Below are positions 1 through 64,000 of a DNA stretch of 64,000 bases, piece after piece. The notes under the pieces were generated by a model. The model was not told where the DNA came from and did not search any database. It saw only the letters and a program-made list of their open reading frames with translations. Each line of letters begins with the position of its first letter. The stretch's first letter is position 1. The translations under genes and the position numbers were made by a program. Source of the DNA: Stenotrophomonas sp. ISL-67 (GTDB taxonomy: Bacteria > Pseudomonadota > Gammaproteobacteria > Xanthomonadales > Xanthomonadaceae); contig NZ_JAGGRL010000003.1 in assembly GCF_018612915.1 (NCBI RefSeq), forward strand, positions 1-64,000. Reading direction: 5' to 3'.

Positions 1-153
1 CGGATCAAGCGGAGGATCTACAGCAATCACGACGAGGCGCGTGCGGATGTCTTCCAGTACATCGAGATGTTTTACAACCCAAAACGGCGGCACAGTTCCA
101 ACGACGGGCTGTCCCCGGTAGAGTTTGAGAAGCGGTACGCACTAAACGGCTGA
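1..153 (+). CDS. IS3-family transposase orfB, 3' end only
   Basis: The last 50 codons of an integrase-type (DDE) transposase; the rest lies upstream of the window. The tail reads YNPKRRHSSNDGLSPVEFE, the usual C-terminus of IS3-family OrfB, where the final catalytic Glu region is followed by the short 'RRH' stretch. The stop is at 151-153. Just after it comes TGTCTACAAAAGCCTGGGC (159-177), which I take to be in or near the right terminal repeat. The left end and the target duplication cannot be seen, so the exact IS boundary is unknown. Its position next to orphan low-GC genes suggests it helped build or interrupt this accessory patch. Confidence 0.85.
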   Translation, partial: RIKRRIYSNHDEARADVFQYIEMFYNPKRRHSSNDGLSPVEFEKRYALNG

Positions 154-218
154 CGACTGTCTACAAAAGCCTGGGCGATTCAGATAGCGTCCTGACCAGG
201 TACGAGGCTATCGACATA

Positions 219-572
219 GTGACCACCCGAATCGCAGGTCGCACCTATGCTACCGCCAGCGACCTCGGCTTCTCCTTGGTATCTGAGGACGGTGAATCTA
301 TTGACACTGTTCAGATACATGGCGAAGGCTCGGGCTATGGCGCCAGTGCACTTCTGCTTCCATGGGGGTTGCTGATGTCGGATTCATGCTCGGTCGCGCG
401 ATCCAAGCTTGGTTCCCCCATTCGTACTGGAGGTGGGGATCGCAACCCCCTGACAGGGCAGGCTATTCGAGATTGGGATTTGTTCGGTGCTGGCAATTAT
501 CGTTGTCATCTGGAGTACCTGCCGGCCAACGCAGGCATTTCACTGCTGTCGATCAACCCTGCGTCGAACTAG
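219..572 (+). CDS. hypothetical protein, possibly 5'-truncated by the IS
   Basis: A 117-aa frame from a GTG at 219. The same frame stays open upstream into the IS end (to about 150), so the real protein may have been longer and cut by the insertion. Hydrophilic, no signal peptide or membrane segment. The middle (SKLGSPIRTGGG, then NPLTGQ and WDLFGAG) and the end (LLSINPA) look like a genuine small globular protein. They loosely recall immunity-type proteins of polymorphic-toxin loci, but I cannot name a family. GC and codon use are lower than in the core genes. No clear Shine-Dalgarno site before 219, which fits a remnant. Confidence 0.4.
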   Translation: MTTRIAGRTYATASDLGFSLVSEDGESIDTVQIHGEGSGYGASALLLPWGLLMSDSCSVARSKLGSPIRTGGGDRNPLTGQAIRDWDLFGAGNYRCHLEYLPANAGISLLSINPASN

Positions 573-653
573 CAACTTCATGGCGTCATTGGGACTTCAA
601 TCCTTGGGTATGGCACCTGGCGTGCCGGTTGTACATGTTGCTTGGAGAGCACG

Positions 654-1139
654 ATGGATCTGGAACTGGTCGAGCCTGCGGTTCTCGAGTACTCTTTTCG
701 TTGGCTTGCCAAAGGTGGGAACCTGGTGATTGGCGTCCACTTGGAGCTGGGGTGGTGTGTTCGAGTTGACGGCGATGTCACTCTCCTGGACACGGAACGT
801 AGATTTGTTCCAGTTACACCGCTGTTGAAGGTACCGTTCAACGAGTTCTCTGGCCTCCTCAAGCGTGCTTCGTTGCGGAATGAAGAGTGTCGCCAGCTGA
901 TTCTTGATTTCCCTGTAGAACTTTTTCTGAAGTACGTCTTTCATACATCCTGTTCTGGCTACTGGCCGGAGCTCGCGCTGGATTGGCTGGAGGCGCAGGA
1001 GAGTTCATGGCCAATGCATCGTGCGGAGTTGGCGGGGCTCTCTGAGAGCCGGTCCATGCCGCAGAAGGCCAGGCAGCGTGCGAACAGAATGCTGCGCATT
1101 TCGGATGGAAGCAGAGTGCTGCCGCCACGCCGGAGTTGA
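654..1139 (+). CDS. hypothetical protein in accessory region
   Basis: A 161-aa protein. I chose the ATG at 654 because GGAG sits 7 bases upstream (643-646); a TTG at 642 is the in-frame alternative. No recognised domain, signal peptide or transmembrane helix. The N-terminal two thirds is rich in Leu, Val and Trp with alternating hydrophobic residues (mixed alpha/beta); the C-terminal 40 residues are basic and Arg-rich. Codon use is AT-richer than the core genes. Together with the preceding fragment and the following symE-like gene it resembles the orphan immunity or hypothetical genes found beside Rhs/CDI loci. That is context, not homology. Confidence 0.5.
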   Translation: MDLELVEPAVLEYSFRWLAKGGNLVIGVHLELGWCVRVDGDVTLLDTERRFVPVTPLLKVPFNEFSGLLKRASLRNEECRQLILDFPVELFLKYVFHTSCSGYWPELALDWLEAQESSWPMHRAELAGLSESRSMPQKARQRANRMLRISDGSRVLPPRRS

Positions 1140-1483
1140 TTGCCTGGGGCGCCCAGCGCCGCGTCGCCATCGCGATGGAGTAACGATAGCCGCCTCAACA
1201 CGACTATCTGGGCTATCGGTGACCGGGACACGGTGCCTGCCGCGCTGAGGAACGCACCGTCGTACCGAGCGCAGCTTGGATTGATTGTTGCTACTGACCC
1301 TGCTTCTTCATATGGGCAGACTGTTGGTAGCTGCGCTTTCAGCGCCATATGCGTCATAGCGAAGGTTCGGTCTACCGAAGTCCGGAAATCAAGAGGCACA
1401 AGCAACTTCCCATCGTTCGCAGCAACGCGCATGGTGTGTACCGGAGCGTAGAAACTCCAAGACATGGATAATGTATGCGTTGT
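1140..1483. other. no supportable gene
   Basis: About 340 bases between the orphan gene and the symE leader. Frames are open on both strands (for example a minus-strand frame starting at 1465), but none has a convincing ribosome site, codon pattern or recognisable product. The sequence is less GC-rich than the core. It presumably contains the promoter for the symE-like transcript, but I cannot point to clear -35/-10 boxes. Confidence 0.4.
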
Positions 1484-1607
1484 GTCGGGAGGGTGGCTAA
1501 TACAACACCCTTTGGGGAATACGCCCGCCGGCTTTCCATGTCTACGGTTTCTAACCTCCCGACTCCCTCGCCATCCCGGCGAGGGACCTTCCTACTGGAG
1601 GCACACC
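1484..1607 (+). promoter_or_regulatory. structured 5' leader of the symE-like gene
   Basis: Two perfect inverted repeats stand directly before the gene. GTCGGGAGG at 1484-1492 pairs with CCTCCCGAC at 1555-1563 and closes a loop of about 60 bases. CCCTCGCC at 1565-1572 pairs with GGCGAGGG at 1578-1585 across a 5-base loop. The Shine-Dalgarno GGAGG (1597-1601) can also pair with CTTCC at 1588-1592 (one G-U), which would hide it. Stacked stems ending at a sequestered ribosome site look like a folded regulatory leader. Classical symE is controlled by an antisense RNA (SymR); no antisense promoter is evident here. Confidence 0.5.
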
Positions 1608-1961
1608 GTGACAACGCAAATGCCCGACGACGGCTTTGACGACTACCCCTCTCAATCCGCGCGTTCCCGGCGCGCACGCGAACGCCGCGCGCAATCCGCG
1701 CCGTGCACACCGCCAGCGCACTTTCACGAAGAGCTGAAGGTTCCCTACCTCAAGATCCGCGGCCGCTGGCTGCGGCAGATGGGCTTCAACGTGGGCCGCA
1801 AGCTGCAGATCGAAGCCTGCGCTGGTGTCATCACCATCAGGCTGCTGGGCACTCCCGCGGTGGAAGACCCACGGGTGCCCAGGTTCGTGGAGCGCACGAT
1901 CTTCCACGGCGAGGTAAGCGCCGACTTGGGGCAGTTCCTTCCCGAGGACGTGATCCAATGA
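1608..1961 (+). CDS. SymE-like toxin (AbrB-fold)
   Basis: A 117-aa protein. Start chosen at GTG 1608 because GGAGG lies 6 bases upstream; ATG 1620 is the alternative, and an in-frame ATG at 1464 would translate the structured leader. Residues about 45-80 contain KIRGRWLRQMGF followed by GRKLQIEACAGVITIRLL. This is the SymE signature (an IRGRWL-type core, then a beta-strand dimer of the SpoVT-AbrB swapped-hairpin type). In E. coli, SymE is an SOS-induced type I toxin that binds nucleic acid and cuts translation. The N-terminal 40 residues are Arg/Ser-rich and the C-terminal 35 residues are an extension. The stop overlaps the next start (ATGA at 1958), implying translational coupling. Confidence 0.7.
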   Translation: MTTQMPDDGFDDYPSQSARSRRARERRAQSAPCTPPAHFHEELKVPYLKIRGRWLRQMGFNVGRKLQIEACAGVITIRLLGTPAVEDPRVPRFVERTIFHGEVSADLGQFLPEDVIQ

Positions 1962-2188
1962 AGAAGCAGGTCTACTTACGGGTGAAGGTGGACCCCGGTC
2001 TACGCCGCGCCTTTCAGCTCTCCGCGTGGCGTAGCGAGCGTTCGCCTACCCACGTGCTTCGGTCGTTGATCCAGAACTGCGTGTCCCTGGATCGGAACCT
2101 CAATGGCGTTGATATCGAGGTCTGGGGGGATTCCTTCCCGCTGGAAAGTGAAGCGACGCGGCAGCCGAACCGCCAGCACTCGCGGTGA
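1958..2188 (+). CDS. small ribbon-helix-helix-like protein coupled to symE
   Basis: A 76-aa protein whose ATG overlaps the symE stop (ATGA). The first 45 residues, KKQVYLRVKVDPGLRRAF then a helix ending HVLRSLIQNCV, fit a short beta-strand followed by two helices, as in MetJ/Arc/CopG-type DNA-binding proteins. The rest is a polar tail. I infer a regulator or antitoxin-like partner from the fold pattern and the strict coupling. No such protein belongs to classical symE/symR, so the role is open. It could also be an unrelated small cytoplasmic protein. Confidence 0.5.
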   Translation: MKKQVYLRVKVDPGLRRAFQLSAWRSERSPTHVLRSLIQNCVSLDRNLNGVDIEVWGDSFPLESEATRQPNRQHSR

Positions 2189-2418
2189 AACGATAGCAAC
2201 GTCACCGCTACCCGGAGCGCGTTGCAATGTAAATGTTCGCGCCATGCACCATTGAAAATCCGGCTACGGGCCCGTCTCCGGCAAGCTCAGCACCATATTC
2301 TGGTCGGTCTCCTCGCGCTGGCACGGGGATGAATTCCATCGTCGAACCGGGCATGTCACATCCAGCCCGCCCATCCGTCATGGCATGCTGAGACCCTTCA
2401 ATCCAGGATGCGATCGAA

Positions 2419-3926
2419 ATGCGACTTTCCTGCCGTCCCCTGGCCACCAGCGCGGCGTTGCTGCTGCTGGCGGCCTGCCAACCCGCTCCGGAGGCACCCC
2501 CGGAAGCGGCCGAGCGCCAGTACGGAACACTCACCTTCAAGCCCTGCACCCTCACCAGCGCCCAGGCCAGCAACAACGTGGAAGCCGAGTGCGCCACCCT
2601 GCAGGTGCCCGAGAACCCTGATGCGCCGGAGGGTCGAAAGATCGGGCTCAACATCGCCTGGCTGGATACCGCCAACGAAGGCGAGGGCAAGCAGGACCCG
2701 GTGTTCTTCCTGGCCGGTGGCCCGGGCCAGTCGGCCACGGAAGTGGCGGCCATCATCAACCAGTCGCTGCGCGAAGTGCGCAAGAAGCGCGACATCATCC
2801 TGGTGGACCAGCGCGGCACCGGTAAATCCAACCCGCTCAGCTGCGTGGATGCCGACGGCAAGGAGCTGGCGTTCGACGAGAACGCGGCGGCCACGCCCGA
2901 GGTGATCGCCGAGTTCGCCACGCGCTGCGCTGCAGTGCTGGCCGACCGTGCCGACACCCGCTTCTACACCACCACCCAGGCCATCGGCGATCTGGACGCC
3001 GTGCGAGCCGCGCTGGGCGTGGACAAGATCAACCTGGTCGGCGGCTCCTACGGCACCCGCGTGGCCCAGCAGTACGCCGCGCGCTTCCCGCAGCACACCC
3101 GTGTGGTGGTGATCGACGGCGTGGCCCCGAACGACCTGGCGGTGGGCGGCGACTTCGCCAACACTTTCGAGTCGGCGATCGAACTGCAGTCGGCCCAGTG
3201 CCGCAAGGACGCCGCCTGCGCCAAGCGCTTCCCGGTGGACACCCGTACCCAGCTGCGCAACGTGATGACCACGCTGGCCAAGGCGCCGGTGGACGTCGAG
3301 TACCGCGACCCGGGCACCGCCGCCGTTCGCCGCGCACCGACCAGTGCCAACACCGTGACCAGCCTGGCCTTCATGTTCTCGTACATGCCGGAGCTGTCCT
3401 CGCTGCTGCCGGTGGTGCTGGACGAGGCCGCGCAGGGCCGTTACGCGCCGCTGATGTCGCTCAACAGCCTGGCCACCCGCAACATGGCCGGGCAGATGAA
3501 CCAGGGCATGCAGTGGTCGGTGATCTGCGCCGAAGACGCCGACCGCTACCAGGAAGGCCCGGCCGGCGACCGCCTGCTCGGCCCGGAAGTGGCGCGCATG
3601 TTCTTCGCCGCCTGCCCGGTGTGGAACGTGGGCACGCGCCCGAAGCACTTCACCGCGCCGTTGAGCACCGACGTGCCGGTGCTGCTGCTGTCGGGCGAGT
3701 TCGACCCGGTTACCCCGCCGCGTTATGCCGAACAGGTGCTCAAGCACCTGCCCAACGGCCGCCACATCGTGGCCAAAGGCCAGGGCCATGGAACGCTCGG
3801 CGCCGGCTGCATGCCGCGCCTGCTCGCGCAGTTCATGGACAAGGCTGACGCCAAATCGCTGGATGCCGCCTGCCTGGACGCCCTGAGCCCGACGCCGGCC
3901 TTCACCTCGTTCAACGGATGGGAACC

Positions 3927-3930
<4 letters not shown>
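2419..3930 (+). CDS. lipoprotein alpha/beta-hydrolase, S33 tripeptidyl-aminopeptidase type
   Basis: A 503-aa secreted hydrolase. The N-terminus is a lipoprotein signal with lipobox LLAAC (Cys20). The oxyanion segment AGGPGQS (residues 99-105) and the nucleophile elbow GGSYGT (Ser210) are those of peptidase family S33. The other catalytic residues are best placed at Asp429 (GEFDPVTPP) and His457 (GQGHGT), within a C-terminal TAP-like domain. Expected to release short peptides from N-termini in the periplasm. The 230 bases upstream hold no gene and presumably the promoter. Its last codons overlap the following ABC ATPase gene by ATGA, so peptidase and exporter are made together. Confidence 0.85.
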
Positions 3931-4669
<739 letters not shown>

Positions 4670-4673
<4 letters not shown>

Positions 4674-5854
4674 GCGCGTTTGCCACGTTGTTGACCGTGA
4701 TGCGCAAGGAGCTGCGCGATCTCTCGCGTGACCGCCGTACCCTGGCCCTGACCCTGCTGTTGGGGCCGCTGCTGTACCCGATCCTGATCCTGGGCATGGG
4801 CAAGCTGGCCGAAAGCCGGGTCAAGACCCAGATCGACAAACCGCTGGACATTCCCACCATCGGCCGCGAAAACGCCCCCAACCTGGTGCGCTTCCTGGCC
4901 GCGCAGGGGCTGAACGCGGTGGAGGCACCGAAAGACCTTACCGCTGAAATCCGCGACCAGAAGATCGACATCGCGCTGCGCATCAGCCCGGAGTTCGGCA
5001 AGGACTGGGCCGAAGGGCGCCCGGCACTGGTGGAGATCGTGCAGGACAGCACCCGCCGCGATGCTGATATTCCCACCGCGCGCCTGAAGGCGGCACTGGG
5101 CGGTTACAACCAGCAAGTGGGTGCGTTGCGGCTGCTGGCACGCGGTATCGATGCGCAGGTGGCGCGCCCGCTGGACGTGGCCACCCAGGACCTGGCCACC
5201 GCCGAGGCCAAGCGCGGGGTGATGCTGTCGTTGCTGCTGCCGATCCTGCTCACCATCACCTCGTTCCTGGGCGGTGCCTACCTGGTGATGGACACCACCG
5301 CCGGTGAGCGTGAGCGGCAATCGCTGGAGCCATTGCTGGCCACGCCGGCCAAGCGCAGCGCGATTGTCAGCGGCAAGATCGCGGCGGCCTGCGTGGTGGG
5401 CGTGGTGTCGCTGCTGCTCACGCTGCTGGCGTTCAAGCTCAGCGCGCAGCTTTCCACCGGCGCGGCGGCGCGTCAGCTCAACATGGGCTTCCTGCCGATG
5501 CTGCAGATGCTGCTGGTGATGATGCCGATCCTGTTCATCGGCACCTCGCTGCTGACCTTCCTGTCGGCGGCGGCCAAGAGCATGAAGGAAGCCCAAAGCC
5601 ACATGACCTGGCTGATGCTGCTGCCGATGCTGCCCGGCTACGCACTCATGGTGTACCCGGTGAAGAGCGAGCTGTGGCAGTTCGCGGTGCCGTTCCTGGC
5701 GCAGAACCAGATGCTGCTCAAGATCATCCGCCACGAACCGATCAGCGCGCAGATGTGGGGCATCTACCTGGCAGCCGGCTTCGGTTTGGCCGCGTTGCTG
5801 TGGTACGCCGCCGTGCGCCGCTACCACCAGGAGCGCCTGGCGATTTCGGGCTGA
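4670..5854 (+). CDS. ABC-2 type permease, NatB type
   Basis: A 394-aa membrane protein. One N-terminal transmembrane helix (about residues 25-45) is followed by a soluble extracytoplasmic domain (about 50-175), then a C-terminal bundle of five or six helices from about 180 to 385. This is the NatB/ABC2_membrane_3 layout. The family motif ERERQSLEPLLATP lies just after the second helix. The start overlaps the natA-like stop (ATGA), the third gene of the coupled peptidase-exporter operon. The RAYT element begins only about 10 bases after its stop. Confidence 0.88.
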
Positions 5855-5864
5855 CTTTCCAAAT

Positions 5865-6766
5865 GGGGACGGAGGAGGTTAAGTGACGAGGCACGGTCGA
5901 ATCGTGCTTCGTTGCGGAGCCTCATCCGACCACCAGTTGATCTCAATGCTTGCTGGGCGGTCTGCCGGCTATTCTGAATACCGTTTCTCGATTGAGGGTT
6001 TCTGCGACCATTTTCTGGAATCGTTCGTCTCCCAGCGCCCGCTCCTGCTGCACGTAGCGCTGAATGTTCGCCAGTTCCTTGTCCGGAATCCCTGCGTGCA
6101 GAAAGTGTTTGTACGCGTCTGCTCGACGTGCTGCTGATCCGCCGAGCGATAGGTAGACAGGATGCGGCGTCAGCAAAGGATGGTGGGCAAGACCCAGGTG
6201 TGAACGCACGCTAGACCAGTAATGGTCCTGCGGTGACGCCACCAGCGCGGCGCGGACAGGATTGAGTTCGATATAGCGCAGCACCATCAGGAAGTAGCGG
6301 TCGGTGTCCACCAGGCAGGACTTGTACCGACTCTCCCAAAGTGTCCCGCTCCGTCCATGCCGGGTATTGAAATAGCGCACGTAGCTTTGCCCGGTGGCTT
6401 TCATTGCCAAGGCCAAAGCCTGGGCAGTCGAGGGCGTCAGCAGCAGGTGTACGTGATTGCCCATCAGCACGAATGCGTGCAGGGATACCGAATGCTTGCG
6501 GCAGGCACGGCCGAGTAAGCGGCAGTAGTGATGCCGGTCCAGGTCATCCACGAATATGGCTGCGCGATTGACCCCACGCTGGATCACGTGGAAGGGATAG
6601 TCCGGCAGTATCAATCTCGGGCGGCGGGGCATGGATGACACGGAAGTCAAGGTCAGCGACGAAGGTGGCACGGTGATGGGCCAAAGGCGCTAGGGGGAAT
6701 GCGCTCGATCGCATCGGACTAGATCCAATCAACGTCGCGGACTACTGCTTAACTTCCTCCGTCCCC
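5865..6766. mobile_element. RAYT/IS200-like element with 19-bp terminal inverted repeats
   Basis: GGGGACGGAGGAGGTTAAG at 5865-5883 and its inverted copy with one mismatch at 6748-6766 bracket a single transposase gene. Just inside the left end is a second small palindrome (CGAGGCACG at 5886-5894 against CGTGCTTCG at 5902-5910, one mismatch). The unit is about 902 bp, the size of a lone Y1-transposase element. Y1/HUH elements do not usually have long perfect inverted ends, so either these hairpin ends are REP-like recognition structures or the unit moves by an unusual route. Confidence 0.7.
5943..6632 (-). CDS. REP-associated tyrosine transposase (RAYT, Y1/HUH family)
   Basis: A 229-aa HUH single-strand DNA nuclease. 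The metal-binding HVH is at residues 60-62 after FVLMGN, the family position, and the Tyr of YIELNPVRA (about residue 120) is the likely nucleophile. The N-terminus PRRPRLILPDYPFHVIQRG is typical of RAYT proteins. I start at the ATG at 6632; a longer frame reaches 6671 without a good ribosome site. RAYTs are domesticated relatives of IS200/IS605 transposases thought to mobilise REP palindromes, which are plentiful in this window. The gene sits between the flanking inverted repeats and is intact. Confidence 0.85.
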   Translation of the reverse strand: MPRRPRLILPDYPFHVIQRGVNRAAIFVDDLDRHHYCRLLGRACRKHSVSLHAFVLMGNHVHLLLTPSTAQALALAMKATGQSYVRYFNTRHGRSGTLWESRYKSCLVDTDRYFLMVLRYIELNPVRAALVASPQDHYWSSVRSHLGLAHHPLLTPHPVYLSLGGSAARRADAYKHFLHAGIPDKELANIQRYVQQERALGDERFQKMVAETLNRETVFRIAGRPPSKH

Positions 6767-6780
6767 TTTTCTCCCAACAA

Positions 6781-6808
6781 AAAACCCCGGATCGCTCCGG
6801 GGTTTTTT
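6781..6808 (-). terminator. Rho-independent terminator of the tonB-like gene
   Basis: AAACCCCGGA and TCCGGGGTTT form a perfect stem of about 10 bp with a 4-base loop. It is flanked by A-runs on the left and T-runs on the right, so it can stop transcripts from either side. It lies about 20 bases past the stop of the minus-strand tonB-like gene. Confidence 0.85.
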
Positions 6809-6828
6809 TTGTGCCCACCAACAGTGGA

Positions 6829-7851
6829 TCAAGCGCCCGGTGCGAACGACAGCGTGCGGCGGGTGGTGACCGGGGCGCTGACCGGTTCGAACTTCCAGCG
6901 CTTGACCGCGTTGAGCGCTTCGCGGTCGAAGACGCGGGCCGGGGTGGCGCGCAGCACACGCGAGCTGGTGACCGAACCGTCGGTGCCCACGGTGATCTCC
7001 ACCAGCACTTCGCCCGCGGTGCCGGCGCGCAGCGCGTCAGTCGGGTAGCGCGGGGCCGGGGTGCTGATCGGGCGCAGGGCGGCGGCGGCCGGCGCGGCAG
7101 CGGTCTGCCGGGCAGCGCTGGCCTGGGCGGCGGCGGCAGCCTGCTGGCGCTGTTCGGTCTCGCGGCGGGTAGCGGCCTGGCGCTCGGTGTCCTGGCGCTC
7201 GGCCTCACGGCGGGCAGCATCCTGCTGCGCGGCGATCTGCTTGGCCGCTTCGGCCTCGCCTGCCTGCTGCTGGCGCTGCTGGTCGGCCAATTGCTTGACC
7301 TTGTTCTCGGCGTCCCGCTTGACCTTGTCGGTCTCTTCCTGGGTGCGCTTGAGGGCGGTCTGCATGCCGGTGGTGATGCCGGTCTTCAGGCGCGGCAGCG
7401 CCGGTGCGTTGGCGTCCACCTTTTCGATCAGCGCCACCAGGCGCTGGCCTTCGGTGAAGTCCTCGCGGTTGAGGCTCTGCTCGGCGGCAATCAGCGTGTA
7501 CGGCAGCAGGTCGGTCAGCGCGCTCTTGATCGAGGCGTCGTCCGGGGTCTTTTCACGCAGCGCCAGGTAGTACTCCATGGCGTTGTCGCCGGCCGGGGCG
7601 TACATGCGGTTCTCGCGCAGGGCCTTGCTGGCCAGGTCGCGCAGTTCCTCGGTACCCATCGACTGGACCTTGGCCGAAACGGCCGGCGCCGGCGGCGCGG
7701 CGGCAGGTGCGGCGGCCGCAGCCGCCGGTGCGGACGGCGTTGCCGGCGTGGCCGGAGCCGTTTCGTCCTTGCCCGAGCAGGCGGCCAGAGCCACCACCAG
7801 GGTCAGCGGCACCAGCAGGCGCGCCTTGGCGTTCGTGTTGACGTGCGACAT
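6829..7851 (-). CDS. TonB-family protein with a lipobox
   Basis: A 340-aa envelope protein. I start at ATG 7851, which has GGGGAG just upstream. The N-terminus has a hydrophobic stretch ending LAAC (Cys25), a lipoprotein-type cleavage site. An Ala/Pro-rich linker follows, then a helical, coiled-coil-like region rich in Gln, Glu and Arg (about 165-245). The C-terminal TonB_C domain (about 255-340) shows PRYP, VGTDGSV and WKFEP. TonB normally anchors by an uncleaved inner-membrane helix, so a lipidated form would be odd. It may act as a periplasmic or outer-membrane helper rather than the main energy transducer. No exbB/exbD nearby. Confidence 0.8.
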   Translation of the reverse strand: MSHVNTNAKARLLVPLTLVVALAACSGKDETAPATPATPSAPAAAAAAPAAAPPAPAVSAKVQSMGTEELRDLASKALRENRMYAPAGDNAMEYYLALREKTPDDASIKSALTDLLPYTLIAAEQSLNREDFTEGQRLVALIEKVDANAPALPRLKTGITTGMQTALKRTQEETDKVKRDAENKVKQLADQQRQQQAGEAEAAKQIAAQQDAARREAERQDTERQAATRRETEQRQQAAAAAQASAARQTAAAPAAAALRPISTPAPRYPTDALRAGTAGEVLVEITVGTDGSVTSSRVLRATPARVFDREALNAVKRWKFEPVSAPVTTRRTLSFAPGA

Positions 7852-8010
7852 CCAACTCCCCTTTGAAGAACGACGATACGTAAGGCCTGATACGGTCAGG
7901 CCGACCGAAGCCCCGGAACGTTTCCCAGCGTCCGGCGCGGTACAGCAGGTGCCCAATCTAGCATCCCCGCGCCCCGCTTTGCAGGGCTCGGGGCGGGGCA
8001 GGGCAGGCGG

Positions 8011-8646
8011 TCAGTGCGCCAGCGACTTGCTCGGGGTGTGGGCCATCAGCTTGTCGGTGTAGGCGATGCCGATCGCCGACAGGATGAATGCGGCGTGGAT
8101 GATGGTCTGCCACATCACGCCGCTGGCGCTCATGGACGAGCATTTGAACGAGGCTTCCACGGCCGGGCCGTACTTGGCCACCGCATCCAGCACGGCGGTG
8201 ACGTACCCGGGGCTGTTGCACGAGGGCAGGCCGTCCAGGTTGCCGGCGCCGATGAAGGTCTTGAGCAGGTGGATCGAGGAGATGCCGATGATCGACAGGG
8301 CCAGCTTCACCTTCAGCACGCTGGCATTGACGTGGCTGAGCCACTCCGGCTGGTCAGGGTGGTTTTCCAGGCGCAGGCGCGAGACGAAGGTTTCGTAACC
8401 GCCCACGATCACCATCACCAGCAGGTTGGAGATCATCACCACGTCGATCAGGCCCAGCACCAGCAGCATGATTTCCTGCTCGCCCATGCTGTTGGCCTTG
8501 TGGACCAGGTGCCACAGCTCCTTGCCAAACAGGAACACGTAGACGCACTGCGCCAGGATCAGGCCCAGGTACAGCGGCAGCTGCAGCCAGCGCGAGGCGA
8601 AGATCAGGGAGGACAGGGGACTGATGGGCTTGGCGGTCGAGCTCAT
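8011..8646 (-). CDS. YqhA/TIGR00645 family membrane protein
   Basis: A 211-aa integral membrane protein with four predicted helices. [18 protein letters not shown] (near residue 20) is the family N-terminus, and the long polar loop carrying [15 protein letters not shown] is characteristic. I chose ATG 8646; an upstream ATG at 8694 would add 16 residues. Function unknown in all bacteria. It is divergent from the GST gene and about 160 bases upstream of the tonB-like gene on the same strand. Confidence 0.82.
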
Positions 8647-8753
8647 GCTGGAATGCTGCGTTGCGGGGGACGCCGCAGAGTAGCGGGCCTTCATGACCCT
8701 GCCAACCCAACTGACGCACTAGACTCGGCATTCCTGAACCGCTGGGTCCTGTC

Positions 8754-9443
8754 ATGATCGATCTGTATTACTGGCCAACCCCCAATGGCCACAAAGTCAC
8801 CCTGTTGCTGGAAGAACTGGGCCTGCCATACACCATCAAGCCGGTGAACATCGGCAGCGGCGACCAGTTCAAGCCCGAATTCCTGGCCATTTCCCCCAAC
8901 AACAAGATGCCGGCGCTGGTGGACCACCAGCCCACCGACGGTGGCGCGCCGCAGAGCGTGTTCGAGTCCGGGGCGATCCTGCTGTACCTGGCCGAGAAGA
9001 GTGGCAGGTTCCTGCCGGCCGATACCCGCGGCCGGGTGGCGGTGCTGGAATGGCTGTTCTGGCAGATGGCCGGGCTGGGCCCGATGAGCGGCCAGATGGG
9101 CCATTTCAATGTGTATGCGCCCGAGCAGATTCCGTATGCCATCGAGCGGTACGGCAACGAAGTGCGCCGCCTGCATGGGGTGATGGACAAGCGCCTGGCC
9201 GGCAGCGCCTTCCTGGGGGGCGACGAATACAGCATCGCCGACATGGCCAGCTACCCGTGGATTGGCGCGTACGACAAGCTGCCGGCCGATTTCGCCGCGT
9301 TCCCGAACCTGAAGCGTTGGCACGACGCGATCGCCGCGCGCCCGGCTACCCAGCGGGCTTATGCGCTGAAGCACAAAGTGAACCCGGACGCCGGCAAGCC
9401 GCTCAGCGAAGAAGAGCGCAAGCACCTCTTCGGCCAGCGCTGA
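8754..9443 (+). CDS. yfcG: glutathione S-transferase, Nu class (YfcG/YghU-like)
   Basis: A 229-aa soluble protein. The N-terminal thioredoxin-fold domain contains YYWPTPNGHKV, the TPNGHK motif of Nu-class GSTs, and NNKMPAL with the cis-proline. The C-terminal helical domain contains EYSIADMASYPW. These enzymes act as disulfide-bond oxidoreductases using glutathione rather than as classical conjugating GSTs. Single gene with its own promoter region, divergent from the yqhA-like gene. The paralogue YghU is the main alternative name. Confidence 0.85.
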   Translation: MIDLYYWPTPNGHKVTLLLEELGLPYTIKPVNIGSGDQFKPEFLAISPNNKMPALVDHQPTDGGAPQSVFESGAILLYLAEKSGRFLPADTRGRVAVLEWLFWQMAGLGPMSGQMGHFNVYAPEQIPYAIERYGNEVRRLHGVMDKRLAGSAFLGGDEYSIADMASYPWIGAYDKLPADFAAFPNLKRWHDAIAARPATQRAYALKHKVNPDAGKPLSEEERKHLFGQR

Positions 9444-9636
9444 AGCGGTCGGGGCGATAACGGAATGGCCGGCACCGCCTGGGCCGGCCAACGGCCGGCG
9501 GGTACGCGCCAACGCATGCGCGCTGCCGCCCCACAATTCGCGTTGCGAACTGCGGGCCCCTCTTATGATGCTTCCACGCCCCCGCCGCTTCGCGGCCGCC
9601 CCCGAACTCCGGGGGCCCGCACCCAATACACCGCGT

Positions 9637-9660
9637 GGGCCGGCCAACGGCCGGCGCTAC
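9637..9660 (-). repeat. SMAG/REP palindrome
   Basis: Read on the minus strand it is GTAG followed by a CGCCGGCCGTTGGCCGGC hairpin. A degenerate copy with GTAC in place of GTAG lies at 9481-9505 on the same strand. Both sit in the 278-base spacer between the GST and DPP-IV genes, which otherwise holds no gene. Confidence 0.75.
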
Positions 9661-9691
9661 CGTGGGGTCCCCATCCCACCGCGTGCGTTAG

Positions 9692-11950
<2,259 letters not shown>

Positions 11951-12066
11951 CGCGCTTGCGGCAGCCGGTCGGTCGGGGCAGCTGGGCGGCAGGCATGACC
12001 TCCGGCCGATTGCCGCTGCCCCCTTGAGTGCGTAGGGTCGCAGGCAACCGCTCACTGGAGTCCTGC

Positions 12067-13866
12067 ATGAAGCCGCTTGCCCTTGCCGTTGCGTTGGCCC
12101 TTTCCGTCCCCGCCGCGCTCAGTGCGCCGCCGGTCTTTGCTGCAGCTCCCGCCGCCGCCAAGGCCCCGGCCAGTGCGGCCTGGGTGACCCGCAGCAACGA
12201 ACTGGCGCAGATCCTGCTCGATGCGCAGGGTCCGTTCCAGCCGGAAGAAACCGGCTTCTTCGGCGTGCCGGGCTACGATGACAAAGTGTTCGATTTTGGC
12301 CCGGACAACGCCAAGCGCTACCGCGCCGCAATGGCCAAGGCCCGCGACCAACTGAAGGCCACGCTGGCCACCGAGCGCGACCCGAACGTGCGCCAGGACC
12401 TGGCGATCATGATTGCCGCCGCCGACGAGAACATCCAAGGCAGCGAACTCAACGAAAAATACCTGCTGCCATGGAGCGATACCCCGCAGACGGTCTTCAG
12501 CGGCATCAACCTGCTGCTGTCCGACCAGGTGCCGGCCGAGCGCCGCGCCAAGGCGCTGGATCGCCTGAAGGCCTACGCCGGCCTGGCCCCGGGCACGACC
12601 GCCATCACCACGCTGTCGCGCCAGCGTTATGAAGAGCGCCTGGCCGACAAGAGCCTGCTGCAGCCGACGAAGATCGAGGTCGAGCAGTCGCTGGCCAACG
12701 TCGATACCTATATCACCGGTATCGAAAAGCTGTTCGACAAGTACAAGATCGCAGGCGCCGACGAGGCGCTGAAGACCATTGCCACGCAGTTGCGCGAGTA
12801 CCGCGACTGGACGAAAAGCGAAGTGCTGCCCAAGGCACGTGCCGATGCGCGCCTGCCCGAAGCGCTGTATGCGTTCCAGCTCAAGCGCGTGGGGATCGAT
12901 ATCGACCCGCAGCTGTTGATGCAGCGCGCGCAGCTGGAATTCATGGAAACCCGTTCGGCGATGCGCCAGCTGGCGCCGTTGGTGGTGAAGGCCAAGGGCC
13001 TGAAGGTGTCCGACCCGACCGACCCGGTGGCGGTGATCCGCGCGCTGAAGGGCGACAAGATCGCCGACGACCAGCTTGAGCACCACTACCGCGGCGTGAT
13101 CGATGCGATCGACCCGATCATCCGCGCGCAGAAGATCGTGGACGTGCCGCAGCGCCCGATGCAGATGCGGCTGGGCTCGGCCGCCGAAAGCGCCGCCTCG
13201 CCGGCGCCGCACTTCCTGCCGGCGCCGCTGGTGGGTAACACCGGGCAGCAGGGCACCTTCGTGCTGCCGCTGGGCAACCCAGCGGCCGGCGACAAGGCCG
13301 CGCAGTACGACGATTTCAACTTCGGCTCGGCTGCGTGGACGCTGAGCGCGCACGAAGGCCGCCCGGGCCATGAGCTGCAGTTCACCGCGATGGTGGAGCG
13401 GGGCGTGTCGCTGGCACGCACGATGTTCGCGTTCAACTCGGTCAACGTGGAAGGCTGGGCGCTGTATGCCGAGGCTGAAATGGTGCCGTACGAGCCGCTG
13501 GACGGACAGCTGATCGCGCTGCAGTTCCGCCTGCTGCGCGCCGCGCGCGCCATGCTCGACCCGATGCTCAACCTGGGCCTGATCGACCGGGCCAAGGCCG
13601 AACGCGTGCTGATCGACGAAGTGGGCTTGTCCAAGGCGATGGCCACCCAGGAACTGGACCGTTACATGGTGCGCATGCCGGGCCAGGCGGGCAGCTACTT
13701 CTACGGCTACACCCGGATCCTGGAACTGCGCATGCAGACCGAGCTGGCCCTGGGCGAAAAGTTCGACCGCCTGGCGTTCAACAACTTCCTGCTCGACCAG
13801 GGCCTGCTGCCGCCGGACCAGCTGGCCAAGGCGGTCAACGAGGTGTTCATCCCGAAGCACCGGTAA
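12067..13866 (+). CDS. DUF885 family secreted metalloprotein
   Basis: A 599-aa protein with a Sec signal peptide (about 26 residues, ending FAAAP). I start at ATG 12067, which follows the TGGAG at 12056-12060. The DUF885 signature HEGRPGHE is present, placing His429, Glu430, His435 and Glu436 as probable zinc ligands or catalytic residues, with EGWALYAE near 462 as the second conserved block. Members are regarded as peptidases of uncertain specificity. Its position behind DPP-IV suggests a joint role in peptide scavenging in the periplasm. Confidence 0.85.
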   Translation: MKPLALAVALALSVPAALSAPPVFAAAPAAAKAPASAAWVTRSNELAQILLDAQGPFQPEETGFFGVPGYDDKVFDFGPDNAKRYRAAMAKARDQLKATLATERDPNVRQDLAIMIAAADENIQGSELNEKYLLPWSDTPQTVFSGINLLLSDQVPAERRAKALDRLKAYAGLAPGTTAITTLSRQRYEERLADKSLLQPTKIEVEQSLANVDTYITGIEKLFDKYKIAGADEALKTIATQLREYRDWTKSEVLPKARADARLPEALYAFQLKRVGIDIDPQLLMQRAQLEFMETRSAMRQLAPLVVKAKGLKVSDPTDPVAVIRALKGDKIADDQLEHHYRGVIDAIDPIIRAQKIVDVPQRPMQMRLGSAAESAASPAPHFLPAPLVGNTGQQGTFVLPLGNPAAGDKAAQYDDFNFGSAAWTLSAHEGRPGHELQFTAMVERGVSLARTMFAFNSVNVEGWALYAEAEMVPYEPLDGQLIALQFRLLRAARAMLDPMLNLGLIDRAKAERVLIDEVGLSKAMATQELDRYMVRMPGQAGSYFYGYTRILELRMQTELALGEKFDRLAFNNFLLDQGLLPPDQLAKAVNEVFIPKHR

Positions 13867-13942
13867 CGGTGTCGGGGAGTCCCCAACACCGCCAACGGTG
13901 GAAGCGGAATCGCAAACCACCGGCAACGATGGAAGGGAATTG

Positions 13943-14014
13943 GTAGCGCCGGCCGTTGGCCGGCCCTCATGAACGCCGGAAGCATCGCAAGGGCCGGCCA
14001 ACGGCCGGCGCTAC
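13943..14014. repeat. facing pair of SMAG palindromes
   Basis: GTAGCGCCGGCCGTTGGCC (from 13943) and its inverted copy (ending CTAC at 14014) face each other across 22 bases, so the whole 72-bp unit is palindromic. It lies exactly between the convergent DUF885 and lipoprotein genes and may act as a two-way transcription stop or mRNA stabiliser. Confidence 0.85.
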
Positions 14015-14017
14015 CGG

Positions 14018-14476
14018 TCAGTTGGTCGGCCTGATCGTCTGCACCGGCAGGCGATCCGCCGCCGGTGGGTTGGGTACCCAGATCGCAATACCCGCCGCGC
14101 GCTTCTGCGTGGTCGGAATGCCGATGCCCACGCCGCCGCCGCTGTGCGAACCGTAGCTGCCGCCGCCCACTGACATACCGCCGCCTGAGCTGCTTGATTC
14201 CACCCCCATCAAGATGACCCCGTTGGCGCCCAACGCTGCGGCTTCCTTCTTCAACCGCGCCACCACCGCATCGGTTTGGCCCTGGGTGCCAAAGCCCACC
14301 GCGCTGGACGATTCCAGCTGCGCGATCTCGATCGAGCCCGGCGGCGGGGTGGAATAGATCTGCACCAGTGCCGGGTCGGTCGGTGCGCGGGTCTGGCCCA
14401 GCATCACCCGGGACGTACTGGCGCAGCCGCTCACCACCAGCAGCACACCGAGCAGCGGAAGCATTCGAATGTTCAT
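14018..14476 (-). CDS. small lipoprotein, unknown function
   Basis: A 152-aa lipoprotein with lipobox VSGC (Cys18). Residues about 35-100 (IYSTPPPGSIEIAQLE to ALGANGVILMGVE) resemble the compact beta-alpha-beta domain of RcsF/DUF4156-like lipoproteins, where LGANGV is a recurring motif. Then follows a Gly/Ser-rich low-complexity stretch (about 100-122) and a short conserved tail. I cannot assign a pathway. It ends within a few bases of a SMAG pair and diverges from the small membrane protein upstream. Confidence 0.65.
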   Translation of the reverse strand: MNIRMLPLLGVLLVVSGCASTSRVMLGQTRAPTDPALVQIYSTPPPGSIEIAQLESSSAVGFGTQGQTDAVVARLKKEAAALGANGVILMGVESSSSGGGMSVGGGSYGSHSGGGVGIGIPTTQKRAAGIAIWVPNPPAADRLPVQTIRPTN

Positions 14477-14675
14477 GGGTCCACCCCTTGTACGGCCCTA
14501 TCGGCCTGCGCCTGGATCATCCGGGCTGGCCGCTGAATCGGTGCCAACCTGTTCTGGCGCAAGGTAACACCGGCCGGGTGAGCCTGCCGCATCCCGTTTT
14601 TGCCGCCGCCATCACACGCCGCTGGCGGGGCTGTCGCTACCCTGCGGCCAGCATTTTCAGCAAGGGGAACGGGGC

Positions 14676-14924
14676 ATGGGACTGATCAGTCTGTTGTGGG
14701 GCGTACTGGCGTTGTTCTGGATGATCCTGGCGCTGATCCCGCTGCTGGGCTGGGGCAACTGGTTCCTGATCCCGTTCGCCGCGGTCGGCGCCGTGATCGG
14801 CGCGCTGGGCATCCTGTTCACCCATCCCAGCAAGCGCGGCCGCGCCTGGACCGGCCTGCTGCTCAATGCGGTAGTGGTGGTGGTCGGCATCGTCCGCCTG
14901 TCCCTCGGCGGCGGCATCCTGTAA
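14676..14924 (+). CDS. small membrane protein
   Basis: An 82-aa protein with two or three hydrophobic helices (about 5-22, 28-46 and 60-80) and one short basic loop (HPSKRGRAW). The ribosome site GGGGAACGGGG precedes the ATG. No recognised family; probably inner membrane. Followed at 14957 by a SMAG palindrome that likely marks the end of its transcript. Confidence 0.65.
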   Translation: MGLISLLWGVLALFWMILALIPLLGWGNWFLIPFAAVGAVIGALGILFTHPSKRGRAWTGLLLNAVVVVVGIVRLSLGGGIL

Positions 14925-14956
14925 GCCGGGGGCAAACGCCGTCCACGCGTCCACCG

Positions 14957-14980
14957 GTAGAGCGGGGCTCTGCCCCGCTG
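14957..14980 (+). repeat. SMAG/REP palindrome
   Basis: GTAG followed by AGCGGGGC/GCCCCGCT around a short loop, in the 126-base spacer after the small membrane protein gene. Confidence 0.8.
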
Positions 14981-15050
14981 CGCCTACCGCCTGCGACACC
15001 ACGTCGCACCTGCCAAGCCGCCGCACCCAAAGGCGTAGAATGACCGCCCC

Positions 15051-16981
<1,931 letters not shown>

Positions 16982-17012
16982 CAATACGCGTCAACACGCA
17001 GACAGGAGCAGG

Positions 17013-17285
17013 ATGATGCAGACGATGGGATGGGTGCAGTGGCTGACCTGGGGCACCGGCGTGCTGGTGTTCGCGGTGGTGATCGGCCTGGTCATCCGCG
17101 GCGTGCTTCGTGCCGCGCGGCGCGCCCCCGAGCAACCCTCGGCCGCCGCCCGCCTGGCCCGCGAAGCCAACCTGCCGCCGGCGGTGCAGGCCGCGCTGGC
17201 CGCGCTGAACCAGCGCAAGGACAACGGCGAGATCAGCGAAGCCGAGTACGAACAGCAGCGCGCCGCGCTGCTGCGCGCGCATTGA
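17013..17285 (+). CDS. small membrane protein with SHOCT-like tail
   Basis: A 90-aa protein. AGGAG lies 8 bases before the ATG. One transmembrane helix (about residues 12-32) is followed by a basic, Ala-rich segment and a C-terminal helix pair LNQRKDNGEISEAEYEQQRAALL. That tail matches the short C-terminal oligomerisation (SHOCT) motif, with its 'L-x-G-x-I-t-x-x-E-f' pattern. Role unknown. It lies 31 bases after hemB and may be cotranscribed. Confidence 0.6.
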   Translation: MMQTMGWVQWLTWGTGVLVFAVVIGLVIRGVLRAARRAPEQPSAAARLAREANLPPAVQAALAALNQRKDNGEISEAEYEQQRAALLRAH

Positions 17286-17296
17286 GAGAATGCGGT

Positions 17297-17321
17297 GTAC
17301 CGACCAACGGTCGGTACCTAC
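17297..17321 (-). repeat. SMAG-like palindrome
   Basis: On the minus strand this reads GTAG then GTACCGACCGTTGGTCGGTAC, a near-perfect palindrome. It lies just after the SHOCT-like gene. Confidence 0.65.
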
Positions 17322-17335
17322 CCAGGAACGGGGCG

Positions 17336-17478
17336 GTTGGGGTTGGTTCCCAAACAACCGCCGATAGCGTTGATCGGCGCTGGGACGCATGACCCTCACC
17401 GGAAAGGCCCCTCCGGCACAGGCCATGCCCTACCGCGGTGATCACCGTTAGCGGCGGTCGATAGGGATGCGACCCTAC
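17336..17478. repeat. long intergenic palindromic repeat, copy 1
   Basis: Shares blocks in the same order with the element at 25662-25859: GGTTCCCAAAC then ACCGCCGAT, then GACGCATGACC, then CGGCAC with a CATGCC, then CACCGTTA with GCGGCGGT, and CGACCCTAC at the end (17470-17478). The inner blocks are roughly complementary, so the element can fold back on itself. The left terminal block is degenerate here. The right end overlaps the stop codon of the minus-strand propeller gene. Confidence 0.65.
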
Positions 17479-18341
17479 CGGCAGCCCGTCACGACGGGCG
17501 CCCGCATCCGGTACAGATCCATCCCACCCGCCTTCGGCGATCGCGCCTGCCCGGCCAGCACCAGCTCACTCGGCTTGGACGCATCCACCACCGGCGCACC
17601 GGTCTGCCCATCGGCGGTATTGAACGACAGCGCCACGGGCACCGCCGCCTGCGCGTAGTCGCATCCCACCACCCACACCTGCGAATGCCCGCCCACCACC
17701 CGGGTCAGCGCCAGCGCGCCGTCATTGCCCAGCCAGTCGCCGCCCAGCTCGTCCGCCACGCTGTTGAGCGGGGCAGGCAGTGGCGTCGCGGCGCTGAATT
17801 CCCGGCCCTGCGCGGTCGCCACGAACAGATCGAACCCACCCTGGCCCCCCTTGCCATTGCGCGCGAACAGCAGCGCCTGCCCCTCGGCCCGCAGCGCAGG
17901 GCGGCGCTCATCGGCGCGGGTGTTGATCGTGTCCGGCAGTGCCGTCACCGGCCCGAACCCTTCGTCGGCCCGCTCCGTCACCTGGTACAGGTCGAAGCCA
18001 CCGCGCCCACCCGGCCGGTTGGAGGCAAACAACAGGGTGCTGCCGTCATGGCTGAAATACGGGTCGGTCTCATCGCCTGGGGTGTTCACCGCCAACGGCG
18101 CCGGGTCCTGCCATCGCCCATCGCGCAGCGTGGCCTGCCACAGGTCCCAGCCACCGGCCCCACCGGGCCGGTCGCTGGCCCACACGATGCGTTTGCCATC
18201 CGGGGAGATCGTGGCCTGGGCTTCATTGGCCCTGGTCGAGACCACCCCCATGCCCTCGATGCCGAACTCGGAAAGCGCCATCGCGCCCGGTGCGGAGAGT
18301 AAACTCAGGGTCAGCGCGAGCAGAGACAAGGGAGTGCGCAT
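17475..18341 (-). CDS. periplasmic beta-propeller (PD40/TolB-like) protein
   Basis: A 288-aa protein. Start at ATG 18341, giving a signal peptide (about 23 residues, ending AMA). Three or four propeller blades repeat the pattern '[21 protein letters not shown]', '[23 protein letters not shown]' and '[17 protein letters not shown]', the WD40-like PD40 motif of TolB. Too short for a full TolB and lacking its N-terminal domain. Possibly a ligand-binding or scaffold protein. Its last codon lies in the repeat element. It is divergent from aroE. Confidence 0.75.
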
Positions 18342-18395
18342 AGTCGCTTCCGTTGGGGTTTGCGTTTCAATCCAGGCCCGGAGTTTAAGACACCC

Positions 18396-19238
18396 ATGAC
18401 CGCCCGTTACGCCGTATTCGGCCAGCCCATCGCCCACTCGCAGTCGCCGCACATCCATGCCGCGTTCGCCCGCCAGGAGGGCATCGCGCTGGATTACCAG
18501 GCCATCGAGGCGTCACCGGCCGATTTCCCCGCCGAGCTGGAGAGGTTCGCCGCCGGCGGTGGCGTGGGTGCCAACGTCACCGCGCCGCTCAAGGAAATCG
18601 CCTTCGGGCTCTGCAGGACCTTCACTTCACGCGCCAAGCTGGCCGGCTCGGTCAACACGCTGCTGCGCAAGGACGGGTACTGGCACGGCGACACCACCGA
18701 CGGTGTGGGCCTGGTGCGCGACCTCACCGAGCGCCACAGCCTGGACCTGCGCGGCCGCCGCGTGCTGCTGCTGGGTGCCGGGGGTTCGGCGCGCAGCGTG
18801 GCGCCGGCGCTGCTGGATGCCGGCATTCTTGAGCTGATCGTGGTCAACCGCACCTCCGAGCGCGCCGACGAACTGGTGGACGCCATCGGCGAGCCTGGCC
18901 GTGCCAAGACACGACACTGGGAAGACCTGCACGACCTGGGCGATTTTGAGCTCATCGTCAACGCCACTTCGGCCGGCCGCGACCGCAATGCCACCTTCGA
19001 ACTGCCGAAGGCGCTGGTCAACAGCATGACCACGGCAGTAGACCTGAATTACGGCGAGGCGGCCATCGCCTTCCTGGCCTGGGCGCGGGCCATGGGCTGC
19101 CGCAACACGGTCGACGGCCTTGGCATGCTGGTCGAGCAGGCCGCCACCAGCTTCCAGCAGTGGCACGAAGTGCGCCCGGAAACCGACCCGGTGTATGCCG
19201 GACTGCGCGCCCGCAATGCACTGGCCGGTGAGGAATGA
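18396..19238 (+). CDS. aroE: shikimate dehydrogenase
   Basis: A 280-aa NADP+-dependent enzyme reducing 3-dehydroshikimate to shikimate. Start at ATG 18396. The substrate pocket [14 protein letters not shown] (residues 8-21), [13 protein letters not shown] with the catalytic Lys, and the nucleotide loop GAGGSARSV are all present, as is the NRT motif that selects NADP+. The next gene starts inside its final codons (ATGA overlap). Confidence 0.96.
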
Positions 19239-19591
19239 ACGGCAACCTGGACCTGATGCTCAGCCTGCTGGGCATGGTCGCATTGCGCCTGCCGGTACTG
19301 ATTGCGCTGGCGGTGTCGCTGGTATGGGTGGTGGACGCCCCGCGCGGCAGCATCCGCAGCGTTGCCTTGTGGTCGCTGGGCCTGCTGCTGGTCGGCACCC
19401 TGGCCGGGCTGGTGTTGAACATCGTGCCGACCTGGCTGGTCCAGCGCGGTGAGTACGGCAACGTGCAGGTGCTGTCGTGGCTGCTGCGCGGTGGCCACTT
19501 CGCCATTGGCCTGGTCAATGCGCTGGGCACGGTGCTGCTGGTGTGGGCGATGACCCGCGCGCTGCGCAACCGCACCGCCCCGGCTGCCTGA
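19235..19591 (+). CDS. small membrane protein coupled to aroE
   Basis: A 118-aa protein with three predicted transmembrane helices (about 10-32, 42-65 and 88-110) and a short basic C-terminus. The start overlaps the aroE stop by ATGA. No recognised family; its role in shikimate metabolism, if any, is unclear. Confidence 0.6.
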
Positions 19592-19618
19592 CCGGGCGAC
19601 CCAGGTCACGGAACTGAA

Positions 19619-19642
19619 CCGGCGCGGAAAAATCCGCGCCGG
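19619..19642. terminator. perfect hairpin after the aroE operon
   Basis: CCGGCGCGGA and TCCGCGCCGG form a perfect 10-bp stem around AAAA. There is no T-run after it, so it is either a weak or factor-assisted terminator or a structural element ahead of dinG. Confidence 0.45.
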
Positions 19643-19699
19643 CCGCAGGCCCCGGAGCATGAGAAAATACCCGCCTGATCCAGGCAGGACCACCCCAGC

Positions 19700-21802
19700 G
19701 TGACCGAAAAAGTTGAAGCCCCGCGCGCGCTGAACGACGAACTCAAAACCGTCATCCGCGATGCCTACGCCAAGCTGCAGGCCAATACCCCCGGCTTCAG
19801 CACGCGGCGTTCGCAGAGCCAGATGATCGGCGTGGTGTCGCGTGCGCTGTCGCAGAGCGGCGGGGTGGGTGTGGTCGAAGCCCCCACCGGGGTCGGCAAG
19901 AGCCTGGGCTACCTCACCGCCGGCGTGCCGATCGCGCTGGCCACGAAGAAAAAGCTGGTGATCAGCACCGGCACCGTGGCGCTGCAGTCGCAGCTGGTTG
20001 AGCGCGACATTCCGAACTTCCTCAAGGCCACCGGCCTGGACGCCACCGTGGCGCTGGCCAAGGGCCGCACCCGCTACCTGTGCACGCGCAACGCCGCCGA
20101 AGCGCATGGCGACGGCGCGCAGGAAGGCATGTTCGAGGACGAGCAGCCGCTGTTCGACCGTCCGCTGGCGCCGATCGAAATGGACCTGGCGCAGAAACTC
20201 AGCAAGGACTTCGTCGAAGGCCGCTGGAACGGCGACCTGGACAACGCGCCGGACACCATCAGCGCCTCGCTGCGTTCGCGCATCACCACCCCGGCGTCGG
20301 GCTGCGCGGGCCGCAAGTGCGCCTACTCGGCGCAGTGTGCGGTGCTGCGCGCGCGCAACAACGTGCGCGATGCGCAGATCGTGGTGACCAATCACGCGCT
20401 GCTGCTGTCGGCGTTGTCCATTGGCGAAAGCGACAACGGCCAGCCGCTGATCGCACCGCCGTCGGACATGCTGCTGGTGCTCGACGAAGGCCACCACATC
20501 GGCAATGTCGCCATCGACCAGGGCGCGGCCAGCCTGGCCCTGGATGACATGGCCAAGCGCACCGGCCGCCTGCAGATCTTGATCGCCGCTGCCTACCGCG
20601 CAGTGGACAAGGACAAGCTGGGCAACCTGCTGCCGAACGAGGCCATCGACGTGGCGGCCCGGGTGAGCAAGCAGCTGCGCGCATTCCGCGACGTGATCGA
20701 CCGCAGCTGGCAGCCGGACCCGGCCGCGCAGGAACCGATGTGGCGCGCACCCAACGGCCGCCTGCCGGATATCTGGATGGCCGACATCGAAGCGCTGGCC
20801 GACGACACCCGTGCGCTGTTCAACTGGGCCCACGCCGCGCAGTCGCAGGTGGCCAAGGGCAAGCCGGAGGATGCCGCGCGCGAGCGCCTGCAGCGCACGC
20901 TGGGCATGGCGCTGGAGATGATCGAGCAGCAGCACGGCCTGTGGACCGCCTGGCGCCGCGAAGACAAGGAAGGCCAGCCGCCATTCGCGCGCTGGGTGAC
21001 CCTGTCGCGCGATGGTGACCTGATCCTGCACGGCTCGCCGGTGTCGGCCGCCAACGTGCTGCGCAAGCTGCTGTGGGACGAAGTGGATTCGGTGGTGATG
21101 ACCTCGGCCACGCTGACCGGCGGCGGCGATTTCCAGGCGTTGGCGATCGACAACGGCATTCCCGATGAAGCCGAGATGGTCTCGCTGGCCTCGCCGTTCG
21201 ACCTGCCCAACCAGGCCGAGCTGATCGTGCCCAACTTCCCGGTCACCCCGGATGACCGCGACCGGCACCCGAAGGAAGTGGCCAAGTACCTGGTCAAGGA
21301 ACTGGACTGGGGCAAGGGCAGCATCGTGCTGTTCACCTCGCGCTGGAAGATGGAAAAGGTGGCCGAACTGATGCCGGCCGCGCAGCGCAGGCTGGTGCTG
21401 GTGCAGGGCGAAACCGCCAAGCAGAAGATGATCGACGAGCACCTGCGGCGCACCGCTGCCGGTGAAGGCTCGGTGCTGTTCGGCTTGAATTCGTTCGGCG
21501 AAGGCCTGGACCTGCCCGGCGAAGCCTGCACCACGGTGGTGATCACCCAGGTACCGTTCGCGGTGCCGACCGATCCGCAGACCTCCACGCTCAGCGAATG
21601 GTTCGAGAGCCGTGGGTTGAACGCCTTCAACCTGATCGCCGTACCGCATGCGTTGCGCACGCTGACCCAGTTCGCGGGGCGGTTGATCCGCACCAGCACC
21701 GACACCGGGCGGGTCATCATCCTCGACTCGCGCCTGATCAGCCGCCGCTACGGCAAACGCATCATCGACGCGCTGCCACCGTTCAAGCGGGTGATCGGGT
21801 GA
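19700..21802 (+). CDS. dinG: ATP-dependent DNA helicase DinG
   Basis: A 700-aa XPD-like superfamily 2 helicase that unwinds DNA 5'-3' and resolves R-loops and D-loops. GTG start at 19700. Walker A EAPTGVGKS (residues about 55-63) and the helicase box LDEGHH (about 261-266) are intact. The iron-sulfur cysteines (RYLCTRN near 131, then SGCAGRKCAYSAQC near 200) are all present. SOS-induced in E. coli; I see no clear LexA box directly upstream. Convergent with ilvD. Confidence 0.95.
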   Translation: MTEKVEAPRALNDELKTVIRDAYAKLQANTPGFSTRRSQSQMIGVVSRALSQSGGVGVVEAPTGVGKSLGYLTAGVPIALATKKKLVISTGTVALQSQLVERDIPNFLKATGLDATVALAKGRTRYLCTRNAAEAHGDGAQEGMFEDEQPLFDRPLAPIEMDLAQKLSKDFVEGRWNGDLDNAPDTISASLRSRITTPASGCAGRKCAYSAQCAVLRARNNVRDAQIVVTNHALLLSALSIGESDNGQPLIAPPSDMLLVLDEGHHIGNVAIDQGAASLALDDMAKRTGRLQILIAAAYRAVDKDKLGNLLPNEAIDVAARVSKQLRAFRDVIDRSWQPDPAAQEPMWRAPNGRLPDIWMADIEALADDTRALFNWAHAAQSQVAKGKPEDAARERLQRTLGMALEMIEQQHGLWTAWRREDKEGQPPFARWVTLSRDGDLILHGSPVSAANVLRKLLWDEVDSVVMTSATLTGGGDFQALAIDNGIPDEAEMVSLASPFDLPNQAELIVPNFPVTPDDRDRHPKEVAKYLVKELDWGKGSIVLFTSRWKMEKVAELMPAAQRRLVLVQGETAKQKMIDEHLRRTAAGEGSVLFGLNSFGEGLDLPGEACTTVVITQVPFAVPTDPQTSTLSEWFESRGLNAFNLIAVPHALRTLTQFAGRLIRTSTDTGRVIILDSRLISRRYGKRIIDALPPFKRVIG

Positions 21803-21834
21803 GGTGAGACCGCGCCCTGCGTGGCTGCACGGTC

Positions 21835-23667
21835 TTACAACCGGCTCAGATCCCGCACCGCGCCCTTATCCGCGCTCGTCGCCAACAATGCATACGCCTT
21901 CAACGCCCCGGTGACCTTGCGCGGGCGTGCCTCGCGCGGCTTCCACCCCAGCGCATCCTGCTCGGCGCGCCGCGCGGCCAGCACGCTCTCATCCAGCAAT
22001 ACATCGATCCGCCGTGCCGGAATATCGATCCGGATCCGGTCGCCATCGCGCACCAGCCCGATGGTGCCGCCCGCTGCCGCTTCCGGCGAGGCATGCCCGA
22101 TCGACAATCCGGACGTACCGCCCGAGAACCTTCCATCGGTGAGCAGCGCACACTGCTTGCCCAGCCCCTTGGACTTCAGGTAACTGGTGGGGTACAGCAT
22201 CTCCTGCATGCCGGGCCCACCACGCGGGCCCTCATAGCGGATCACCACCACATCGCCGGCGCCCACCTGGTCGGCCAGGATGCCCTGCACGGCGGCATCC
22301 TGGCTTTCAAACACGCGCGCCTTGCCCTCGAACACATGGATGGATTCATCCACGCCGGCGGTCTTCACCACGCAGCCATCTTCAGCCAGGTTGCCGCGTA
22401 ACACCGCCAGCCCCCCTTCGGCCGAATACGCATGCGCCACATCGCGGATGCAACCGTCGGCGCGGTCCAGGTCCAATGTGGGCCACCGCGTGGCCTGGCT
22501 GAAAGCCACCTGGGTGGGGATGCCGGCCGGGCCGGCGCTGAAGAATTCATGCACGCCCGCATCGTCGGTCACCGCCACATCCCAGCGCGCAATCGCGTCG
22601 GCCAGGGTGCGGCTGTGCACGGTGGGCACGTCGGTATGCAGCAGCCCGCCGCGCGCCAGCGAACCCAGGATGGCGAACACGCCACCGGCGCGGTGCACAT
22701 CCTCCATGTGGTATTTCGGCGTGTTCGGCGCCACCTTGCACAGCTGCGGCACCCGCCGCGACAGCGCATCGATGGCGTGCAGGTCGAAGTCCACCTCGGC
22801 TTCCTGCGCGGCGGCCAGCAGGTGCAGGATGGTGTTGGTCGAGCCGCCCATCGCAATATCCAGCGTCATCGCATTCTCGAACGCGGCATGCGTGGCGATG
22901 CCGCGCGGCAGCGCCGTGGCATCTTCGCCGCCATACCAGCGGTGGCACAACTCCACCACCAGCCGTCCGGCACGGCGGAACAGCTGCTCGCGGTCGGCGT
23001 GGGTGGCCAGGGTCGAGCCATTGCCCGGCAGCGACAATCCCAGCGCTTCGGTCAGGCAGTTCATCGAATTGGCGGTGAACATACCCGAGCACGACCCGCA
23101 GGTAGGGCAGGCGCTGCGTTCGTACTCGGCGACCTTTTCATCGGAAGCGCTGGCGTCAGCGGCGATCACCATCGCATCCACCAGGTCCAGCTTGTGCTCG
23201 GCCAGCCGGGTCTTGCCCGCTTCCATCGGCCCGCCGGAGACGAACACCACCGGGATGTTCAGCCGCAGCGCGGCCATCAGCATGCCGGGGGTGATCTTGT
23301 CGCAGTTGGAAATGCACACCAGCGCATCGGCGCAGTGCGCGTTGACCATGTACTCCACCGAATCGGCGATGATCTCGCGGCTGGGCAGCGAATACAGCAT
23401 GCCGTCGTGGCCCATGGCGATGCCGTCATCCACCGCGATGGTGTTGAACTCCTTGGCAACCCCGCCAACCTGTTCGATCTCGCGCGCCACCAGCTGGCCC
23501 AGGTCCTTGAGGTGCACGTGGCCGGGCACGAACTGGGTGAACGAATTGGCGATGGCGATGATCGGCTTGTGGAAGTCGGCATCGGTCATCCCCGTGGCGC
23601 GCCACAGGGCACGGGCGCCGGCCATGTTGCGGCCGGCGGTGGAGGTACGGGAGCGGTATTCAGGCAT
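21835..23667 (-). CDS. ilvD: dihydroxy-acid dehydratase
   Basis: A 610-aa iron-sulfur enzyme that dehydrates 2,3-dihydroxy acids in valine and isoleucine synthesis. Start at ATG 23667 ([19 protein letters not shown]), the family N-terminus; the frame runs 26 codons further. [11 protein letters not shown] and [19 protein letters not shown] carry the cluster cysteines, and [16 protein letters not shown] near the C-terminus is conserved. No leader peptide or attenuator is evident upstream. Confidence 0.96.
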
Positions 23668-23861
23668 GGGGGCTGGCAGGATCTGGCGGGCCGTGGGGGC
23701 GCGTTGCCATTCGATTCTGCCTAAAAATTCCGGTTGCTGTTGCAACGATCCGGGCGGTCGATCCTGAAACGCCGTTCATCTTTTGGACTTTGCCGGTTTT
23801 GGTTGTTGGTCGCGATGAGGCATGATTGAGGGGATAACCGCAAAAGGGGGGGTACGCCGCC

Positions 23862-24425
23862 ATGAAACGTTCCAGGACCACCGCACTGCTGCTGATGAGC
23901 GCCGCACCGCTGCTGTTCACCGCCTGCTCCAAGGATGAAGCGGTGCAGGTGCAGGAAGGGCTGTACACCTCGGTGCAGGCCTGTACCGACGCCACCGGCG
24001 ACCCCTCCAGCTGCCGCACCGCCTTTGCCGAGGCGCAGAAGCAGTCGGCCGATGCGGCCCCCAAGTACGCCTCGCGTGCCGCATGCGAAGCCGAGTACAA
24101 CGCTGAGCATTGCGTGGAACAGAAGACCTCCACCGGCCATTCGTTCATTGGGCCGATGATGATGGGCTTCTTCATGTCGCAGATGCTCAGCAACCGTGGC
24201 ACCGGCATGGCGCAGGCCCCGGCGGCCAGCCCGGCCTACCAGGACAAGGCCAAGGGCTGGGCGCGCCCGGCGCCGGGCGGCAGCGGCGGGCTGAACACCG
24301 CCAGCGGCATCGGCGCCGGCAAGGCGGGCCTGGCCCCGGTCACCAGCATCCCGAACCGTGCCGTTACCGCCAGCCGGGGTGGCTTCGGCAACACCAGCAG
24401 CAGCCGTAGCAGCTACGGCGGTTGA
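23862..24425 (+). CDS. DUF1190 (YgiB-like) lipoprotein
   Basis: A 187-aa protein. Lipobox FTAC (Cys22) follows a signal peptide. Four later cysteines in the pattern VQACTDATGDPSSCRTAF and AACEAEYNAEHCVE are the DUF1190 signature, probably forming two disulfides in the periplasm. The C-terminal 80 residues are Gly/Ser/Arg-rich low complexity. It precedes a YgiC-like gene by 4 bases, the same pairing as E. coli ygiB-ygiC. Confidence 0.82.
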   Translation: MKRSRTTALLLMSAAPLLFTACSKDEAVQVQEGLYTSVQACTDATGDPSSCRTAFAEAQKQSADAAPKYASRAACEAEYNAEHCVEQKTSTGHSFIGPMMMGFFMSQMLSNRGTGMAQAPAASPAYQDKAKGWARPAPGGSGGLNTASGIGAGKAGLAPVTSIPNRAVTASRGGFGNTSSSRSSYGG

Positions 24426-24429
24426 TGCA

Positions 24430-25608
24430 ATGAAGCGTGTGCGTATCGACGAGCGCAGCCAGTGGCGCGCTCGTGCTGCCGAATCCGGTTTCCGCTTCCA
24501 CACCATCGACGGCCTGCCGTACTGGGATGAAACCGCGTACTACGCGTTCACCCTGCGCCAGATCGAGCAGGACATCGAAGACCCCAGCGCCGAGCTGCAT
24601 GCAATGGCGATGGATCTGGTGGACGAGGTGGTACGCAGCGAACAGCTGATGGACCAGCTGGCGATTCCCGCCGCGTTCCGCGACTGGATCGCCGACAGCT
24701 GGCGCCGCCGCGAACCGCACCTGTACGGCCGGCTGGACTTTGCCTATGACGGCACCGGTCCGGCCAAGCTCTACGAACTCAACTACGACACGCCGACCTC
24801 GTTGTTCGAGGCGTCGTTCTTCCAGTGGCAGTGGCTGGAAGACCAGCGCAACCAGAACCGCCTGCCGCCGCACGCGGACCAGTTCAACGCGATCCATGAA
24901 GCGTTGGTGGAACGCTTCGGGCAGCTGTCGGCGCAGTTGCCGCCGCCGCTGTACTTCAGCGCCGTGGGCGCTTCGGAAGAAGACCAGGGCACCGTGGCCT
25001 ACCTGCGCGATTGTGCGGCCCAGGCCGGCCTGCGTGGCGAGGCGATCGCGATCGAAGACATCGGCCTGTCCGAAGACGGCCGTTTCACCGCGCTCGACGA
25101 CACCGTGATCGGCAGCCTGTTCAAGCTGTACCCGCTGGAAGACCTGATGACCGAATCGTTCGGCCAGGCGCTGCCCGGCTCGGGCGTGCAGCTGCTGGAA
25201 CCGGCATGGAAGGCGATCCTGAGCAACAAGGGCGTGCTGCCGCTGTTGTGGCAGCGCCACCACGGCCACCCGAACCTGCTGGCCGCCGCGTTCGACGACG
25301 GCAGCGCGCTGCCGGCCGGCTGGGTGCGCAAGCCGCTGTTCTCGCGCGAAGGCGCCAACGTGGCCATGCACCTGGCCGATGGCAGCTGGCAGGAAAGCGA
25401 AGGCCCATACACCGGCCCGGCGATCCGCCAGGCCGCGCACCCGCTCACCGCGTTCGACGGCGGCTACCCGCTGGTCGGCAGCTGGGTCGTGGGCGACCAC
25501 GCCTGCGGCATGGGCATCCGCGAAGACAACAGCCGGATCACCCGCGACAGTGCGCGCTTCGTGCCGCACGCGATCATCGACGAAGTCCCGACGCGCATCT
25601 ACGTCTGA
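24430..25608 (+). CDS. ygiC: glutathionylspermidine synthase-like ATP-grasp protein (YgiC type)
   Basis: A 392-aa protein; ATG 24430 lies 4 bases after the DUF1190 stop. It covers the C-terminal synthetase domain of glutathionylspermidine synthase: YELNYDTPTSLFEASFFQWQW near 117-137, LEPAWKAILSNKGVLPLLW near 257-275, and KPLFSREGANV near 300-310, an ATP-grasp binding element. There is no amidase domain. E. coli YgiC does not make glutathionylspermidine, so this is probably a peptide-type ligase of unknown substrate. Confidence 0.85.
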   Translation: MKRVRIDERSQWRARAAESGFRFHTIDGLPYWDETAYYAFTLRQIEQDIEDPSAELHAMAMDLVDEVVRSEQLMDQLAIPAAFRDWIADSWRRREPHLYGRLDFAYDGTGPAKLYELNYDTPTSLFEASFFQWQWLEDQRNQNRLPPHADQFNAIHEALVERFGQLSAQLPPPLYFSAVGASEEDQGTVAYLRDCAAQAGLRGEAIAIEDIGLSEDGRFTALDDTVIGSLFKLYPLEDLMTESFGQALPGSGVQLLEPAWKAILSNKGVLPLLWQRHHGHPNLLAAAFDDGSALPAGWVRKPLFSREGANVAMHLADGSWQESEGPYTGPAIRQAAHPLTAFDGGYPLVGSWVVGDHACGMGIREDNSRITRDSARFVPHAIIDEVPTRIYV

Positions 25609-25661
25609 GGCGGGGCTGATTGCAGGCGCTGGTCGCCTTTCCGCGATCATCGCTGGGCGCA

Positions 25662-25859
25662 GTAGGGTCGGTTCCCAAACGACCGCCGATAACACCCATC
25701 AGTGCTTTGACGCATGACCTTGGTCGGAGAGGCGCTTCCTCGGCACACGTCATGCCTGCACGTAGCCGCTCACCGTTATCGGCGGTGGATGCTCTTCCGC
25801 GTCCTGCGGCCGCACCACTTGTGCATCCATGCACGTCGTCGATCGGGACGCGACCCTAC
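25662..25859. repeat. long intergenic palindromic repeat, copy 2 (complete)
   Basis: Bounded by GTAGGGTCG (25662-25670) and its perfect inverted copy CGACCCTAC (25851-25859). Nested inside is a second perfect pair, CCGCCGATAAC (25683-25693) with GTTATCGGCGG (25775-25785). The 198-bp unit shares ordered blocks with 17336-17478. It fills the 279-base gap between the convergent ygiC-like and DUF58 genes, which contains no gene. Confidence 0.75.
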
Positions 25860-25887
25860 CGGCATGACCCCCATCGGCCGGTCATGG

Positions 25888-27186
25888 TCATAGCAACCCA
25901 TCGCGCTTCACTGCCAGGTAGCGCTCAACCAACGCTCCCGGCAGCGCATCGGCGGTAACATCCAGCACCATCACCCGATGGCTGCGCAGCGCTTCATGCG
26001 CGTCATTGCGCTGCTGCAGGTAGCGCGCGATGGCACCGGCCTGGGTGGCGTCCTGCAGCGTTTCCACCTCCTGCTCCAACGCCACGTCCAGCTCGCGCTC
26101 GCGCAGGCTGGCCACGCACACCAGGTGCTGGCGCTGCAGCAGGCGTACCGCCACCAGCAGGTCTTCGATGTCCTCATCGCGCACGTTGGTCACCAGCATC
26201 ACCAGCGAACGCCGCCGCTGGCGCAGGCTCAGTTCGGTGGCAGCAGCCAGATAGTCGGTGGCCACCGCCTGCGCCTGCAGGTCGTAGCTGGCGCGCAGCA
26301 GCGCGTCGATCGCGCCCATGCCGCGTTGCGGTGCCACCCAGCGGCTCTCGCCACCACTGGCGAACAGGCCCACGCCATCGCCTTGGCGCAGCGCCAGGTA
26401 GGACACCACCAGCGCCGCGTTGAGCACATGGTCGAAGTGCGACAGCCCACCTTCGCTGGCCATCATGCGGCGGCCGGTGTCGATCATCAGCACCAGTTGC
26501 TGGTTCTTCTCGTCCTGGTACTCACGCGAAATCAGCTTGCGCGCGCGCGAGGTGGCCTTCCAATCGATCTGGCGCAGGCTGTCGCCAATGCGGTACTCGC
26601 GCATCTGGTGGAAGTCGGTGCCCTCGCCACGGCGGCGCTTGAGGTGCGCGCCAACCAGGCGCGATGCCTGTTCGGCACTGAACAATGCGAAGCGGGTCAG
26701 CGGGGCGAAGTTGGGATACACGCGCACGGTCAGCGCCGGTGGCAGCAGCCGGCGCTGGCGCCACATCCGCCAGGGCGCATGCAGACGCAGGTGCACCCCG
26801 TCGAACACGAAGCGGCCACGCACCGTCGGGGTGACCGTGTAGTCCACGCTGCTGGCCACCAGCGGCTTGAGCGTCAACGCACGCGGCAGTCCCTGCTGCG
26901 TCCACGCCCCCGGAACCAGGTCGAACACCTCCACGCGTTGGCGGCGGCTGGATTCGAAGCGCAGCGTGGTGCGTCGCTCGACGTTCAACGCCAGGGCCTC
27001 CGGCAGTTCGCGCTGCACCGTGGGCGAGGGCTGCGCGCGCAGCCGCAGCAGGTCCACCAGTGCCAGCAGCACGATCACCGCTGCCGCCAGCCACCAGGCC
27101 CCGACCGGCAGCAGCCCGAACGCCACCGGCAGCCCGAGCAGCGCCCAGCCGACCAGCAGCACCAGCAGCAGCGGCCCTGGCCTCAT
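25888..27186 (-). CDS. DUF58 domain protein
   Basis: A 432-aa protein. Two N-terminal transmembrane helices (about 5-25 and 28-48), then a beta-rich domain and the DUF58 core GEGTDFHQMREYRIGDSLRQIDWKATSR (about 200-227), followed by a VWA-like segment (LVLMIDTGRRM) carrying a degenerate metal site. Usual partner of MoxR ATPases. Last gene of the six-gene operon; its ATG overlaps the moxR stop. Confidence 0.9.
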   Translation of the reverse strand: MRPGPLLLVLLVGWALLGLPVAFGLLPVGAWWLAAAVIVLLALVDLLRLRAQPSPTVQRELPEALALNVERRTTLRFESSRRQRVEVFDLVPGAWTQQGLPRALTLKPLVASSVDYTVTPTVRGRFVFDGVHLRLHAPWRMWRQRRLLPPALTVRVYPNFAPLTRFALFSAEQASRLVGAHLKRRRGEGTDFHQMREYRIGDSLRQIDWKATSRARKLISREYQDEKNQQLVLMIDTGRRMMASEGGLSHFDHVLNAALVVSYLALRQGDGVGLFASGGESRWVAPQRGMGAIDALLRASYDLQAQAVATDYLAAATELSLRQRRRSLVMLVTNVRDEDIEDLLVAVRLLQRQHLVCVASLRERELDVALEQEVETLQDATQAGAIARYLQQRNDAHEALRSHRVMVLDVTADALPGALVERYLAVKRDGLL

Positions 27187-28184
27187 TTGCGCGGTGCTTC
27201 CACCTTGGCCAGCAGCGCGGTCAACGCATCGTCGGCCGATTGGCCTTCGATCTGCAGTTCCGGCGCCAGCGCGATGCGGTGGCGCAGCGCCGGGCGGGCC
27301 ACGTCGCGCACGTCGTCGGGTGTAACGAAGTCGCGGCCGGCCAGCACCGCCTGCGCACGCGCCGCGCGTACCAACGCAATGCTGCCGCGTGGGCCGGCGC
27401 CCAGCGCGATGCCGGGGAAGGTACGGGTGGCGGCAACAATCCGCACCGCGTAGTCCACCACTTCCGGGTCGACCGTGATCGAAGCGGTGGCCTGCTGCAG
27501 CGCGATCACCTCGGCACCATTGAGCACGCGCGGCACCTGCGACAGGTCGAAGTCCGCTGCGCTGCGGCCGGTGGTGATCGCATCCACCATGCGCTTTTCA
27601 TCGTCCAGCGCCGGGTAATCGATGATCACCTTGAGCAGGAAGCGGTCCAGCTGCGCTTCGGGCAGCGGGTAGGTGCCTTCCTGCTCCACCGGGTTCTGCG
27701 TGGCCAGCGTCAGGAACGGCGGGGTCAGTGCGAAGGCCTTGCCTTCGATGGTGACCTGGCCTTCCTGCATCACTTCGAGCAGGGCCGACTGGGTCTTGGC
27801 CGGGGCGCGGTTGATTTCATCGGCCAGCAGCAGGTTGGTGAACACCGGGCCGCGACGGATCTTGAAGCTCTCCGACTTCGGGTCGTACACCGCGTGGCCG
27901 CTGACATCGCTGGGCATCAGGTCGGGGGTGAACTGCACGCGGCCGTAGTCCAGCTCCAGCGCCTGCGCCAGCGCGCGCACCAGCAGGGTCTTGCCCAGCC
28001 CGGGCACGCCTTCGATCAGCACATGGCCACCGGCCAGCAGTGCGATCAGGATCTGGTCGAGCACTTCGGGCTGGCCGATGAAGGCGCGGCCCACGGCGTC
28101 GCGCACGGCATCAACACGTTCGGCCAGGCGCTGGCCGGTCAGCGCGGGCGGGGACAACGGCGGCGGAGCGGTGGGCTCGGTCAT
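27183..28184 (-). CDS. MoxR-family AAA+ ATPase
   Basis: A 333-aa ATPase. Walker A EGVPGLGKT (about 57-65), Walker B LLADEINRAPAKTQSALLE (about 117-135), sensor 1 LATQNPVEQEGTYPLPEAQLDRF, and the C-terminal lid. MoxR proteins act as chaperones that insert cofactors or help assemble complexes with VWA/DUF58 partners, as here. The ATG overlaps the upstream stop. Confidence 0.95.
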   Translation of the reverse strand: MTEPTAPPPLSPPALTGQRLAERVDAVRDAVGRAFIGQPEVLDQILIALLAGGHVLIEGVPGLGKTLLVRALAQALELDYGRVQFTPDLMPSDVSGHAVYDPKSESFKIRRGPVFTNLLLADEINRAPAKTQSALLEVMQEGQVTIEGKAFALTPPFLTLATQNPVEQEGTYPLPEAQLDRFLLKVIIDYPALDDEKRMVDAITTGRSAADFDLSQVPRVLNGAEVIALQQATASITVDPEVVDYAVRIVAATRTFPGIALGAGPRGSIALVRAARAQAVLAGRDFVTPDDVRDVARPALRHRIALAPELQIEGQSADDALTALLAKVEAPRK

Positions 28185-29356
28185 AGCAGGTTTCTCATCT
28201 GGATCAGCAGGCGGATGCGGTCACGCAGGGCCGCGACATCCTTCGATGGCGGTACCTGCAGGGCGGTCTGGACACGGGAATGCGGCCACTGCAGCAGGCT
28301 GGCGATGGCATGCACCTGCGCCTCGCCGCTGAGTGCGGCAGCGGTCGGTGCGCGCCGCCGCAGCCGGGCCAGGAACGCGCGGCGGGTGGCGTCGTACAAC
28401 AGCGGTGCCTTGCCATAGCGCAGCAGGTGTTCGCCGCTGGCACGCACGTGTTCAAGCAGCGAGCGGCGTTCGGTGGCCGGCGCCGGCAGCAGGCTGCCCA
28501 GCCGCTGCGCGCGTTGCCACAGCCACGCCAGCAGGGCCAGCAGCAACGGCACCCACACCGGCCACCCCTGGTAGAAGATGCGCGACCACAGGGTGGGCGG
28601 GCGCGAGCCGTAGATCAACCACACCGTGCCTTCAGCGTAATTCGGGTCGAGCACATGGCGGGTCAGGTCGCGGTGGGCGATGTCGTGCAGGCCGTCGGCC
28701 AGGCTGCCTTTGGGGTCCGCGGCATCGAAGGTGCGCGGGGTACCTTTCAGGAACTCCATGTCCGACAGCACGTCGACCGTGCCATTGCCCTTGCGCAGCC
28801 GCACGAACACCAGCCCATCGTCATCGCCCCATTCGCGCTCCACGCGAACACCGTCAGGTACCCCCACACCGAAGCGGCGGCCACCGCAGAACTCGGCATG
28901 GCCCGGGTCGTCGACAATGTGAAACGCCTTGCAGGCGCTGTCGTAGTACCCGGTATCCACGCCCAGCGCATCCAGCAGCGGGCCCTGCGGTGCGTCTTCG
29001 TCCTTGAACAGCGGCGGCGTGCGCAGCAGCAGGTGGCCACCCTGGCCCACCCACTCGAGCAGGGCCTGCGCGGTGGGCGCGGGCACATCGGCGTTGTCCT
29101 GCAGCAGCACCACGGTGTCGGCTGGCTTGAGCTGCATGCGGGGCAGGTCGATGCGCGGACTGGAATGCACGGTGATGCCGTCGGCACGCAGCGCCTGGCC
29201 CAGCACGTACAGCGGGTTGTAGCTGGCTTCGCCCTGTGGCGGCAGGTGCTCGGTAGTGGTCACACGCTCATGGCTGCGTAGGAACAGGATCGCCAATGGC
29301 ACGCCCAGCACCAGCATCACGCCCAGTACCATCAACCCGCGCAGACGGGCACTCAT
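28181..29356 (-). CDS. DUF4350 domain membrane protein
   Basis: A 391-aa protein, started at ATG 29356 because it overlaps the upstream stop (ATGA). One N-terminal helix (about 8-26), a periplasmic domain of about 230 residues containing the DUF4350 core with its DTVVLLQDN and GGHLLLRTPP stretches, a second helix (about 260-282), then a cytoplasmic helical tail. Function unknown; conserved in MoxR operons. Confidence 0.8.
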   Translation of the reverse strand: MSARLRGLMVLGVMLVLGVPLAILFLRSHERVTTTEHLPPQGEASYNPLYVLGQALRADGITVHSSPRIDLPRMQLKPADTVVLLQDNADVPAPTAQALLEWVGQGGHLLLRTPPLFKDEDAPQGPLLDALGVDTGYYDSACKAFHIVDDPGHAEFCGGRRFGVGVPDGVRVEREWGDDDGLVFVRLRKGNGTVDVLSDMEFLKGTPRTFDAADPKGSLADGLHDIAHRDLTRHVLDPNYAEGTVWLIYGSRPPTLWSRIFYQGWPVWVPLLLALLAWLWQRAQRLGSLLPAPATERRSLLEHVRASGEHLLRYGKAPLLYDATRRAFLARLRRRAPTAAALSGEAQVHAIASLLQWPHSRVQTALQVPPSKDVAALRDRIRLLIQMRNLL

Positions 29357-30945
29357 GCGCGCCACCGGAACTGCGTCTGCAGGGTGGTGGCCAGGTCCTC
29401 GAAGTCTTCCGGCTCGGGCAGGCGCCCGGCGTAGGCGGCGTACTGCCAGACCCGCACGATGCGGGCGAACAGCGTGCGGTCAGCCTCGACCGGCATGCGC
29501 CGCGACGCACGCAGGCACTGTGCTTCGGTCGCGCCCGGTGGCAGTACCACCTCGGCGCGTTCGCTCATCGATTCCACGCTGGCCCGGTACAACAGTGCCA
29601 GCGCCTGGCGCGGTCGGCCCTGCTGCCACAGGTCGCGGGCGCGCGCGGCCGGATCCGGCGGAATCACCTCGGGTAGCTCCACTGCTTCCTCGACCACCGG
29701 ATCGGTTGGCCTGCGCCGCCTCACGCCGGTACCGCGCAGCCAGCGCAGCCACCACGGTGCGGTAGCGATCAGCCCCAGCACCAGCAGGCCGACCAGGCCC
29801 CACAAGATCCATTCGGCGATCTGCGCAGGCAGGCGCGGCCCGCGCCCGAACGGATTGCGGTCCTTGTCCGCATCGTCCTTCTTCTTGTTTTTCTCGGCGT
29901 CGCTCAGGGTGCGCTCCCAGCGCTTCACGTCGCGGGTGGGCGTCACCAGCGGATCTTCGTAGGCGCGCTGCACGGCCTGGCGGAAGCCGGCGGTGTCCGG
30001 CGTGCCGCCGAAGATCACCGCCGGGGTATTGGACGGGTCGTCGGCGGGCACCGCGTCGGGCTCGTCTTCTTCGTCGTCATCCGTGTCAGTGGGTGCGGCG
30101 CAGCTCGGCGCCTGCGCAGGCTCTTCCGCACGCAGCCCACCCATCGGCCAGCACAGCACCAGCGCCAGCACCAGCAGCGGCGCGGCCTGCTGCAGCCGAT
30201 CGCGCATGCGACGGAACGCGATCTCCACGTCCCAGGCTTCCATTTCCGTGCGGCGGTTGAGGTACAGGGCGAAACCGGCACCGGCATGGAACGGCCCGAT
30301 CAACGTAGCGGCCAGCCAGAACAGGGCATTCACCCCCAGTTTTGCCCACGCCGGCATGTTCTCGCGCACCATCTCCCACGCCGCCCGCCACGAATCGGAC
30401 AGCAGTTCCAAGGGCACGAACAGGAAGATCGCCGCGATGCAGCCGCTGACGATCACCAGTTCGAACACCATGCACATCAGGGTAAGCAGCACGGCATGCC
30501 CGAACGTGCCGCTGAGCACGGCGCGGCGGCGCACGCTGCGCTGTGCAGCATCGCTGCCTTCAAGCAGGTTCACCGGCAGCAGCAGCGAACGGAACGGGCT
30601 GAAACGACGCCAGCCCAGGTAGCCCCAGAACCCGCTCCAGCCCCAGTGCCGCTGCGCGCGCAAGGTCTGCAGTGGACGCGGTTCGTCGCCGAACACGCCG
30701 CGCGAGATCACATACAGCGCGATCCGGTCCGGAACCGGCTTCAGCCACCACATCGCCAGCCAGGCCCAGCCGAACGCATCGGCCCACCACGCGGCGGCAT
30801 TGATCAAGACGAACAACGGCAGCGACACGGCGATCAGCGGCAGCCAGATCGCCCGCGCGTGCCGACGAACCAAGGCGGTCCCCAGCTCCATCGCTTCCCA
30901 TTCGGAACGCGCGCGCAGGGTGACGTTGAGCTGGTCAATCCGCAT
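29353..30945 (-). CDS. DUF4129 domain membrane protein
   Basis: A 530-aa membrane protein, started at ATG 30945, which overlaps the spoIIM-like stop by 11 bases. Several helices occupy the first 290 residues. An acidic stretch (TDTDDDEEDEPDAVP) and a Lys/Asp-rich linker follow. After one more helix (about 390-412), the C-terminal DUF4129 region (RARDLWQQGRPRQALALLYRA and the final YAGRLPEPEDFEDL) resembles a protease-like accessory domain. Cotranscribed with moxR. Confidence 0.82.
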   Translation of the reverse strand: MRIDQLNVTLRARSEWEAMELGTALVRRHARAIWLPLIAVSLPLFVLINAAAWWADAFGWAWLAMWWLKPVPDRIALYVISRGVFGDEPRPLQTLRAQRHWGWSGFWGYLGWRRFSPFRSLLLPVNLLEGSDAAQRSVRRRAVLSGTFGHAVLLTLMCMVFELVIVSGCIAAIFLFVPLELLSDSWRAAWEMVRENMPAWAKLGVNALFWLAATLIGPFHAGAGFALYLNRRTEMEAWDVEIAFRRMRDRLQQAAPLLVLALVLCWPMGGLRAEEPAQAPSCAAPTDTDDDEEDEPDAVPADDPSNTPAVIFGGTPDTAGFRQAVQRAYEDPLVTPTRDVKRWERTLSDAEKNKKKDDADKDRNPFGRGPRLPAQIAEWILWGLVGLLVLGLIATAPWWLRWLRGTGVRRRRPTDPVVEEAVELPEVIPPDPAARARDLWQQGRPRQALALLYRASVESMSERAEVVLPPGATEAQCLRASRRMPVEADRTLFARIVRVWQYAAYAGRLPEPEDFEDLATTLQTQFRWRA

Positions 30946-31927
30946 GACCGCCCCCCCGCCCACCGCGCCACAGCCACACGAACACCAGTGTCCACAGCAC
31001 GGCGGCCACGCTGTACTTGCCCCACGCGGGCACTGCCGCAATGGAGGACCAGAATGCCTCGATGAAGGCGGCCACCAGCAGCATCGCCGCTACCCCCAGG
31101 CACAGCCGGGCGCCGATGGTCCCGCCTTCCACCAGCGCATCGATGCGCCGGCGCCGACCGGGCGCCAGCAGCTTCATGCCCAGTTGCAGGCCGGCACCAC
31201 CGGCGATGACGATGGCGGTGAGTTCGAATGCGCCATGGCCGACCACGAAGCGCCAGAACGGGTCGCCGTGACCGATGTGCTGCAGGTGGCCGGCCGCCGC
31301 GCCAATGGTGAGCCCATTGAACAGCAGCACCAGCACCGTGCCCAGGCCGGCCAGCAGCCCGCTGGCGAACGTACGCAGGCCGATGCTGATGTTGTTCATG
31401 ATGTAGTAGCCGAACATCATCCAGTCCGTGCCGCTGTCGCGGCCCAGGTTCGGCGAGGCCGGGTTGTACATGCGCTCCAGCGAGGCGATCGCGCTGTTGT
31501 CCATCAGCATGTGGATCACATCCGGGTGCCACTGGATCACCGCGAAACTGCCCACCAGCGGCAGCACGAACAGCGCTGTCGCCACCCACATGCTGCGCGC
31601 CTGGCTGCGCACCAACTGCGGGAAATCGGCCAGCAGGAATTCCAGTGCACGGCGCCAGCGAGGGGCCGGCGTGCGGTACAGCAGGCCATGGCCCTGCTGC
31701 ATCAGCAACTGCAGGCGTGCCACCAGCTGCGGGCTGTAGCCGCGCTTGCGGGCAAGCGCCAGCTGCTGGCACAGACGGCGATAGTGTTGAGGGATGTCTT
31801 CATCGTTGAGCGCGGACGGGTCCGGCGAGCGGCGGGCATGCCGCGGCCGGTCACCGCGCAGCGCCAGCCATCGCTCCAGCGCCTGCCATTCGGCCTGGTA
31901 CCGGGTAACGAACTGTTCCTGCCTCAT
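30935..31927 (-). CDS. SpoIIM/DUF95-like membrane protein
   Basis: A 330-aa protein with five or six transmembrane helices in the last 220 residues and a soluble helical N-terminus of about 100. NNISIGLRTFASGLLAGLGT, FNGLTIGAAAGH and VVGHGAFELTAIVIAGGAGL are stage II sporulation protein M-family motifs. In this non-sporulating organism the family usually accompanies MoxR and RDD proteins. ATGA overlap with the RDD gene. Confidence 0.85.
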   Translation of the reverse strand: MRQEQFVTRYQAEWQALERWLALRGDRPRHARRSPDPSALNDEDIPQHYRRLCQQLALARKRGYSPQLVARLQLLMQQGHGLLYRTPAPRWRRALEFLLADFPQLVRSQARSMWVATALFVLPLVGSFAVIQWHPDVIHMLMDNSAIASLERMYNPASPNLGRDSGTDWMMFGYYIMNNISIGLRTFASGLLAGLGTVLVLLFNGLTIGAAAGHLQHIGHGDPFWRFVVGHGAFELTAIVIAGGAGLQLGMKLLAPGRRRRIDALVEGGTIGARLCLGVAAMLLVAAFIEAFWSSIAAVPAWGKYSVAAVLWTLVFVWLWRGGRGGGHAD

Positions 31928-32613
31928 CGGCGCCCCAGCAGCCAGTTGGCCATGGCATACAGGCGCAGCACGCCGACCTGGCCCTGGCCACCGCTGATCG
32001 GCGCGGCCACCGCCGCCAGCTCCTGTTGGCGCGGGCCGGACAGGCGCGGTGCACGCTCGGCGAATGCGATGATGGCCGCCTGTTCGGCCGGCTGAAGGGG
32101 CTGCGGCGGCGCAAGCACGGTATCGATGGCCACGCTGGCCGACCACGGCCGGCCACTGTCATGCACCACCACGGTGCCGGCGACCAGGTCGCCCAAGCGC
32201 CGGCCATTGCGATCGAGCAGGCACGACAGCAACCCCAACGCATAGCCAAATGGCAGCATGTCCACGGTACGCAGCAGGTTGCGGGTGATGGAGGCCATCC
32301 AGCCGATCGGCGCGCCGTCCTGGGCCACCACACGCAGGTTCATCACCCGCTTGCCCACGGTACGGCCCCAGCAGGCCTCCTGCACGATGGTGTACGCCCA
32401 CATCAACAGGAACATCAGGCCGAGATAGAGGCCCTGGCCAAATTCACCCAGCACGGCGAGCGGAATGCTCAGCAGCAGCAGCGCCGCCACGCGGATGACG
32501 AAGTCGATGCCCCACGCCAGCGCACGCGGCACCGGCCCGGCTGCCGGCAGGTGCAGCGGCACGCCTTCGGGCGTGATTACCTCACGGTAGGTATCCAGCA
32601 TCGGCGCGCTCAT
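31924..32613 (-). CDS. RDD-family membrane protein
   Basis: A 229-aa protein, first of the six-gene operon. Start at ATG 32613; GGAAGG lies upstream, and a second ATG four codons on is possible. The RDD domain shows RALAWGIDFVIR (its Arg-Asp), GRTVGKRVMNLRVV and LLDRNGRRLGDLVAGTVVV. Three hydrophobic helices. Related proteins have been linked to small-molecule or sodium export; here the role is probably membrane support for the MoxR system. Confidence 0.85.
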   Translation of the reverse strand: MSAPMLDTYREVITPEGVPLHLPAAGPVPRALAWGIDFVIRVAALLLLSIPLAVLGEFGQGLYLGLMFLLMWAYTIVQEACWGRTVGKRVMNLRVVAQDGAPIGWMASITRNLLRTVDMLPFGYALGLLSCLLDRNGRRLGDLVAGTVVVHDSGRPWSASVAIDTVLAPPQPLQPAEQAAIIAFAERAPRLSGPRQQELAAVAAPISGGQGQVGVLRLYAMANWLLGRR

Positions 32614-32698
32614 GCGCGCACACGGCCTTCCAACGGCATGCGGTTCTCGACGGCTTCCTGGGTCGGATGTCGACTTTACCGTGTGCACAAGGCAACGG

Positions 32699-32725
32699 GT
32701 AGAGCCACCCCCTGCGTGGCTGCGC
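32699..32725 (+). repeat. SMAG-like palindrome
   Basis: GTAG followed by AGCCAC and GTGGCT with a C-rich loop, in the spacer between the carbonic-anhydrase-like gene and the RDD operon. Confidence 0.6.
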
Positions 32726-32739
32726 GGTGCCGGGGGCGG

Positions 32740-33273
32740 TCACATCCCAAGGTACTTGTCCTTCAACCGCACGTAGTGATCGGCGGAATAGTGCAGCGAC
32801 TCGATCTCCTGCGCGCTCAGCGAACGCACCGGCCGCGCAGGGTTGCCCACCCACAGTTCCCCTTCGCCCACCACCTTGCCCGGTCCGATCACCGCGCCGG
32901 CCCCGACAAAGCTGTGCCGGCTTACCGTGGCGCCATCCAGGATGCAGGCCCCCATCCCGATCAGGCTGTACTCGCCGATCGTGCAGGCATGGATGATGGT
33001 GCCGTGGCCCACGGTGACCCCTTCGCCGATCAGCGTAGGGTAGCCACCCTTGTTGTAGGGGCTGTGGTGGCTGACATGGATGATGGTGCCATCCTGGATG
33101 TTGCTGCGCGCCCCGATCCGCACGTGGTTGACGTCGCCGCGGATCACCGTGCCCGGCCACACCGAGACATCGTCACCCAACACCACGTCACCGATGATCG
33201 TGCAGGCCGGGTCGATGTAGGCGCGTTCACCGACGACGGGGAAGGTGTCCAGGAAGGGACGAAGAGGGGACAT
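32740..33273 (-). CDS. yrdA: gamma-class carbonic anhydrase-like protein (YrdA type)
   Basis: A 177-aa left-handed beta-helix protein, started at ATG 33273. Hexapeptide repeats run from about 28 to 150. The three zinc-type histidines are expected in IIHVSHHSPYN and VGHGTIIHACTIG, which are intact, as are the Arg/Asp of VIRGDVNHVRIG. Typical YrdA/PaaY-type gamma-carbonic anhydrase fold; real activity varies in the family. Confidence 0.88.
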   Translation of the reverse strand: MSPLRPFLDTFPVVGERAYIDPACTIIGDVVLGDDVSVWPGTVIRGDVNHVRIGARSNIQDGTIIHVSHHSPYNKGGYPTLIGEGVTVGHGTIIHACTIGEYSLIGMGACILDGATVSRHSFVGAGAVIGPGKVVGEGELWVGNPARPVRSLSAQEIESLHYSADHYVRLKDKYLGM

Positions 33274-33321
33274 GGGGATTCCGGCAGGGGTAGGGGGTAT
33301 GACGGCTGCGGATGCATTGCA

Positions 33322-33418
33322 TGGGACACGCATGGCGTGTCGCTACGCCGACATTGCGTCATCGGGTCATGTTACGCGCGGGCGATGGTCCGCGTAGCGA
33401 CACGCCACGCGTGTCCCA
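33322..33418. repeat. facing pair of SMAG-type palindromes
   Basis: The minus-strand copy at 33322-33346 and the plus-strand copy GTAGCGACACGCCACGCGTG at 33394-33418 are near-identical and point away from each other, 47 bases apart. They lie between the carbonic-anhydrase-like gene and mnmG. Confidence 0.75.
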
Positions 33419-33427
33419 CGTAAACCA

Positions 33428-35317
33428 TCACGCCACCCGGCTGCGCCGCGCGCGCTCCAGGTGCACCAGCAGCAGCGAAATCGCGGCCGGGGTCATGCCC
33501 GGGATGCGCTGGGCCTGGCCGATGGTCTGCGGGCGCACCCGCTCCAGCTTCTGCTGCACTTCGGCCGACAGCCCGCGCACGCTGGCGTAATCGAACGCCG
33601 CATCGATGGCCGTGTTCTCATGGCGCTGCTGGCGTTCGATTTCCTCGCGCTGGCGGTCCAGGTAACCGGCGTACTTCACCCCGATCTCAACCTGCTCGGC
33701 CACCTTCGCATCGTCCACGCCCGGGCCCAGCGAGGGCACCTGCATCAGCTTGGCGTAGTCCAGTTCCGGGCGCTTTATCAGGTCCAGCACATTGGTTTCG
33801 CGGCTGACCGCCACGCCCAGCGCAGCTTCCACTTCGCGGCCCAGCGCGTTGGCCGGGGTCGCCCACAGCGCACGCAGGCGCGCCGATTCCTGCGCCACCG
33901 CCTCCTGCTTGGCCTGGAAGGCAGCCCAGCGGCGGTCGCCGACCACGCCCAGTTCGCGGCCGATGCCGGTCAGGCGCACGTCGGCGTTGTCTTCGCGCAG
34001 CTGCAGCCGGTACTCGGCGCGGCTGGTGAACATGCGGTACGGCTCGGTGGTGCCGTGGGTGATCAGATCGTCCACCAGCACGCCCAGGTAGGCCTCGTCG
34101 CGGCGCGGGCACCAGCCCGCTTCGTCGCGAACGTGGCGCGCGGCGTTGAGCCCGGCCAGCAGGCCCTGCGCGGCGGCTTCTTCATAGCCGGTGGTGCCGT
34201 TGATCTGGCCGGCGAAGAACAGCCCGGATACCGCCTTGGTCTCCAGCGTGTTGTTCAACCCGCGCGGGTCGAAGAAATCGTATTCGATGGCATAGCCCGG
34301 CCGCGTGATGTGCGCGTTTTCGAAGCCACGGATGCTGCGCACCAGCGCCAGCTGCACGTCGAACGGCAGCGAGGTGGAGATGCCGTTGGGGTAGATCTCC
34401 ACCACGTCCAGCCCTTCGGGCTCGACGAAGATCTGGTGGCTGGCCTTCTCGGCAAAGCGCACTACCTTGTCTTCGATGGACGGACAGTAACGCGGGCCGA
34501 TGCCCTCGATCTGGCCGCTGTACAGCGGCGAGCGGTGCAGTGCGCTGCGGATGATCTCGTGGGTGTGCCCGCTGGTGTGGGTGATCCAGCAGCTCACCTG
34601 GGCCGGGTGCTCGGCCACGCTGCCCAGGAAGGACATCACCGGGCGTGGATCGTCGCCCGGCTGCTCGTCCATCACGCTGTAATCCAGCGAGCGGCCATCG
34701 ATGCGCGGCGGGGTGCCGGTCTTGAGCCGGTCGATCGCGAACGGTCGCTCGCGCAGGCGCGCGGCCAGCGTGGTGGCCGGCGGATCGCCCATGCGGCCGG
34801 CCGCGTACTGGGTCTGGCCGACATGGATCTTGCCGGCCAGGAACGTGCCGGCGGTGAGCACCACCGCCGGGGCGTTGAACTGCAGCCCGGTCTGGGTGAT
34901 CACCCCGCGCACCGCGTCGCCCTCAATCACCAGGTCGTCCACGGCGGCCTGGAACACGGTCAGGTTCGGCTGCGCCTCGACCATGCCGCGGATGGCCATG
35001 CGGTACAGGTTGCGGTCGGCCTGGCAGCGGGTGGCGCGTACGGCCGGGCCCTTGGAGGCATTGAGCGTGCGCCATTGGATGCCGGCGCGGTCGGCGGCAT
35101 GCGCCATGGCGCCGCCCAGGGCGTCGATCTCCTTGACCAGGTGGCCCTTGCCGATGCCGCCGATGGCCGGGTTGCAGCTCATCGCGCCGATGGTTTCTAC
35201 GTTATGGGTCAGCAGCAGCGTACGTGCGCCGCTGCGGGCGGCCGCCAGCGCGGCTTCGGTGCCGGCATGGCCGCCGCCGATCACGATGACGTCGTAGCCG
35301 TAGAAAGAATCGGTCAT
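33428..35317 (-). CDS. mnmG: tRNA uridine-5-carboxymethylaminomethyl modification enzyme
   Basis: A 629-aa FAD enzyme that works with MnmE to modify the wobble uridine of several tRNAs. Start at ATG 35317 ([19 protein letters not shown]); the frame is open 45 codons further but lacks a ribosome site there. The FAD loop [32 protein letters not shown], the catalytic cysteine segment [12 protein letters not shown] and [20 protein letters not shown] are present. Full length for the family. Confidence 0.97.
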
Positions 35318-35445
35318 GGGGTGCTCTGGGGCAGGGCCGGCATGGCCCGGATCAGCCCCGGGACAGGGCGCGGCGGTCATTTTAGCGCCGTTCGCGCCGG
35401 GTCCGTGAACGGGGGCCAGCAAAAAAAACGCATCCGACCCTAAAG

Positions 35446-35462
35446 TTGGCACGTTCTCTGCA
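35446..35462 (+). promoter_or_regulatory. sigma-54 (-24/-12) promoter
   Basis: TTGGCACGTTCTCTGCA fits the RpoN consensus TGGCACG-N4-TTGCA with one mismatch (C for the first T of the -12 box). GG at 35448-35449 and GC at 35460-35461 have exactly the required 12-base register. Expected transcription start is about 35473. No coding gene follows on this strand before a strong terminator at 35558-35593. Confidence 0.7.
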
Positions 35463-35472
35463 GATAACCCAA

Positions 35473-35593
35473 TAGCACCCAGGATGGCAGGCGCCGAAAG
35501 GCACTACGGACCGGAATTGGAACAGGGGCCGGTTCATGCGCATCATGGGGAAGCAGAAGGGCCGGTAGTCGGGGGACTGCCGGCCCTGTTTTT
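35473..35593 (+). ncRNA. candidate sigma-54-dependent small RNA
   Basis: About 120 bases lie between a well-formed -24/-12 promoter and a Rho-independent terminator, in a 492-base intergenic region, with no credible coding frame. The frame starting at 35484 has no spaced ribosome site and would read through the terminator. Two GGGCCGG segments (35526-35532 and 35560-35566) can each pair with the same CCGGCCC (35580-35586), so alternative folds are possible. The position between mnmG (minus) and the downstream lipoprotein (minus) makes it an independent unit. Target and class unknown. Confidence 0.6.
35558..35593 (+). terminator. Rho-independent terminator of the candidate sRNA
   Basis: AGGGCCGGTAGT pairs with ACTGCCGGCCCT (one G-T) around a short G-rich loop and is followed by GTTTTT. 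Confidence 0.85.
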
Positions 35594-35610
35594 ATCGCCT
35601 TGGAAAACAA

Positions 35611-35635
35611 AAGGCCCCGCCATTGGCGGGGCCTT
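35611..35635. terminator. bidirectional hairpin terminator
   Basis: AAGGCCCCGCC and GGCGGGGCCTT form a perfect 11-bp stem with a 3-base loop. The strand with the better U-run is the minus strand (TTTTGTTTTCC after the stem), so it may also end minus-strand transcripts coming from the lipoprotein gene. Confidence 0.65.
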
Positions 35636-35642
35636 CTGCATT

Positions 35643-35707
35643 GTAGGTGCCGACATCCGACAGGGCCGGAACAGGGGGGATCCAGATGTTCCTGTCGGAT
35701 ATCGACA
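35643..35707. repeat. GTAG-headed long hairpin
   Basis: GTAG at 35643, then 17-base arms (35648-35664 and 35691-35707) that match in 15 positions around a 26-base loop. Longer than a standard SMAG but with the same GTAG head. Nothing coding nearby. Confidence 0.5.
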
Positions 35708-35809
35708 TAGAGCTCAATGTGACGCCGTATGTCGTTTTTGTCACTTTTCGACCGAGGTCGTCACTGCCCGGCTAGATTGACCTGCCAGGCAGGTGAAAAT
35801 CAAGCGGTC

Positions 35810-36355
35810 TCATCTCTCTTGTGTGCGCTGGTTCAACTTATTCATGTTGCGCCAGGGGGAGCCATTGTTCCGTTGGGCCGGCGGGTTGGGCCGGGACTGC
35901 GGCGCGCCCACCGGTCGCTGCTGCTGCGGTTGGGGACGCTGCTGCGGCGGGCGGTTCTGACGCGGCGGGCGCGAACCCACCGAATCCATGTTCCGCCAGG
36001 GCGAACCGCCGTTATTGGGCGGGCGCGGACGGTCGGGGGGGCGCACCTGGCCACCATTGCCATTGCCCGGGCGGGGCGGCGGGCGGTGGTGATGCGGCGG
36101 GCGGTAGTTCGGGTACGGCCGGTAGATCGGGTAGTTGCTGTAGCCACCGTAGCCGCCATAGCCGTAATAGCCGCCACCCCCGTAGTAGCCGCTGCCGTAG
36201 CCATACGGGTAGCCGGCGGGGTAGCGGTATTCCACCGACGGTGCACCGTGGTAATAGCCGGTGCCACCGCCGCCACCGCCGCCGACATAGTCGTAGGTCG
36301 CGCAACCGGACAGCGTCAGCAACAGGCCGCCGGCAAGTATCAGGCGCATCTTCAT
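35810..36355 (-). CDS. Gly/Tyr/Pro-rich lipoprotein
   Basis: A 181-aa lipoprotein started at ATG 36355, with lipobox LSGC (Cys16). A Gly run (about 22-29) and a Tyr-Gly-rich segment are followed by a Pro/Arg/Asn-rich half. The peptide GSPWRNM occurs twice, near residue 117 and near residue 166. No folded domain is recognisable; probably an outer-membrane or surface-exposed low-complexity protein. Compositional bias makes homology searches unreliable. Divergent from the dehydratase gene. Confidence 0.7.
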   Translation of the reverse strand: MKMRLILAGGLLLTLSGCATYDYVGGGGGGGTGYYHGAPSVEYRYPAGYPYGYGSGYYGGGGYYGYGGYGGYSNYPIYRPYPNYRPPHHHRPPPRPGNGNGGQVRPPDRPRPPNNGGSPWRNMDSVGSRPPRQNRPPQQRPQPQQQRPVGAPQSRPNPPAQRNNGSPWRNMNKLNQRTQER

Positions 36356-36470
36356 GAAGGGGTCCCCCCTGTAGGGTATGGGCCCAGCATCAGGCCGCCG
36401 CATTGAATCGGCCCTTAACTTTGCCCGGGCCGGATGAACGGTTGCCATCGTGGCACGTTAATCTTGTGTC

Positions 36471-37430
36471 ATGACCGATTCATCCCTGCCCTGCGCCGAT
36501 GACCTGTTGGCTGCCGCCGCGCGGATCGCGCCGCACGCCAGCGTCACGCCGGTCCTGCACTCGCAGGTCCTGGACGTGATGAGCGGGGCGCGACTGGCCT
36601 TCAAGGCCGAGCATCTGCAACGGGGCGGTGCGTTCAAGTTCCGCGGTGCCTGCAACGCGGTCTGGGCCCTGCCGGAGGCGGTGGCCGCGCGGGGGGTGGT
36701 CACCCATTCGTCGGGCAACCATGGCGCCGCGCTGGCGCTGGCCGCCCGCACGCGTGGCGTTGCCTGCCATGTGGTGGTACCGGAAGGGGCGGTGGCGGCC
36801 AAGCTGGCCAACATCGTGCGCCACGGCGCCACCCTGTGGCGCTGCGCGCCCACCATCGCCGCGCGCGAGGCCATGTGCGCCCAGGTGGAGGCAAACACCG
36901 GCGCCACCCTGGTCCATCCCTACACCAGTTCCCACGTGATTGCCGGGCAGGGCACCGTGGCGCTGGAACTGTTGGGCAGCCATGGCCCGTTCGACACCCT
37001 GGTGGTGCCGGTGGGCGGCGGCGGCCTGGCGGCCGGAACCCGGCTGGCACTGCAGGCGGTGGCCGCGCGCACGCGGCTGGTGCTGGCCGAACCGGAGGGC
37101 GCGGCCGATACGGCCCGTTCGCTGGCCGCTGGCGAGCGCCGCCTCGACTTCACCCCCGACACGATCTGCGATGGCCTGCGCGGCACCCTCGGTGCACCCA
37201 ACTTCGCGCTGCTGCACGGCGCGGCCGAGGTGATCACCGTGGACGATGCGGCCACCGTCGCGGCCATGCGCCTGCTCTGGCAGGTGCTCAAGCAGGTGGT
37301 GGAGCCGTCCTCGGCGATTGCCCTGGCCGCGATCCTGTCCCAGCCGGCCCGCTTCGCCGGGCAGCGGGTGGGCGTGGTGCTGTCCGGTGGCAACGTCGAC
37401 CTTGATGCCCTGCCATGGGCGGTGGCATGA
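36471..37430 (+). CDS. PLP-dependent threonine/serine dehydratase-like enzyme
   Basis: A 319-aa fold-type II PLP enzyme. The lysine of GGAFKFRGA (about 52-60) binds the cofactor, SSGNHGAALA (about 82-91) holds its phosphate-side residues, and VGGGGLAAG (about 180-188) is the glycine loop. There is no C-terminal ACT domain, so it is closer to catabolic dehydratases or serine racemase than to IlvA. The substrate (Thr, Ser or hydroxyaspartate) cannot be told by eye. ATGA overlap with the YdcF-like gene. Confidence 0.85.
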   Translation: MTDSSLPCADDLLAAAARIAPHASVTPVLHSQVLDVMSGARLAFKAEHLQRGGAFKFRGACNAVWALPEAVAARGVVTHSSGNHGAALALAARTRGVACHVVVPEGAVAAKLANIVRHGATLWRCAPTIAAREAMCAQVEANTGATLVHPYTSSHVIAGQGTVALELLGSHGPFDTLVVPVGGGGLAAGTRLALQAVAARTRLVLAEPEGAADTARSLAAGERRLDFTPDTICDGLRGTLGAPNFALLHGAAEVITVDDAATVAAMRLLWQVLKQVVEPSSAIALAAILSQPARFAGQRVGVVLSGGNVDLDALPWAVA

Positions 37431-38038
37431 GCCGGCGCGCACGGGTAGGGCTGGCGGGTTGGCTGTGGCGGCTGTGCATGCTGCTGGCGGCCTGGCTGCT
37501 GTGCGTGACTGCCTGGATCGTCTGGGTCGGCGAGCGCGACCAGGCGGCCAAAGCCGACGCCATCATCGTGCTGGGTGCGGCCGCCTACGATGCCAAGCCC
37601 TCGCCGGTGTTCGAAGAGCGCATACGGCATGGGCTGGATCTGTACCGCCAGGGATATGCGCCGCTGCTGATATTTACCGGGGGCTATGGCGGTACTGGTG
37701 CGCGTTTTTCCGAATCGCAGGTCGCGCGTCGCTACGCCTTGAAACAGGGCGTACCGGAAGACGCGATCCTGATCGAAACCGCGTCGCGTACCACCCGCCA
37801 GAACCTGGTCGAGGCGCGCCTGCTGATGGACCAGCACAAGCTGCACCGGGTGATCATCGTCAGCGATCCGCTGCACATGGCGCGCGCGCTGCGCCTGGCC
37901 CGCGAACTGGGTATCGATGCGCTGGCGTCGTCAACGCCGAGCACGCGCTTCCGCAGCTTCCACACCAGCTGGAAGTTTCTGGTGCAGGAAATCTACTTCT
38001 TCCACCGCGACATGTTCCCGTCCGCGAACGGTTCCTGA
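37427..38038 (+). CDS. YdcF/SanA-family (DUF218) protein
   Basis: A 203-aa protein started at the ATG overlapping the dehydratase stop. One N-terminal transmembrane helix (about 10-32), then a DUF218 domain: DAIIVLGAAAYDAKPSPVFEER, LLIFTGGYG, ETASRTTRQNLVEA and IIVSDPLHMARA. SanA/YdcF proteins affect envelope permeability; the biochemical activity is unresolved. Confidence 0.85.
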   Translation: MSRRARVGLAGWLWRLCMLLAAWLLCVTAWIVWVGERDQAAKADAIIVLGAAAYDAKPSPVFEERIRHGLDLYRQGYAPLLIFTGGYGGTGARFSESQVARRYALKQGVPEDAILIETASRTTRQNLVEARLLMDQHKLHRVIIVSDPLHMARALRLARELGIDALASSTPSTRFRSFHTSWKFLVQEIYFFHRDMFPSANGS

Positions 38039-38055
38039 CCGCGTCGGACACGCCA

Positions 38056-38940
38056 TCAGGTGGTCCTGCGCCGGATTGGAATCGCCGACACCGGCACGCT
38101 CGCCACATCCTGCCCGCGCTCACGAATCGGTGCGCCCGCGTCCGGCGACCACGCATGTGCATAGATCACCTCCCAGCTGCTGGGCAGCGTACCGTCTTCC
38201 CGGCGCAGCGGCTCATACGCGGCGCGCGCTGCAGCGAAACGACCGCGCCCGGTCAGCGTATGCCGGCGATCCACGCGCGCGTGGGTGGCGCCGATCGCGC
38301 GCAGCTCGCGCATCAGCGCATCCATGTCCGGATAGGTCAGCGTGAACAGGTCGCGGTCCAGCACCGGATCGCGGAAGCCGGACATCATCAGCGCATCGCC
38401 GAACTGGGCAATGGGGGGGAAGCGGCTCACGTGCGAGCGGTCGTCGGCACTGGCGAACGCGTCACGCAGCTCGATCAGCGTTTCCGGCCCGAAGGTCGAG
38501 CACACCAGCAGCCCACCTGGCTTGAGCACCCTGCGGAAGCCGGCAAACACCGCCGGCAGGTCTTCCACCCACTGCAGGCACAGGTTGCTGTAGATCACAT
38601 CCACGCTCTGGTCGCGCAGCGGCAATGCCTGCGCATCGCCGCATACGCGGGTGAACGGCTTCCACCAGCCGGCCTGCTTCTTCGCCTCGCGCAGCATCGG
38701 CTCGGCCATGTCCAGCGCAATCACCTGCGCCTTGGGCCAGCGCTTCTTCATGGCTGCACTGGCGTGCCCGGTGCCACTGCCAACGTCCAGTACCACCTCC
38801 GGCTGCCGGCTCTCCAGGTAATCCAGCGATTCGAGCAGCCGCTTCTCCACCTCGCGCTGCAGGGCAGCGGCGGCGTCGTAACTGCTGGCGGCGCGCGAGA
38901 ACGCGCGGCGGACGTGCTGGGAATCAAAGCTGGCGGTCAT
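38056..38940 (-). CDS. bioC: malonyl-ACP O-methyltransferase
   Basis: A 294-aa SAM-dependent methyltransferase that makes the methyl ester primer for pimeloyl-ACP synthesis. The N-terminus (RRAFSRAASSYDAAAALQREV) is the BioC signature. The SAM loop VLDVGSGTGH (about 50-59), the acidic residue of IALDMAEPML, and SNLCLQWVEDL are present. Last gene of the minus-strand biotin cluster; a SMAG element separates it from the SDR gene upstream. Slightly longer than the usual 250-270 aa. Confidence 0.92.
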   Translation of the reverse strand: MTASFDSQHVRRAFSRAASSYDAAAALQREVEKRLLESLDYLESRQPEVVLDVGSGTGHASAAMKKRWPKAQVIALDMAEPMLREAKKQAGWWKPFTRVCGDAQALPLRDQSVDVIYSNLCLQWVEDLPAVFAGFRRVLKPGGLLVCSTFGPETLIELRDAFASADDRSHVSRFPPIAQFGDALMMSGFRDPVLDRDLFTLTYPDMDALMRELRAIGATHARVDRRHTLTGRGRFAAARAAYEPLRREDGTLPSSWEVIYAHAWSPDAGAPIRERGQDVASVPVSAIPIRRRTT

Positions 38941-38971
38941 GAAGGCTCACTACATAATGCAAAGACATGCG

Positions 38972-38996
38972 GTAGCGCACGACCGTGGGTCGTGCG
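38972..38996 (+). repeat. SMAG/REP palindrome
   Basis: GTAGCGCACGACC/GGTCGTGC around a 3-base loop, inside the biotin cluster between the SDR gene and bioC. It could lower bioC expression relative to bioB-bioF-bioH. Confidence 0.8.
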
Positions 38997-39004
38997 ACGA
39001 AAAC

Positions 39005-39787
39005 TCAAAACGTACCGGGATACGCCCCGCCATCAATCAACAGGTTCTGCCCGGTGATGTAACCCGACTGCGCGCTGCACAGGAACGCGCACGCCGCGCC
39101 GAACTCATCGGCGGTACCGAAGCGTCCGGCCGGAATGTGGGTGCGCTTGCGTTCGGCGATCTGCCCGGCATCCACGCCCTGCTGCTGGGCCATGTAGGCG
39201 AAGTTGCCGCGCAGCCGGTCGGTGTCGAACTGGCCGGGCAGCAGGTTGTTGAGGGTGACGTTGTGGGCCACGGTGCGGCGTGCCAGCCCGGCGACGAACC
39301 CGGTCAGGCCCGAGCGCGCGCCATTGGACAGGCCCAGGATGTCTATGGGTGCCTTCACCGACGAGGAGGTGATGTTGACCACCCGGCCGAAGCCGCGCTC
39401 GATCATGCCGTCCACCGTGGCACGGATCAGCGCGATCGGCGCCAGCATGTTCGCGTCCAGCGCGGCGATCCAGTCCTCGCGCTCGAACTGGCGGAAATCA
39501 CCGGCGGGCGGGCCACCGGCGTTGTTGACCAGGATGTCGACCTGCGGGCACGCAGCCAGCGCCGCGGCGCGGCCGGCCTCGGTGGTGACATCGGCAACCA
39601 CCGTGACGACCTTGCCGGCGCCTGGCAGCGCCTGCAGTTCGGCGCCGGCGCGGGCCAGGGCTTCCTCACCCCGGGCGGCGATCACCACGTTCACGCCTTC
39701 GCGCGCCAGGGCACGTGCGCAGCCCAGGCCCAGGCCTTTGCTGGCAGCGCAGACCAGGGCCCAGCGGCCGGCGATTCCAAGGTCCAT
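39005..39787 (-). CDS. atypical SDR oxidoreductase in the biotin cluster
   Basis: A 260-aa Rossmann protein. The nucleotide motif CAASKGLGLG (13-22), NNAGG (about 87-91) and the active-site Ser segment ITSSS are present. The usual Tyr-x-x-x-Lys is replaced by Ser-x-x-x-Arg (SNGAR), a substitution seen in a divergent SDR subgroup. Catalysis by the classical mechanism is doubtful. It lies between bioH and bioC with spacings of about 60 bases, so it is probably cotranscribed. A role in fatty acid or pimeloyl metabolism is possible. Confidence 0.8.
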   Translation of the reverse strand: MDLGIAGRWALVCAASKGLGLGCARALAREGVNVVIAARGEEALARAGAELQALPGAGKVVTVVADVTTEAGRAAALAACPQVDILVNNAGGPPAGDFRQFEREDWIAALDANMLAPIALIRATVDGMIERGFGRVVNITSSSVKAPIDILGLSNGARSGLTGFVAGLARRTVAHNVTLNNLLPGQFDTDRLRGNFAYMAQQQGVDAGQIAERKRTHIPAGRFGTADEFGAACAFLCSAQSGYITGQNLLIDGGAYPGTF

Positions 39788-39845
39788 GCATCAGCTCCAT
39801 AAAAAGGGACAGGCGTACATGATCGGCGATGCGCGTGCGCGTGGG

Positions 39846-40607
39846 TCAGGAAAGCGAGGCAACGAAGTGTTGCAGCTGCGCCGCCACCTCATCGGTGTGG
39901 CCCAGGAACGGCGCATGCCCGCCATGGGCGACCACATGCATGCTGGAACGCGGTGCCAGCGCGGCGGCGGCCTGCATTGCCCGCGCGGAGACCAGCCGGT
40001 CGCGCTGCCCGGCCAGCCACAGGCTGGGCGTGGCCAGGCCGGGCAGGGCGCCGCGCAGGTCGGTGTTTTCCAGCAGGCGCAGGCCTTCCTGCAGGGCGCG
40101 CGGGGCGGGTTCACCGCGCTCCACCAGCGCCGCGCGCAGGGTGCGCAGTTCCTGCCGGGCGTGTTCAGAGCCCATCGCATCCAGGGCCAGGAAGCGCTCC
40201 AGCGTGCCGCGGTAATCCTGTGCCAGGTCCTGGCCAAACTGCTCGAACACCGACGTTTCCACTGCGTATGGCCAGTCCTCGCCGCGCACGAAGCGTGGCG
40301 TGGCGGCGATCATCGCCAGCCCGCGCACCTTGGGCAGCGTGGCCGCCGCATGCAGCGCGAACAGTCCGCCCAGCGACCAGCCGCACCAGACCGCCGGTGG
40401 GGTGGCGGCCGCTATCGCGCTGACCACGAACGGCAGGCGCAGCGGGGTGGCATCGTCGCGGCTGTTGCCGTGCCCGGGCAGGTCGACCAGGTGCAGCTGG
40501 AACTGCGTGGAAAGGCGCTCGACCAGCGGCGCGAACACGCCGCCGTGCAGGGCCCAACCGTGGATCAGTACCAGTGCCGGCCCGCTGCCGACCACCTCGA
40601 TATGCAT
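39846..40607 (-). CDS. bioH: pimeloyl-ACP methyl ester esterase
   Basis: A 253-aa alpha/beta hydrolase started at ATG 40607 (MHIEVVGSGPALVLIHGWALHG); four codons upstream is a second ATG. The nucleophile elbow is CGWSLGG (Ser at about 81), the acid is in GQRDRLV and the His in HGGHAPFLGH. It cuts the methyl ester when the pimeloyl chain is complete, ending the BioC-started cycle. 22 bases after bioF. Confidence 0.93.
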   Translation of the reverse strand: MHIEVVGSGPALVLIHGWALHGGVFAPLVERLSTQFQLHLVDLPGHGNSRDDATPLRLPFVVSAIAAATPPAVWCGWSLGGLFALHAAATLPKVRGLAMIAATPRFVRGEDWPYAVETSVFEQFGQDLAQDYRGTLERFLALDAMGSEHARQELRTLRAALVERGEPAPRALQEGLRLLENTDLRGALPGLATPSLWLAGQRDRLVSARAMQAAAALAPRSSMHVVAHGGHAPFLGHTDEVAAQLQHFVASLS

Positions 40608-40629
40608 GCTCACACCCAACCGCCGTGCA

Positions 40630-41841
40630 TCACGCGCTCAGTGCATCCAGCGTCTGCTGGCGCAGCACCTGGTCGCGCGCGTGTGCAATGGCATCGGTGA
40701 GCGCGCGTACTTCCGGCACCGTGTGCAGCGCCGACAGGGTCACGCGCAGGCGCGCCTTGCCTTCGGGCACGGTCGGCGGACGGATCGCGCTGACCAGGAA
40801 ACCGGCTGCTTCCAGCGCGGCCGACAGCGCCACCACCGTCGATTCGGCCCCGCACAGCAGCGGCTGGATCGGTGTATCGGAGGGCATCAGTTCCAGCCCA
40901 TGCTGGCGCGCGCCGGCACGGAACACGCCGACCAGTTCGGCCAGCTTTTCGCGGCGCCAGTCGTCGCGGCGCGCCAGCTTCACGGCGGCCAATGCAGCAG
41001 CGGCCTGCGCCGGCGGCACTGCCGTGGTGTAGATGTAGGGGCGCGCGGTTTCGGCCAGGTGCTGGATCATCGCTTCGTCGCCCACCACCAGCGCGCCGCT
41101 GCCACCCAATGCCTTGCCCAGCGTGACCAGCTGCAGCGGCACATCGGCTACGCCCAGCCCGGCCTCCGCCACGCAGCCACGTCCGTGCTCACCGATGACG
41201 CCCACGCCATGCGCGTCGTCCACGTACAACAACGCTTCCTGCATGCGTGCAACCAGCGAAAGCGAACGCAGCGGGGCGATGTCGCCATCCATGCTGAAGA
41301 CACCATCGGTGACCAGCATCGCCGCGCCGTCCGGCGCATGCTTGAGCTGGCGCAGTGAGCCTTCGGTATCCAGGTGCGGGTAGCGGCGCAGCCGGCAGCC
41401 GGCCAGGCGCGTGGCATCGAGCAGGCTGGCGTGGTTGAGCCGGTCCTGCACGCACACATCGTCTTCTTCGCTGAGCAGCGCCTGCTGTACGGCCAGGTTG
41501 GCGGCAAAGCCGCTGCCGAACAGCAGCGCACGCGGGTAGCCCAGCCAATCGGCCACTTCCCGTTCCAGCGCTTCATGCAGCGCATGGTGGCCGCAGATCA
41601 GGTGCGAGGCCGTCGCCCCGGCGCCTTCGCGCGCGGCGGCGTCCTGCAGGGCGCTGACCACGCCGAACTGCTGGGACAGGCCCAGGTAGTCGTTGCTGCA
41701 GAAGCCAGTGAGCCACTGGCCATTGAGTTCCAGACGCACGCCATCCCGGCGGGTCACGGTGCGGCGCGCGCGGATCCGCCCCTGCGCGTCGCGAAGCTTG
41801 CGCTGGGACTGGATGCGGTCGTGCAGGTCAGGGCGGGCCAT
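40630..41841 (-). CDS. bioF: 8-amino-7-oxononanoate synthase
   Basis: A 403-aa PLP enzyme joining pimeloyl-ACP and alanine. Start at ATG 41841. [21 protein letters not shown], the PLP lysine region [11 protein letters not shown] (Lys about 244) and [12 protein letters not shown] are conserved. Follows bioB after 81 bases. Confidence 0.95.
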
Positions 41842-41922
41842 GGTCGTCAATGTCTCATGGGCGGACAGGGGAGCTAGCGTACCCGGTTGCCGGGCGTTGC
41901 GCTGTACCGCCGGGCGCAGGGC

Positions 41923-42972
41923 TCAGGCCGCTTGTCCGCCGATAGACGACGAGCGTTGGTCGTCGCAGGTAATGTCGGCATGCACGGTGCCGGGGCGGTC
42001 ATGTCCGGGCGCGTCGACCTGCACCGCCATCGGGCGCAGGCCCAGCCGGCTGAACAGGGCCAGGTCGCGCTCGGTGTCCGGGTTGCCGGTGGTAAGCAGC
42101 TTTTCGCCATGGAAGATCGAGTTGGCCCCGGCCAGGAAGCACAGCGCCTGCAGCTCATCGCTCATCGCGTCGCGCCCGGCCGACAGCCGCACCATGGCCT
42201 TGGGCATGGCGATCCGCGCCACCGCGATCATCCGCACGAACTCGAACGGGTCCAGTTCGGCACTGCCATGCAGCGGCGTGCCGGCCACCTGCACCAACCG
42301 GTTGATCGGCACCGAATCGGGGTGCGCCGGCAGGTTGGCCAGCGCCAGCAGCAGCCCGGCGCGGTGCGCGCGGGTTTCGCCCATGCCGACGATGCCGCCG
42401 CAGCAGGTTTTCAGCCCGGCCTGGCGCACGTGTTCCAGCGTGTCCAGACGGTCCTGGTACTGGCGGGTGTGGATGATGGAGTCGTAATAGTCCGGCGCGG
42501 TGTCCAGGTTGTGGTTGTAGTAGTCCAGCCCGGCCTCGCGCAGGGCCACAGCCTGCGCACCATCGAGCATGCCCAGCGTGGCGCAGGTTTCCAGCCCCAG
42601 CGCCTTCACCTCGCGGATCATCGCCGCCACCTTGGGGATGTCGCGGTCCTTGGGCGAACGCCACGCCGCGCCCATGCAGAACCGAGACGCCCCCGCCGCC
42701 TTGGCCTGGCGGGCCTTGGCGACCACATCCCCGGTGGCCATCAGCTTCTGTGCGCTCACCCCGGTGTCGTAGCGCTGCGCCTGCGGGCAGTACGCGCAGT
42801 CTTCCGGGCAACCGCCGGTCTTGACCGACAGCAGGGTCGAGACCTGCACCTCCGCCGGATCAAACTGCGCCCGGTGCACGCCCGCTGCCCGGTACAGCAG
42901 ATCGGGGAACGGCAGGTCGAACAGCGCCAGCAGCTCCTCGGGGTGCCAGTCGTGGCGGATGACAGAAGCCAT
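41923..42972 (-). CDS. bioB: biotin synthase
   Basis: A 349-aa radical-SAM enzyme that inserts sulfur into dethiobiotin. Start at ATG 42972. The radical-SAM cluster motif CPEDCAYC (about 53-60), the second-cluster residues in RFCMGAAWR and CATLGML, and the closing cysteine in [14 protein letters not shown] are present. First gene of bioB-bioF-bioH-SDR-bioC; bioA and bioD are not in the window. Divergent from comF across 70 bases. Confidence 0.97.
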
Positions 42973-43042
42973 GGGGGTGTCCTGACAGATTGGGGAGCGA
43001 AAGGGCGGCAGTCTGGTGAGGTTGAGGGAGACTGTCAACCAT

Positions 43043-43744
43043 ATGGACTTACGAAAAGTTTACGACGTGCTGGGCTGGTTGGGGCATCAATGCTTGCCGC
43101 TGCGTTGCCTGGTCTGCGCCAACCCGGGCCATGACGGGCTGGATCTATGCGCCGTCTGCTACGCCGAGCTGCCCTGGAACGACCATGCCTGCCCGACGTG
43201 CGCGCTGCCGCTGCCGCCGGACGAACCGGCTGCGGCCTGCGGTGCCTGCCTGCGCGAGCCGCCGCGGCAGGTCGGGGCGGCGGCGACCTTCCTGTATGCG
43301 CCGCCGATCGACCGGCTGGTGTTGCGCTTCAAGTTCCACCAGGACCTGGCGGCCGGGCGGCTGCTCTCGCAGCTGATGCTGCACGCCGTGCCCGATTTCG
43401 TGCAGCACCCGCTGCTGCCGATGCCGCTGCATGGGCGCAGGCTGCGCGATCGCGGCTACGACCAGGCCCGGGAGCTGGCCCGCCCCTTGGCGCGGGAGCT
43501 GGAGCTGCCGCTGTGGACCGGGCTGTGCCGCAGCCGGGCAACCATGGCCCAGTCCACGCTGGACGCGGAGGCACGGCGCCAGAACCTCAAAGGTGCCTTC
43601 GCCGTGCAGGCTACCCCGCCGCCCCAACTGACCCTGGTCGACGACGTGATGACCACCGGCGCCACCCTGGAAGCGGCCGTGCGCGCGCTGCGCCGGTCCG
43701 GCCTGCAGGAGGCCACGCTGTGGGTCTGCGCCCGGGCGCCCTGA
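43043..43744 (+). CDS. comF: ComF-family phosphoribosyltransferase-like protein
   Basis: A 233-aa protein started at ATG 43043. Four CxxC pairs in the first 70 residues form the zinc-binding N-terminus. [13 protein letters not shown] and the PRPP motif [14 protein letters not shown] (about 200-213) define the phosphoribosyltransferase domain. ComF is required for DNA uptake in naturally competent bacteria, where it helps handle incoming single strands. Divergent from bioB. Confidence 0.92.
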
Positions 43745-43813
43745 GCCCTTTGTCGCGGCCTGCACACGGGGCGGGCCTAGCATCGCGCTTGACCTCCCTC
43801 CAGGAACACCGTC

Positions 43814-44377
43814 ATGAGCCAGGCTCCGGAACTGCGCACCACGTCGTTGTTGTCACTCGTTGGGCGTAGCTGGTGGGTGATGTTGTTGTACGGCCTGCTG
43901 GCGATAGGCTTCGGCCTGATCGCCATCACCCGGCCGCTGTCGGCCGCCGCTGGGCTGGCCTGGGCCATCGGGGTGATGGCACTGGTGGAGGGCCTGATCA
44001 GCCTGTTTGCGGTGTTTGGCGGCAACAGCGGCGCGCCGCGCGGCTGGGCCCTGCTTTACGCGCTGGCGTCGATCGGCTTCGGCGCACTGGCGGTGATCAA
44101 CCCGCTGGTCACCGCCAAGGTGCTGGTGCTGATCCTGTCGATCTGGCTGGTCATGGCCGGTATCTACCGCATCGTGTTCGCGATCCGCGTGCGCAAGCAG
44201 ATCGAAGGCGAATGGCTGCTCATCGTCAGCGGCCTGCTGGCCATCGTGCTGGGCGCGATGATGTTCGCCAACCCGCTGGGCGGGGTGGCGGTGACCACGC
44301 TGTGGATCGGCATCGGCAGCCTGATCTACGGCATCCTGCAGATCGCGGTGGCGTTCCGGCTGCGGAAGCTGCGCTGA
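43814..44377 (+). CDS. HdeD-family membrane protein
   Basis: A 187-aa protein with six transmembrane helices in three repeated pairs, each following the pattern 'LLIV-G-L-IV-G-m', typical of HdeD/DUF308. HdeD supports acid resistance at high cell density in E. coli. The gene stands alone between comF and the convergent sugar porter gene. Confidence 0.8.
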   Translation: MSQAPELRTTSLLSLVGRSWWVMLLYGLLAIGFGLIAITRPLSAAAGLAWAIGVMALVEGLISLFAVFGGNSGAPRGWALLYALASIGFGALAVINPLVTAKVLVLILSIWLVMAGIYRIVFAIRVRKQIEGEWLLIVSGLLAIVLGAMMFANPLGGVAVTTLWIGIGSLIYGILQIAVAFRLRKLR

Positions 44378-44402
44378 GCGGAAATGCCCAGCGCAGAGGT
44401 CA

Positions 44403-46217
44403 TCAACGGCGCTGGAACCGCGCCTCGATCTCCTCCAGCGTCTTGCCCTTGGTTTCCGGCAGCAGGAACGCGGCCACCAGGAAGTACAGCAGCGTGCACC
44501 CGGCCCAGAAGAAGAACATGCTGGCGTAGCCGTGGTGGCCGACCGTGGGCAGGAAGATCGCGGCGATCACCGTAGACACGAACTGGTTGATCAACAGCGC
44601 GATGCTCATGCCGTTGGAGCGGATGCGGGTGGGCATCAGCTCGGACAGCGCCAGCCATACGCATACGCCCGGGCCCACCGCGAAGAAGGCGACGAAGAGC
44701 AGGATGCAGCCGGCGACCATCCAGCCGTGGGTGGGCGAGGGCACCGGGCCGATCACCGCGCGTTCGATCACCAGTGGCGCCTGCGCGGCGGCGGCCGGAT
44801 CCGGGAACGGATTGAGATTCACGCGGCGGAAGAACGCCCCGATCACGCTGTCTGCCGACACTGCATCCTCACGGCGGATCTGCAGCGTGGCGTCGATCGG
44901 GTTGTCGCTGCGCAGCGAGCGCACGTTGCTGAAGCCGCCATAGGCATAGGACACGGTCAGCTGCAGCGGCTGGTCGCTGGCGCTGGCGTCCAGGCGGCGC
45001 CACTGCGCGGCGTCCATCGGCAACGACAGGCTGTCGCCGACCACCTGCTGGTGCAGCACGGGCTGCACATCCAACCGCCCATGTTCGCTGCGCACGAACA
45101 GCAATGCCGCCCCGAGCAGGGCGATGGTGATGCCGCCGGTGCCCAGCATCAGCAGGAACTTGCGGCCCTTGCGGTCCACCAGCACCAGCGCCACCACCGT
45201 CATCAGCGCGTTGAGCAGCTTGATCGATACATCGGCCCAGTTGGCCACCGCACCGGGCAGGCCGGCCTGGTTGAGGATGTTCACCGCATAGGCCAGCACC
45301 GAGTTGATGCCGGTGGCCTGGGTGAAGGCCAGTACCAGGCAGGCCAGTACGAACGGCCACACATACCGGCGGCTCAACAGCGGGTCACGCCTGGCCGGGG
45401 TGCCATCGCTGGCTGGCGCATCGGGCGCCTGCATGCGCGCCAGCGTGGCTTCGACGTCCGCCGGGGCCACCGTGCGCTGCAACGCGCTGCGCGCCTTTGC
45501 GATGCGACCGCGCCGCACCAGCCAGCGCGGCGATTCGCTGATCAGCAGCGCGCCGCCGGTGAACACCAGCCCGGGCAGCAGGCAGCTCCAGAAGATGGTG
45601 CGCCAGGCATGGTCCTTCACCGCGAACAGCAGGCGCTGCTGTTCCTCGCCTGGCAGGTGGCGCACCGCCGCAGCGGCCGCGTCCACGCTGTGCGCCTGGT
45701 ACAAGCCGATCACCGCAGCCAGCACCAGCCCGATGGTGAGCAGCAGCTGGAACATCGCTGCACCGCGTCCGCGCCGTTCGGGGCTGAGCACTTCGGCCAG
45801 GTACAGCGGCACCACCACGCCGATCAGGCCACCGCTGATGCCCTGCAGCAGCCGCCCCATCAACAGCGGTCCATAGCCTTCGGACAGCGCCATCACCGGA
45901 ATGCTCGCCGTGAACAACACGCCGGCCAGCAGCATCGTGCCGCGCCGGCCGATCAGGTCGGCGATGGCGCCGGCAAACAGCGAGGACAGCACGCTGCCGA
46001 GCAACACCGCGGCCACCACGAAGCCAAGCTGCTGCGTGGTGAGATGCCAGCTGGTCGTGGCGGTGGCTTCCAGGTAGGGCAGGGCGCCGGCAATGATGCC
46101 GATATCGATGCCATAGAGCAGGCCGCCCATGCCGCCGATGAAGAGTAGATAACGCACCGGCCAATGCGGCGCGTTATTGGAAGCGGGCACGGGCATAACG
46201 GCAGAAGCGTCGTTCAT
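44403..46217 (-). CDS. MFS sugar porter with a large insertion, probable GalNAc importer
   Basis: A 604-aa transporter; sugar porters are usually about 460-500. Family motifs are GRRG after helix 2, PLYLAEVLSPERRGRG after helix 4, SPRWLVRRGR before the central loop, and PETKGKTLEEIE at the C-terminus. An insertion at about residues 370-495, between two late helices, is predicted to be extracytoplasmic and beta-rich. Last gene of the GalNAc catabolic operon, 49 bases after agaA, so I infer GalNAc as substrate; other amino sugars or galactose are possible. This fits a lineage that uses MFS porters rather than PTS for amino sugars. Confidence 0.8.
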   Translation of the reverse strand: MNDASAVMPVPASNNAPHWPVRYLLFIGGMGGLLYGIDIGIIAGALPYLEATATTSWHLTTQQLGFVVAAVLLGSVLSSLFAGAIADLIGRRGTMLLAGVLFTASIPVMALSEGYGPLLMGRLLQGISGGLIGVVVPLYLAEVLSPERRGRGAAMFQLLLTIGLVLAAVIGLYQAHSVDAAAAAVRHLPGEEQQRLLFAVKDHAWRTIFWSCLLPGLVFTGGALLISESPRWLVRRGRIAKARSALQRTVAPADVEATLARMQAPDAPASDGTPARRDPLLSRRYVWPFVLACLVLAFTQATGINSVLAYAVNILNQAGLPGAVANWADVSIKLLNALMTVVALVLVDRKGRKFLLMLGTGGITIALLGAALLFVRSEHGRLDVQPVLHQQVVGDSLSLPMDAAQWRRLDASASDQPLQLTVSYAYGGFSNVRSLRSDNPIDATLQIRREDAVSADSVIGAFFRRVNLNPFPDPAAAAQAPLVIERAVIGPVPSPTHGWMVAGCILLFVAFFAVGPGVCVWLALSELMPTRIRSNGMSIALLINQFVSTVIAAIFLPTVGHHGYASMFFFWAGCTLLYFLVAAFLLPETKGKTLEEIEARFQRR

Positions 46218-46266
46218 GGTGCGGTCCTGTCTACGATGGAACGCGCCGCACGCGGCGCGGAATCAC

Positions 46267-47382
46267 TCAATCAAGCGCGATGCTTTCGCCTTCCACGACC
46301 ACCTGTTGCACGCGCAGGCCATGGTCCAACACCACCAGATCCGCCCACGCGCCCGGTTGCAGGCGGCCGCGGTCGTCCAGGCCCAGATAGTCCGCGGGGT
46401 AGCGTGAAACGCGGTTGGACGCGTCATCCAGCACCAGTCCCAGCGCCACCAGGTTGCGCAGCGCCTGGTCCATGGTCAGCGCGCTGCCGGCCAGCGAACC
46501 GCTTTCCAGGCGCACGCAGCCCAGGCACTTGTGCACGCGCTGCACACCCAGCGCGTACTCACCATCGGGCATGCCGGTGGCGGCGGTGGCATCGGTCACG
46601 CAGTACAGGCGCGGAATCGCGCGCAGCGCGGTGCGGATCGCACCGGGGTGCACGTGCTGCAGGTCGGGAATGAGTTCGGCGTATTCGGCATGCGCCAGCG
46701 CCGCCGTGGCGATGCCGGGGTGGTAGTGGTCCACGCCGGTCATGCCATTGAACAGGTGGGTGAAGCCGGCGGCGCCTGCATCCAGCGCGGCCACGCCTTC
46801 TTCATAGGTGCCCGCGCTGTGGCCCAGCTGCACGCGGATGCCCAACGCAGTGAGCGCGGGGATCAACGCAAGGTGCTGGCCGATTTCCGGCGCCAGGGTC
46901 AGCACCTTGATCGGCGCGATGGCGTGCAGGCGGCGCACATCCCCAAGCGTGGCTTCCACCACCAGCGGTGGCTGCGCGCCCAGGCGTTCGGCACTGATGA
47001 AGGGGCCCTCCAGGTGCACGCCCAGTACGCGCGCCATGCCGTGGCCGCGCTGCGCGATCGCGGTGGACAGGCCCCGCAGCGCACGCACGATATCGTCCGG
47101 CTCGGCGGTCATGGTGGTGCCCAGCAGCGCGGTGGTGCCATGCCGCGCATGCGCGCGCGCCACCGTCTGTGCGGTATCCCCGCCCTGCATGATGTCCACC
47201 CCGGCGCCGCCATGCACATGCAGGTCGATGAAGCCGGGCAGGATCAGCGGTACCTCGTCATCGCCGCGCGGGTCGGCGTGGTCGCTGTTGATCGAAATGA
47301 TGCGCTGGTCGTAGGCGATGTCGCCGCGCACCCATCCGCAAGGGGTCAGCACGCGGCCATGCAGGATGGAGGCTGGGTTCAA
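46267..47382 (-). CDS. agaA: N-acetylgalactosamine-6-phosphate deacetylase
   Basis: A 371-aa amidohydrolase of the NagA/AgaA family, which removes acetate from GlcNAc-6-P or GalNAc-6-P. The metal-site motifs LPGFIDLHVHGGAG (about 48-61) and HLEGPFI (about 123-129), HLFNGMTG, and the catalytic Asp in CVTDATAATGMPDG are present. Operon partners point to the GalNAc branch. The sequence alone does not separate NagA from AgaA. The start overlaps the agaR stop. Confidence 0.88.
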   Translation of the reverse strand: MNPASILHGRVLTPCGWVRGDIAYDQRIISINSDHADPRGDDEVPLILPGFIDLHVHGGAGVDIMQGGDTAQTVARAHARHGTTALLGTTMTAEPDDIVRALRGLSTAIAQRGHGMARVLGVHLEGPFISAERLGAQPPLVVEATLGDVRRLHAIAPIKVLTLAPEIGQHLALIPALTALGIRVQLGHSAGTYEEGVAALDAGAAGFTHLFNGMTGVDHYHPGIATAALAHAEYAELIPDLQHVHPGAIRTALRAIPRLYCVTDATAATGMPDGEYALGVQRVHKCLGCVRLESGSLAGSALTMDQALRNLVALGLVLDDASNRVSRYPADYLGLDDRGRLQPGAWADLVVLDHGLRVQQVVVEGESIALD

Positions 47383-48155
47383 GGCGGCGACTCGGCAATG
47401 ATCACTTCGATGCCCAGCTTCTGCAGTCCTTCCAAATACTCCGCATCGATGCTGGCGTCGGTGATGATGGTGTGGACCTGGTCCAGGCGCGCGATGCGGT
47501 GCAGGCTGACGTGGCCGAACTTGGAGGCGTCGGTGAGCACCACCACGCGCCGCGCGCGCTCCACCATGCGGTGGTTGAGACTCGCTTCGGCCTCATGGTG
47601 GGTGGTGAGACCGAACTGCAGGTCCAACCCGTCCACGCCCAGGAACAGGGTGTCGAAGCTGTAGGTGTTGAGGCTGGCTTCGGCCTGGCTGCCCTGCAAC
47701 GACAGCGACTGCTTGCGCAGCAGGCCACCGGTGAGCAGCAGTTCCACGCCCGGTGCATTGGCCAGTTCCCAGGCGATGTTCAGCCCGTTGGTCATCACCG
47801 TCACATCGCGGTGCGCGCGCAGGTGGCGCGCCAGCGTCATGGTGGTGGAGCCCGAATCGATGATGATGTTGTCGCCGGCACGTACCAGCCGCGCGGCGTG
47901 CACGCCGATGCTGTCCTTCAGCGGCAGGTTCAGGGTGTCCTTTTCATGGATGTCCTGTTCCAGCGGCGGCTTGCGCACCAGGGTGGCGCCGCCGTGGGTA
48001 CGCGTGGCCAGGCCCTGGGACTCGATGTGGGTCAGGTCGGCGCGGATGGTCACTGCCGATACGCCGAAGCGCTCCACCAGTTCACTGACCTGCACGTTGC
48101 CGTGCTCGACCAGCAACTGCAGGATCTGTTGGCGGCGCTGCCGTGTGTTGCGCAT
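47379..48155 (-). CDS. agaR: DeoR-family regulator, AgaR-like
   Basis: A 258-aa repressor. The N-terminal winged helix shows RRQQILQLLVEHG then VSELVERFGVSAVTIRADL (about 9-41). The C-terminal sensor carries IIIDSGSTTMTLARHLR (about 98-114), which binds a sugar phosphate, and FLGVDGLDLQFGLTT. Encoded inside the operon it should control. CTTTCG boxes in the agaS-GH31 divergent region are the likely operators. GlpR/NagR-type paralogues are the alternative, but context is strong. Confidence 0.88.
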   Translation of the reverse strand: MRNTRQRRQQILQLLVEHGNVQVSELVERFGVSAVTIRADLTHIESQGLATRTHGGATLVRKPPLEQDIHEKDTLNLPLKDSIGVHAARLVRAGDNIIIDSGSTTMTLARHLRAHRDVTVMTNGLNIAWELANAPGVELLLTGGLLRKQSLSLQGSQAEASLNTYSFDTLFLGVDGLDLQFGLTTHHEAEASLNHRMVERARRVVVLTDASKFGHVSLHRIARLDQVHTIITDASIDAEYLEGLQKLGIEVIIAESPP

Positions 48156-48188
48156 CGTGGCGATTCCATTCGGAAGGAAAGCCGAAGC

Positions 48189-49517
48189 TTACCGTTCCGA
48201 AAGCTCCATGGCAGAAAAAGTTTCGTTATCCGCGCCAGACACGTTACGAGTGCAAGCCCGTGCGTATTCGGCCAGGCGCAGCCCTACTTTGTGCCGGATC
48301 AGTGCGAGCGGCTCGGCCACCAGTTCGCCGGCCTGTACCGCGCGCAGCGCTTCGGGCAGGTACTGGCTGAGCAGCATCAGGGGCGGTGCGTGCCGGGTCA
48401 GGTTGTCGACCAGGGTGGCCAATGCCGCCTGCACTTCCGGTTCGCCCCAATAATAGCGGCTGCGGTCGCTCAGCGAGTAGGCGCGCAGCAGGCGTTGTTC
48501 GTGTGCGTCGCCCTGGTAGTAGCTGGCCCAGCTGCCGGGCTTGTCGAGCATGCAGCGGTCCAGCACCTCGATGATCCCGGACGCTTCGGCAGCAGGAAGC
48601 AGCTCGCGTTCGATCATCGCCAGCGCGAACACTGCTTCGCGGAACGCATAGGTGGCCGCCGGGCCGACCTTGAGGATGGCGAAATGGTCGCGCACCAGCG
48701 CATGCAGGCCCGCTTCGGTCTGGTAATCGGTGGAGTGCGCTTCGAACACGATGCGCGGTTGGGTTTCCACGAATGCGGACAGCTCCCGTGCGGCGGCCGG
48801 GTCGTAGTGGTGCACGCTGCTGTGGTCGAAATCCACGCCGGGCTGCACCACCATGGCGATCACGCGCGCCCAGGCCGGCACCAGGTCCGGGGCGGAGAAC
48901 GCGTCGCGGTGGATCGCCAGCGTGATGGCGGCGGCGGTTGGCGTGGTGACGGCCAGCCCGCCTTCCAGCGAGGCTTCGCCACCGGGCACCGGCACTTCGG
49001 TGCCGATCACATACACCGGCGGCGGCAGGCCGTTCTCCGCGGCGGTGCGCTCTGCAATACGTGCCAGTTCGGCCGAGCGCGCGGCCACGATCGCATCGGG
49101 CAGCGGGGTCGGGTCATCGGCGCAGGACATGCTGCAATCCAGGTGGATCTTGTGGAATCCGGCGGCAACGTAGGCGGCAACCAGGGTGCGTGCATTGGCC
49201 ATTGCAAGGTCAGCCGGCCCCTTCTGCCAGGCATTCGGACCCAGGTGGTCACCGCCCAGGACCAGCCGTTCAACCGGGAAGCCCTGGCGCCGAGCCAGCT
49301 GCAGCACGTAGTCGCGGTATTGCGGTGGGGTCATGCCGGTGTAGCCACCGAACTGGTCCACCTGGTTGGAAGTGGCTTCGATCAGCAGCACCGTGTCGTA
49401 GGCGTGCGCGACCTGCATGGCGGCCAGAAGCACCTGCTCGTTGCTGCAGCAGACGCTGTACAGGCCAACGGGCTGGCCCTGGCGATGGGCGGCGATCAAC
49501 GATTGGACGGCAGACAT
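48189..49517 (-). CDS. agaZ: tagatose-bisphosphate aldolase non-catalytic subunit / AgaZ-GatZ-KbaZ family
   Basis: A 442-aa TIM-barrel protein. SNEQVLLAAM, IEATSNQVDQFGGYTGM, LGGDHLGPNAWQ, KIHLDCSMSCADDP and IGTEVPVPGGE are the family motifs. In enterobacteria this subunit stabilises the catalytic aldolase AgaY/KbaY. In Shewanella a lone AgaZ has been proposed to act as the tagatose-6-phosphate kinase. No AgaY gene occurs in the window, so the second role should be considered. Confidence 0.9.
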   Translation of the reverse strand: MSAVQSLIAAHRQGQPVGLYSVCCSNEQVLLAAMQVAHAYDTVLLIEATSNQVDQFGGYTGMTPPQYRDYVLQLARRQGFPVERLVLGGDHLGPNAWQKGPADLAMANARTLVAAYVAAGFHKIHLDCSMSCADDPTPLPDAIVAARSAELARIAERTAAENGLPPPVYVIGTEVPVPGGEASLEGGLAVTTPTAAAITLAIHRDAFSAPDLVPAWARVIAMVVQPGVDFDHSSVHHYDPAAARELSAFVETQPRIVFEAHSTDYQTEAGLHALVRDHFAILKVGPAATYAFREAVFALAMIERELLPAAEASGIIEVLDRCMLDKPGSWASYYQGDAHEQRLLRAYSLSDRSRYYWGEPEVQAALATLVDNLTRHAPPLMLLSQYLPEALRAVQAGELVAEPLALIRHKVGLRLAEYARACTRNVSGADNETFSAMELSER

Positions 49518-49555
49518 GGCGACACTCCAGGTGCAGCGGAACGGAAAGGAAGGAC

Positions 49556-50503
49556 TCAGTGCGCGGGATGGTGTTGGCGCGCCAGCAGTGCCGCGCCACG
49601 TGCGCCGCCGGCATCGCCGAAGGCCGGCGGCAGGATCGGCGGCACGCGCACGCCGTTGAACAGGTACGGTTCAATGGCCGCAGGCAGGGTGCGGTACAAC
49701 TGCTCCAGCTTCGACAGCCCGCCACCGAGCACGATCACGTGCGGGTCCAGCGCCAGGATCAGGCTGGCGAAGCTGTAACCGAGCAGGTCGCGGTGGATGG
49801 CCAGCGCCTGCAGCGCGATCGGATCGCCGGCCTGCGCCCGCTCCACCACGGCGGTGGCGTCGCAGGCCAGGCCACCCTGGCGCTCGTGGATCATCGCCAG
49901 GCCGCTGCCGGAGACGTAGCGCTCCAGGCAGCCACGCAGGCCACAGCCGCAGTCCAGCAGCGGCAGGTCATGGCGCAGTTGCAGGGTAGCGGGCAGGCTC
50001 CAGTGGCCCCACTCGCCGGCGATGCCGTTGTTGCCGGCCACCAGCCGTCCATCAAGGCAGTAGCCACCGCCCGCACCGGTGCCGAGGATCGCCCCGAACA
50101 TGCTGGGGTAGCCGGCCGCTGCGCCGTCGTGTGCTTCGGACAGGGCGAAGCACTGCAGGTCGTTGCCCAGCGCCAACGGGCGCTGCAGCCGCGCCTGCAG
50201 GTCATGGCCGACGGTGCGGCCGCTCAGCGCGGGCACGTTGGCGCTCAACTGGCGGCCGCTGTTGCGGTCACGCACCCCGGGCAGGCCCAGGCCCACCGCG
50301 ACCGCGCGGGTGCCCAGTGCCGCATCGGCGTCGTCCACCAGCTGCCCGATTGCTGCCACGAAGGCCGCGTAGTCATGGGCAGGCGTGGCCACGCGCTGGC
50401 GGTGGTGCACCGTCAGCGCTGCGTCACAGGCCACCAGTTCGATCTTGGTGCCACCGATGTCGATGCCGTACCAGGTCTGCAGGGGCGCGCGCTGCTCAGC
50501 CAT
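49556..50503 (-). CDS. agaK: ROK-family sugar kinase, probable N-acetylgalactosamine kinase
   Basis: A 315-aa kinase. ATP loop GIDIGGTKIE (about 13-22), the zinc motif CGCGLRGCLERYVSG (about 175-189) with its preceding His in GEWGHWSLP, and GTGAGGGYCLDG. ROK kinases of this kind phosphorylate N-acetyl sugars at O6. The operon suggests GalNAc as substrate. The start lies 8 bases inside the end of agaS. Confidence 0.87.
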   Translation of the reverse strand: MAEQRAPLQTWYGIDIGGTKIELVACDAALTVHHRQRVATPAHDYAAFVAAIGQLVDDADAALGTRAVAVGLGLPGVRDRNSGRQLSANVPALSGRTVGHDLQARLQRPLALGNDLQCFALSEAHDGAAAGYPSMFGAILGTGAGGGYCLDGRLVAGNNGIAGEWGHWSLPATLQLRHDLPLLDCGCGLRGCLERYVSGSGLAMIHERQGGLACDATAVVERAQAGDPIALQALAIHRDLLGYSFASLILALDPHVIVLGGGLSKLEQLYRTLPAAIEPYLFNGVRVPPILPPAFGDAGGARGAALLARQHHPAH

Positions 50504-51653
50504 GGGCGTGGATCGTCACGCCCTGGACCACGCGGTTCACCGTGCCGTCCGGGAACGGGTTGTCCGGGGTCAGGCCGAGGGCGGCCGAGCGATGCAGCGC
50601 GAAGCACTGCGCCACGACCAGCCACAGCGGTGCCAGCCACGGATCGGGCAGGGCGGGAACGTCGAGCAGGAAGTCGCCGTCGGCGCAGTCGCTGCCGGCC
50701 GGGCCCACCGAGACCACGCGCGCGGCGACGCCGTCGCGGCGCAGTTCTTCCAGCAGGTCCTGTTCGTAGCGTCGCGCCAGCGGCTGCGCACTGCGCAGCA
50801 CCACTACCAGGGTGGTGTCATTGAGCGTGGATTTCGGCCCGTGGCGGAAACCAAGCGGGGTATTGGCCAGCGCCAGCACCCGGCCGGCAGTGAGCTCGAG
50901 CACTTTCAGTGCCGCTTCGCGCGCGGTGGCTTCCAGCGGGCCACTGCCTAGGTAGATCACGCGCGAGATGTCGGTGCGGGCCAGCGCTGCTACGGGTGCA
51001 TCCCAGCGGCTGACGGCTTCGGTAGCGCGTTCGGCCAGGCTGCGCAGGCGCGCGATGCGCTCGGTCCACGGTGTGCTGTCGAACACGCTCAACGCGGCCA
51101 GCAGCATGCAGCTCAGGCTGCTGGTCATGGCAAAGGCACGGTCGCAGCTGGCCGGCGGCATCAGCAGCGACAGCGTGTCACTGCGACCCTGGCCCCGCTG
51201 GGCCAGCGCGCCATCGGCGTTGCAGGTGATGTCCAGGAAGCGTGCGTCATCCACCTGCGCGCGCACCAGGTCCACCGCCGCCACGCTTTCCGGGCTGGAA
51301 CCGCTGCGCCCGAACGACACCAGCAGGGTCGGGCGGTCGCGCCGCAGGTACAGCGCCGGGTGGGTGAGCAGGGTGGTGGTGTGGATGGCGCGAACCTCTG
51401 CCGCCCACTGCGCATTGATCTGGTCGGCGACCATCTCGGCGATGAAGCCCGAGCTTCCGGCGCCGGTGAAGATGACCCGTTGGCCGGGGTGGCGCAGCGC
51501 GTCACCCAGGAACGCATCGATGCGTTCGCGGGCGACGTCCAGCACGTCGGCCAGTGCGGACCAGAGGGCCGGTTGCTGCGCGATTTCTTCTGCGGTGTGC
51601 GCGCCACCAAGGCGCTGCCAGGCGGGCATGTCGGGGAGCAGAGTGACGTCCAT
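50496..51653 (-). CDS. agaS: galactosamine-6-phosphate deaminase/isomerase (SIS domain)
   Basis: A 385-aa protein with two SIS domains (about 45-190 and 215-350). IFTGAGSSGFIAE and SFGRSGSSPES in the first, YLGSGPLEATAREAALK with GFRHGPKST in the second, are the AgaS pattern. It converts galactosamine-6-phosphate to tagatose-6-phosphate and ammonia. First gene of the six-gene minus-strand operon, facing the AT-rich regulatory region. Confidence 0.9.
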   Translation of the reverse strand: MDVTLLPDMPAWQRLGGAHTAEEIAQQPALWSALADVLDVARERIDAFLGDALRHPGQRVIFTGAGSSGFIAEMVADQINAQWAAEVRAIHTTTLLTHPALYLRRDRPTLLVSFGRSGSSPESVAAVDLVRAQVDDARFLDITCNADGALAQRGQGRSDTLSLLMPPASCDRAFAMTSSLSCMLLAALSVFDSTPWTERIARLRSLAERATEAVSRWDAPVAALARTDISRVIYLGSGPLEATAREAALKVLELTAGRVLALANTPLGFRHGPKSTLNDTTLVVVLRSAQPLARRYEQDLLEELRRDGVAARVVSVGPAGSDCADGDFLLDVPALPDPWLAPLWLVVAQCFALHRSAALGLTPDNPFPDGTVNRVVQGVTIHAHG

Positions 51654-51690
51654 TCGCTATTCCTGTTGGGCGACCGCACGATCAGCGTTT

Positions 51691-51717
51691 TCTTTCGAAA
51701 TGTCAAATATCGAAAGA
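51691..51717 (-). promoter_or_regulatory. inverted CTTTCGA operator before agaS
   Basis: TCTTTCGA (51691-51698) and TCGAAAGA (51710-51717) form a perfect inverted pair with an 11-base spacer, 38 bases upstream of the agaS start. The TTTCG core agrees with the AgaR-type site known from enterobacteria (TTTCRTTT). The rest of the 321-base agaS-GH31 spacer is AT-rich relative to the genome and contains no gene. Confidence 0.6.
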
Positions 51718-51852
51718 TTAAAAGAAGATATCGACGTCACGGTTTTCATTCGCAACGTCGCATCTTGCGCTATTGAGTGTCTCTATCTGTACGCCAGCAA
51801 AGGGAAATTTCGCGCATTCAGCTGGCAGAAAGAAAGTGGTGCTTTGCATCAT

Positions 51853-51925
51853 CTTTCGTTTTACTTGAATTACTAATCTTTTTCTTTTCAATTTCTTGAC
51901 ATCTTTCGATCGCCTGCCCCATAGT
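51853..51925 (+). promoter_or_regulatory. promoter and operator boxes of the GH31 operon
   Basis: TTGACA at 51896-51901 and CATAGT at 51920-51925 (18-base spacer) make a plausible sigma-70 promoter about 50 bases before the GH31 start. A CTTTCG box lies in the spacer (51903-51908), and another, CTTTCGTTTTACTT, at 51853-51866, fits the AgaR-type direct-repeat layout. A repressor at the spacer box would block RNA polymerase. Confidence 0.55.
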
Positions 51926-51974
51926 CGGCCGCACTGGTTTCGGACACCCGCCAAATGCGGGCTTTGGGGGCGAA

Positions 51975-54900
51975 GTGGTTACCCGTTGTCGACGCACCGT
52001 ACTGGCCATCTCTCTTCTGTCGCTGTTGGTCGCCGCGCCGGCGCTGGCAGCGCCACTGGGCAACCTGAGCGCTTTACGTGCCGAGCCGGCCGCGTCGGCC
52101 ACCGCCTGGACCCTGACCACCGATAACGGCATGACCGTGCGCGTGGACCTGCTGCGCGCCGACATGCTGCGCGTGCAGGCCAGCCGCACCGGCACACTGC
52201 TGCCGGCCGGCGACAAGGCCGCTCCCATCGTGCTGCCGCAGGCGGCCGCCAGAGTGCCGTTCCAGCTTGAAGAAGACGCCAACGAAGTGCGCATCCGCAC
52301 CGACGCGCTGGTCCTGCACATCCAGCGCCAGCCGCTGCGGCTGGCGCTGGACCGGCGCGAGGCCGGCAAGGACGTGCCGCTGTGGCGCGAACTGCAGCCG
52401 CTGGACCTGGACACCACACAGAGCGTGCAGGTGCTGAGCAGCCAGGCCGACGAACAGTTCGTGGGCGGTGGCCAGCAGAACGGCCGCTTCGCCTTCAAGG
52501 GGCGTGAGCTGGAGGTGTCGTATTCCGGTGGCTGGGAAGAGGGCGACCGCCCCAACCCCGCGCCGATGCTGCTCAGCTCGCGGGGCTGGGGCATGCTGCG
52601 CAACACCTGGAGCGATGGCAGCTACGACCTGCGCCAGGCCGACCAGGCCACCCTGCTGCACCGCGAAGACCGCTTCGACGCCTACTACTTCGTCGGCGCC
52701 GGCCTGCCCGCGCTGCTGGACCGCTACACCGCGCTGACCGGGCGCGCGGCACTGCTGCCGCGCTGGGCGTTCTCGTATGGCGATGCCGACTGCTACAACG
52801 ACGGCGACAACATCAAGAAGCCCGGCAGCGTGCCCGAAGGCTGGAGCGATGGCCCCACCGGCACCACCCCGGACGTGGTCGACAGCGTCGCAAAGCAGTA
52901 CCGCGCGCACGACATGCCCGGCGGCTGGATCCTGCCCAACGACGGTTACGGCTGTGGCTACAACGGGTTGCCGGAAACGGTGAAAGGCCTGGCCAGCTAC
53001 GGCTTCAAGACCGGGCTGTGGACCGAAAACGGCGTGGACAAGATTGCCTGGGAAGTGGGCACCGCCGGCACCCGCGTGCAGAAGCTGGACGTGGCCTGGA
53101 CCGGCAAGGGCTACCAGTTCGCGATGGACGCCAACCAGTCCGCGTTCAACGGCATCCTGCACAACTCCGATTCACGCCCGTTCCTGTGGACGGTGATGGG
53201 CTGGGCGGGCATCCAGCGCTACGCGGTGGCCTGGACCGGCGACCAGAGCAGCAGTTGGGATTACATCCGCTGGCACATTCCCACCCTGGTCGGTTCCGGC
53301 CTTTCAGGCATGGCGTACGCCAGCGGTGACGTGGATGCGATTTTCGGCGGCAGTGCCGAAACCTTCACCCGCGACCTGCAGTGGAAGAGCTTCACCCCGG
53401 TGCTGATGGGCATGTCCGGCTGGTCGGGCAGTGCGCGCAAGCACCCGTGGTGGTATGACGAGCCCTACCGCAGCGTCAACCGCGACTACCTCAAGCTGAA
53501 AATGCGCATGACCCCGTACATGTACGGCTTGGCGCACGAAGCGGCGACCACCGGCGCGCCGATCCTGCGCGCGCTGATGTGGGACTACCCGCAGGACCCG
53601 AACGCCTGGAACGAAACCTACAAGTACCAGTTCCTGCTCGGCCGCGACCTGCTGGTGGCGCCGGTGTACCGCAGCCAGGCGGCCAGCCGTGGCTGGCGTC
53701 GCGACATCCATCTGCCCCAGGGCCGCTGGATCGACTACTGGGATGGCCGCACGCTGCAGGCCGGTGCCGAAGGTCGCCAGCTGGACCGCCCGGTCGACCT
53801 GGCAACGATTCCGCTGTTCGTGCGCGCCGGTGCCATCGTGCCGATGTACCCGGACATGCTCTACGATGGCCAGAAGCCGCTGGATGAAGTCACCTTCGAT
53901 CTTTACCCGCAGGGCAGCTCGCAGTACACGCTCTACGAAGACGACGGCAACACGCGCCGCTACGAAAAGGGCGAATCCAGCCAGCAGCAGGTCACCCTGC
54001 AGGCCCCGGCGCAGGGCAGTGGCCCGGTGCAGGTCACCATCGACGGCGTGCGCGGGCAGTACCAGGGGCAGCTGGCGCAGCGCCGCTATGCGCTGCGCGT
54101 GCTCAGCCGACAGAAGCCGGCCGCGGTGAGCCTGGACGGCCGGGCGCTGCCGATGCTCGCCGACGGCGCGGCATGGCAGGCGGCGCCGGAGGGCTGGTAC
54201 TTCGATGCCGGCGAACGCCGTGGCACCGTGCACGTGCGCACCGCCCCGACCGACATCCGCCAGCCGCTCGCCTTCCGGCTTGATATCGCGCAGGCACCGG
54301 CGGTTGCCGATGACGTGTTCCCGGCCGCACCGGTGCTGGGCCGCGCGCTGCCGGCCGACAGCCTGCTGGTGGTCAACCGCCCGGCCGAAGAGCGCGGTTA
54401 CGAACTCGAGAAGGCGTTCGACGACGACCCGGCCACCTGGTTCCGCACCGTACGCAACCAGGCCGTCCGCACCGGCGCCCACGAGTGGGTGATTGGGTTC
54501 GGCGAGCGCCGCCTGATCGACGGCATCGCGCTGGCGCCGCGCACCGACCAGCATTGGAAGAGCGGCCAGATCCGCGACTACGAGATCTACCTGGCCGACA
54601 GCAACGGCGAATGGGGCGAGCCGATCAAGCGCGGCCGCCTGGCGTTGAAGCAGGACCTGCAGCAGATCGACTTCCCCGCCCATGCCGGCCGCCTGCTGCG
54701 CTTCCGCGTGCTCAGCGTGCAGAACCCGGACGGCGATGCCGCAGCCGGCACCGATCCGATGGTCAGCGCCGCGCAGGGCAATGTCGCTCGTGCGGTGGAT
54801 GCACTGCAGCCGCGCGATGTGGGCCCGATCACCCTGTCCACGTTCCAGATCCTGGAACACCCGGTGGCCGAACGCCCCGCGCTGCAGCGCTACCTGTCTG

Positions 54901-55328
54901 AACTGACGCTGCCCGCTGCGGCAAGTGCGCAGGTGCGTGCCGATCTCGCCTTCCAGGGCGGGCAGCCCATGCGCATGAACGGCCTGCTGTTCCGCCGTGG
55001 CCTGGGCGTGGGCCCGGCCAGCCGCATCGACCTGCAGTTGAAGGGGCAGTGGCGCCTGCTGCGCGCGGACCTGGGCATCGATGATGCCTGCCGCGCCGCC
55101 GGTGGCATGCAGTTCCAGGTCTGGGGCGATGGCCGCCTGCTCTACGACAGCGGCCTGGTGAAGGCACCGGGCGTGGTCAAACCGGAACTGGATATCCGCG
55201 GCCTGCAGCGCCTGAGCCTGCGCACGCAAGGCGCGCAAGGCACGCAACCCGCACAGGTCTGTGGCAACTGGGCCAACGCCGCACTGATCGGACAGGAGGG
55301 CGATACCGCCACCATCGTGTCGCCGTAA
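51975..55328 (+). CDS. secreted GH31 glycosidase with carbohydrate-binding modules, probable alpha-N-acetylgalactosaminidase
   Basis: A 1117-aa secreted enzyme, GTG start at 51975 after GGGGG, signal peptide about 25 residues. N-terminal GH31 beta domain (about 40-255), barrel (about 255-620) with the long segment YGDADCYNDGDN, and a C-terminal beta domain. In the barrel, Asp385 (FAMDANQS) is my candidate nucleophile and Asp452 or Asp454 (ASGDVDAIFGG) the acid/base, judged by spacing only. Then come an F5/8C-like module (about 795-930) and an NPCBM-like module (about 975-1105). Alpha-GalNAc activity is known in GH31 subfamily 18; the surrounding GalNAc genes support it. Alpha-galactosidase or alpha-glucosidase are alternatives. 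Confidence 0.8.
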   Translation: MVTRCRRTVLAISLLSLLVAAPALAAPLGNLSALRAEPAASATAWTLTTDNGMTVRVDLLRADMLRVQASRTGTLLPAGDKAAPIVLPQAAARVPFQLEEDANEVRIRTDALVLHIQRQPLRLALDRREAGKDVPLWRELQPLDLDTTQSVQVLSSQADEQFVGGGQQNGRFAFKGRELEVSYSGGWEEGDRPNPAPMLLSSRGWGMLRNTWSDGSYDLRQADQATLLHREDRFDAYYFVGAGLPALLDRYTALTGRAALLPRWAFSYGDADCYNDGDNIKKPGSVPEGWSDGPTGTTPDVVDSVAKQYRAHDMPGGWILPNDGYGCGYNGLPETVKGLASYGFKTGLWTENGVDKIAWEVGTAGTRVQKLDVAWTGKGYQFAMDANQSAFNGILHNSDSRPFLWTVMGWAGIQRYAVAWTGDQSSSWDYIRWHIPTLVGSGLSGMAYASGDVDAIFGGSAETFTRDLQWKSFTPVLMGMSGWSGSARKHPWWYDEPYRSVNRDYLKLKMRMTPYMYGLAHEAATTGAPILRALMWDYPQDPNAWNETYKYQFLLGRDLLVAPVYRSQAASRGWRRDIHLPQGRWIDYWDGRTLQAGAEGRQLDRPVDLATIPLFVRAGAIVPMYPDMLYDGQKPLDEVTFDLYPQGSSQYTLYEDDGNTRRYEKGESSQQQVTLQAPAQGSGPVQVTIDGVRGQYQGQLAQRRYALRVLSRQKPAAVSLDGRALPMLADGAAWQAAPEGWYFDAGERRGTVHVRTAPTDIRQPLAFRLDIAQAPAVADDVFPAAPVLGRALPADSLLVVNRPAEERGYELEKAFDDDPATWFRTVRNQAVRTGAHEWVIGFGERRLIDGIALAPRTDQHWKSGQIRDYEIYLADSNGEWGEPIKRGRLALKQDLQQIDFPAHAGRLLRFRVLSVQNPDGDAAAGTDPMVSAAQGNVARAVDALQPRDVGPITLSTFQILEHPVAERPALQRYLSELTLPAAASAQVRADLAFQGGQPMRMNGLLFRRGLGVGPASRIDLQLKGQWRLLRADLGIDDACRAAGGMQFQVWGDGRLLYDSGLVKAPGVVKPELDIRGLQRLSLRTQGAQGTQPAQVCGNWANAALIGQEGDTATIVSP

Positions 55329-55464
55329 CCCAAAGCACCACCGTCTTCAAAACCGAAATCCCCACCGTTTCCCGACTACGGCCCGCCGGCCGTGGTGCGG
55401 GTGACTGTTGCCCGAAACAACCCACCCAGGCAGCCCCACGCTGCGGAAGCACAAGGAGCCAAAG

Positions 55465-58458
55465 ATGTTGAACGAACGCCATCGCCATCGCCGCATCCCC
55501 GCTACACCCTTGTCCGTCGCGCTGGGGCTTGCCCTGGCCGTGAGCGGTCCGGCGCTTGCCCAGGACGACGACACCGCTGCAGTCGACGGCAAGGCCAAGG
55601 CCAATGCCACTGAACTGGCGCGTGTGCAGGTCACCGGCTCCAACATCCGCCGCAGCGATGTGGAAACCTCTTCGCCGGTGCAGGTAATCACCAAGCAGGA
55701 GATCGAGAACATGGGCGCGCGCACGCTGCTGCAGGTGCTCGACAACCTGCCCGCGGCGCGACCGGGCCAGCAGGATTCACGCTCGCTGTTCACCGGTTCC
55801 GATGGGGCTTCGCAGGCCAACCTGCGCGGCCTGGGTGCGCAGGGCACACTGGTGCTGCTCAACGGCCGCCGCCTGTCGTACTTCGGCGCCCCTGCCGGCT
55901 TCCAGACCCAGTTCGTCAACATCGACGCCATTCCCGCCGCCGCCATCGAACGCATGGAGGTGCTCACCGACGGCGCCTCGGCGGTCTACGGCACCGACGC
56001 GGTGGCCGGCGTGATCAACGTGATCACCAAGCGCAGCTACCAGGGTGCGGAGATCAGCGTTACTGCCGACAAATCCTCGCGCATCGATTCGTACGGCGAG
56101 CAGCAGGGCAGCATCACCGCGGGCTTTGGCGACCTGGACGAGGATCGCTACAACGTCTACGCCTCGGTCAACCTGTACCGCCGTGACGCGATTCCGCTGA
56201 GCGATTTCTACGACAAGCGGCCGCCCCAGTTCTACGTCAACAACCCGAACTACATCCCCAACCTCCGGCTTGGCACCGGCAGCAGGCCGGGCGAGTTCAA
56301 CCCGGGCAGCTACTTCGCCTTCGATCCGACCACGAACGCCCTGGTTCGGGAAGCCGCACCGGGATGCAACAATGTCCTTGCCGAAGCAGCGGGCACGCGC
56401 TGCATCTGGGAAACCTGGATGAACCGTGAGGTGGACGCCGGCGCCAAGACCGAGCGCGCCACCGCCTACATCAGCTCGCACTTCCTGATCGGCGATACCA
56501 CCGAAGCCTTCGCCGAAGTCACCTACACCGACATCGACCTGACTGCCAACGGCGGCACGCCATCGGCCTACAACAGCAGCACCGGCAACCCCTCCAGCTG
56601 GTACTCGCGCAACACCGGCAACGTAGTCAACCAGTTCCTCACGCCGTATCTGGGACCGAACAACGTCTACAACCTGGCCAGCCCCGAACTGAAGGCGATG
56701 ATGGGCGGCGTGGTGGGCCTGAACTACCTGATGCAGGACGTGGGCGACGGCCACTTCGGCCAGCGCAACACCGACCAGAGCTACCGCGTTCTGGCCGGCC
56801 TGCGTGGCAGCCTGGGCGAGGACTGGAACTGGGAAACCGCGTTCGCCACCGCCGGCAGCCACTCGGTGACCTACCAGACCGTGAACGTCAACCTGGAAGG
56901 CTTCGAGCGCGCGTTCGGCCCGTACACCGTCGACCCGGGCACCGGGCGGGTGATCATCTCCGACAACCCCGCCTACCAGTTCGGTGTGATCAACGAGGCC
57001 AACGCCCAGCTGATCCGCGAGGCCTACCCCACCTTCGACATCCAGTCCTGGACCCGCCTGCACACCCTGGACGGCAAGATCGAAGGACCGTTGTTCAGCA
57101 TGCCCGCCGGCGACGTGCGCGCCGCGTTCGGTTTCAATGCTACCCGCGAGACCTTCTACACCCCGGGCAACGAAGACGCCGCCAACGGGCTGATCACCCA
57201 GCAGGGTGGCTCGTGGTTCGACGGCAAGCGCAACACGTACGCGCTGTTCGCCGAAGCGGTGGCCCCGCTCACCGACAAGCTGGAGCTTGATGCTGCGCTG
57301 CGCGTGGACAAGTACCCCAACTTCAGCGCCAACCTGGCCCCGAAAATCGGCCTGAAGTACCAGGTGCTGCCGCAGCTGCTGCTGCGCGGTACCTATTCGG
57401 AAGGCTTCCGCGCGCCCAGCCTGGCCGAGGCCGGCACCGGCGGCGTGTTCGCCCAGCTCGGCGGCTTCGAGGACGACGTCCGCTGCGATGAAACCAACGC
57501 CATCGCCAACCTGCTGCGGCAATCCAACCGCAGTGGCGACGTGGACCTGGGCAACTCGCTGCTCAACAGTGACTGCGCCCGCACCGTGGCGCGCATGACC
57601 CAGCCCAACCAGGACCTGAAGCCGGAGAAGGCCAAGATCTCAACGTTGGGCTTCGTGTATGAACCGGCCAGCTGGATGTCGATCTCCGCCGATTACTGGT
57701 TCATCTATCGCCGCAACGAAATCGCCGCGCCGGACTACAGCAAGGAGCAGGACATCCTGTCGATGACCCGCAACCCGATCAGCGACGGCGACCGTTCCAA
57801 TGAAGCCGCGCTGGCCATGATGTGCGCCGATCCGGCCAGTGGCGTGAGCTGTCCGACCACGCTGCCCGGCTACAGCGTGGGCAACGTGGCTGCCGTGGTG
57901 GGTCAGTACAAGAACCAGGGCCGCACGCTGGTGGACGGCTTCGACATCGACGCGCGCAGCCGCTTTTCGCTGGGCGACTGGGGCGCGCTGAACATCGGCA
58001 TGGCCGCCACCATCGCGCGCCGCAAGGAAACCTACCTCGACGATACGGATCGTTGGTACTACGGCAACACCGTCGGCTACTACGGCAACCCGCGCCTGCG
58101 TGCCACGCTGAATGCCGACTGGTCCTACAAGCAGGTCACCACCAGCTTCTTCATCAACTACGTGGGCTCCACCAAGTGGGCGTGGGACCGTGTGGATGCC
58201 GAAGACAACAACCCGGAAACCTGCACCGCCGGCTCGCTGCCGGTCAACCCGGCCCAGTGCGATGGCGTGCCGTCGTGGTGGACCGCCAACCTGAGCGTGG
58301 GCTGGCGCCCGGATGACCACTGGAGCCTGGGCTTCACGGTCAAGAACCTGTTCGATCGCTTGCCGTTCTACGACCCGAACAGCTTCCTGGGTGACTCCAG
58401 TGACTATGCCAGCATCTTCGGCCGCAGCTACAGTCTGCAGGTCGGTTACAAGTTCTGA
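55465..58458 (+). CDS. TonB-dependent receptor of the GalNAc locus
   Basis: A 997-aa outer-membrane receptor started at ATG 55465 after AAGGAGCC. Signal peptide about 32 residues (ending ALAQ). The plug (about 50-170) has the TonB-box-proximal stretch LARVQVTGSNIRR, NLRGLGAQGTLVLLNGRRL and DGASAVYGTDAVAGVINVITK. The beta-barrel ends in SYSLQVGYKF with terminal Phe. It has the general form of Xanthomonadaceae oligosaccharide receptors (large, no N-terminal regulatory STN domain). It lies between the two glycosidase genes, so it should import GalNAc-containing glycans. Confidence 0.9.
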   Translation: MLNERHRHRRIPATPLSVALGLALAVSGPALAQDDDTAAVDGKAKANATELARVQVTGSNIRRSDVETSSPVQVITKQEIENMGARTLLQVLDNLPAARPGQQDSRSLFTGSDGASQANLRGLGAQGTLVLLNGRRLSYFGAPAGFQTQFVNIDAIPAAAIERMEVLTDGASAVYGTDAVAGVINVITKRSYQGAEISVTADKSSRIDSYGEQQGSITAGFGDLDEDRYNVYASVNLYRRDAIPLSDFYDKRPPQFYVNNPNYIPNLRLGTGSRPGEFNPGSYFAFDPTTNALVREAAPGCNNVLAEAAGTRCIWETWMNREVDAGAKTERATAYISSHFLIGDTTEAFAEVTYTDIDLTANGGTPSAYNSSTGNPSSWYSRNTGNVVNQFLTPYLGPNNVYNLASPELKAMMGGVVGLNYLMQDVGDGHFGQRNTDQSYRVLAGLRGSLGEDWNWETAFATAGSHSVTYQTVNVNLEGFERAFGPYTVDPGTGRVIISDNPAYQFGVINEANAQLIREAYPTFDIQSWTRLHTLDGKIEGPLFSMPAGDVRAAFGFNATRETFYTPGNEDAANGLITQQGGSWFDGKRNTYALFAEAVAPLTDKLELDAALRVDKYPNFSANLAPKIGLKYQVLPQLLLRGTYSEGFRAPSLAEAGTGGVFAQLGGFEDDVRCDETNAIANLLRQSNRSGDVDLGNSLLNSDCARTVARMTQPNQDLKPEKAKISTLGFVYEPASWMSISADYWFIYRRNEIAAPDYSKEQDILSMTRNPISDGDRSNEAALAMMCADPASGVSCPTTLPGYSVGNVAAVVGQYKNQGRTLVDGFDIDARSRFSLGDWGALNIGMAATIARRKETYLDDTDRWYYGNTVGYYGNPRLRATLNADWSYKQVTTSFFINYVGSTKWAWDRVDAEDNNPETCTAGSLPVNPAQCDGVPSWWTANLSVGWRPDDHWSLGFTVKNLFDRLPFYDPNSFLGDSSDYASIFGRSYSLQVGYKF

Positions 58459-58465
58459 TCGTTCC

Positions 58466-58491
58466 AGCGCGCCGGTGCACGCCGGCGCGCT
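58466..58491 (+). terminator. intercistronic hairpin after the TonB receptor
   Basis: AGCGCGCCGG and CCGGCGCGCT pair perfectly around a 6-base loop, 8 bases past the receptor stop and 21 bases before the next start. No good T-run, so partial termination or mRNA end protection is more likely than a full stop. Confidence 0.5.
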
Positions 58492-58511
58492 TTCAAAGGG
58501 AGTAACGTTCC

Positions 58512-59867
58512 ATGAAGCGTAGGGAATTCATTGCCGCCGGTGCGGCCCTGGCCGCCACCAGCCTGCTGCCGGAAACCCCGGCCTGGGCACGCGGGCGCAC
58601 GCTGCGCCTGGGCCTGATCGGCACCGGCATGCGTGGCCAGGTGCTGCTGAAAGAGCTGGTCCGCCGCGACGACGTTGAGGTGGTCGCGCTGTGCGACATC
58701 GAACCGATCATGCTCAAGCGCGGCATGGACATGGTAGCCAAGGCCGGCAAGAAGGCGCCCACCGCCTACGGCCAGGACGGCGACCGCAATGCGTGGAAAG
58801 GTCTGCTTGAACAGCGCGGCCTGGATGGCGTGATCATCGCCACGCCGTGGGAATACCACGCGCCGATGGCCATTGCCGCCATGCAGGCCAAGGTCGCGGT
58901 GGGCTGCGAAGTGGTCGCGGGCATCACCCTGCAGGATCACTGGGACGTGCTCAAGACCCAGCTCGACACCGGCACGCCTTACATGCTGCTGGAGAACGTC
59001 TGCTACCGGCGCGACGTGATGGCCGCCCTGCAGATGGTGCGCACCGGCCTGTTCGGCGAACTGGTGCACCTGCAGGCGGGTTATCAGCACGACCTGCGCG
59101 GAGTGAAGTTCAACTCCGGCGATCCCGCGCAGCCCTACGACAGCGGCGTGGAATTCGGCCCGCACGCGTGGTCCGAAGCGCGCTGGCGCACCCAGCATTC
59201 GGTAGACCGCAATGGCGAGCTGTACCCCAGCCACGGCATCGGACCGTGCGCGATGTACACCGGCATCAACCGCGGCAACCGCTTCACCCATATCAACGCG
59301 TTCGCCAGCAAGGCGCGCGGCCTGCACGAATACACCGTGGCCAGGAGCGGTGGCACCACCCACCCCAGCACCAAGGTAAACTTCAAGCTGGGCGATATCG
59401 TCACCACTACCCTGGCCTGCGAAAACGGCGAAACCATCCTGCTGCAGCACGACACCTCGCTGCCGCGCCCGTACTCGATGGGCTTCCGCGTGCAGGGCAC
59501 CAAGGGACTGTGGATGGACGTGAACCAGTCCATCCACATCGAAGGCCGCAGCCCGCCGCACAAGTGGGAACCGTTCCAGGGGTACCAGGACCAGTACGAG
59601 CACCCGCTGTGGAAGCAGCATGCAGATACGGCCGCCAGCGCCGGCCATGGCGGCATGGACTGGTTCGTGATCCACGCGTTTGTCGAATCGCTCAAGGCCA
59701 AGGCCCCGATGCCGATCGACATCTACGACGCCATCACCTGGAGCGCGATCACCCCGTTGTCCGAGCAGTCCATCGCCAACAGCTTCCAGACGTTGGAGTT
59801 TCCGGACTTCACCGCAGGCCTGTGGAAGCAGCGCAAGCCGATCTTTGCGTTTGACGGAACGTACTGA
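58512..59867 (+). CDS. GH109 NAD-dependent alpha-N-acetylgalactosaminidase-like protein
   Basis: A 451-aa protein of the Gfo/Idh/MocA fold. The N-terminus KRREFIAAGAALAATSLLP is a twin-arginine-type signal, as expected for an enzyme exported with bound NAD+. The NAD loop GLIGTGMRG is at residues 34-42. YPSHGIGPCAMYTGINRGNR (about 237-256) corresponds to the 'HG-GP' motif of GH109, the family of the Elizabethkingia A-antigen-cleaving enzyme. Length matches (about 444). Third gene of the plus-strand operon. A plain oxidoreductase is the alternative, but the Tat signal and context favour GH109. Confidence 0.82.
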   Translation: MKRREFIAAGAALAATSLLPETPAWARGRTLRLGLIGTGMRGQVLLKELVRRDDVEVVALCDIEPIMLKRGMDMVAKAGKKAPTAYGQDGDRNAWKGLLEQRGLDGVIIATPWEYHAPMAIAAMQAKVAVGCEVVAGITLQDHWDVLKTQLDTGTPYMLLENVCYRRDVMAALQMVRTGLFGELVHLQAGYQHDLRGVKFNSGDPAQPYDSGVEFGPHAWSEARWRTQHSVDRNGELYPSHGIGPCAMYTGINRGNRFTHINAFASKARGLHEYTVARSGGTTHPSTKVNFKLGDIVTTTLACENGETILLQHDTSLPRPYSMGFRVQGTKGLWMDVNQSIHIEGRSPPHKWEPFQGYQDQYEHPLWKQHADTAASAGHGGMDWFVIHAFVESLKAKAPMPIDIYDAITWSAITPLSEQSIANSFQTLEFPDFTAGLWKQRKPIFAFDGTY

Positions 59868-59876
59868 CCACCCCAC

Positions 59877-59940
59877 GTAGAGCCGGGCTCTGCCCGGCTG
59901 TGCGTATTCCGGTACCGCACAGCCACGCCCTGCGTGGCTG
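59877..59940 (+). repeat. two SMAG-type hairpins
   Basis: GTAGAGCCGGGCTCTGCCCG (59877-59899) followed by a second hairpin, CAGCCACGC/GCGTGGCTG (59920-59940). Located between the GH109 gene and tRNA-Arg; the GC-rich pair probably ends the plus-strand operon. Confidence 0.75.
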
Positions 59941-59968
59941 GCGGGATATCTGGCAAACAGGGGAAAGA

Positions 59969-60045
59969 TGGTGCGCCCGGAGGGATTCGAACCCCCGACC
60001 AATGGCTTCGGAAGCCACTACTCTATCCGGCTGAGCTACGGGCGC
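59969..60045 (-). tRNA. tRNA-Arg (anticodon CCG)
   Basis: Read on the minus strand the 77-base gene starts GCGCCCGTAGCTCAG and ends GGGCGCACCA. The acceptor stem GCGCCCG pairs with CGGGCGC, the TpsiC arm is GGGGGTTCGAATCCC, and the anticodon loop is TTCCGAA, so CCG reads arginine codon CGG. CCA is encoded. Confidence 0.97.
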
Positions 60046-60207
60046 ATTGTAGAACCGCCGCACCACCGGCGGGCCGGGGCGGGCATCGCAGCGCCATGCG
60101 GCGGTGCGGGACCGGCATTCTATCCGTAAACGCGACGCAGGTCTGCCCCCTTGGATGAATCGCGCTGTTGAGCGCCCTGACGCAGGCCTTGGCGGTATCC
60201 TTTGCGC

Positions 60208-61101
60208 ATGGCTTACGAACGATTTGACACCCCCGCCAGCGCTCCGCCGTCGCGGTGGGGCCAGTACTGGAAACTGATGCGCGCCGATCGCCCGATCGGC
60301 ACCCTGCTGCTGCTGTGGCCGACCTGGTGGGCGCTGTGGCTGGCCGCCGGCGGCCTGCCGCCGCTGTGGATCCTGTTCGTGTTCACCGCCGGGGTATGGC
60401 TGACGCGTTCGGCCGGCTGCGTGATCAACGACTACGCCGACCGCTGGCTGGACCCGCACGTCAAGCGCACCCAGGACCGCCCGCTGGCCAGTGGGCGCGT
60501 GTCCGGGCGCGAGGCGCTGGTGCTGTTCGCCGGGCTGATGCTGGTGGCATTCGCGCTGGTACTGACCCTGAACTGGCTGACCATCGGCATGAGCTTCATC
60601 GGCATTTTCCTGGCCGCCAGCTACCCCTATCTCAAGCGCTACACCCACCTGCCGCAGGTGTACCTGGGCATGGCCTTCGGCTGGGGCATCCCGATGGCAT
60701 TCGCCGCCATCCAGGGCGACGTGCCGGTGATCGGCTGGCTGCTGTATGGCGCCAACATCCTGTGGTCCACCGCGTATGACACCTGGTACGCCATGGTCGA
60801 TCGCGACGACGACCTGAAGATGGGTTCGCACTCCACCGCCATCCTGTTCGGCGACCTGGATCTGGTCATCCAAGGCATCCTCTACACGCTGTTCCTCGGC
60901 ACCATGGCGCTGGTCGGGGTCCGCGGCGGGCTGGGGCTCTACTACTGGCTGGGCGTGGCGGTGGCGGCCGGGCTGATCGCCTACGAATTCTGGATCGCCC
61001 GCAAGCGCGAGCGTGACCCGTGCTTCAAGGCCTTCCTGCATAACAACTGGGTGGGCGCGGCGTTGTTCGCGGGTATTGCGGCGGCGTTGGCGCTGGGCTG
61101 A
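60208..61101 (+). CDS. ubiA: 4-hydroxybenzoate octaprenyltransferase
   Basis: A 297-aa membrane enzyme that attaches the polyprenyl chain in ubiquinone synthesis. ATG 60208 chosen over a TTG six bases before. Eight to nine transmembrane helices. The two Asp-rich motifs [19 protein letters not shown] (about 77-95) and [19 protein letters not shown] (about 195-213) bind the Mg-diphosphate. Upstream is the tRNA-Arg promoter region on the other strand. Confidence 0.95.
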
Positions 61102-61186
61102 GGTGTCGAGCCGCACGACCAATGGGTTACTGACATTTGCCACCTCCTCCCCGAGAATCGGGTCACTGAACCTGGGAGGGTAGGGC

Positions 61187-62617
61187 ATGGCCACTACGGC
61201 ATCGGCGGCGACGCAGGACGGCTGGATGGCGCGCGCAGCGCTGCGTTCGGCGGCCTGGGCAGAAAAATGGTTCCCCGACGCCTACGTCTTCGCGGTGCTG
61301 GGCGTGGTGATCGTGGCCGTAGCCGCCATGAGCTTCGGTGCCACCCCGCAGGCCACCGCCAAGGCCTTCGGCGACGGCTTCTGGAGCCTGATTCCCTTCA
61401 CCATGCAGATGGCCTTCGTGGTCATCGGCGGTTACGCAGTGGCTACCGCCCCCGTGGTGGCGCGTTTCATCGAACTGCTTGCACGTGTGCCGCGCACCGG
61501 CCGTGGCGCGGTGGTGTACGTGGGCCTGATCAGTATGCTGGCTTCGCTGCTCAGCTGGGGCTTTTCGCTGGTGTTCGGTGGATTGCTGGTGCGGGCCCTG
61601 GCCCGCCGCCAGGAGCTGCAGATGGACTACCGGGCCGCCGGTGCCTCGGCCTACCTCGGCCTGGGCGCGGTGTGGGCAATGGGCCTGAGCTCCTCGGCCG
61701 CGCAGCTGCAGGCCAATCCGGCCAGCATGCCGCCCGGCCTGGTGGAGATCACCGGCGTGCTGCCTTTCACCGAAACCATTTTCCTGTGGCAGTCGATCGC
61801 GCTCACGGCCGCGTTGATCCTGGTCTCGCTGCTAATCGCCTGGTTGACCGCCCCCGGTCCGGCTACAGCACGCACTGCCGGCGACTTCGCCGGCGCCGCG
61901 CAGGCCGAACCGGAGCCGTTGCAGCCGCGCACGCGCGCGGGTGAATGGCTGGAATACAGCCCGCTGCTGACCGTGCTGCTGTCGCTGCTGGCCTTTGGCT
62001 GGTTGTTCAGTGAATTTGCCAGCAAGCCGGTGGTGACCGCGATTGCCAACCTCAATACCTACAACTTCCTGTTCATCTCGCTGGGCCTGCTGCTGCACTG
62101 GCGGCCGCGCAGCTTCCTCAACGCGGTGGCCAAGGCGGTGCCCAGCACCACCGGCGTGCTGATCCAGTTCCCGCTGTATGGCGGCATCGCCATGATCCTC
62201 ACCCATGCCGTCGGCAGTGGGGGTGAAACGCTGGCGCATCGCTTGTCCACCGTGTTCGTGCATGTCGCCACCACCGACACCTTCGCGCTGGTGATGGGCA
62301 TCTATTCGGCGGTGCTGGGCTTCTTCGTGCCTTCCGGTGGCGGCAAGTGGATCATCGAGGCGCCATACGTGATGCAGGCAGCCAACGAGCTGCACGCCCA
62401 CCTGGGCTGGGCCGTGCAGGTGTACAACGCCGCCGAAGCGCTGCCCAACCTGATCAACCCGTTCTGGATGCTGCCGTTGCTTGGCGTGCTGGGGCTCAAG
62501 GCGCGCGACATCGTCGGCTTCACCTTCATTCAGCTACTGGTGCATATCCCGCTGGTGCTGGGCCTGCTGTGGCTGCTGGGCATGACCCTCACCTACGTGC
62601 CGCCGGTGATGCCGTAA
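61187..62617 (+). CDS. atoE: short-chain fatty acid transporter, AtoE family
   Basis: A 476-aa membrane protein with about 12 helices. EKWFPDAYVFAVLGVVIV near the N-terminus, SWGFSLVFGGLLVRALARR, GLSSSAAQLQANP and the C-terminal FFVPSGGGKWIIEAPYV are AtoE signatures. It takes up acetoacetate, butyrate or similar acids. The neighbouring ato genes are absent. Its link to the GalNAc locus (acetate release) is only speculation. Confidence 0.9.
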   Translation: MATTASAATQDGWMARAALRSAAWAEKWFPDAYVFAVLGVVIVAVAAMSFGATPQATAKAFGDGFWSLIPFTMQMAFVVIGGYAVATAPVVARFIELLARVPRTGRGAVVYVGLISMLASLLSWGFSLVFGGLLVRALARRQELQMDYRAAGASAYLGLGAVWAMGLSSSAAQLQANPASMPPGLVEITGVLPFTETIFLWQSIALTAALILVSLLIAWLTAPGPATARTAGDFAGAAQAEPEPLQPRTRAGEWLEYSPLLTVLLSLLAFGWLFSEFASKPVVTAIANLNTYNFLFISLGLLLHWRPRSFLNAVAKAVPSTTGVLIQFPLYGGIAMILTHAVGSGGETLAHRLSTVFVHVATTDTFALVMGIYSAVLGFFVPSGGGKWIIEAPYVMQAANELHAHLGWAVQVYNAAEALPNLINPFWMLPLLGVLGLKARDIVGFTFIQLLVHIPLVLGLLWLLGMTLTYVPPVMP

Positions 62618-62618
62618 C

Positions 62619-62664
62619 GGGCCGCATTGCCGCCGGGCTCAGCCCGGTGGCCAATGCGGCCCGG
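62619..62664. terminator. shared hairpin between convergent genes
   Basis: GGGCCGCATTGCC...GGGC pairs with GCCC...GGCCAATGCGGCCC across 3 bases. It spans the stop codon of the minus-strand gene. No T-run; probably a transcription barrier or mRNA end structure. Confidence 0.5.
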
Positions 62665-64000
62665 TCAGCAGCACGGCGTGCACTACCGCCTCCAGCTGCG
62701 AATCTTCAAGGTGGCCACGCAGCGTCGCCTCGAGCCGGTCCCGAACGTATGCATCGAACAGATGCAACGGTTGTCGCTGCTCATCGGCAACCAATGCGTC
62801 GATCCGGCTGCCAAGCCGCACATACACGTCTTCGTCCAGCGTGGTATCGAACAGGCTGCCCAGGACCAGCAGACCACGAGAGACTGCCTGGGCGGCATCA
62901 CCGGCCTGCGGCGAACCCCGCAGTGTCGGTTCCAGCGCCTGCAACGCGGCAATCCGCTCCTGTGCGTCGCCGCACTCCACCAGCACCTGGCGCAACGTGG
63001 TTCGGCTCCGCTCCACGGCATCCGGGTCCAGGCCCGTTTCATCCAGACGATGGCGCAGGCGGGTGTACAGGTGGTTGGCATGCTGCGCTGCCGACAGCTC
63101 GACCGGTTCGAGAGTGCGCAGGACCTGGTAATCGATGTGCTGCTCGCATACCTGTGGCGCCTGTTCGCGCGCCCAGTGCCGCACCCGCCGGTCTTCGGCG
63201 TTGAAGCGGCCGGCCTCCAGCGCCAGCCGGCTCACCGCATCGCGTAACAGCGAGAACCGGTGCAGCAGCGCGCGGTACTGGCCGCCCAACAACGATGGCT
63301 GGCCGGTCAATGCCGTCTCCGCCGAGATGGCCAGCTGCAGGCGCTGCCCGAACGCGGTGACCCGGCGATGCAGCAGGTCGCGCCGGTGCCGGTGCAGGTC
63401 GATGTCGTCACCCTGCGGGCCGACCTCCCAGTCGGGCGCAAGATGGTCGCGGCAGGCGTGGAAATCCTCCTCCGCATCGGTTGGAAGCAGGCTGTGCAGG
63501 CGCTGGCGCTGTACGCCCAGCACGGGATGGTTGTCCTGTACCGGCAACGGCAGCCATTCCGGCGGTGCCGCCGCCGGGATGTCCCCGGTGTGGAAATCCA
63601 CCAGCATGGCGGTGCGCTTGTCGGGGTGGGGCGCGTTGATCAAGCCCACGCCGCGCAGCCGCTCGGACGCGGTAAGCGCACGATCCACGTAAAGCACGGC
63701 CGCCCGCGCATCCTGGGCGGCGGGCAGTTCGCCGTGCACGATCACCAGTTCCACCTGCGGCGGGATACGCTCGGATGCCCGGTCCGTGGGCAGGCCACGG
63801 TTGTCGTAGCCTGCAACATGGGTCTTCAGACGTGCATCTACCGCGAGGGCGCGTTGGTAGCCGTGCGCCTGGTGCGTGGTATCCACCAGCAGCATCGCGC
63901 GAAGGCCGCGTTCGGCCAGCCGGACCAGTTCATGGAAATGCTGACTGATCGCCGTAGCGACCTGTGCCACACGGCGGGAGGGGGAGTCTCCGATGGGGCT
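62639..64000 (-). CDS. unrecognised large protein, 5' end outside window
   Basis: At least 453 codons; the frame is open through the window edge at 64000, so the true start is not visible (a GTG at 63970 is possible). Arg/His/Leu-rich, soluble, no transmembrane segment. N-terminal part (MLLVDTTHQAHGYQRAL, then VELVIVHGEL and AAVLYVDRAL) looks alpha/beta. The C-terminal 250 residues are predicted helical, with several heptad-like Leu/Glu stretches. I recognise no family. Confidence 0.7.
   Translation of the reverse strand, partial: SPIGDSPSRRVAQVATAISQHFHELVRLAERGLRAMLLVDTTHQAHGYQRALAVDARLKTHVAGYDNRGLPTDRASERIPPQVELVIVHGELPAAQDARAAVLYVDRALTASERLRGVGLINAPHPDKRTAMLVDFHTGDIPAAAPPEWLPLPVQDNHPVLGVQRQRLHSLLPTDAEEDFHACRDHLAPDWEVGPQGDDIDLHRHRRDLLHRRVTAFGQRLQLAISAETALTGQPSLLGGQYRALLHRFSLLRDAVSRLALEAGRFNAEDRRVRHWAREQAPQVCEQHIDYQVLRTLEPVELSAAQHANHLYTRLRHRLDETGLDPDAVERSRTTLRQVLVECGDAQERIAALQALEPTLRGSPQAGDAAQAVSRGLLVLGSLFDTTLDEDVYVRLGSRIDALVADEQRQPLHLFDAYVRDRLEATLRGHLEDSQLEAVVHAVLLTGPHWPPG

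Follow-up and report, generated by a model that had tools for sequence, protein, structure and literature searches.

The stretch of DNA analysed here (the window) is the first 64,000 nucleotides of a contig of Stenotrophomonas sp. ISL-67. The locus of interest lies beside mnmG and comprises a small RNA, a second predicted RNA that faces it, and the elements that may control both. Its features are as follows.

33428-35317, minus strand: mnmG, divergent neighbour of asX1, recognised from its translation
35446-35461, plus strand: predicted sigma-54 promoter (-24/-12) of asX1, TTGGCACGTTCTCTGC, from a strict pattern match and conservation
35476-35593, plus strand: asX1 small RNA (RF02235)
35519-35528, plus strand: conserved loop of asX1, GGAACAGGGG, containing GAACAGGG
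35559-35593, plus strand: predicted intrinsic terminator of asX1 with a G-rich loop, a strong hairpin then GTTTTT
about 35768-35600, minus strand: full predicted extent of RNA B, unannotated and convergent with asX1
35604-35633, minus strand: predicted intrinsic terminator of B, a GC hairpin then TTTTGTTTT
35636-35714, minus strand: conserved hairpin of B, from model R1 and alignment A1
35668-35683, minus strand: loop region of B, GGAUCCCCCCUGUUCC, with a 10-nt exact complement of the asX1 loop
35748-35764, minus strand: dyad GTGACGACCTCGGTCGA, proposed PilR site, with 8 of the 10 fixed bases of the pilA-type GTGAC-N7-GTCAC
35772-35804, minus strand: predicted sigma-70-like promoter of B, CTTGAT ... 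CAATCTA, from its pattern
35810-36448, minus strand: open reading frame of a glycine-rich, lipoprotein-like gene, ending just upstream of the predicted B promoter

A cmscan search against Rfam matched positions 35476-35593 (+) to family RF02235, asX1, with 85.1 bits against a gathering cut-off of 70, and the family model was covered whole (positions 1-115 of 115). The identity of this RNA as asX1 is thus near certain, which replaces the view of the initial annotation that it belonged to no recognised family. That annotation had also placed the RNA downstream of mnmG; asX1 is in fact divergent from mnmG, which has its start at 35317 and is read from the minus strand. Among 71 asX1 loci, mnmG was inside the fetched flank in 69, nearly always in divergent orientation (L032 was the exception seen), and a sequence resembling the glycine-rich lipoprotein-like gene was present in many. 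Elsewhere in the window, positions 1484-1571 (+) matched sRNA-Xcc1 (RF02221; 60.8 bits against 53) and positions 59972-60045 (-) a tRNA gene (RF00005).

Searches of the Xanthomonadaceae found asX1 in 266 of 297 genomes at E <= 0.001, with 229 above the cut-off. At this threshold the 14 control genomes gave no match; an additional search at E <= 1 also matched two of the 14, below the cut-off. All 24 matches in an order-wide sample of 151 genomes fell inside the family, and G040 was the sole family genome without a match among those listed in that sample. One genome (G077) was matched twice. The asX1-negative status of eleven genomes was deduced from gaps in the list of matches, and the totals agree. 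Comparisons were made on 102 asX1 loci from 48 genera, a non-random sample made up of the 30 best hits of the family search, 40 loci picked for genus spread, the window and 31 further hits. Nine low-scoring matches (L103-L111, including L105 with an E-value of 7.8e-4) were excluded as spurious because both the promoter and the asX1 loop were absent. asX1 is reported to be expressed in X. campestris pv. raphani (PMC4652430) and in cells of Xylella, which carries the RNA (PMC12189769). The literature searched on asX1 and Xanthomonas gave no role for it in the portions available, and those of PMC4652430 and PMC12189769 do not mention a sigma-54 promoter (the term RpoN is absent from the latter); the founding paper lies outside this comparison and the promoter may already have been published there. 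The family line returned for RF02235 names no promoter, activator or partner.

The box TTGGCACGTTCTCTGC was the only match in the 64 kb to the strict pattern TTGGCAC-N5-YTGC, for which a mean of 0.17 was expected and at least one match occurred in 16 of 100 shuffles. The looser TGGCRY-N6-TGC matched 13 times against 9.94 expected, i.e. no more rarely than chance. A single box in the window is therefore only weakly unusual taken alone, and it carries weight because it is conserved among loci rather than because of its rarity. TGGC(A/G)-N6/7-TGC was present in 71/71 loci from 28 genera and ended 13-15 nt before the RNA, a spacing that puts the predicted transcription start of the window's asX1 at about 35473-35476. 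Once weaker hits were included, 99 of 102 loci in 48 genera had a -24/-12 box with the GG/GC spacing; the exceptions were L098, L100 and L102, with L098 and L100 off by one base of the -24 element. Collectively, these comparisons make it near certain, as far as sequence can tell, that asX1 has a sigma-54 promoter. They bear out the RpoN-type box proposed by the initial annotation, which had staked its reading on conservation of the boxes in relatives, and together with the reported expression (PMC4652430, PMC12189769) they are in agreement with its view of a probable sigma-54-dependent small RNA. The gene rpoN was present in 293 of 297 family genomes. G034 was the only genome at least 90% complete that gave no rpoN match, and the asX1 hit was also absent there. 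Many members of the family had two rpoN-type matches per genome. No conserved enhancer was seen upstream of the box among the asX1 loci compared. A CRP/Clp-like sequence, TGTGA-N6-TCACA, lies about 60 bp upstream of asX1 in L001-L016 and L027 (exact in 13 of the 17 g18 loci). It was rejected as a general asX1 enhancer since it is lineage-specific, and in g18 it may provide further control of asX1 or mnmG.

The predicted fold of asX1 was stable (-61 kcal/mol, z -5.6), and the strong stem ending in GTTTTT was confirmed at its 3' end. A GGGGG run close to the 3' end was present in 93/102 loci; L085, which was tested poorly, is among the other nine. The most constant element was GAACAGGG in the loop, kept in 100 of 102 loci. 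Two GGGCCGG segments (35526-35532 and 35559-35565) and a CCGGCCC arm (35580-35586), from which the initial annotation had suggested a switch of fold, are real; the switch itself is not conserved and was rejected, a duplicated GGGCC-containing 7-mer that pairs with the terminator arm being found in 16 of 101 loci and in 0/17 of g18. RNAs of the CrcZ type carry an A-rich Hfq/Crc motif, AANAANAA. This motif was found in 0/101 asX1 loci, as the initial annotation had supposed from the window alone.

Facing asX1, a second conserved hairpin was detected, which we call RNA B. It was present in 102/102 asX1 loci, 99 of them by pattern and three (L011, L032 and L085) by model. An alignment of 53 sequences contained 17 stem pairs, 11 of which had changed on both sides with pairing preserved, and the loop was almost invariant across loci. 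B was assigned to the minus strand because the stem, read on that strand, had 119 G-U against 10 A-C cells, and because the predicted fold was more stable on the minus strand (-24.3 kcal/mol) than on the plus strand (-12.0 kcal/mol). Model R1 scored 75.1 bits at the locus, with a runner-up of 15.5 in the window, whose own sequence is among the 53 used to build the model. Run over a further 61 loci (411 kb), the model matched the mnmG loci only, and no second copy of B was seen there. Named-genome stretches with an asX1 pattern numbered 119, and 78 of the first 80 also contained B; the exceptions were L236, which stops less than 100 bases from the asX1 match, and a contig titled Acidimicrobiales (L242). 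A stretch titled Bacillus subtilis (L204) has the asX1 and B locus, probably through contamination or mislabelling. No Rfam family matched B at its cut-off in the window and six loci. A first pattern for a B promoter was found in 5/38 genera only and was dropped; once the spacer had been widened on the basis of these very data, a -35/-10-like pattern was found in 21 of 38 genera against 0.3 expected, a count to be read in the knowledge that the pattern was set after seeing the data. Taken together, the covariation, strand preference and distribution indicate that B very probably exists as an RNA. Its C-rich loop suggests, purely by analogy with sX13, for which this is reported (PMC3771888), binding to G-rich leaders. 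A search for B targets in 14 pilus loci returned scattered 8-9-mers, several within the pilR coding sequence, and nothing convincing.

The loops of the two RNAs are complementary. In 42 of 46 genera the longest stretch of asX1 exactly complementary to B included GAACAGGG, and it was usually the 10-mer GGAACAGGGG; in the g21 sequence the match was retained via a G-U pair. In comparison with shuffled asX1 the complement fell within the best 5% for 29 of 46 genera, a signal that is modest per genome and comes from non-independent genera. Duplex energies computed over the full lengths of the two RNAs showed none (mean z -1.0). The stronger case for pairing comes from the constancy of GAACAGGG and from the exceptions. 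In L032, B lies upstream of asX1 on the same strand, and both the closeness and the complementarity are retained; the complementarity is therefore no by-product of opposite strands. Eighteen asX1-negative genomes were requested and the mnmG locus was obtained from 16, those of G121 and G073 being incomplete. Four of these loci contained B: G040, G025 and G068 also had a loop resembling that of asX1, diverged beyond the reach of the family model, and G136 had B alone, asX1 being missing. Neither RNA was found in the mnmG loci of G009, G059, G086, G112, G198, G222, G268, G095 and the rpoN-negative G034. In G257 the sigma-54 box and terminator were kept, and the asX1 loop and B were both lost. 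We consider it likely from these patterns that asX1 pairs with B.

Transcription from sigma-54 promoters requires an enhancer-binding protein. In ten surveyed asX1 carriers, the number of Sigma54_activat domains ranged from 2 to 10 per genome, and one carrier, G249, had two such proteins only, NtrC and PilR. Reciprocal best hits of this pair were found in the nine others, and no further activator was common to all ten. The survey left out 6/40 proteins and 4/10 places of G017; a third common activator is excluded nonetheless, because G249 has only two. The NtrC of G249 was identified by TIGR01818 (689 bits). The second protein scored below every NCBIfam cut-off and was taken as PilR because pilin genes shared a 16-kb stretch with it in 10 of 14 loci. 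In agreement with this, Xylella is said to possess only NtrC and PilR as activators (PMC3224663), and in X. oryzae PilRX works with RpoN2 on pilA (PMC8657755).

Both proteins are widespread in the family (PilR in 280/297 and NtrC in 271/297 genomes, E <= 1e-110). NtrC, as the other activator common to the ten carriers, might instead drive asX1, the RNA then conveying a nitrogen-starvation signal. The carriers were tallied by hand, 237 being at least 95% complete and 29 less so; the NtrC status of G189, G198, G201, G224, G236 and G268 was read from list gaps, and the totals agree. Ten of the 237 lacked an NtrC match (G050, G133, G141, G151, G152, G169, G182, G185, G201 and G224, two of them single-contig genomes), and the absence was confirmed by domain search in the six that this search covered, i.e. 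all except G141, G151, G152 and G185. A full PilR match was missing in one of the 237, G101, a single-contig genome (L313, L316) whose pilR is interrupted in the assembly by a frameshift. Below 95% completeness, nine of the 29 carriers had no PilR match and six no NtrC match; the nine were 75-93% complete, three at 90-93%, and included the window's own genome (76%). G050, 99% complete, had PilR (79% identical) as its single enhancer-binding protein and a consensus asX1 promoter at L091. The dyad at the asX1 locus, described below, is moreover of the pilA type. Control by NtrC is thus improbable, and the NtrC-less carriers leave nitrogen, one of the signals named in the initial annotation, unsupported as the likeliest one. 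Elimination leaves PilR as the best candidate, and we regard it as the likely activator of asX1. In genus g42, the 13 genomes with an asX1 match all had PilR, and the three with no match were G257 (PilR not found), G222 and G268 (PilR diverged); the sigma-54 box is still there in G257 though the PilR match is absent. PilR without an asX1 hit occurred in most g10 genomes and in all five of g26, two of which had diverged forms of both RNAs, and G198 kept PilR with neither RNA beside mnmG.

A candidate binding site lies on the far side of asX1. Pilin genes, 15 in all, were found in 10 of the 14 pilus loci, and the two that lack a sigma-54 box were not counted. In 10 of the remaining 13, the dyad GTGAC-N7-GTCAC, matched at 8 or more of its 10 fixed bases, lay 78-135 bp upstream of the box, against 0.93 expected by shuffling; this count is partly circular because the consensus was drawn from those pilA sequences. 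The asX1 loci were not used for the consensus. There the dyad occurred beside B in 38 of 46 genera, at 35-110 bp from the B loop; ten control dyads were found in 0 to 8 genera and an eleventh, related dyad in 18. In the window the dyad is 272-288 bp after position 1 of asX1, and the best matches at asX1 loci were mostly 225-362 bp after the asX1 start. L032 differs, its dyad having fewer than 8 of 10 fixed bases and lying upstream of asX1, adjoining B. The dyad overlaps the predicted start of B. We propose it as a putative PilR site, a name that it owes solely to its place before pilA. Enhancers downstream of the start have precedents at flagellar sigma-54 promoters.

Based on these results, we propose a model in which PilR and sigma-54 switch on asX1, and asX1 pairs with and neutralises B. 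PilR bound at the putative dyad, about 280 bp after the asX1 start, would loop to the asX1 promoter and start sigma-54 transcription; as the dyad sits where B is predicted to start, PilR may hinder B at the same time. The asX1 loop GGAACAGGGG would then pair with CCCCUGUUCC of B and neutralise it, B being the regulator proper, with a C-rich loop like that of sX13, and asX1 a sponge controlled by a pilus signal. We give this joint model an even chance. A stronger version, in which one PilR-bound element serves both the sigma-54 promoter of asX1 (from the far side of its gene) and the start of B, so that a pilus signal induces asX1 and silences B family-wide, is tentative.

Complementarity itself has no direction, and asX1 could instead regulate mRNAs with B as its antisense or sponge, in which case PilR may act on B, whose predicted start the dyad overlaps. 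The occurrence of B without asX1 in G136 and the joint loss of B and the asX1 loop in G257 argue against this reversal: the loop of asX1 seems to depend on B rather than B on it, with one case of each kind, and it is mainly from these two genomes that asX1 is proposed to neutralise B. We consider the reversed direction unlikely. Still less probable, the complementarity could be incidental if GGAACAGGGG were a common DNA or protein-binding motif, both copies of which read alike on one strand in all arrangements but that of L032. The pair counts assign B to the minus strand, and the complementarity persists in L032, where the orientation of B with respect to asX1 is reversed.

Two further alternatives dispense with B as the partner. 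asX1 could act directly on mRNAs or decoy sX13, its G-rich loops mimicking the 4G motifs to which sX13 binds. All 20 genomes tested contained sX13, an RNA with C-rich loops that represses mRNAs carrying 4G motifs, pilH and hfq among them (PMC3771888). Judged by eye, the match of the asX1 loop to the loops of sX13 spans about 6 nt (CCCCUG) and that to B 10 nt, and the G-run of the terminator loop was not found in 9 of 102 loci (the poorly tested L085 included), so we think this improbable, slightly more so than the common motif. Sequestration of RsmA/CsrA by GGA loops is very improbable. GGA does occur in the main loop of most asX1 sequences, yet it is missing in g33, g42, g50 and one g51 sequence, where the loop reads UGAACAGGG (g33, g42 and the g51 sequence) or AGAACAGGG (g50), whereas GAACAGGG is kept almost throughout; the RsmA sponge was rejected for want of a conserved GGA.

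The RNA in the window and the asX1 of the Xanthomonadaceae (RF02235) are one and the same, the match being full-length and above the cut-off. B resembles sX13 of Xanthomonas (RF02232) in its C-rich apical loop on a stable stem, and differs in having one such hairpin where three C-rich loops are reported for sX13 (PMC3771888). Like the sigma-54 RNAs of the CrcZ/CrcY type, which are under CbrAB control (PMC8657755), asX1 would be an enhancer-dependent small RNA that counteracts a post-transcriptional regulator, but it lacks AANAANAA, would respond to another activator and has a proposed partner RNA rather than Hfq-Crc. RsmU of X. campestris, which derives from an mRNA 3' end and sequesters RsmA (PMC7694677), is likewise a xanthomonad RNA titrating a regulator, as proposed for asX1; unlike RsmU, asX1 has a promoter of its own and no conserved GGA. 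The regulator and sigma factor proposed for asX1 are those of RpoN2-PilRX on pilA in X. oryzae, where the targets named in the available text are pilus genes and no small RNA is mentioned (PMC8657755).

asX1 itself was already known; the link to PilR, RNA B, the loop complementarity and the dyad are proposed here as new. If the model is true, asX1 would gain a sigma factor, a molecular partner and, in PilS/PilR, an inducer that senses surface contact or the state of the pilus, B would be an RNA missing from Rfam, and control of the pilus would be joined to the RNA network.
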